Positions 1-24,758 of a stretch of DNA of 24,758 nt are shown here, piece by piece. The notes beneath the pieces are model-generated. The model worked only from the letters and a program-made list of their open reading frames with translations. It was not told where the DNA came from and did no database searches. The DNA lies in IMG/VR virus record IMGVR_UViG_3300035388_000014, positions 1 to 24,758 of that record; one strand, given 5' to 3'. A program made the translations under genes and the position numbers. The DNA is from a virus. Positions within the stretch are counted from its first letter, which is position 1, and every line of letters begins with the position of its first letter.

Positions 1-3000
1 ACCGATTCGTTATACTCCAGGAGCTGGACCGTGCCCGAATTATTGTTTTTCCGGCGGACGGATTCCACGGTGAACAGTTTCCCAGCCACGCCGTCGGTTT
101 CATCTTCCAGAATCCACAAGTCCTCATAAGTAGTAGGAGTCGATGTCCAGGTCCCGGTGATGTACAGGCGGGTGATGTCGCCGCCAGCGGCATGGGTGAT
201 ACTTGCGGCCTCGTCCACCTCATACTCCGTGTCAATATTGGCGATCCGCATTTTAAGCAGATAGGAATGACCACTGAAAAGCTCCACAGGATCTGGAATG
301 TCAATGTAGTTTGAGCCGACGGCGACACACCGGGCGCCCCAGCCCCACCCGCCGGAGTCGTGCTGTAACCGGATCACATCCCCCGGGACCATGGTGATAT
401 TGTCGAGCATCATGCCGCATGAAGCCGTCCGGGAGCAGTGACGAGCTTTGTCGCGGTGGTAGGTGAGCAGGCCCACGGCCCGGGCAAGGGTCGTTACTCC
501 CCACATTTGATAGCTGGTTTCGGTGCGTTTGTCGCCCATCTGGTACCCGCCCTGGTTGTCGGCAGAATAGTAATCGACAAGCTCAAAAGTGGACGTCTCA
601 AAATCATTATCCTGGTCAACAAAGTCGGCCCGGAAATGCGTCGGACGGCTGAACGGCATGGACTCAGACCAGGAGTCGGCAATGACATTGCTCATATTGA
701 GCGTGCCGTCTGCTGGTTTGTCCCGGTCCGTGATCACGGTGTAGGTTTTGCCGATGCCTGCCGGATGGGACCGGGCCGTGAAGAGGAGATCTTTAAAGAC
801 GTCAACAACCCGCATGAACCGGTCCAGACTTCCATGGAATTCGAATCGCTTGTGCATAAATTGGTGGATCACAAAGCTGTCGCCAGCAGCTGGAATCGGG
901 GCCATGGCCGGGGTCACCGTGATCTCCCCAGTTGCGGTGTTACCGGTTATTTTCCGAATTTGTCCGGCACCAGCTCCGGTGAGGATCTCAACATATTTGT
1001 CTTTACCCAGATCGATATCCCAAGCAATGGCCGGGGTGGCAACGGTCGTGACGGTGGTGGCCGTGTAGGCAATCGAGTCGATATTTACGGCGGAGACATC
1101 GAAAATATAGGAAGAGTCCGCGCTGATTTTAACCAGCTCATCTGCCCACCTGGACGCGGCCAAGATGTCCGAAAAATTAACCTGCTCGGTTGACACCTTG
1201 TCGCCCAGGCCCCAGAAATTATTCAGCAGGCAGTTGTAATAAATCCAGAAATGGTTCGGTGTCCATTGTTCCACCATGTTTGCCGTGTCACAGGTGCAGA
1301 CCGTACCCCAGGGGGTCGTGGTATCACCGTGGTACCTGTAAACCTCGTCGAAATCATCCCAGAAGCAATCCGAGAATTCCACCTGAACCCCGGCAATAGT
1401 GAGCTTTGGGACCTTGAGGAGCAATCCCTTGATAATCCCCTTGATATCCGGCGTGCTCCCGGAGAGCTTCGAGGTGGCAAGGAGAGTCAGGGCAGTGCAG
1501 GCAATGCCCGGATACCGGTAACCTATCGGCGTGTGTGTGTTGCAGTACTGCCAGGTCAAAACCGACTGATCAAAGTCACTGGACCACGAATCGTTATACC
1601 GGGTCACACGGATGTGGTGAGGCCCTGCTGGGATAGATATGATCTGCAGGGACTTGTAGGTGGCATTCGTGTTTTTCGAGATCAAAGAAAATGCCCGAGA
1701 ATAATCCCTGTGTGCTACCCAATCGGCTTCAAGATCCTTATCCCATGCAGCGGGCATGGCTTCCACGGTCATGTCAATAAAACCATAGTCAATCTTACGA
1801 CCTGCATTGTACAGGACGGTCTTAAATCCGATAGTAATCCGGTCAGCCTCGGTGGCCTCGGTGGTGATTATGGCGACCGTAGGGCCGGTGCGCACCAGAT
1901 CAAAGGGGAATGATGCAGATTCCTCGGGAACGATTGTGTCATCGAAACCCGGGAGAGCTTCCTGATCGACAGTCCCAAGGTTATGAGCTATTTGGACGTT
2001 TTGACTGTCTGGATCTTCGGTATCAGCATAATAATTGATGGCTTGGTTGTTGACTGTAGTTTCCTCAACCCCGGCTATTCCCCCGTGCCCCCAGCCCAGG
2101 AGGAGATTAAGATATTGCTTTTCATCGGCCCGGATATCTTTTTGGAACATCTCAGCTTCGACCTTATTCCACTCAATATACTCTTGATTGTAGAGTATAT
2201 TTTTCATCTCTTCATTGGTCTCTTTCTCTTGAGTTTCGCTGCCTGCGGAGGTGTAAACGTTGAGGACCTCGGTCTCGAAATTGATAACATCCGCGTTCAA
2301 GCCGGAAATATCCAACTTACTTTCCGAATCCGTATGACATGCTCCCCAGTCACTCCACATCCCGCCATCCTGCTGATAGCGGGATCTCACGTTTAGCATT
2401 TTGTTCACTGTGTGGATGATTGTCATACCACTCACCCCACCGCCACCGCCACCAAAGTCACCACTATACCCCGCGCCCGTGCTTCCCTCTTCGGGGCTCA
2501 CAGTACCATAAGCTTCATCGGCAATTTTTACCGAATTAAAACATAGAGTAACACCTTTGATTTTATCAGCTACGCCCGGGTCTTTTGTGATAGTAAAACT
2601 GTTTTTCCACTCAGAAAAAGCCTTGTTCGAAAACGTGAAATTTATCCCATCAGATTTTCTTTTTTCGAACTCATAACTCGATACATTTTCCAGGTAGGCG
2701 GCCATGATCGCCGGGGCGGCCTGGGTCCGACCAAAGTGCAGAGAAATAGGATCACCCTCAACCATTACTGGGGCTTTTTCGAACCCATACGTGGGACTTG
2801 ACTTTGGCTCATCGTAAGCTTTGGCCTTTTTGCCAAATGCCGCATTGACGCCGTAGCTAATTGCGGCGGTGATAACTGCTTTTAGCACAAGCTTACCAAC
2901 AAATGCCCACCCATGAACCGCCGGCACCACAAAAATTTTATCTTGCGGCACGACCGGGGTGGTCAAATCTTTTTGTTCCTCCTTGTTCAGAGTGACCCGG

Positions 3001-3143
3001 AATTTTCCCCGGATGAACAGCGGGGCCAGGTCACGGCGAATGGAAACGAACTCTTTCAGGCAGTCCTCAATGGTTTTGCCGGGCAGGGTGAGACAGATTT
3101 TTTTTGGTTCGAACGGATTAGGTTTAAACGTTATTTCCGCCAT
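1..3143 (-). CDS. J: Tail tip / host-specificity protein J-like, C-terminus cut by window edge
   Basis: One frame is open from the ATG at 3143 to the left edge with no stop, giving about 1047 residues. The start has a good Shine-Dalgarno (AAAGGAA) and overlaps the end of the NlpC gene by 13 bases. The N-terminus (FKPNPFEPKKICLTLPG) followed by an Ala/Gly-rich hydrophobic stretch, and the position as last gene of an H-M-L-K-J series, match the gpJ family. gpJ forms the central tail-tip fibre and recognises the receptor. A Gly-run (SGDFGGGGGGVSG) lies near residue 230, and the remainder is a mosaic of beta-rich segments typical of the tip hub. The receptor-binding C-terminus lies outside the window. 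The family call is from order and N-terminal features; fine domains are not certain. Confidence 0.85.
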   Translation of the reverse strand, partial: MAEITFKPNPFEPKKICLTLPGKTIEDCLKEFVSIRRDLAPLFIRGKFRVTLNKEEQKDLTTPVVPQDKIFVVPAVHGWAFVGKLVLKAVITAAISYGVNAAFGKKAKAYDEPKSSPTYGFEKAPVMVEGDPISLHFGRTQAAPAIMAAYLENVSSYEFEKRKSDGINFTFSNKAFSEWKNSFTITKDPGVADKIKGVTLCFNSVKIADEAYGTVSPEEGSTGAGYSGDFGGGGGGVSGMTIIHTVNKMLNVRSRYQQDGGMWSDWGACHTDSESKLDISGLNADVINFETEVLNVYTSAGSETQEKETNEEMKNILYNQEYIEWNKVEAEMFQKDIRADEKQYLNLLLGWGHGGIAGVEETTVNNQAINYYADTEDPDSQNVQIAHNLGTVDQEALPGFDDTIVPEESASFPFDLVRTGPTVAIITTEATEADRITIGFKTVLYNAGRKIDYGFIDMTVEAMPAAWDKDLEADWVAHRDYSRAFSLISKNTNATYKSLQIISIPAGPHHIRVTRYNDSWSSDFDQSVLTWQYCNTHTPIGYRYPGIACTALTLLATSKLSGSTPDIKGIIKGLLLKVPKLTIAGVQVEFSDCFWDDFDEVYRYHGDTTTPWGTVCTCDTANMVEQWTPNHFWIYYNCLLNNFWGLGDKVSTEQVNFSDILAASRWADELVKISADSSYIFDVSAVNIDSIAYTATTVTTVATPAIAWDIDLGKDKYVEILTGAGAGQIRKITGNTATGEITVTPAMAPIPAAGDSFVIHQFMHKRFEFHGSLDRFMRVVDVFKDLLFTARSHPAGIGKTYTVITDRDKPADGTLNMSNVIADSWSESMPFSRPTHFRADFVDQDNDFETSTFELVDYYSADNQGGYQMGDKRTETSYQMWGVTTLARAVGLLTYHRDKARHCSRTASCGMMLDNITMVPGDVIRLQHDSGGWGWGARCVAVGSNYIDIPDPVELFSGHSYLLKMRIANIDTEYEVDEAASITHAAGGDITRLYITGTWTSTPTTYEDLWILEDETDGVAGKLFTVESVRRKNNNSGTVQLLEYNES

Positions 3144-3445
3144 CTGTAAATTCCTTTGATGTGTCGTGACCAAAAACCGATACTTGCGATCACAGGGGTT
3201 CTCTTTTTCAGGGCATGAATGAATTTGCCGTGACCGATACAGACACCGACATGCTCCCCCTGTACCGGGAAATCCACGTAGATGAGATCCAGGCGTTTGG
3301 GATCTGAAACCGGTTCCCACTTTTCGGAAAAATCCGGCTCGGAGTAATGCCCGATGTCAATCCCGTGGTCCCGGTAGACCCGGGCGGCCAGGGCAAAACA
3401 ATCGCACTCCGAAAACGGGATATTGAGATATTGGTCGGTGTTCAT
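3131..3445 (-). CDS. NlpC/P60-family tail peptidoglycan hydrolase (K-like)
   Basis: A 104-residue protein with the NlpC/P60 pattern. The probable catalytic Cys is in ECDCFALAARVYRDHGI near residue 20, and the probable catalytic His is in GEHVGVCIGHGKFIHAL around residues 64-80. The enzyme would cleave cell-wall peptides during tail-tip entry. The start at 3445 is chosen because it makes an ATGA overlap with the upstream L gene and has AAGGAAA nine bases before it; a longer frame to 3577 would run through the end of L. Unlike lambda K it has no N-terminal Mov34/JAB protease domain, so it is only the NlpC half. No gpI gene separates it from J. Confidence 0.85.
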   Translation of the reverse strand: MNTDQYLNIPFSECDCFALAARVYRDHGIDIGHYSEPDFSEKWEPVSDPKRLDLIYVDFPVQGEHVGVCIGHGKFIHALKKRTPVIASIGFWSRHIKGIYRWRK

Positions 3446-4026
3446 AGCCATTTCCTTTTCATCATGGGGCAGCCGCCGAAGTTCGGCCTGTTCCCGTTTG
3501 CGATGCAGTTGTCCTGGGTGCCGTTGCAGGCCCCGCCGGTGTGGCCGCAGTAGATATCGCCGTAGGTGTGTCGGCACTTTGTTTTGCTCCAGAAATGCCG
3601 GGGCAAAATATCGTCAAAAACGAGCGGGTTCTGGAGTTCGAACGTCACAGCGGTATAATTGCGGTCGGCCCGAACCACGGAAAAGGAATCCTCAAGGCAG
3701 GCGTCCGGCTGATCCAGGTGATTCGCCCAGACGGTCAGGACGGTGACGGTCATCTGCTTGATCGTTTCCTTATTATTAAGGATGTAGGCCCAAACCATGC
3801 CATTGACGTCCGGCACGACGATAGACGACCGGCCCAGGGTCCCGTCTTTTTTTGACTCAATGTCCTGGCGTTTAACAGAGCTGGCTTGGTATATCTGACC
3901 GCCGAACGTCACGTTCTCGTCCCGCTCTGCCAGATAGATGATATCTGTGGCCGAGATATGCAGCTGGTACAGGTTGATGTCTGAGACATCGCGTTTATTT
4001 TTCTCTGTCAGGAAATCTGCGTGCAT
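3442..4026 (-). CDS. L: Minor tail protein L-like, Cys-rich C-terminal domain
   Basis: A 194-residue protein in the L position between M and the NlpC gene. Residues 1-145 form the beta-rich L/BR0599-type domain (for example TFGGQIYQASSVKRQ). The C-terminal 45 residues carry Cys at about 151, 160, 167, 174 and 186 (CRHTYGDIYCGHTGGAC then C and GGCP). Lambda gpL is known to bind an iron-sulfur cluster through four C-terminal cysteines, so this protein probably does too. It would sit in the tail tip between the tape measure/M assembly and J. It starts immediately after the M stop codon and ends in an ATGA overlap with the peptidase gene. Confidence 0.85.
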   Translation of the reverse strand: MHADFLTEKNKRDVSDINLYQLHISATDIIYLAERDENVTFGGQIYQASSVKRQDIESKKDGTLGRSSIVVPDVNGMVWAYILNNKETIKQMTVTVLTVWANHLDQPDACLEDSFSVVRADRNYTAVTFELQNPLVFDDILPRHFWSKTKCRHTYGDIYCGHTGGACNGTQDNCIANGNRPNFGGCPMMKRKWL

Positions 4027-4380
4027 CTATTTGGACTCCCGGATTGTGAAGCTGATTCCGAAGCGGTCGAGGATTTTGAACTCCCGGCCCGCTTTATCTT
4101 CAAGGAACCGGCAGGTAATCAATTCAGAGGCGTATTTGGTCGGGAGAAAATCATGAGGATCAAAGGTAAAAGCAACCCCCCGGCCTTTTTTGGCATTGAA
4201 AAAAGCCCAGATTGTATCAACCGTCTGCTGCTGGTAAACCATGGTGAAGCTGCGCCGTCCGGATGCCCATTTGCTCGATGCTTGCTCGCTGCCGTTTTCG
4301 GCCTCAAATACATTTGTTTTATACTCGGCTCCCTCTGTGAAGGTGTAAACCGGCAGGGGGGTTGCGGGATAATCAGCCAT
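4027..4380 (-). CDS. M: Minor tail protein M-like
   Basis: A 117-residue protein between the tape measure gene and L, the position of lambda M. The pattern (TVDTIWAFFNAKKGRGVAF, then FDPHDF, then a beta-rich end RFGISFTIRES) resembles the M/DUF2460-like tail-tip proteins, in which a loop that packs on the tube is followed by a compact beta domain. It would help terminate tail-tip assembly so that tape-measure-directed tube polymerisation can start. The ATG at 4380 overlaps the tape measure stop by 8 bases, consistent with coupled translation. The family assignment rests on order, size and general pattern. Confidence 0.7.
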   Translation of the reverse strand: MADYPATPLPVYTFTEGAEYKTNVFEAENGSEQASSKWASGRRSFTMVYQQQTVDTIWAFFNAKKGRGVAFTFDPHDFLPTKYASELITCRFLEDKAGREFKILDRFGISFTIRESK

Positions 4381-6682
4381 TTAAACCACTCCTTGAGACT
4401 CCGTCGTTTTTATAATCCATAACCACCGCCGCCCCAATCGTTTCTGCATGCTCCAAAAGTAATGCCTGGACACTGGGAGCATCCAGGGCGTTGACGGTGA
4501 TGTGGTAATGATTTACTACTTGATGGCCTTGTGCTTTCTGCCCCAGCGCCTTCATCTGCCCGGGAGTAAAAACCCCCTCATCATCTTTAATAATCGCCGC
4601 CATCTCACCGGGCATCAGGCCGTTGTGGAACTTTGGAGCACCGGCAAACGTAGAGGCTGGCATCACCATAGAGGGAGCGCTATCGACACTCGGAACGCCG
4701 CCGGTATGGAAAAAGCTCCCCACCCATGACACAGCTTTATCTACGACCCCGCTCGACGCGCTCTGCTTGGCAATGTCACCCATTCCGACACCGTTCCAAT
4801 CCATTCCCATGGCTGATCCCACTTGGGTGGCAATCGGCATGATCAATTCTTGAGAAAGAAAAGCTGCTGCCATATCTGCGGCGGTCCGTTTGGCAATATC
4901 AATCAGCATATCCCCGGCGTTGTCCCAGTCGGCGATGATGGCGGAGGTGTGCTCCTGGGTGGTGTCGAGCATGTCGGCCTGGGCGTCTTCTACTTTTTCC
5001 TGATATTTCTCTAAAGCCTTTTTGGCAATCTCCAGGCGCTCTTGCTCGGCGTCATAAAAAGCCTGTGTCTCTTGCTCTTGATAATCTGCTGCCCGTACTG
5101 CTGCATCCTTCATGCCTTGTTCGCGGATTAGCCAGGAGTCTTTACCTATTTTCTTTGCTGAGGCGATCTCTTCTGCGTATTTCTTAGCGTTATGTTCCTG
5201 GAGTTTTTTTAACTCTGCTTTGTAATGTTTTTCTGCTTCCTGTAATTTTTTGTCATTGACCGTTTTGTTGAGGGTAGCAATTTCAGACTCCATCGCTGCG
5301 ACGATTTCGGGTTTTGCGTTCTCGGAGTCACGGTAATATTCAAGCAAGATTTTTGCTGATTTAATCCTACTCTCAAGCGCCTTATCTATGATAGCTTGAT
5401 ATTGTTTCTCAATACCTGTAAACAGATCGGTGTTATGCGCCTTTTCAAATGATTTCAGTGCGTTTATTGCTGATTTATTGACGTCATTCATAACACTTGC
5501 AGCAACTTTCAACCCTGCAAGTTCAGCACTTAAACTCGCAATTGCAGCCTCTGTCTCTTTTGCTTCTGCCCGGTATGGCTTCCCAAGTAGCGGATTCCTG
5601 CCAAGCTTGTTTAACTCTTCGAGATCTGTTTCAAGCTGCTTGATTTTTGCGCTTACACCTGCGATTGTCCCATCGTTGACAACTTCACGCGCTGAATCCC
5701 TAAGCTGATACAGCGCGGTCCCAGCTGCCGCAAGCCCGGTCGCCGCCAAAATCCATGGATTCGCGGCCATAGCAAGAGTCAATACCTTTATCCCGGCTGC
5801 GGCCTTCGGAGCCGCTGTTGCAATCTGGCTTAGAGCCACAGGAATGGATCCAACAGCGGCAATGGTCGCAACATTTGCGATCTCGTCCATATTCTCGGCA
5901 ATGGCAGAAAACGAGTTTGCGATTGCCGCTGTAGCCCCTGTAGCTGTATCGAACTCTCCTATCATTTTCATAACGGAGTTTTTTATTCTTACAGTACTTT
6001 GACCTACCGTCGTGTCCATTTTTGAAAATTCAATAGAGATGGCTCTTGCAGCATTCGAACCTTTGGATAGAGCATCAACGAGGACCTTGCTTGTCAATCC
6101 ACCTTGTTCTGCTATTTTTCGGAGTTGCCCAACAGGCACACCCAAACTATCCGCTATTGCTTCGGCAAGTCTCGGCGCTTGCTCGAGAACAGAATTAAGC
6201 TCCTGCCCCCTAAGTGCTCCAGCTGCGAAACCTTGCCCTAGCTGGATTAACGCTGCGTCTGCTGCCTGTGCCGATGCCCCAGAAATTACCAAGGATTTAT
6301 TAATCGTGTCTGTAATCCCCAAGAGCTGCTCTTGAGAAAGATTTAGCTCCTTGGTAGACCTGGAGATCCTAGAGTATAGCTCTCCTGTTTTCTCGAAGCT
6401 TTGCCGGGTTTCCTGAGAAGCTTCAAAGAGCAACCTTTGTACATTTGTAAGTTCGTCGGCGCTTTCTGTTACAAGCTTTAATCGCCCTTCAACGAGCTTC
6501 CAGGTGTCGGCTTGCTGGATTATTTCACCAGACCCCATAACGGTAGCAACCCCAACCATGGCGGCCTTTAAGGAAAAAACAGAGTTTGTCAACTCCCTAC
6601 ACTGAGCCTCAACAGTGTGAAACGCATGATCCGTAACGTTCTTGGCTGTGAGTAGGATTTCCATCTTTGCATCGGAACCCAT
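4373..6682 (-). CDS. H: Tail tape measure protein
   Basis: A 769-residue protein. Residues about 60-220 match the tape-measure N-terminal domain (FEKTGELYSRISRSTKEL, then a segment with ALRGQELNSVLEQAPRLAEAI and GVPVGQLRKIAEQG motifs). An Ala-rich hydrophobic stretch lies around 270-325 (AANPWILAATGLAAAGTALY). Long charged helical segments, Lys/Glu-rich and probably coiled coil, cover about 340-570, and the end is a Gly/Ser/Met-rich region. The protein sets tail length and is ejected with DNA; at about 0.15 nm per residue this predicts a tail near 115 nm (inference). GAGAGG upstream of the ATG is the likely ribosome site. It is much shorter than lambda H (853 aa), so the tail should be somewhat shorter. 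Confidence 0.93.
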   Translation of the reverse strand: MGSDAKMEILLTAKNVTDHAFHTVEAQCRELTNSVFSLKAAMVGVATVMGSGEIIQQADTWKLVEGRLKLVTESADELTNVQRLLFEASQETRQSFEKTGELYSRISRSTKELNLSQEQLLGITDTINKSLVISGASAQAADAALIQLGQGFAAGALRGQELNSVLEQAPRLAEAIADSLGVPVGQLRKIAEQGGLTSKVLVDALSKGSNAARAISIEFSKMDTTVGQSTVRIKNSVMKMIGEFDTATGATAAIANSFSAIAENMDEIANVATIAAVGSIPVALSQIATAAPKAAAGIKVLTLAMAANPWILAATGLAAAGTALYQLRDSAREVVNDGTIAGVSAKIKQLETDLEELNKLGRNPLLGKPYRAEAKETEAAIASLSAELAGLKVAASVMNDVNKSAINALKSFEKAHNTDLFTGIEKQYQAIIDKALESRIKSAKILLEYYRDSENAKPEIVAAMESEIATLNKTVNDKKLQEAEKHYKAELKKLQEHNAKKYAEEIASAKKIGKDSWLIREQGMKDAAVRAADYQEQETQAFYDAEQERLEIAKKALEKYQEKVEDAQADMLDTTQEHTSAIIADWDNAGDMLIDIAKRTAADMAAAFLSQELIMPIATQVGSAMGMDWNGVGMGDIAKQSASSGVVDKAVSWVGSFFHTGGVPSVDSAPSMVMPASTFAGAPKFHNGLMPGEMAAIIKDDEGVFTPGQMKALGQKAQGHQVVNHYHITVNALDAPSVQALLLEHAETIGAAVVMDYKNDGVSRSGLNG

Positions 6683-6685
6683 ATT

Positions 6686-7276
6686 TTAAATCCTCTCTCC
6701 AGCCATCTTGGCTTTGAAGTTCTTGGCTATATCTTTTTGGAATTGAGCATTGTAACGAGCCCAGAAAGGAGAGACCAGAGGTCGGCCCGGGGTTTTGAAT
6801 TTGCGCGTGGATTGCTTGAGGAAAAACGGGGTATTGCCTCCCTCGGCCACGCCCAGCTCAGAACCCCGGGAAACAATAAGCTTACGGAGACCAGGGGAGA
6901 TTGTCCGTTCGAATCCTTTCTGGTGCTTTTCAGCCGTCTTTACCCACCCGCCTGATTTCTCGGGGATGAAACCGACAGCCATAGTGTAGGGCTTTTGGTC
7001 TCGAACGGCATACCTGACCCCCCTGGATAGAGAACGAAGCGGGGCGCGATTGGGGGATCGTCCCCACAGGCGCCGGGCGATATAAGAGAGAGGTTCCGTT
7101 TTTTGGCCGCCAACGGTTCCGCTCTTGATTTCTTTTTGAAGGAGAATCATGGCCTTGAAAGCTGTTCTCTTCAAGGCGGCATTCATAGCCTTGTCGGCTT
7201 TTTTCTGACCACGGTCCAGGGCGTCAAGAGTGCCTTTCAAACTATCCTTCGTCAGTTCTACTGCGAGATTGAGCAC
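6686..7276 (-). CDS. Tail completion-like protein (gpZ / HK97 gp10-like, tentative)
   Basis: A 196-residue basic protein with a GTG start at 7276 and GGGAG eight bases upstream. It has an N-terminal helical part (LTKDSLKGTLDALDRGQKK), a central Arg-rich part, and a C-terminal FWARYNAQFQKDIAKNF helix. This layout (helical N-end, basic middle, conserved Pro/Phe-containing C-terminal helix, about 190 residues) is like lambda gpZ or the HK97 gp10/virion-morphogenesis proteins that complete the head-proximal end of the tail. It lies between the chaperone genes and the tape measure, not between FII and U as Z does. Its start overlaps the T-frame end by 35 bases. The role is an inference from shape and context. 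Confidence 0.5.
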   Translation of the reverse strand: MLNLAVELTKDSLKGTLDALDRGQKKADKAMNAALKRTAFKAMILLQKEIKSGTVGGQKTEPLSYIARRLWGRSPNRAPLRSLSRGVRYAVRDQKPYTMAVGFIPEKSGGWVKTAEKHQKGFERTISPGLRKLIVSRGSELGVAEGGNTPFFLKQSTRKFKTPGRPLVSPFWARYNAQFQKDIAKNFKAKMAGERI

Positions 7277-7846
7277 TTAAAAGCTCCCTTTCAATGGCTT
7301 GTATTTTTCGTTTCAGCCCTCGGGACCAGGTGAGGTCCAGTTCCCGGGCGGCCTGCCTGGCCTCGGCATAATCCAGACCAATTACACCTATGCCACCCGC
7401 CCGGAGCTGGGTTTTAATATCCTGCCAGAGCATCCAGGCGTCGATGTTGCAAGGCAGGAGATCGGGCGGCTTTTCCCATTCGCAACCCCGGCATTTCTCG
7501 GGATCGGGGTTGGTATCCCGGCATGTCTCACAAAATTCTATGCGCTGACGGTCGTTGTACCATCGCCAGTGCTCTGTTAGTTTTTTTCCTCACTCTTATT
7601 CCCGTAGGTTTCAGTAAGGAGATCCCCCCATACAGCCCGAGTATCGGCCATGGGTCGTTCGTCAAGATAATCAATAGTTTCTTTATCGAGCACAAAAGCA
7701 AGAGCGTCATCGACAACACCCTCCAAATTTTCCATATCTGGGTTACAACCCAGGTATGTGTACCCGAGCTTCTTTAAACTCTTGATCTCTTTTTTGGTCA
7801 GGGGGCGAATTTCAATGGTTTTATCGCCAATTTCTATTTCTCTCAT
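7242..7846 (-). CDS. GT: Tail assembly chaperone GT, made by programmed -1 frameshift
   Basis: Ribosomes that slip -1 at the A AAA AAC heptamer (7580-7586) leave the G frame just before its TAA and continue for 112 codons to the stop at 7242-7244. The product is about 201 residues, 89 from G plus the T extension. The extension has no usable start of its own at its beginning (first ATG at 7433), which supports frameshifting. It contains CETCRDTNPDPEKCRGC, a possible zinc knuckle, and a C-terminal part with AWMLWQDIKTQLRAGG and GVIGLDYAEARQAAREL, like the DUF1799 T-type proteins. GT would bind the tape measure and recruit tube subunits, and be absent from mature tails. Lambda and many siphophages make G and GT this way; the use of this site is inferred. 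Confidence 0.85.
7542..7572 (-). promoter_or_regulatory. Stem-loop downstream of slippery site, likely frameshift stimulator
   Basis: Seven bases after the heptamer, GCACTGGCG (7572-7564) can pair with CGTCAGCGC (7550-7542). There are seven Watson-Crick pairs, one G-T pair and one A-C mismatch, with a 13-base loop. Spacing and size fit a stimulatory hairpin. Pairing was judged by eye; no energy was computed. Confidence 0.55.
7577..7846 (-). CDS. G: Tail assembly chaperone G-like
   Basis: An 89-residue acidic protein (REIEIGDKTIEIRPLTKKEI at the start, DDALAFVLDKETIDYLDERP in the middle). It lies directly after the tube gene and before the tape measure, the place of lambda G. Its ATG forms a TAATG overlap with the tube-gene stop. 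The last codons, GAA AAA AAC TAA, contain the slippery heptamer, so G is the non-shifted product and GT the shifted one. G proteins coat the tape measure before the tube assembles around it. Assignment is by size, position and the frameshift signal. Confidence 0.8.
   Translation of the reverse strand: MREIEIGDKTIEIRPLTKKEIKSLKKLGYTYLGCNPDMENLEGVVDDALAFVLDKETIDYLDERPMADTRAVWGDLLTETYGNKSEEKN
7580..7586 (-). promoter_or_regulatory. Slippery heptamer A AAA AAC for -1 frameshifting
   Basis: On the minus strand the G-frame codons end GA[A AAA AAC] TAA, the canonical X XXY YYZ arrangement in the correct phase. The -1 frame is open from this point to 7242. The stop directly after the heptamer would also favour pausing. 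Confidence 0.85.
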
Positions 7847-8805
7847 TATGCGTGTTCCTCTGTGTTGGTTAATACTGTTTGAACGCTCGTTTCTTCTGCC
7901 GCTATTTTATAAAAGCCTCCCCAGGGAAGCTTGATAACAATCCCCTTTGGGCCTTCGATTCCCGGAGAGCTGGGAGTGTATTTTACTTCCGGAAATTTCT
8001 TGACCAGTGCGGATGTTGAAGAGCCTGTGAACGTGGCTTCAATGCTTGATTTTGTAGAATTGGTAGCCTTATCCAAGAGGTCCATATTTTGGAACAGAGC
8101 TGACAAGTTCCCGCCGACAGACATAACTCCATCCGGGATAGCCCCCCTAGAACCGCCCCCACCAATTACATATTGATCTGTGTCGCAATTCCAGCCAATA
8201 TTGCAATCAAGAGATTTGGCGTTACTGATAGTGGTTCCGCCCTCTTTCAAAGTTAACTGATTATTTTTTAATTTGCTCAGACCAACAATGGTGGGAGCGG
8301 CATCGAATGGGGTTGTGCTCGGGGTTTCCTGTGCCCCTTCAACATTTAATACAACTAAAAGTTCTGCATCTGCCCCCATGTTTGCGATATTCATGGAGTT
8401 TATTTTAACTCCCGTATACCGCATATATTGAGGCGTATCCAAATCGAGAAATTGATGTTCTACTGTAAGATATGGCCTGGGAGCATCTGGATCGCCCGCT
8501 TTAAACGTATGTACCCACGGGCTTGCAGAACCGGTCGTTGTTGGCGAACCATATGCGGCTTTGAGCCAGTACCACATCGCAATGGAATCCATGGGAATGG
8601 TTATAACTCCGGCAACTTTCTTGTTTCCATCGCTGGGTTCGGCCGGATTAAGGTTTCCTCGAATGGTGGTATCGGGGATCTGTGTCCGGTCTCCTTTGAG
8701 TGTCGAGCTTTTTATTGGCATAACAAAGCCCTCCGTGGCCGGTGTTACGGCATCCACCTGAAACCCTATCACCAGTCTTGACATTGCCCCTGTTGCTTGT
8801 TTCAT
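7846..8805 (-). CDS. V: Major tail (tube) protein, V-like
   Basis: A 319-residue protein rich in Gly, Thr and Ser with a beta-structured pattern. Features include GVITIPMDSIAMWYWLKAAYG near residue 65-85, a central block around TGVKINSMNIANMG, and a late GGNLSALFQNMDLLDKA segment. This architecture is typical of phage tail-tube proteins (TTP family), and the gene sits between the terminator candidate and the G/GT chaperones as in lambda. It would polymerise as hexameric rings around the tape measure. AAGGAA lies six bases before the ATG. At 319 residues it is longer than lambda V (246), so an extra surface domain is possible, but none was recognised. Confidence 0.85.
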   Translation of the reverse strand: MKQATGAMSRLVIGFQVDAVTPATEGFVMPIKSSTLKGDRTQIPDTTIRGNLNPAEPSDGNKKVAGVITIPMDSIAMWYWLKAAYGSPTTTGSASPWVHTFKAGDPDAPRPYLTVEHQFLDLDTPQYMRYTGVKINSMNIANMGADAELLVVLNVEGAQETPSTTPFDAAPTIVGLSKLKNNQLTLKEGGTTISNAKSLDCNIGWNCDTDQYVIGGGGSRGAIPDGVMSVGGNLSALFQNMDLLDKATNSTKSSIEATFTGSSTSALVKKFPEVKYTPSSPGIEGPKGIVIKLPWGGFYKIAAEETSVQTVLTNTEEHA

Positions 8806-8814
8806 AATTGTTCC

Positions 8815-9285
8815 TTATTCGTAGGGATTAACCCCTATTAATTGTTCCTGCTCGATGGTGATTCCCATGCCGCACCAGATGTATGGAAACTGTTCAACGG
8901 TGTCGTAATCAACGGAGAGCTCAACAATATGGAGATCGCTCGGGATGGCTGCCTGAATCTTGGCAAAAATCATTTTACGTAATTCTTCCACCATTCTGCT
9001 GCCCAGAAATTGGATCACCCCCGATGCCGTTTGGTTTTTTCTCTCATCGAAAACCAGGCAATCAACACCGATATCCGTAGTCTTCACTGGCCGGTTCATG
9101 CCGCCGGCCTTAGTGAGGGGACGAACTACTATGGCAGGGCACTCGTCAGGATCAGGAGGATCCCGGAGATCAATATTTTCGAAAACATTGTAGGATTTTT
9201 CGTATTGCTCCTGACTCCATGACTCTATGTCTGCCTGGCCGACCACGGCAGTCGTTGCGGCGTCAATAATGCTATTTATATTCAC
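8815..9285 (-). CDS. Tail terminator-like protein (U-like, tentative)
   Basis: A 156-residue acidic protein with a GTG start at 9285 (GTGA overlap with the upstream FII-like gene). It has an N-terminal helix (SIIDAATTAVVGQ), then a segment ECPAIVVRPLTKAGG, a strand with DIGVDCLVFDE, a helix RMVEELRKMIFAKIQAAI, and a final strand PYIWCGMGITIEQEQ. The helix-strand-helix-strand order and position before the tube gene suggest the gpU/tail-terminator group, which caps the tube and meets the head connector. There is no strong motif, so a second connector protein is an alternative. Confidence 0.5.
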   Translation of the reverse strand: MNINSIIDAATTAVVGQADIESWSQEQYEKSYNVFENIDLRDPPDPDECPAIVVRPLTKAGGMNRPVKTTDIGVDCLVFDERKNQTASGVIQFLGSRMVEELRKMIFAKIQAAIPSDLHIVELSVDYDTVEQFPYIWCGMGITIEQEQLIGVNPYE

Positions 9286-9614
9286 CGGATACCTCCGAAC
9301 CGCTCTTTTGAGCTGATTTCAATCAGCCAGGTGTCACCAGCGCCCTTTGAGATACTCCCCTTACCTGGGTCTCTGTAGACTTTCCACGGAACACCGCCAA
9401 CGGTGAACGTATCCCGGTATTCAGGCCTTGGAACGTCCGACACCTGGACAGAGATAGTGGCATGGTCAGCATTGAAGTTCCCGCCGCCGCCGTATTCGAT
9501 GACGGCAGGAACTGGCTTGCTTGTGGTTCCGTCGCTGTATATTACTTCTTTTGCGGCGGTACCGGTGTCAAACAACTTTCCCATGGCGTGGGCCTTCGCA
9601 TCGGCGTAATTCAT
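9282..9614 (-). CDS. Head-tail joining protein, FII-like
   Basis: A 110-residue protein with an N-terminal helix (MNYADAKAHAMGKLFDTG) and then a small beta barrel: KPVPAVIEYGGG, a strand near HATISVQVSDVPRPEYRD, and DTFTVGGVPWKVYRDPGKGS. Lambda gpFII (117 aa) has the same size and the same 'D-x-(F/L)-T-(V/I)-G-x-x-x-W-x-V' type feature before the last strands. It would attach to the connector after DNA packaging and provide the docking surface for tails. ATGA overlap links it to the preceding 97-residue gene, and its end overlaps the next start. Confidence 0.65.
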   Translation of the reverse strand: MNYADAKAHAMGKLFDTGTAAKEVIYSDGTTSKPVPAVIEYGGGGNFNADHATISVQVSDVPRPEYRDTFTVGGVPWKVYRDPGKGSISKGAGDTWLIEISSKERFGGIR

Positions 9615-9904
9615 CGGCTGCGGAACTCCAACTCACACGTTGCTCCTGCCAAAGAGGAGAGGAAAAGCCGCTCCATCCCCTCATAGTACGGCAACCAGTA
9701 TGCGGAATAGTCATCGTTGGTGAGCTGGTAGATCTCCGCATCGGCTTCCGGGGTGCCGGTCTGCTCATTGACTTCCACGGTCAGAGCTGCACCATCGGAA
9801 AGCTTGTGGATCACGATCTTGTTGGTGCCGGCAGGGATCACCACTTCCGTCGCAGAGGAGGTGAAAGTGATGTCATGCCGGCTTATGATTGCTTTTGCGC
9901 TCAT
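9611..9904 (-). CDS. Unrecognised small beta-rich protein between capsid and FII genes
   Basis: A 97-residue protein with a very strong ribosome site (GGAGGT six bases before the ATG). The sequence alternates short strands (TEVVIPAGTNKIVIHKLSDG, ALTVEVNEQTG) and ends TCELEFRSR, suggesting an all-beta fold. It occupies the place of lambda FI, but FI is an alpha/low-complexity DNA-packaging factor and no similarity is seen. A head-surface decoration or connector-associated role is possible from position only. It is translationally coupled to the FII-like gene by an ATGA overlap. Confidence 0.7.
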   Translation of the reverse strand: MSAKAIISRHDITFTSSATEVVIPAGTNKIVIHKLSDGAALTVEVNEQTGTPEADAEIYQLTNDDYSAYWLPYYEGMERLFLSSLAGATCELEFRSR

Positions 9905-9916
9905 AAGGGAACCTCC

Positions 9917-10930
9917 CTATGACACTGTTAATTTCACAAGGGTGCCAGGGCGCTTACATAGGGGCAACGGGTTTGACTGGCTGTGGAGATCAATCCCTCT
10001 GTTGAACTTCCTGGGCTCCTGCTTGGCGTAAAACGGAATACCGATGGTGTTGGCGGTTTCGGTGAAGTCGGCAGGTGAAACGTAAGTCCTAAACGTCTCC
10101 ATGGTACCGATTGGGTAGGCGTGAGCCTCACCATCTGCAATAAATCTTCGGATAGTTCCTTCGCTGTCCGGGGCTTTCCCTGTGTACTCTTCAAAGACAA
10201 GACCGCCAAACTTAAATCCCTTTCTGGGATCTCCGCCTAGTTTTTCGCAAGCCTCCTGGTAACCTTCAAAGGCCTTTGTTACTAACGGGTGATCGATAAG
10301 CGCATCAAAAAAGGCTTCTGAGCAAAGAACATGCGTACCTGTGGAAACCTCACCCACCAGGTTGTCCTCAATGTGTCTGGAGACAGAGAGACACTTACCC
10401 CTGACCTTGGTTGTGGCGGTGCCGAGAGCAAAGGAAATGGTCTTGGCCGTGATGCCAAACTCAGTGTAGAGATTGTACAGTTCAGATCCATCACCATCGA
10501 GAATGATACCTTTGAGCGCTCCCATCCTCAGATGCTCCAGGGTAATGGCGTGTTTATTCTTCATGCTCTGAAGTTTGTCGTTCATAACAGCCGTGTAGGG
10601 TGCGAGCTCGTTTTCGGTTCCAAAAGCCCTGATCCCTTCATACTCGGCCGGGATTAATTTATCGTCCAAAGGCAGGTGGGGAACCACGAAAGAACGGAGT
10701 TTTCTCTTGCCTGTCTTGTTCTCGTCGCCGGGAGATCCGGGAGGTTTCGATGTGATAAGGTTGAGGACACCGTTCTTTTCCTCAACCATGATGGTGCGAG
10801 TTGTCACGCCTTTGACGGGCATGAGGTTCAGTTTTTCAATTTTGCCATAGTTGTTCGGCAGGATATTGATGGCATCGGTCAGAGAAGCCATAGAAAAGGC
10901 GTCGTTCGCCCAGGGGTTCAGAACAGGCAT
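9917..10930 (-). CDS. E: Major capsid protein, lambda gpE family
   Basis: A 337-residue protein (lambda E is 341). Features of the Phage_cap_E family are visible: the N-arm with NPWANDAFSMASLTDAINIL, a segment RTIMVEEKNGVLNLITS, the LRSFVVPHLPLDDKLIP strand, the spine helix region with MKNKHAITLEHLRMGALKG, and a C-terminal part ending in PLPLCKRPGTLVKLTVS. It would form the icosahedral shell with the HK97 fold. The ATG at 10930 follows the D stop closely, with GAGAGG upstream. A HTH-like or enzymatic alternative is not plausible. Confidence 0.93.
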   Translation of the reverse strand: MPVLNPWANDAFSMASLTDAINILPNNYGKIEKLNLMPVKGVTTRTIMVEEKNGVLNLITSKPPGSPGDENKTGKRKLRSFVVPHLPLDDKLIPAEYEGIRAFGTENELAPYTAVMNDKLQSMKNKHAITLEHLRMGALKGIILDGDGSELYNLYTEFGITAKTISFALGTATTKVRGKCLSVSRHIEDNLVGEVSTGTHVLCSEAFFDALIDHPLVTKAFEGYQEACEKLGGDPRKGFKFGGLVFEEYTGKAPDSEGTIRRFIADGEAHAYPIGTMETFRTYVSPADFTETANTIGIPFYAKQEPRKFNRGIDLHSQSNPLPLCKRPGTLVKLTVS

Positions 10931-10932
10931 AA

Positions 10933-11307
10933 TTAGGATTCCTCTCTTGTGATGATTCCAAGACCTGCGAGGGTCGCGGTTGCGGTTGTTTTTTCACCGG
11001 CGGTGATGTCGGCAGGCCACACAAGGCCACCTGTGGTGATGATTGCATGCCTGGAGATCATGACACCCTGGATATCTCCTCCGGTTGCGTCATAGTTTGC
11101 AATTGATACCCCCACCGGGGTCTGCGTTCCATCGGTCAGATCCTGGTCAAAGGCTGCGTATTTACTGCTTGCGGTGACTTTGCCAATCACCTGGCCGGGA
11201 ACGAGAGTCGTGCCGGAAACGATAGTGATCTCTTCCCTGGAATACCCGCGATCCTCTTCCCAGACCAGGACGTCACCAAGATTGTTGGGCTCTGTAAAAG
11301 CTGCCAT
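10933..11307 (-). CDS. D: Head decoration protein, gpD-like
   Basis: A 124-residue protein of the HDPD family. Lambda D is 110 residues. The characteristic small beta-barrel is indicated by REEITIVSGTTLVPGQVIGK, GTQTPVGVSIANYDATGG and the final VWPADITAGEKTTATATL segment. Trimers would bind at the quasi-threefold positions after expansion and stabilise the capsid against DNA pressure. Its ATG makes a TAATG overlap with the protease/scaffold stop, so the three products C, Nu3-like and D are probably translated as a coupled set just before E. Confidence 0.9.
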   Translation of the reverse strand: MAAFTEPNNLGDVLVWEEDRGYSREEITIVSGTTLVPGQVIGKVTASSKYAAFDQDLTDGTQTPVGVSIANYDATGGDIQGVMISRHAIITTGGLVWPADITAGEKTTATATLAGLGIITREES

Positions 11308-11723
11308 TATTTACCTCCAGCTCTTTTTTTTGCATCAGCAACAAGGGCGTTGGGGCCGCCGTCACTCATGGGGTTGACGGTCGAAAAAACCGCATTTTTC
11401 AAGGACTCATCCGCCTGGGCGTCAATGATTTTCTTCCCGGCCTCTTCGGCGGACATACCGAGGAGTTCCGCCGTGAACTTGGCGCTGGTAACACCTGCAA
11501 TCTGGGCTTTTTCCATGACGGCGGTGATCCGGGCGGCCTCGGCCTCTTTGGCTTCCTTGGCACCGGTTTCCTTCCCGGCGGCCATGGCCTCGGTTTTGAT
11601 TTTCTCCATGTCGGGAGCGGGGCCGGACGCCTTCGGGGTAAACCCAATGGCGGCCATGCCTGCTTCTATTTCAGAATCAGGGACACCGGAAACGAGTGCT
11701 CGTAAATCAGTCTTAAAACCCAT
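11307..11723 (-). CDS. Nested capsid scaffold, Nu3-like, in-frame internal start of the protease gene
   Basis: The codons before Met261 of the protease are TAT GGA GGA ACC CAG ATG, which place GGAGGA seven bases before an in-frame ATG at 11723. The resulting 138-residue product (MGFKTDLRALVSG to the protease C-terminus) is helical and charged, with a long Lys/Glu/Ala run (KIKTEAMAAGKETGAKEAKE). Lambda Nu3 is made in the same way from the 3' third of gene C and acts as scaffold. The strength and spacing of the ribosome site within coding sequence is good evidence; expression itself is inferred. Confidence 0.75.
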   Translation of the reverse strand: MGFKTDLRALVSGVPDSEIEAGMAAIGFTPKASGPAPDMEKIKTEAMAAGKETGAKEAKEAEAARITAVMEKAQIAGVTSAKFTAELLGMSAEEAGKKIIDAQADESLKNAVFSTVNPMSDGGPNALVADAKKRAGGK

Positions 11724-12503
11724 CTGGGTTCCTCCATAAGTTGTGTTTTTGACCTGGAGTTCGGCGATCACGCCCTCCAGACTTCCATATTTATCAGCCA
11801 TTCCAGCCTTGATGGCCTTTGCAGCGATCATCATCCCACCCTGGCCGAAATCGCTTTTTACTTTTTCTTCCGTAATTCCTCGGTACTTGGCGACCTGGGA
11901 GATAAAGATGCTTGCCAGATCATCGGCCCTGCCCTGGATTTCTGCCCTGCCTTCTTTGGACCCTGGGTCAAGGCGTTTTTTTGGGGATGCCGTGGAGACG
12001 ATTTCCACAATCTTACTTTCACTTGGCCGGTAGCCGAAAACGACGCCAAGAGAGCCAAGCTCTGCTGTTTCGTTGACCACCACCTCATCCGCCGCCGATG
12101 CAATCCATAGGGCCGCCGATGCCGCACAATTACCCACGTAGGCGACCACGGGCTTTTTTGCGGCCCGGACCATCTCGGCAAACTCATTAATGCCGGCTGC
12201 CTCACCCCCCGGGGAGTCAACATCGAGGACAATCCCTTTAACTTCCGGATTATCCAGGGCAGTCTTAAAATCAAGGGCCAGGTCCTCAAGAGCAGTGCCG
12301 CCCCGGATCCAGTTCAAAAAGGAATCATACCGGGAGATGGCTCCATGGATTGCCATGATCGCCACGTTATCCCGTTTCTGTACGGTCCATGTCCGCTCCA
12401 GGCGCTGCGCCCGTTTTGCCTCCAGGGCCTCCGGGGTGAGGTTGGCAAGATCGTTGAAATCTCCCTCGGCCATTAAAAACGGGCTTCCCAAAAGATCAGT
12501 CAT
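11307..12503 (-). CDS. C: Prohead protease, S49 (SppA-like) family, gpC-like
   Basis: A 398-residue protein. Residues about 45-250 are an S49 serine peptidase: VAIMAIHGAISRYDS, GIVLDVDSPGGEAAG near 90-104, and NCAASAALWIASAADEV, where Ser129 is the likely nucleophile. The catalytic Lys expected in this family is probably among the lysines around 176-183. Residues 261-398 are Ala/Lys/Glu-rich and helical, the scaffold-like half (see the nested gene). It would process scaffold and portal inside the prohead. AAGGAG precedes the ATG, and the start overlaps the portal stop by 8 bases. Confidence 0.92.
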   Translation of the reverse strand: MTDLLGSPFLMAEGDFNDLANLTPEALEAKRAQRLERTWTVQKRDNVAIMAIHGAISRYDSFLNWIRGGTALEDLALDFKTALDNPEVKGIVLDVDSPGGEAAGINEFAEMVRAAKKPVVAYVGNCAASAALWIASAADEVVVNETAELGSLGVVFGYRPSESKIVEIVSTASPKKRLDPGSKEGRAEIQGRADDLASIFISQVAKYRGITEEKVKSDFGQGGMMIAAKAIKAGMADKYGSLEGVIAELQVKNTTYGGTQMGFKTDLRALVSGVPDSEIEAGMAAIGFTPKASGPAPDMEKIKTEAMAAGKETGAKEAKEAEAARITAVMEKAQIAGVTSAKFTAELLGMSAEEAGKKIIDAQADESLKNAVFSTVNPMSDGGPNALVADAKKRAGGK

Positions 12504-13974
12504 TCTGTTTTTCTCCTTCTTCTTCGACTATGGCCTGATAAATACCTTTTGCCGTGGTTTTGCGTGGGTCTGTGTCCATAATGAAGCCGTACAAATCAAC
12601 CAGTTTAAGCTCTTCGTTGCGCTCGGAAAAGAACGATTCGAGATCCTGCCCTCTTGCCGCCAAAGCTTGATTGTAGTTTTTCAGACCGCCCCGGATCTCC
12701 AGGATTTCGGCCAACATGTCCTTGTAGGGATCAATCCACTGCCACGGGTCAGACTGCCAGGTAATACCCCGATAATACCGGCGTCTGTTTTGCAGATAAT
12801 CGGGAATAATGAGTTTGCCTGTGATAACGGCCGTGTCGAGCCATCGCTGAATCACTGGCCGGCAGAACTGGTAAATCAGGGTCTTGTGCATCTTCATTGT
12901 TAGGGCCCGGCGGAACTCAAGGAGTCCGGCACGGATGGATGAGTAATTGACCCCAGAAAGGTCCCCGGTAAGCTGGTCATAAGTGATCCCCATGCCCTGG
13001 GCGACATCCATGAGCTGTTGTTTCATCCAGGAAATATAAGAGCCGGAAACATCTTTTGGCTGTGAAAAAATAACATCCTCGTTGGGGTTCAAAACCGGGA
13101 ACGTCCCGGGCTCAAGTGCGACAACGTCAAGGCCACTGACCGTTTTTTTCGCCCCTAAAACATTTTGCTGTTCCGGGGTATACTCCTGAATTTGCTTTAT
13201 GAATCCACCAAACATAGCCGTTGTTTTCCGGCGGACAAGCTCGGCATCCACGCATTGATCAATTTCATGGAGCTTTACCAGGATTGAAGCCATTGCCGGG
13301 AGGCCCCGCTGCTGCCCGGGCCTGGTCACATCGAAAACGTGGGCGATGTTTTTGGCGGGAATCCGGACTCGGCCCATATCGCCGTTCATGAACATCTCGC
13401 CGGGGTGGTCCTTAAATAGGTGGTATGCCGCCCGTTTCCCGGGCTTGGTGTACTCAATACTCATCCGGATTTTGTGGCCGTTTGGCAGAGTTGTGGAATA
13501 CGCCACATCAAGGTGGTCCGCCTCCATGAGCTGGACCTGGACGGGAACGGCAAGATCAGCGTACCGGTTGCGGGACCTCAAGAGTCCAAGACATTCCCCA
13601 TCTGAAAACAGAGCATTGGCAACCACGGTCTGCATGCCGTAAAAATTGGCGTTTTCATCCCAATCGAATTCAGGGACCGAATCAAGCCACAGCTCCTGAA
13701 CCTGTTCCTTAAGCCCCTCCGGCGCCCCGGGAAAATTAAACCGAGGAGTAATCCCTTTTCCGACCATGTTGGCCGTGTGAGCGTCCTGACCTGACTTAGC
13801 GAGGGGGTTGTTCCTGATTGCTTGCCGGGACCGCCCCCTCAACGTTGTAAGGGAGTTACCTATTGCTGTGTTCGGACCAATGGTCGGGGCCATAAAATTT
13901 GACATGCGTGGGGCCTGGCTGGCTCCCTCGTATGTCGTTGAAGCGTATGGTTTTCCGGTTTTATCGAGTATCAT
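12496..13974 (-). CDS. B: Portal protein, lambda gpB family
   Basis: A 492-residue protein (lambda B is 533). Typical lambda-portal features include the N-terminal NSLTTLRGRSRQAIRNNPLA segment, DGECLGLLRSRNRYADLAVP, the VQLMEADHLD strand, AYHLFKDHPGEMF, the VFDVTRPGQQRGLP motif near the middle, and WMKQQLMDVAQGMGITYDQL followed by LTGDLSGVNYSSIRAGLLEF. It would form the dodecameric channel for DNA entry and exit, and probably loses its N-terminus by prohead processing. The ATG forms a TAATG overlap with the gpW-like gene. Confidence 0.95.
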   Translation of the reverse strand: MILDKTGKPYASTTYEGASQAPRMSNFMAPTIGPNTAIGNSLTTLRGRSRQAIRNNPLAKSGQDAHTANMVGKGITPRFNFPGAPEGLKEQVQELWLDSVPEFDWDENANFYGMQTVVANALFSDGECLGLLRSRNRYADLAVPVQVQLMEADHLDVAYSTTLPNGHKIRMSIEYTKPGKRAAYHLFKDHPGEMFMNGDMGRVRIPAKNIAHVFDVTRPGQQRGLPAMASILVKLHEIDQCVDAELVRRKTTAMFGGFIKQIQEYTPEQQNVLGAKKTVSGLDVVALEPGTFPVLNPNEDVIFSQPKDVSGSYISWMKQQLMDVAQGMGITYDQLTGDLSGVNYSSIRAGLLEFRRALTMKMHKTLIYQFCRPVIQRWLDTAVITGKLIIPDYLQNRRRYYRGITWQSDPWQWIDPYKDMLAEILEIRGGLKNYNQALAARGQDLESFFSERNEELKLVDLYGFIMDTDPRKTTAKGIYQAIVEEEGEKQND

Positions 13975-14198
13975 TAAAGTCCCTTGCTGGTTACCGTCCG
14001 GAAATACCGGGGAGTGTTGGCCGCTGCGCTTATCTCGGCTTGAATTTCAGATCTAAGCAACTTCAACCCGTTAAGCCCGGCCGCTTCATATTCCACATTC
14101 TGGCCGTTCGAGAAGGAGATTTTCACCACTCTTTGCCCTGTTGCCAGTTCAACGATTGCCGACTGTACTGCTGTAAGATCATCGCTTGTAAATGCCAT
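13974..14198 (-). CDS. W: Head-tail connector protein gpW-like
   Basis: A 74-residue protein of the gpW family (lambda W is 68). The sequence shows the expected helix-beta hairpin-helix: an N-terminal helix with DLTAVQSAIVELATGQRV, a hairpin VKISFSNGQNVEYEAAG, and a C-terminal helix GLKLLRSEIQAEISA. It would bind below the portal to hold packaged DNA and allow FII to join. Both ends are TAATG overlaps, with the terminase stop upstream and the portal start downstream. Confidence 0.9.
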   Translation of the reverse strand: MAFTSDDLTAVQSAIVELATGQRVVKISFSNGQNVEYEAAGLNGLKLLRSEIQAEISAAANTPRYFRTVTSKGL

Positions 14199-16138
14199 TA
14201 TCTACCCATCCAGCTTGACCGGCGCACGGGCCGCGTTTGTGATTTCGGGGTTTCATCGTAGACGGGGACAAGCTCGACGCCGCCGCCGATCCATTCGGGT
14301 TCAGCAAGGACCAGGCATCCGCATTCGCAATCGAGATAATGGTTGTCCTTCCGGATAGCGACCCACTCAACCGCCCCCTTGTCATTGATCTGTTTTTCTT
14401 CTGCCGTGATCTGCTTAATGTAGGAATCGTCCGTGTCGCCATGAAGATACGCCGCCTGGGGCCCACCCTCTATTGCCTGCCTGAGTCGGTAGTGGAAAGC
14501 GTCCTTAAGATCGTTTGTGTCCAGCTGAATAATTTGCAGGCCTCCGGGCATCGGCTTCCCGCTTGGGGTCTTGTCGAGTGGTTTTCCTATCCGGATCTTT
14601 CCCGGGAAAGGATTAGAGGATCCTTTCGTTCCCCATACCCGGCAACCCCGGCCGGTTGCATTTTTCCGCAACCACCAGTAGGTTTCCTCGGTCATGGACA
14701 TATCTTCGTATTTCTTCGTGCCGCCCGTGTCCACTCCAGCTCTCCATATCTTCATGGTCCGGTCGCTGTCTTGGACCGGGTAATAAGTGTCAAAGAGGAG
14801 ATGCTCGACATCATCCCAGGCAACCAGGGGTCCGTAATGAATATTCCAGGAGGTATGGTCCCGAGCAAAGGCGCGGACACAGAACCAAAAACCGTATTTC
14901 TGCACATCGACATAACAAGTGAGTGCCACGGCCTCCTGGGGGACGGTTTGCGCCGGCAGGCTGCACTTGGCTTGCATGAGGTCGGATTCATCGGTGACCT
15001 GGATGACTTGCTTGAAGGGCTCGGCCAGGGCGGAGTTAACAAACCCTTGGAGTTCTTTCTGCTTTCGTTCTGCCGGCTGCCGGAAGATTGCCACCCACTT
15101 TTCAACGAGAATGGCAAGGTTCCCAGAATCAAACAGGGAGTAGATCCGGTTTATGTGATTTCCGATCTTGCGCTCATCACCGGTCGGTCTGCTCCGGGGA
15201 ACTTCTTTCCCTTGGCGGACGGCCTCGTTTTTCTCTTCGGTGGTCCACAGTGCCCCGCACTCCCCGCATTTATACCGGGCTGTTTCCCGGATCTGGGCGA
15301 GTGTTGCCTCCCGGCCGCCTTCCCAAACTACACCGCCGAAGGAGTGCATCATCCCATCGTCACCCCGGTATTCTCCATTCGAAAATCCATGACAGTGTTC
15401 CCCGGACCAGCGGAGGGGTTGGCATTGTCCACACTCAGGGCATGGGCAATGCCAATCAAGGATCAGGTCGGAGGTGTCAAGGAGGACAATAATATTGCCG
15501 GTTTCAATAGTGGGGGTGCTGGTCCAAATGTGCTTGAAATATCCCCGGGGGTAGGATTCTGTCCGCTCCCGGATCAGAGACAGGGCAGAGGCCTCTTTAC
15601 TCTTCTTGTAGTACCCGGGCTTGTCGACCTCGTCACCGATGACGATCCGCTCGGGCCTGGATGCGATCTTTGCGACCGAAGAGGCCCACCCGAAATCAAT
15701 GTGACCGCCGTTGGGGGTGTCGATTATTGCCCTGTTGAATTTGTATGGATTATACAGGTGGGTCAGGGCGGCGGAATCTCGGAACATGGGCGCGATCTTT
15801 TCCGTGGAGACAAACTCGGCTGTGTCCTCGTCGGCCAACACGAACATAATAGAGGAAGGGTTCTGGTGAGTATAGTATCCGACAATGTTCTCAAGGAATA
15901 CGGTGCCGCCGATCTGAGCCGGCTTACATGTTGCCTGCTGGTCGATGTCCGGGCTTGCACATCGATCCATAATGGGGCCAAAGAATGGAGTCATCTCGAG
16001 AGAATAAAGACCGGTGATCGCGGATAGCTTTCCGAGCTCCCTGTACCTACAGGCCCATTGAGAAATGGTGAGGTTCTCGGGAGGCTTGGCGGATGCCAGT
16101 TCCTCGGGGAACCATTTGTATCTCTGCGCGGCGCCCAC
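14198..16138 (-). CDS. A: Terminase large subunit, gpA family
   Basis: A 646-residue protein matching lambda gpA (641). The ATPase part carries a Walker-A-like ATCKPAQIGGT at about 70-79 and Walker B RIVIGDEVDKPG at about 164-175. The Cys-rich WHCPCPECGQCQPL and YKCGECGALW lie around 230-300. The nuclease part begins near ALTCYVDVQKYGFWF, with GVDTGG further on. It packages DNA and cuts at the packaging site together with the small subunit. The start is GTG, overlapping the small-subunit TAG (TAGTG). A 562-codon frame on the opposite strand is a mirror of this gene. Confidence 0.95.
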   Translation of the reverse strand: MGAAQRYKWFPEELASAKPPENLTISQWACRYRELGKLSAITGLYSLEMTPFFGPIMDRCASPDIDQQATCKPAQIGGTVFLENIVGYYTHQNPSSIMFVLADEDTAEFVSTEKIAPMFRDSAALTHLYNPYKFNRAIIDTPNGGHIDFGWASSVAKIASRPERIVIGDEVDKPGYYKKSKEASALSLIRERTESYPRGYFKHIWTSTPTIETGNIIVLLDTSDLILDWHCPCPECGQCQPLRWSGEHCHGFSNGEYRGDDGMMHSFGGVVWEGGREATLAQIRETARYKCGECGALWTTEEKNEAVRQGKEVPRSRPTGDERKIGNHINRIYSLFDSGNLAILVEKWVAIFRQPAERKQKELQGFVNSALAEPFKQVIQVTDESDLMQAKCSLPAQTVPQEAVALTCYVDVQKYGFWFCVRAFARDHTSWNIHYGPLVAWDDVEHLLFDTYYPVQDSDRTMKIWRAGVDTGGTKKYEDMSMTEETYWWLRKNATGRGCRVWGTKGSSNPFPGKIRIGKPLDKTPSGKPMPGGLQIIQLDTNDLKDAFHYRLRQAIEGGPQAAYLHGDTDDSYIKQITAEEKQINDKGAVEWVAIRKDNHYLDCECGCLVLAEPEWIGGGVELVPVYDETPKSQTRPVRRSSWMGR

Positions 16139-16653
16139 TATTTTTTCACCTTCTTGACGGTTTTCTTAGAGGTCTTCTTTGCTGGTTTCTTGACAGCTTT
16201 TTTCTTGGGTGCGGGGGTAAACCTACCGGTTCGGGCGAATTTGTCACGGATAGTCCAGAGTTCAGCGTCAAGAACTTTTCTTACTTCCGATTCGGTCTTG
16301 CCGGTCACCAGAGGGGCAAGGCGCATAGGGAGGGACCCCAGGCCGCTGGACATTTCGGATACACGCCAGAGCCAGGCGTCTTTGAAATCCTTGATTACCA
16401 TGACGGAGTCTTCGGCGATGTCGGCCTTGACTGTTTCGGTTCTGGCCTTGGCCTGCCAGTATTCGAGCTTGGCCTCGGCGAGGGCTTCTCCGTCTTCTTC
16501 GGCCTGATAGATGTTTTCGAGCCACCAGTTAAACACGACCTTCAGGTCCCACTTGCCGTGGCCGGCCTTGGGGCAGCCTTTGTCAGACCACAGCCGGACT
16601 GCCCGGTCGGTGATGCTGAAAAGTTCTGAGAGCTGTGCGGTAGCTATTATCAT
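16138..16653 (-). CDS. Nu1: Terminase small subunit, Nu1-like, with lysine-rich tail
   Basis: A 171-residue protein. Residues about 5-45 form a winged helix-turn-helix as in lambda Nu1 (QLSELFSITDRAVRLWSDKG, then WDLKVVFNWWLENI). A helical middle (LAEAKLEYWQAKARTETVK) fits the dimer/linker region. The C-terminal 27 residues are extremely Lys-rich (PKKKAVKKPAKKTSKKTVKK), a histone-H1-like tail that lambda Nu1 lacks. The protein would recognise the packaging site and recruit the large subunit. The stop overlaps the large-subunit GTG start. The gene sits 4 bases after the ligase-like gene. Confidence 0.88.
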   Translation of the reverse strand: MIIATAQLSELFSITDRAVRLWSDKGCPKAGHGKWDLKVVFNWWLENIYQAEEDGEALAEAKLEYWQAKARTETVKADIAEDSVMVIKDFKDAWLWRVSEMSSGLGSLPMRLAPLVTGKTESEVRKVLDAELWTIRDKFARTGRFTPAPKKKAVKKPAKKTSKKTVKKVKK

Positions 16654-16657
16654 TTAA

Positions 16658-17527
16658 TTATGTTTCCGTCCCTGAACAAGCAGACAATAGGGCCATTCTG
16701 ATAAAATCACTTTCCTTTATCCCTTTGGCTTTTGCCGCTTTTTTTATTAATGTGGATTCCGTCCCTGTCAGGCGCACCATTTTTCGGACATCCCTTTTTT
16801 CACTGGCCTTTTTCTTAGCTCTGCCAGCGCCCTCTCTTTTCCCACCGTGGGTTTTGATAACTTCATCCCACCGGTAATCAACAAACTGTGAAGAGACAGG
16901 GACGCCCCGTTTTGATAAGAATAAGTAGGAGACCGTCACTGTTTTACCGATGGACCGCGCTCGACTTTTCCATAATCTTTGTCTGTCATCCTGGGTCATC
17001 ATGGAGCATCGGAAAGATTGCCCGGATGCAGTTTCAAGTTCTAAAGAACCAAAGGTCTTGGAGTTTTTCCCGGTCCCGGGTTTGAATCCCACGATGAAAG
17101 CTTCCATGTCGTGCCTGGGTTTTTTCTTGAATTGTTCCCTGGTTTTCTTATGGGTCAACACCACGCCTTCGAATCCGTCGTTTAAAACCAGACTGTATAT
17201 CTTGTCGAAATGATCTTTGTCTTTTGGGTATTGTTTCTCAATTTCGGAATGCGGGAAAAACTGAATACGCTCCTTTGTATCAAACCCCTGCATAACAGTG
17301 GTGTTGATCTCCTGGAATGCCATGGAGTGACAATAGAGCTCACCCTCCACGTCTGCGCAGGCGCTGTTTTTAAGCCCTTGCACTATGTGGGGTACACTCT
17401 TTATTTCGTTGCCTGTCTTCGTCACCAGCATTCCTTTTTTATGTAACCACTTCCCAAAAATCCCGTTTAACTTTGCCTGAACTTCATATTCCGAAAAAAC
17501 GATACTGTTTAAATTTGCGATCTCCAT
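16658..17527 (-). CDS. ATP-dependent DNA-ligase-like protein (LigE-type) fused to ribbon-helix-helix tail
   Basis: A 289-residue protein. The nucleotidyltransferase part has motif I as KLNG (Lys19; Asn replaces the usual Asp), TKTGNEIKSVPHI, motif III VEGELYCHSM, motif IV GFEGVVLTHKK and motif V KKPRHDMEAFIVGF. An OB-fold follows (GTGKNSKTFGSLELE, DRQRLW, KTVTVSYLFLSKRGVPVSSQF), in line with LigE/OB-fold ligases. Residues about 226-289 begin GGKREGAGRAKKK and end in a ribbon-helix-helix pattern (VRKMVRLTGTESTLIKKAAK). It would seal nicks in replicating or packaged DNA if active. The start at 17527 is chosen for AAGGAGG five bases upstream; an in-frame extension to 17581 would cross the promoter. 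It heads the late operon. Confidence 0.8.
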   Translation of the reverse strand: MEIANLNSIVFSEYEVQAKLNGIFGKWLHKKGMLVTKTGNEIKSVPHIVQGLKNSACADVEGELYCHSMAFQEINTTVMQGFDTKERIQFFPHSEIEKQYPKDKDHFDKIYSLVLNDGFEGVVLTHKKTREQFKKKPRHDMEAFIVGFKPGTGKNSKTFGSLELETASGQSFRCSMMTQDDRQRLWKSRARSIGKTVTVSYLFLSKRGVPVSSQFVDYRWDEVIKTHGGKREGAGRAKKKASEKRDVRKMVRLTGTESTLIKKAAKAKGIKESDFIRMALLSACSGTET

Positions 17528-17553
17528 AAAAGCCTCCTTTAAGATATGCCTTA

Positions 17554-17581
17554 ATTGTATAGGAAGCTTGATTATTGTCAA
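17554..17581 (-). promoter_or_regulatory. Sigma70-type promoter of the late operon
   Basis: On the minus strand TTGACA (17581-17576), a 16-base spacer and TACAAT (17559-17554) stand 26 bases before the ligase-like ATG. The -35 is perfect and the -10 has one mismatch. A small inverted repeat TTAAG/CTTAA (17539-17554) overlaps the end of the -10 and the likely start point, so a repressor could act there. Confidence 0.75.
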
Positions 17582-18034
17582 CCTTTTTTCAAGTTACTTT
17601 TCCGAACCGGGCCGTTTTCCACAACCAGCTTATTTCATTAGGAAAACCTTTGTAAATCTCAAAACCAAAACTTCACCGTTTCAATCGTTTTAAGGCCCTT
17701 TTAAGAGCTTTCATTTTTTGACTCATACCCTAACCTTCGAATTACTCAAACGTTGAACTGAGGCATTCTTAATACGGAACTCGGAAGTGGAAAAAATCAA
17801 CCACAGGCGGGCGAAAGGGGCGCTGCCCGTAACCGTATTCGAGGTACGTTCCAGGAAGGACCCGAGATTCTTGGCAAGAACCATGCCAACCATCGAAAAA
17901 ACAAAAACCGTGCCAACATTCAATTTTTTTTTTCAGACCCCGGGTGGCGGACGTCTCATTTTCAGGGGTATACTTTACCCCCTCCGAACCCTCATTTTTA
18001 GTCACGATTCCAACACCTTGAGAAATCAGCATTT
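17582..18034. other. Intergenic region with possible interspersed repeat, no convincing gene
   Basis: No frame here looks clearly coding. Open frames exist on both strands over 17723-18065, which is common for repeats. One minus frame (17769-18038) begins at a TTG/ATG near 18032 just after the 51-codon gene, with GAGGG upstream. A second minus frame (17723-17923) continues after a T10 run (17924-17933; A10 on the minus strand), so a frameshifted or slipped reading is possible. A 6-bp inverted repeat GGGGTA/TACCCC lies at 17965-17981. A 17-codon Lys/Arg-rich minus frame (17673-17726) starts in an ATGA overlap with the preceding frame. The terminase recognition/cut site might also be here. Confidence 0.4.
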
Positions 18035-18190
18035 TCAATCCCTCGCACCCCGCCTAACCCAATAACACCCCTCACCCATCGTCACACCCTTAGGCCTCAC
18101 ATGATTCCCTCGATCCTCAGAGTAAGGCAAGACCTCCTCGGTCTCCCCGCGCTCCTCAAACTCTTCAGTTGTCTCGATCTGGTCGGCCAT
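18035..18190 (-). CDS. Small acidic hypothetical protein
   Basis: A 51-residue frame begins MADQIETTEEFEERGE, with CGGGAG seven bases before the ATG, and ends in a basic segment with GCYWVRRGARD. The N-terminal half is strongly acidic and the C-terminal half basic. No family is recognised. It is the first leftward frame of the divergent control region, and the inverted repeat at 18252-18276 lies about 60 bases upstream, so it may be co-regulated with the rightward cassette. The good ribosome site favours a real gene; its short length keeps confidence low. Confidence 0.4.
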   Translation of the reverse strand: MADQIETTEEFEERGETEEVLPYSEDRGNHVRPKGVTMGEGCYWVRRGARD

Positions 18191-18251
18191 GATGACTCCC
18201 GTGTTGTATAGCTCATTGTCGCTCGCGTTCCGATTGAGCGCAACGATCCCG

Positions 18252-18276
18252 ATCTTAGATCGCGATCACCTAAGAT
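18252..18276. promoter_or_regulatory. Operator-like inverted repeat
   Basis: ATCTTAG (18252-18258) and CTAAGAT (18270-18276) are perfect inverted repeats separated by 11 bases, and the inner palindrome GATCGCGATC (18258-18267) lies between them. The symmetry and position in a divergent control region fit a repressor operator. Confidence 0.5.
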
Positions 18277-18290
18277 TTAATATTTCACAA

Positions 18291-18304
18291 AGTTTGATTA
18301 AACT
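18291..18304. promoter_or_regulatory. Short inverted repeat directly before the rightward -35
   Basis: AGTTT and AAACT flank GATT, a perfect 5-bp dyad ending 3 bases before TTGACA. It could be a second operator or activator site; short AT-rich dyads also occur by chance. Confidence 0.3.
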
Positions 18305-18306
18305 AC

Positions 18307-18337
18307 TTGACAGATAATCTAAAAGGGTTTAATCTGT
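18307..18337 (+). promoter_or_regulatory. Probable rightward promoter with overlapping operator dyad
   Basis: A perfect TTGACA at 18307-18312 is followed after 17 bases by TAATCT (18330-18335), a weak -10. ACAGAT (18310-18315) and ATCTGT (18332-18337) form an inverted repeat that covers both promoter elements, and TAATCT also recurs as a direct repeat 15 bases apart. A bound repressor would block this promoter; the weak -10 may need an activator. Confidence 0.5.
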
Positions 18338-18382
18338 AGGTAAGAGTTAAGAAAAACCCAAAACCGAAAAAAGGGGGACATC

Positions 18383-18613
18383 ATGAAAGCAATCGCCCAG
18401 ACATTTAAGACCGACCTGGAAATGATGAAAGAGCTTGCCAAGGAACTCAAAGATGTCTCCCGAATCAAAATCCTCCCCGGCGATATCATCTCCGTAGAAT
18501 ACAATCACAACGGCTGGCGGGATGAGTTCACGACGGTTGAAGGCCTGGTGAAGGAACTTCAGCGGCAACACATGGCATCGGAGGGGGCTGAAAATGAAAA
18601 CATCAAGAATTAA
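18383..18613 (+). CDS. Hypothetical protein, first gene of the plus-strand cassette
   Basis: A 76-residue protein with an AAGGGGG ribosome site about six bases before the ATG. The N-terminal half is helical (TFKTDLEMMKELAKELKD). The middle is KILPGDIISVEYNHNGWRDE, a possible small beta sheet, and the end is helical. No family is recognised. It is the first of four small genes on the plus strand, opposite to all flanking operons, and follows the promoter/operator region. The next gene overlaps it by 20 bases, so they are co-translated. Possible roles such as regulation of the host or of superinfection are guesses. Confidence 0.7.
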   Translation: MKAIAQTFKTDLEMMKELAKELKDVSRIKILPGDIISVEYNHNGWRDEFTTVEGLVKELQRQHMASEGAENENIKN

Positions 18614-18833
18614 ATCCTGGGTCAAAGAAGAAACAAAACGTCTCAATATCACAGAACAAGAATTAGCAAAATCCCTGACAAATGGGGCAGGAATGACGCC
18701 GGAATGGATCAGCTACGGTTCTGAATGGAAAGACGGCATAGAAATTGGAACACTCCTCTACGATGAAATTCTCGATCAAAAATGGGTAGACAGTACAAGC
18801 TTGACCGATAGGTATCTCATTGAAAAAGATTAA
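18594..18833 (+). CDS. Hypothetical protein, second gene of the plus-strand cassette
   Basis: A 79-residue protein with GGAGGGGG upstream inside the end of the preceding gene. It starts KTSRIKSWVKEETKRLNITE, an amphipathic helix pair, and continues with EQELAKSLTNGAGMTPEWISYG, which loosely recalls a helix-turn-helix, but a DNA-binding call is not supported. The C-terminal half is acidic (EIGTLLYDEILDQKW). No family is recognised. It ends 5 bases before a perfect GC-rich hairpin. Confidence 0.7.
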   Translation: MKTSRIKSWVKEETKRLNITEQELAKSLTNGAGMTPEWISYGSEWKDGIEIGTLLYDEILDQKWVDSTSLTDRYLIEKD

Positions 18834-18838
18834 CTCAA

Positions 18839-18862
18839 CCGCCCCGGGGAGACTCGGGGCGG
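18839..18862 (+). terminator. GC-rich hairpin without U-tract
   Basis: CCGCCCCG and CGGGGCGG form a perfect 8-bp stem with an 8-base loop between the second and third cassette genes. No T-run follows; instead the AAAGGGAGG ribosome site of the next gene begins two bases later. It could attenuate, stabilise the upstream mRNA or modulate translation of the next gene rather than terminate. Confidence 0.4.
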
Positions 18863-18877
18863 CAAAGGGAGGCCAGG

Positions 18878-19168
18878 ATGCTTAATACAAAATTCAAAAC
18901 CACAAAGCAAAACCTTATCGCCCTGGTCAACCGGGTGGCGACCCCTGAGACCCTGAACCTGATCAAAACTGAAATTGAAGACTGTAAGACCCTGGCCGAG
19001 CAGATTGAGTGGACCATGGAAGCATATTTTACATACGAACAAAAATACGCTATCGTGAAGATTTCCAGGGCCGGAACCTGGGGGTTGATCGAAGAGTTGG
19101 ATGATGATGACATAGAATATACCGATCTTTGGAATGGGAATTTTATCAAGGATTGGCATGAAAAATAG
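18878..19168 (+). CDS. Hypothetical acidic protein, third gene of the plus-strand cassette
   Basis: A 96-residue protein with an AAAGGGAGG ribosome site just after the GC-rich hairpin. The N-terminal half is helical (NLIALVNRVATPETLNLIKT). The central part (EYFTY-like run EAYFTYEQKYAIVKISRAGT) suggests strands, and residues 70-80 carry a DDDD run. The whole protein is acidic in its C-terminal half. No family is recognised. The next gene starts 9 bases after its stop. Confidence 0.75.
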   Translation: MLNTKFKTTKQNLIALVNRVATPETLNLIKTEIEDCKTLAEQIEWTMEAYFTYEQKYAIVKISRAGTWGLIEELDDDDIEYTDLWNGNFIKDWHEK

Positions 19169-19177
19169 GAGGGAAAT

Positions 19178-19384
19178 GTGACAAGAGGCGGAATAAGGAA
19201 AGGGGCAGGACGCCCGGTTGGTTGGAGGAAAGAAAATCCGAAGGTCCAGCTGTCGGTGCGGATTGATGGGGAGTTGCGGGAGTGGTTGCGCAGGCAGAAG
19301 AATCAGGCGAAAGTGGTTGAAATTGCCTTAAAGGAATACCGGGAGAAGAATGATGAATTCATTGACTATCTAATTTCATTATAA
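19178..19384 (+). CDS. Ribbon-helix-helix DNA-binding protein with GGIRKGAGRP motif
   Basis: A 68-residue basic protein starting with GTG at 19178; GGAGGG lies five bases upstream, and an ATG two bases earlier would be followed at once by a stop. It begins TRGGIRKGAGRPVGW, a basic Gly/Arg motif common before phage ribbon-helix-helix domains. It continues KVQLSVRIDGELREWLRR and ends VVEIALKEYREKND, the strand-helix-helix pattern of CopG/Arc-type proteins. It would bind operators as a dimer, perhaps those at 18252-18337. The motif recurs in the tail of the ligase-like gene. Confidence 0.75.
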   Translation: MTRGGIRKGAGRPVGWRKENPKVQLSVRIDGELREWLRRQKNQAKVVEIALKEYREKNDEFIDYLISL

Positions 19385-19392
19385 TTTAGCCC

Positions 19393-19410
19393 GCCCCGGT
19401 TCGCCGGGGC
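19393..19410. terminator. GC-rich hairpin with TTCG tetraloop
   Basis: GCCCCGG and CCGGGGC form a perfect 7-bp stem around TTCG, an exceptionally stable tetraloop. It begins 9 bases after the ribbon-helix-helix gene stop and lies between convergent gene sets. There is no T-run on either strand, so intrinsic termination is uncertain; an RNA end-stabilising role is an alternative. Confidence 0.5.
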
Positions 19411-19427
19411 ACCAGGAGAATATAAAG

Positions 19428-19527
19428 CGACACCCAGAGCAGGTGATATTACCGCGGATCGATGAGATGCCGGTCATGGGTTGTGGTGGAGGCCGCCCTC
19501 GAAGCATACCGCGAGAAAAATCCATAA
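19428..19527 (+). pseudogene. Decayed copy of the ribbon-helix-helix gene 3' part
   Basis: The stretch ends in codons for VVEAALEAYREKNP and a stop at 19525-19527. The live gene at 19178 ends in VVEIALKEYREKND plus eleven residues; ten of these fourteen match. Earlier, in another frame, VILPRIDEM resembles the live gene's VQLSVRIDGEL. The 5' part and the basic motif are absent and the frames disagree, so this appears to be a truncated, frameshifted second copy. It stops exactly before the convergent gene's end. Confidence 0.5.
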
Positions 19528-19788
19528 CTACACCAAGACCGGAGATTTCTTTCTCCGTTCGGAAGTCTCCTCCCATATCTGATCGCACAACACGCAAACG
19601 TAAGCTGCAAATCTCAACGATCGGCCATGGGGATCGGTCCATTTCTGGACCAATTTCCCGCCACACTCACACCTCCCCCACACATCAGAAGCCGGATCAA
19701 CCCACAGCCTATATCCTGGTAAGCATTTATCCGGCCTACATTGTTTCGTCCGATACAGAGCGCACTCACCACAATTTTTTTCTGTCAT
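19528..19788 (-). CDS. Zinc-ribbon-like Cys-rich protein
   Basis: An 86-residue protein with ten cysteines in pairs: CGECALY, CRPDKC, GRCECGG and CVLCDQIW. It probably binds one or two zinc ions. A start at 19788 (ATG) is preferred over the adjacent GTG at 19791 because GAGGGG then has better spacing. It is the last gene of the early operon, ending against the remnant at 19527. The upstream gene's stop is immediately before it. No function can be named; nucleic-acid or protein binding is the usual role for such small zinc ribbons. Confidence 0.65.
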   Translation of the reverse strand: MTEKNCGECALYRTKQCRPDKCLPGYRLWVDPASDVWGRCECGGKLVQKWTDPHGRSLRFAAYVCVLCDQIWEETSERRKKSPVLV

Positions 19789-19791
19789 CAC

Positions 19792-19980
19792 CTACCCCTC
19801 AAATCTCGAATTACCACAACCATCACACCACCACCGACCATCTTCAAACCTCATCGGCTTACGACAATTACACACCTCAGCCTGCCTCACCGTATCAATG
19901 GCCTGGTCCTGATCCATTCCGCCCTTGACCAGGCCGTCAACCATCCGTTGCACTTCTTTTACGTCTGCTCTCCAGATCAT
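19792..19980 (-). CDS. Small zinc-ribbon-like protein
   Basis: A 62-residue protein. The start at 19980 is chosen for GGGGAG six bases before it; the longer frame to 20055 has no ribosome site. The N-terminal half is helical (VKEVQRMVDGLVKGGMDQDQ), and the C-terminal half carries CNCRKPMRFEDGRWWCDGCG, a Cx1C...Cx2C zinc-ribbon. It overlaps the gene upstream by 44 bases, in another frame. Function unknown. Confidence 0.65.
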   Translation of the reverse strand: MIWRADVKEVQRMVDGLVKGGMDQDQAIDTVRQAEVCNCRKPMRFEDGRWWCDGCGNSRFEG

Positions 19981-20137
19981 TTTTTCTCCCCTGGTAATAA
20001 TCCCGCTCTTTATCCACAAACATCCGCCTACAGCTGATACACGGGTGCAAGACATCCGTTGAACACCGGTGAAAGCACCCCTCGCACTTCTTCCACTGCG
20101 GTTCTGATTTCTTTATATCTGCCTGCTGCTGGTTCAT
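19937..20137 (-). CDS. Small Cys-rich protein
   Basis: A 66-residue protein with ATG at 20137 in an ATGA overlap with the membrane-peptide gene upstream. Residues 18-37 contain CEGCFHRC and then CISC, a likely zinc knuckle, followed by a basic tail (DLESRRKRSATDG). It resembles other phage zinc-binding micro-proteins only in general layout, and no family is recognised. Confidence 0.6.
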   Translation of the reverse strand: MNQQQADIKKSEPQWKKCEGCFHRCSTDVLHPCISCRRMFVDKERDYYQGRKNDLESRRKRSATDG

Positions 20138-20259
20138 CTCTTTCTCTTCCTGTGCTCATCATAAAACCGCTGTCGCCGCCGGTGGACGATGACGGCATAA
20201 ACCACCAGTCCAACTCCCCACAGAATTATTGCTGTCTTTAGCATCACGCCACCACCCAT
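20134..20259 (-). CDS. 41-residue single-span membrane protein
   Basis: Start at 20259 (MGGGVMLKTAIILWGVGLVV) has GGGAGG eight bases upstream and a TAATG overlap with the preceding gene. A hydrophobic segment of about 17 residues is followed by the very basic HRRRQRF and KRKR, so an N-out/C-in single-span membrane topology is likely. It ends in an ATGA overlap with the Cys-rich gene. Holin-like, anti-host membrane or regulatory peptide roles are all open. Confidence 0.6.
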   Translation of the reverse strand: MGGGVMLKTAIILWGVGLVVYAVIVHRRRQRFYDEHRKRKR

Positions 20260-20480
20260 TAAAATATCCTCCCACGCCCGAGCTTTCCCATTTCCATGGC
20301 ATTGTGTAACCGCCTAAAAGCATCTACGGCTTCAGTGATAACTCCTGAGCAATCATCAATACATTTCAACGTGATTGCTATAGTTCTGTGCACTTCAAAC
20401 TTCACCGGTGCCAGAACCTCCACCTGTACCCCAGACGCCATACCTACGAATAATTTCCCTTTTGCCTCAACCTTACCCAT
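20259..20480 (-). CDS. Hypothetical protein
   Basis: A 73-residue protein. ATG at 20480 is chosen because it forms a TGATG overlap with the upstream micro-gene and has GGGAGG five bases before it; the longer frame to 20630 merely overlaps that micro-gene. It starts with a beta-like segment (KGKLFVGMASGVQVEVLAPV) and ends helical and basic (EAVDAFRRLHNAMEMGKLGR). No family is recognised. Confidence 0.6.
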   Translation of the reverse strand: MGKVEAKGKLFVGMASGVQVEVLAPVKFEVHRTIAITLKCIDDCSGVITEAVDAFRRLHNAMEMGKLGRGRIF

Positions 20481-20611
20481 CACACCCTCCCAAACCAAAC
20501 AAACCGCTGAACAACCAAAGGCGGGCGCTCGATATTCACCGCCCAAAGCGTCACAATCACCGGCAGCAATAGACAAAACCTGCATACTATCCACCACATT
20601 CGTTTTTTCAT
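20480..20611 (-). CDS. 43-residue membrane peptide
   Basis: Start ATG at 20611 forms a TGATG overlap with the zinc-ribbon gene and has GGGAGG six bases upstream. KKRMWWIVCRFCLLLPVIVT is a positively charged start followed by a hydrophobic span, so a membrane or signal-anchor peptide is likely; the remainder is short (AVNIERPPLVVQRFVWFGRV). It is coupled at both ends by TGATG overlaps, which supports translation. No family is recognised. Confidence 0.6.
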   Translation of the reverse strand: MKKRMWWIVCRFCLLLPVIVTLWAVNIERPPLVVQRFVWFGRV

Positions 20612-21189
20612 CAAAACCCTCCCAAACCATAAGTTGTAGCCTGCGTAAAATTACCTACCCCGGTCATGTAATCCAAGATATTCGGGGGCGTATTGTCGAT
20701 TTCCACCCGCTTCTTTTCCTTCTGAATAATCCCGTATCCCCTCGCCTTTCGTTCTTCGAAATACCGTTTCTCCTTCCTTTTCCGGTTAACAACCTTACAG
20801 GCGTCGCAAAACTTCGGCTGCCCATGCCCGGTTGATCCCGGCAAGGAAAACTCATCGCCGCACTCGTTGCATTCATATGTTTTCTGAACGCATTTCTTGT
20901 TTCCGCAAGTGGGACATACCAGTGTTCGATAAGCCGACAATCCGGCCTTAGAAACGTCTTTAGCCTGAAATTCATGGTCGCACTCGAACTTATATCGCAA
21001 AATGACGACGCCATGATTGTTGGTTATCTGTGCCTCTTCAGGGCTAATATCTGCCGGAGTTTTTACACGGGAGCATATCGGGCACACCGGAACAGAGATC
21101 CTGATTGAGGTGTACCGGTAACGTGTGGGGGTGTTGCAAAATATACACATCGTCATGGAGTCGTTTGACGCATATCCGGTCTCAATCAT
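20611..21189 (-). CDS. Multi-zinc-ribbon protein
   Basis: A 192-residue protein with four CxxC-type pairs: CIFC and CPIC near the N-terminus, CPTCGNKKC and CNECG in the middle, and CDAC before the basic end (KVVNRKRKEKRYFEERKAR). Two or more zinc-binding ribbons are likely, followed by a basic helix, so a nucleic-acid-binding protein is plausible. AAGGGG lies six bases upstream of the ATG, which overlaps the upstream gene (ATGA). Phage zinc-ribbon proteins of this type are common in early operons, but no named family is recognised. Confidence 0.75.
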   Translation of the reverse strand: MIETGYASNDSMTMCIFCNTPTRYRYTSIRISVPVCPICSRVKTPADISPEEAQITNNHGVVILRYKFECDHEFQAKDVSKAGLSAYRTLVCPTCGNKKCVQKTYECNECGDEFSLPGSTGHGQPKFCDACKVVNRKRKEKRYFEERKARGYGIIQKEKKRVEIDNTPPNILDYMTGVGNFTQATTYGLGGF

Positions 21190-21392
21190 ACTCTCCCCTT
21201 CCGTCCCCTGATTATGTTTATTCCGCCTCTACTGTCCGACATTCTCCTGATCTTGACCCTGGGGGCTCTTTGGATTTTCCGGGCTCTGGTTTTCCGGGGT
21301 GGCAGTGCGGGATAATCCGGCTCGACAGGGGGCATATAGAACCAATCCCAAGCCATGCCCTTCACCTGGTTTCTGAAAATGTGGTAAATCAT
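21186..21392 (-). CDS. Small basic hypothetical protein
   Basis: A 68-residue protein. The ATG at 21392 gives a TGATG overlap with the gene upstream and has GGAGAGG before it; the longer frame to 21416 is not needed. The N-terminal half contains aromatic residues (GMAWDWFYMPPVEPDYPALP). The C-terminal half is strongly basic (KTRARKIQRAPRVKIRR), suggesting nucleic-acid contact. No family is recognised. Confidence 0.55.
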   Translation of the reverse strand: MIYHIFRNQVKGMAWDWFYMPPVEPDYPALPPRKTRARKIQRAPRVKIRRMSDSRGGINIIRGRKGRV

Positions 21393-21592
21393 CACCTCTC
21401 CCCATAATGTCTGCAAGCATCCATCTTACATTTAATTTTCAGCTTTCCATTGCTGGTCCTATTACTGGTTCTGATCCCGCAGTATTGGATTGTCATACTC
21501 CCACATGCGGTGGGCTGGCGGTGTTTGCATGTCCGGCAGTATTTGCCAGGGAAGTCTGCCAGGGTTGGTTTGAAATCTGGAAATAAGTTCAT
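21392..21592 (-). CDS. Small zinc-binding-like protein
   Basis: A 66-residue protein. The start at 21592 is chosen for a very strong GAGGAGG ribosome site and an ATGA overlap with the upstream gene. It carries CRTCKHRQPTACG, then a CGI segment and CKMDACRHYG, five to six cysteines in a pattern resembling other small zinc-binding phage proteins. No function can be named. Confidence 0.6.
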   Translation of the reverse strand: MNLFPDFKPTLADFPGKYCRTCKHRQPTACGSMTIQYCGIRTSNRTSNGKLKIKCKMDACRHYGER

Positions 21593-21774
21593 CGATTCCT
21601 CCTCGATCCGCTTTCTTTCTTCATCGCTTTGACCTCCTCCTCCGTCAGCGCACATTCCCCAGGGGGCGTCCCCCGATAATTCAGGCTTGGGATATGATGT
21701 TCTTGGCACTCTCCATTCTTCCCGGAATTGCAACATCGGCAGAGGCCCATGGCAGCTGCTTGGGTGATTTTCAT
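21589..21774 (-). CDS. Small Cys-rich protein
   Basis: A 61-residue protein starting MKITQAAAMGLCRCCNSG, with GKNGEC and later GECALTEEEVK. Its ATG is in an ATGA overlap with the loader-like gene and its stop in an ATGA overlap with the next gene. A zinc knuckle is possible. No family is recognised. Confidence 0.6.
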   Translation of the reverse strand: MKITQAAAMGLCRCCNSGKNGECQEHHIPSLNYRGTPPGECALTEEEVKAMKKESGSRRNR

Positions 21775-22307
21775 GCGATCTTCCTAATTGTGTCAGCCGC
21801 CAACGCCTGGAGCTTTGCCGGTCCCTCGATCATGATTGCTTCTGCCTCCGCACTCTCCCCGTGGGCTTCGTAGGCTTTGACGAAATCCTTTTTCCACCAC
21901 GTCAATTCGGCTTCCTTGACCGTGGCCGCCCAGGACGGATACCTCCAGCGTTCGGACATAAGCTTGAACGTGATCGGGTCTTGAAAGTCAATGGGAGCGT
22001 TCCGGCCTTCGTATCTGAGTTTTTTGTGCACGATATCGGCCTGAATCTCTGCCCGGCTGCCAAGGCTGATCTGGGGTTGGGTTTGGGCCTTGATGGCGTC
22101 GATGAACTCCTTGACGGTCGGCATGGCGGGGAAGGTCAAGGTTCGGTTCTTAAGTAGCCAAACACCTGCGACCTCGATTTGATCCAAGCTGTATTCAGAC
22201 AGGGCTTGGATTCGGCTCTTTATTCCTGGGATTGAGATTGTCCCGCCGAAGTTGTCGGCAATTCCCATCATAATTTCTGAAAATCTTATCTTGTCGTTTT
22301 TATCCAT
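21771..22307 (-). CDS. Possible replication accessory / helicase loader-like protein
   Basis: A 178-residue protein. The start at 22307 is chosen for GAGG eight bases upstream and a 2-base gap from the initiator stop; the in-frame longer version to 22517 would be an overlap product. The N-terminal 80 residues (IRFSEIMMGIADNFGGTI, then a helical stretch and FPAMPTVKEFIDAI) resemble a conserved helical domain found after O-like initiators in phage replication modules. This is the place of lambda P. No Walker motif is seen. The helicase-loader role is an inference from context. Confidence 0.6.
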   Translation of the reverse strand: MDKNDKIRFSEIMMGIADNFGGTISIPGIKSRIQALSEYSLDQIEVAGVWLLKNRTLTFPAMPTVKEFIDAIKAQTQPQISLGSRAEIQADIVHKKLRYEGRNAPIDFQDPITFKLMSERWRYPSWAATVKEAELTWWKKDFVKAYEAHGESAEAEAIMIEGPAKLQALAADTIRKIA

Positions 22308-22309
22308 GA

Positions 22310-23134
22310 TCAATCCTCGTCTATGAATGCTTGGCAGGCTGCCAGATTGGTGTCCATTCGCTTTGACCCCAGGGTTGTTCCGTTTGGCATCCTGCCGCTT
22401 TTGCTGTTCGGCCCCCTTCTGGAGTTTTGGGCTTTTCCGAGCCATGTCGTTATGTGCCGCTTGATTCCCGTCTTGGTTTTCCGCCTCTCGGGGCTGGCGT
22501 TGTTCCACTGCTGGCAATTTCTGAGCTCCTGGTGAACGTCGATCCCGGGGTAGGCTTGCTGATATTCAGCAACATCGGTCATGGTCACGGCATGGAGCCC
22601 TGCCTTGCCGGCAAGTGGGATTTCCAGGAACACAGGTTCAGGCGGTTTCGATCTTGGTTTGGTTTTGGGGGGCGGCGGGGGTGAGTCGTTCCTCGGCTCA
22701 CCACAAGAATTACCGTTAGGTAATTCTCTTTCTGTCTCTGCTTCTGTCTCTAGTTCTTTGCTCCGGCGTTGCTCTGGAGCTGCTCCGGAGTTTTTGGGTT
22801 TGCGCTTACCTTTCTTTTTAGTCCATTCATCCCGGTATTTCAGGATCTTAGGACAACTTACAGTAATAAAATCGCCGTCTATTTCCGTCAAAAATAATTC
22901 AAGATTTTCACAGGTTTTGAGAAATTTCTGAAACTTTTTTGGAGAAAACTCGCAGAATTTCCGCCAATTTTTCTTGGAAAGTTTCAAAAAGGATTCATTT
23001 TTCTCTGTAATTTTTTCACCGATCAACTCTAAAATGATCCAATAAACCCCATACCCGGCAACCCCGAATTCATCTCGAATTTGTAGGAGAGACTCATCTC
23101 TGTTTGCCGATGTCATATGTTTAAACCAGCGCAT
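22310..23134 (-). CDS. Replication initiator-like protein (O-type, Lin1244/DUF4373-like N-terminus)
   Basis: A 274-residue protein starting at 23134 (MRWFKHMTSANRDESLLQIR); AAGGAG is eight bases upstream and the start overlaps the HNH gene end. The first about 110 residues (FGVAGYGVYWIILELIGEKI and further strands) look like the winged-helix Lin1244/Lin1753 type N-domain. A Pro/Lys-rich linker holds SPPPPPKTKPRSKPPEPVF. The C-terminal part has YQQAYPGIDVHQELRNCQQW and RRKTKTGIKRHITTWLGKA, seen in phage initiators. As in lambda O, repeats in the linker coding region (22706-22791) probably serve as origin. Confidence 0.75.
   Translation of the reverse strand: MRWFKHMTSANRDESLLQIRDEFGVAGYGVYWIILELIGEKITEKNESFLKLSKKNWRKFCEFSPKKFQKFLKTCENLELFLTEIDGDFITVSCPKILKYRDEWTKKKGKRKPKNSGAAPEQRRSKELETEAETERELPNGNSCGEPRNDSPPPPPKTKPRSKPPEPVFLEIPLAGKAGLHAVTMTDVAEYQQAYPGIDVHQELRNCQQWNNASPERRKTKTGIKRHITTWLGKAQNSRRGPNSKSGRMPNGTTLGSKRMDTNLAACQAFIDED
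22706..22791. repeat. Iteron-like repeats within the initiator gene, candidate replication origin
   Basis: Plus-strand reading: a perfect 9-bp inverted repeat AGAATTACC/GGTAATTCT with 4-base spacer (22706-22727); a 10-base direct repeat TTCTGTCTCT at 22730 and 22742; then three tandem 11-mers, TGCTCCGGCGT (22759), TGCTCTGGAGC (22770) and TGCTCCGGAGT (22781). AT-rich sequence follows at about 22850-23050. Lambda and relatives place iterons plus AT-rich DNA inside gene O. Some of the repetition could reflect low-complexity coding. Confidence 0.5.
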
Positions 23135-23411
23135 TACTTCTCTCCTTATCAATTTGTGATACCCATCCATGCTTGCCGTGACACTCCCAGCAGCAGGTTT
23201 TTAGATTCTCCAGGACATCCGGCCCTCCCTGAGACGTGTGCTTGATATGATGAGGATGAAGCGCACAATTAAGGTTATGGTCCCATGGAGGAAAAACCCG
23301 GCCACAGTACTGGCAAGTGTATTCGTCACGCTCAAACAGCTCTACAACGAGCGATTTGGGGAGTACTCGCCGTTTCTTTTTCCGGTATTTTACTTTCGGG
23401 CAGGGAGTCAT
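23121..23411 (-). CDS. HNH endonuclease
   Basis: A 96-residue protein. CQYCG near residue 33, HPHHIKHTSQGGPDVLENLK at about 52-71 and CCWECHGKHG at the end form a zinc-binding HNH nuclease with the His, Asn and His spaced as in the family. Free-standing HNH proteins of this size act in phage recombination, packaging or homing. The start overlaps the upstream micro-gene (ATGA), and its end overlaps the initiator start by 14 bases. The N-terminus is basic (KYRKKKRRVLP). Confidence 0.85.
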   Translation of the reverse strand: MTPCPKVKYRKKKRRVLPKSLVVELFERDEYTCQYCGRVFPPWDHNLNCALHPHHIKHTSQGGPDVLENLKTCCWECHGKHGWVSQIDKERSNALV

Positions 23412-23518
23412 GATTTAAACCCGTAAACGATGGCTTTGGCGAACTCAAACGCCTGGGCCCAGCTGTCACCCTGCAGGAAGTATTTGACGGTTAGAATCAG
23501 TGTTGAAATTGGTTTCAT
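23408..23518 (-). CDS. 36-residue micro-gene
   Basis: A 36-codon frame from ATG 23518, MKPISTLILTVKYFLQGDSW, ending AKAIVYGFKS. Its start is an ATGA overlap with the NinB-like stop and its stop an ATGA overlap with the HNH start, so it bridges the two genes exactly. Without it the 104-base gap would be non-coding in a region otherwise packed with overlaps. It has an amphipathic/hydrophobic helix; no family is recognised. Confidence 0.6.
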   Translation of the reverse strand: MKPISTLILTVKYFLQGDSWAQAFEFAKAIVYGFKS

Positions 23519-24006
23519 GCGGCCATCCTATATAGCTTTTCAAGATCAACACCCTGAGTTGCCGGGTCTGTAAGCTCAACCCCCTTGCCGATCCAATACC
23601 GCTGAAATTCGGTGAGGTATTCGGCCTCCTGGCGCCGAGTCATTCGCTCCACGGAAATGTATTGATCAGTGAATCGAGCACAGCACTCAGCAAACGCCAC
23701 GGTTCCTTGGACTGTCTCCATGAAGTAGTCGAAAATGGGTTTAAATATATCATCATCACGCTCAAGAATAGGCCGAGCAAATTGCCACTTTGCTGCCCGG
23801 TCAACCCCTGCTTTGGTGTCGTGCCTCCCCAGGCCCGATGCCGCGACCTCCCCGGCCCACATCCAGCGCAACCGGCGTTGTTTGGCTGTGCTGGAGTGGT
23901 CGGTTTTCTTGACGGTGACTTCCCAAATGCCATCCGGCTCCATCTCTCCGACCAGCGAGAGGGCGTATCTTTTTTGCTGGTCGGAGTTGATGATGATGAT
24001 TTTCAT
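23515..24006 (-). CDS. NinB/Orf-like recombination protein
   Basis: A 163-residue protein (lambda NinB/Orf is 146). STAKQRRLRWMWAGEVAASG at about 38-57 and the following segment with WQFARPILERDDD correspond to the NinB 'LDQNRKLWACLGDVSRQV' and 'KCVFTAALKQQDVV' features, and ERMTRRQEAEYLTEFQRYW before the end matches the NinB helix. Orf-type proteins bind SSB and single-stranded DNA and help RecA-type recombination. The start (24006) is a TGATG overlap with the upstream gene. Confidence 0.75.
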   Translation of the reverse strand: MKIIIINSDQQKRYALSLVGEMEPDGIWEVTVKKTDHSSTAKQRRLRWMWAGEVAASGLGRHDTKAGVDRAAKWQFARPILERDDDIFKPIFDYFMETVQGTVAFAECCARFTDQYISVERMTRRQEAEYLTEFQRYWIGKGVELTDPATQGVDLEKLYRMAA

Positions 24007-24344
24007 CAGGCCAAAACCTTGAGCACCATTTCAGCTGAGATTTCTGCCTTGTCAAGTTCCTGTTCGAGGTCAGCAAGGGCGTCCCTGAGGTGGTCTTCGA
24101 TAACACTCCCTGGGATGGTTATCTTATTGCCATAAGCAAGGCTTTTACCTGAATACCCATCAACTTTTTGTTCGTTCTTAGAGTCAGGACTTACCTCTAT
24201 GTCAGAAATTTTTTCACCATCTGTGTTATCGAGGTAATTAACTGCTCTCCTTAGTGCTTTAAGGCGTTTAAGCTTTGTTTGAAGATCGTTGAGAGCGTCT
24301 ATTCCGGTTGATATATTGTTTGCCGCCTTGCAGATATCTGTCAT
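24006..24344 (-). CDS. Hypothetical coiled-coil protein
   Basis: A 112-residue protein. The start at 24344 is chosen for GGAGGT eight bases upstream; an in-frame start at 24368 would lie inside the preceding gene. Helical segments (DALNDLQTKLKRLKALRRAV and the C-terminal VIEDHLRDALADLEQELDKA) flank an acidic Ser/Asp-rich middle. A coiled-coil dimer is likely. No family is recognised; the early-operon location suggests a replication or regulation role. Confidence 0.65.
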   Translation of the reverse strand: MTDICKAANNISTGIDALNDLQTKLKRLKALRRAVNYLDNTDGEKISDIEVSPDSKNEQKVDGYSGKSLAYGNKITIPGSVIEDHLRDALADLEQELDKAEISAEMVLKVLA

Positions 24345-24345
24345 C

Positions 24346-24663
24346 TTAAAACACCTCCGTTTCTTCATGGATCACATCAACCACGTTGCGGAGCAGCTGA
24401 TCGACAATCTGGCCGAGCTTCCGGCCTTCCTCTGTTGTGAGCTTGGGGAACTTGATTGTTGTGGTCTTCTCGGGGTTGATTTTACTGATCATATCGGCGA
24501 ACCTGACAAGCTCAAACTGATCGGCCCGGGCCTCATCTTCTGCCGGGTGGCCGTGCTGGACAGATAAGGCGTGGCAACGGGCGAAATCTACGTTGAGGGC
24601 GTGTGCTTCTTCTTCGGCTGTGATCGCGTCGAGATAGACTATTTTTACTGCTGCTGTGTTCAT
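24346..24663 (-). CDS. Hypothetical acidic protein
   Basis: A 105-residue protein with AAAAGGAGAGG just before the ATG at 24663. It is mostly helical and acidic (ITAEEEAHALNVDFARCHAL) with a C-terminal helix (LGQIVDQLLRNVVDVIHEE). Its stop lies just before the next gene's start. No family is recognised. Confidence 0.65.
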   Translation of the reverse strand: MNTAAVKIVYLDAITAEEEAHALNVDFARCHALSVQHGHPAEDEARADQFELVRFADMISKINPEKTTTIKFPKLTTEEGRKLGQIVDQLLRNVVDVIHEETEVF

Positions 24664-24691
24664 AGTCCTCTCCTTTTGGAGTGTAATGAAA

Positions 24692-24758
24692 TTAAGCTGC
24701 TTTTTCTTTCTGCTGCATCGCTTCCCGAACGAACCTTGACACCGGGCCCTTGATCTTG
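24692..24758 (-). CDS. C-terminal end of a further early-operon gene
   Basis: From the right window edge a minus-strand frame reads KIKGPVSRFVREAMQQKEKAA and stops at 24692-24694, 28 bases before the next gene's ATG. The amphipathic helix and Lys-rich end look coding, and the direction fits the operon, but the gene's identity cannot be seen. Confidence 0.5.
   Translation of the reverse strand, partial: KIKGPVSRFVREAMQQKEKAA

Follow-up and report, generated by a model that had tools for sequence, protein, structure and literature searches.

A lambda G/GT-type tail assembly chaperone locus with a probable programmed -1 frameshift at a conserved A_AAA_AAC heptamer

Phage lambda carries a two-ORF tail assembly chaperone ahead of its tape measure gene, with T in the -1 frame and the slippery heptamer G_GGA_AAG near the end of G. 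The programmed -1 ribosomal frameshift that joins G and T in lambda is well established (Levin 1993; Xu 2004, as reviewed in PMC5009743), and its products stand at a G-T to G ratio of about 1:30 (PMC5009743). The heptamer A_AAA_AAC is the site of the haloarchaeal virus HCTV-2, and in E. coli it is weaker than A_AAA_AAG (PMC5009743). An AAAAAAC positioned right at the G stop has been described for the Acinetobacter phages Loki and IME_AB3 (PMC5313236), and we found that the Loki sequence (LN890663) reads TCA AAA AAC TAA at the junction. For gp18/gp19 of Burkholderia phage KL1, a -1 shift has been predicted at GGGAAAC ahead of TGA (PMC3483164).

Here we describe a locus of the same type in the IMG/VR virus record IMGVR_UViG_3300035388_000014, of which we analysed positions 1-24,758 (hereafter the window, 24,758 nucleotides). 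All frameshift-related genes of the window are on the minus strand, in the order tail tube protein (7846-8805, PF18906), G-like zero-frame ORF (7577-7846, 89 aa, directly 3′ of the tail tube gene), T half (7242-7580), a 196-aa protein (6686-7276) with a weak match to the tail completion/Neck1 family phrog_222, and tape measure protein (4373-6682, PF20155). G and T overlap between the tail tube and tape measure genes, with T in the -1 frame. The 3′ end of G reads GAG GAA AAA AAC TAA, in which the heptamer A_AAA_AAC (7580-7586) is in phase with G and abuts the zero-frame stop (TAA, 7577-7579). Starting with the heptamer's C (7580), 112 codons can be read in the -1 frame, down to 7245, before a stop at 7244-7242; the codons gained by a -1 shift begin LTEHWRWYNDRQ, and the fused G-T product would have 201 aa. 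We scanned the T frame for ATG, GTG and TTG, and found none before the ATG at 7433, which is T codon 50. Our reading of the ORFs and their translation agrees with a first-pass annotation made from the sequence, which had reported the in-phase A AAA AAC followed by TAA, the 112-codon -1 frame lacking a start near the junction and the 201-residue fusion; its layout for the site (7542-7586) is right as well, while the minus strand was left unstated.

The window resembles lambda in its two-ORF tail chaperone ahead of the tape measure gene, its T in the -1 frame and its heptamer near the end of G, and differs from it by the use of A_AAA_AAC with an immediate stop and by one additional gene between T and the tape measure gene. 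Loki gp12/gp13, annotated as a joined CDS, has the same A_AAA_AAC abutting TAA, and Loki shares the gene order of the window, including a tail-completion-type gene ahead of the tape measure gene; however, its T half belongs to Phage_TAC_18 (PF23812), whereas that of the window is a DUF1799 protein. Similarly, in KL1 the heptamer abuts the G stop and a gene precedes the tape measure gene, but the heptamer is G_GGA_AAC, the stop is TGA and the T half is again PF23812. The phages S-CBS3, D14P, Silvergun and Kintu share with the window a DUF1799 T in the -1 frame and a heptamer abutting the stop; in their annotations the two ORFs stand apart and no joined product is given. The heptamer-stop layout and G/GT shifting are thus already known; the family-wide assignment of DUF1799 is new.

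The T half alone scores 26.2 bits against PF08809 (DUF1799), above the Pfam gathering cut-off of 26, and 24.6 bits within the G-T fusion, with homologs scoring 44-92. The match spans T residues 40-99, and T also matches phrog_680. An AlphaFold model of T built with 13 homologs is confident (pLDDT 88.5) and mostly helical with two short strands, its domain starting from residue 2 after the junction. Among the named entries of a viral fold library, those closest to this model carry the label ‘tape measure chaperone’ (E 0.02-0.03), and a comparison with solved structures returned no match. For the G half, we found no family match in Pfam or PHROG, and the AlphaFold model from three sequences (pLDDT 53) is too poor for use; accordingly, the G half is assigned as a putative lambda-type gpG by its gene position only. 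Judged from sequence, the locus belongs with the tail assembly chaperones of the lambda G/GT type.

The T half carries a CxxC...CxxC set (C17, C20, C30, C33) that is invariant in the window and in the Desulfobacterota homologs and is absent from S-CBS3, L061 and the Pseudomonas clade; it is a possible zinc site. Regarding database labels, phrog 680 and phrog 569 are both called ‘tail length tape measure protein’ although their matches are to the chaperone, namely to its T and G halves, and the GenBank entry for S-CBS3 gp13 carries this label too.

Taken singly, the heptamer or the stem is unremarkable against chance. The window has 15 copies of AAAAAAC against an expectation of 7.8, and its structural genes contain 19 in-phase XXXYYYZ heptamers. 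One further AAAAAAC in phase lies in the tape measure gene (5978-5984, minus strand), where the -1 frame stays open for 92 codons; we considered it as a second shift site and treat it as a chance occurrence, as it is absent at that place in the Desulfobacterium relative described below, the tape measure of which differs. The combination of the heptamer, a 112-codon -1 frame matching a protein family and conservation is, however, far above chance.

We assessed this conservation at the homologous junctions that could be placed in Desulfobacterota genomes, IMG/VR contigs and named phages. The relatives include an IMG/VR contig (L001, 75% T identity), a Desulfobacterium MAG (L004, 83% T identity) and more than a dozen further loci from genome searches within the same phylum, family and order as this MAG; scans that used G and the tail tube protein as single query sequences brought up no viral relatives, and a plasmid search for relatives found none. 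An in-phase heptamer is kept at every placeable homologous junction, which answers in the affirmative the question, raised by the first-pass annotation, of whether close relatives with an intact T frame retain it. The heptamer is A_AAA_AAC in L001, L004/L051, L052-L064, L007, L008, L010, L012, L016, L048, L050 and cyanophage S-CBS3, A_AAA_AAT in L009 and L049, and G_GGA_AAC in the Pseudomonas/Xanthomonas/Acinetobacter clade L017-L047; this last heptamer is seen in phages of the three genera and in 28 viral contigs. At the junction of L015, a weak match, AKN-SLR* stands against KGKKLAAV. The three closest relatives all keep the four codons GAG GAA AAA AAC unchanged, and synonymous constraint past the heptamer is marginal (P 0.06-0.08).

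Next to the heptamer is a hairpin, a probable frameshift stimulator (7542-7572, minus strand), which starts 7 nt past the heptamer and has the arms GC.CUGGCG and CGUCAG.GC. The 13-base loop and 7-base spacing are as first annotated, whereas the stem, then given as 9 bp, comprises 8 pairs, including a G-U, plus one A.C mismatch. Its energy is within the lowest 10% of minus-strand windows (10th percentile), and against control windows of the same genes it is not exceptional (p 0.22). Across relatives, a stable hairpin starting 6-8 nt past the heptamer is present in most lineages, and hairpins 5-7 nt past it exceed the control windows in strength (22 lineages, combined P 3e-12, an approximate value because the controls are drawn from the same loci and the lineages share history). 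A strong hairpin is missing in several relatives, for example L052, L059, L062, L012, L017 and L024. We found no consensus structure across homologs with RNAalifold, and with the window stem as template 56.7% of the cells are paired compared to 50.1% after shuffling, which is weak support; consequently, we make no claim for conservation of the exact pairs. Collectively, the hairpin seems to be conserved by position and free in register. The signal had been called unusually complete, a description that is not supported given that the hairpin is weaker than in most relatives and that the heptamer-stop layout was already published for Loki and, with GGGAAAC, for KL1.

Directly after the heptamer, L004 keeps TAA, L001 has lost the stop (TCA), and TGA stands in most of the GGGAAAC clade as well as in S-CBS3 and L064. 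Using an expectation built from the T protein sequence and the codon usage nearby, we found an immediate stop in 6 of 21 lineages compared to 4.75 expected (P 0.30), a frequency that gives no reason to regard the stop as a pause element under selection. Stops within two codons show a mild enrichment (12 of 21 lineages compared to 6.65 expected, P 0.003, with lineages that are partly dependent). At the HIV-1 site, a stop at this place is reported to lower -1 frameshifting in bacteria and, with a loss of about 70%, in mammalian cells (PMC4373837). The suggestion that the stop adds pausing is therefore not borne out: the stop is absent in L001, it is as frequent as T coding predicts, and its HIV-1 counterpart reduces shifting. 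Given this reduction and the lack of an excess over T coding, a neutral or damping effect of the immediate stop is more likely than a stimulating one.

Taken together, we consider it very probable, from the sequence comparisons, that G and T are joined by a programmed -1 ribosomal frameshift of the lambda G/GT type. The T family match, the gene order and ORF layout, the phase of the heptamer and its conservation, the lack of a T start and the enrichment of hairpins across lineages support the programmed G-to-GT shift that had been proposed for the window. Counting against it are the unexceptional hairpin of the window, the lack of a shared register and, in several relatives, of a strong hairpin, the Asn-ending site, which is weak in E. 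coli, and the marginal synonymous constraint. That slippage occurs and how efficient it is, that the hairpin stimulates it, and what the chaperones do are inferred. Most ribosomes would finish G and end at TAA, while a minority would slip one base back with the Lys and Asn tRNAs on A_AAA_AAC, aided by the downstream hairpin. The tRNAs would re-pair as AAA AAA and reading would go on as CTA ACA GAG into T, resulting in the G-T protein. If the division of labour is that of lambda, G would form a coat on the tape measure and G-T would bring in the tail tube subunits.

A nearly identical fusion could be produced if RNA polymerase inserted one A on the run of seven consecutive A's present in the window, L001 and L004, with normal translation of that mRNA giving G-T. 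We regard such transcriptional slippage as very unlikely, for only six A's are found in L007, L008, L058, L062, L016 and L048, always ending as an in-phase heptamer, the L017-L047 clade has GGGAAAC and no run at all, and the hairpins are enriched at the ribosomal spacing. It is the heptamer that is conserved and not the homopolymer run, which argues for slippage of the ribosome rather than of the polymerase.

Less probable still is that T is made through internal initiation, or through translational coupling after the G stop. The ATG at 7433 offers a start in the T frame, but it lies inside both the DUF1799 match and the predicted helix 43-58 and would cut both; this Met is also missing in L001, and there is no closer ATG, GTG or TTG. 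That the locus is one gene split by a sequencing error or a degenerate frameshift mutation has to be considered because IMG/VR virus records are often fragments; we hold this to be the least likely explanation of all, as dozens of other records share the split at the identical heptamer and these relatives refute an artefact. The programmed -1 ribosomal frameshift is therefore the reading that we retain.

Elsewhere in the window, beside the terminase genes, the ORF at 16658-17581 (minus strand) matches ATP-dependent DNA ligases (phrog_114, PF14743) and has a ribbon-helix-helix/NikA-like C-terminal tail (PF21983, slightly under the cut-off), an apparent ligase-RHH fusion. Four small plus-strand ORFs (18383-19384), three of which have no Pfam match, oppose the minus-strand operons, and the last of them starts with a GG-R-GAGRP motif resembling one in the ligase tail. 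A small HNH endonuclease (PF01844) is encoded close to the right end of the window (23121-23411, minus strand).

This locus provides a clear example of an already known type of recoding in a little-studied phage group with relatives in Desulfobacterota genomes. Our survey identifies DUF1799, which is still without a name in Pfam and is labelled ‘tape measure’ in PHROGs, as the T part of a tail chaperone with a frameshift, and gene callers are therefore likely to split or miss G-T. A broader reading, which we put forward tentatively and consider rather unlikely as a whole, is that the entire DUF1799 T family is expressed only via Asn-codon heptamers (A_AAA_AAC/T, G_GGA_AAC), often followed by a stop no more than two codons away, and with a hairpin whose position is constant while its register varies. 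Asn-codon heptamers have been reported to be very shifty on mammalian ribosomes. If true, their use throughout DUF1799 would point to a shared mechanism, perhaps slippage of the E- and P-site tRNAs, tuned to low efficiency. With Asn-ending heptamers here as opposed to the Lys-ending ones preferred in E. coli, these phages offer a natural series for the determinants of shift efficiency.
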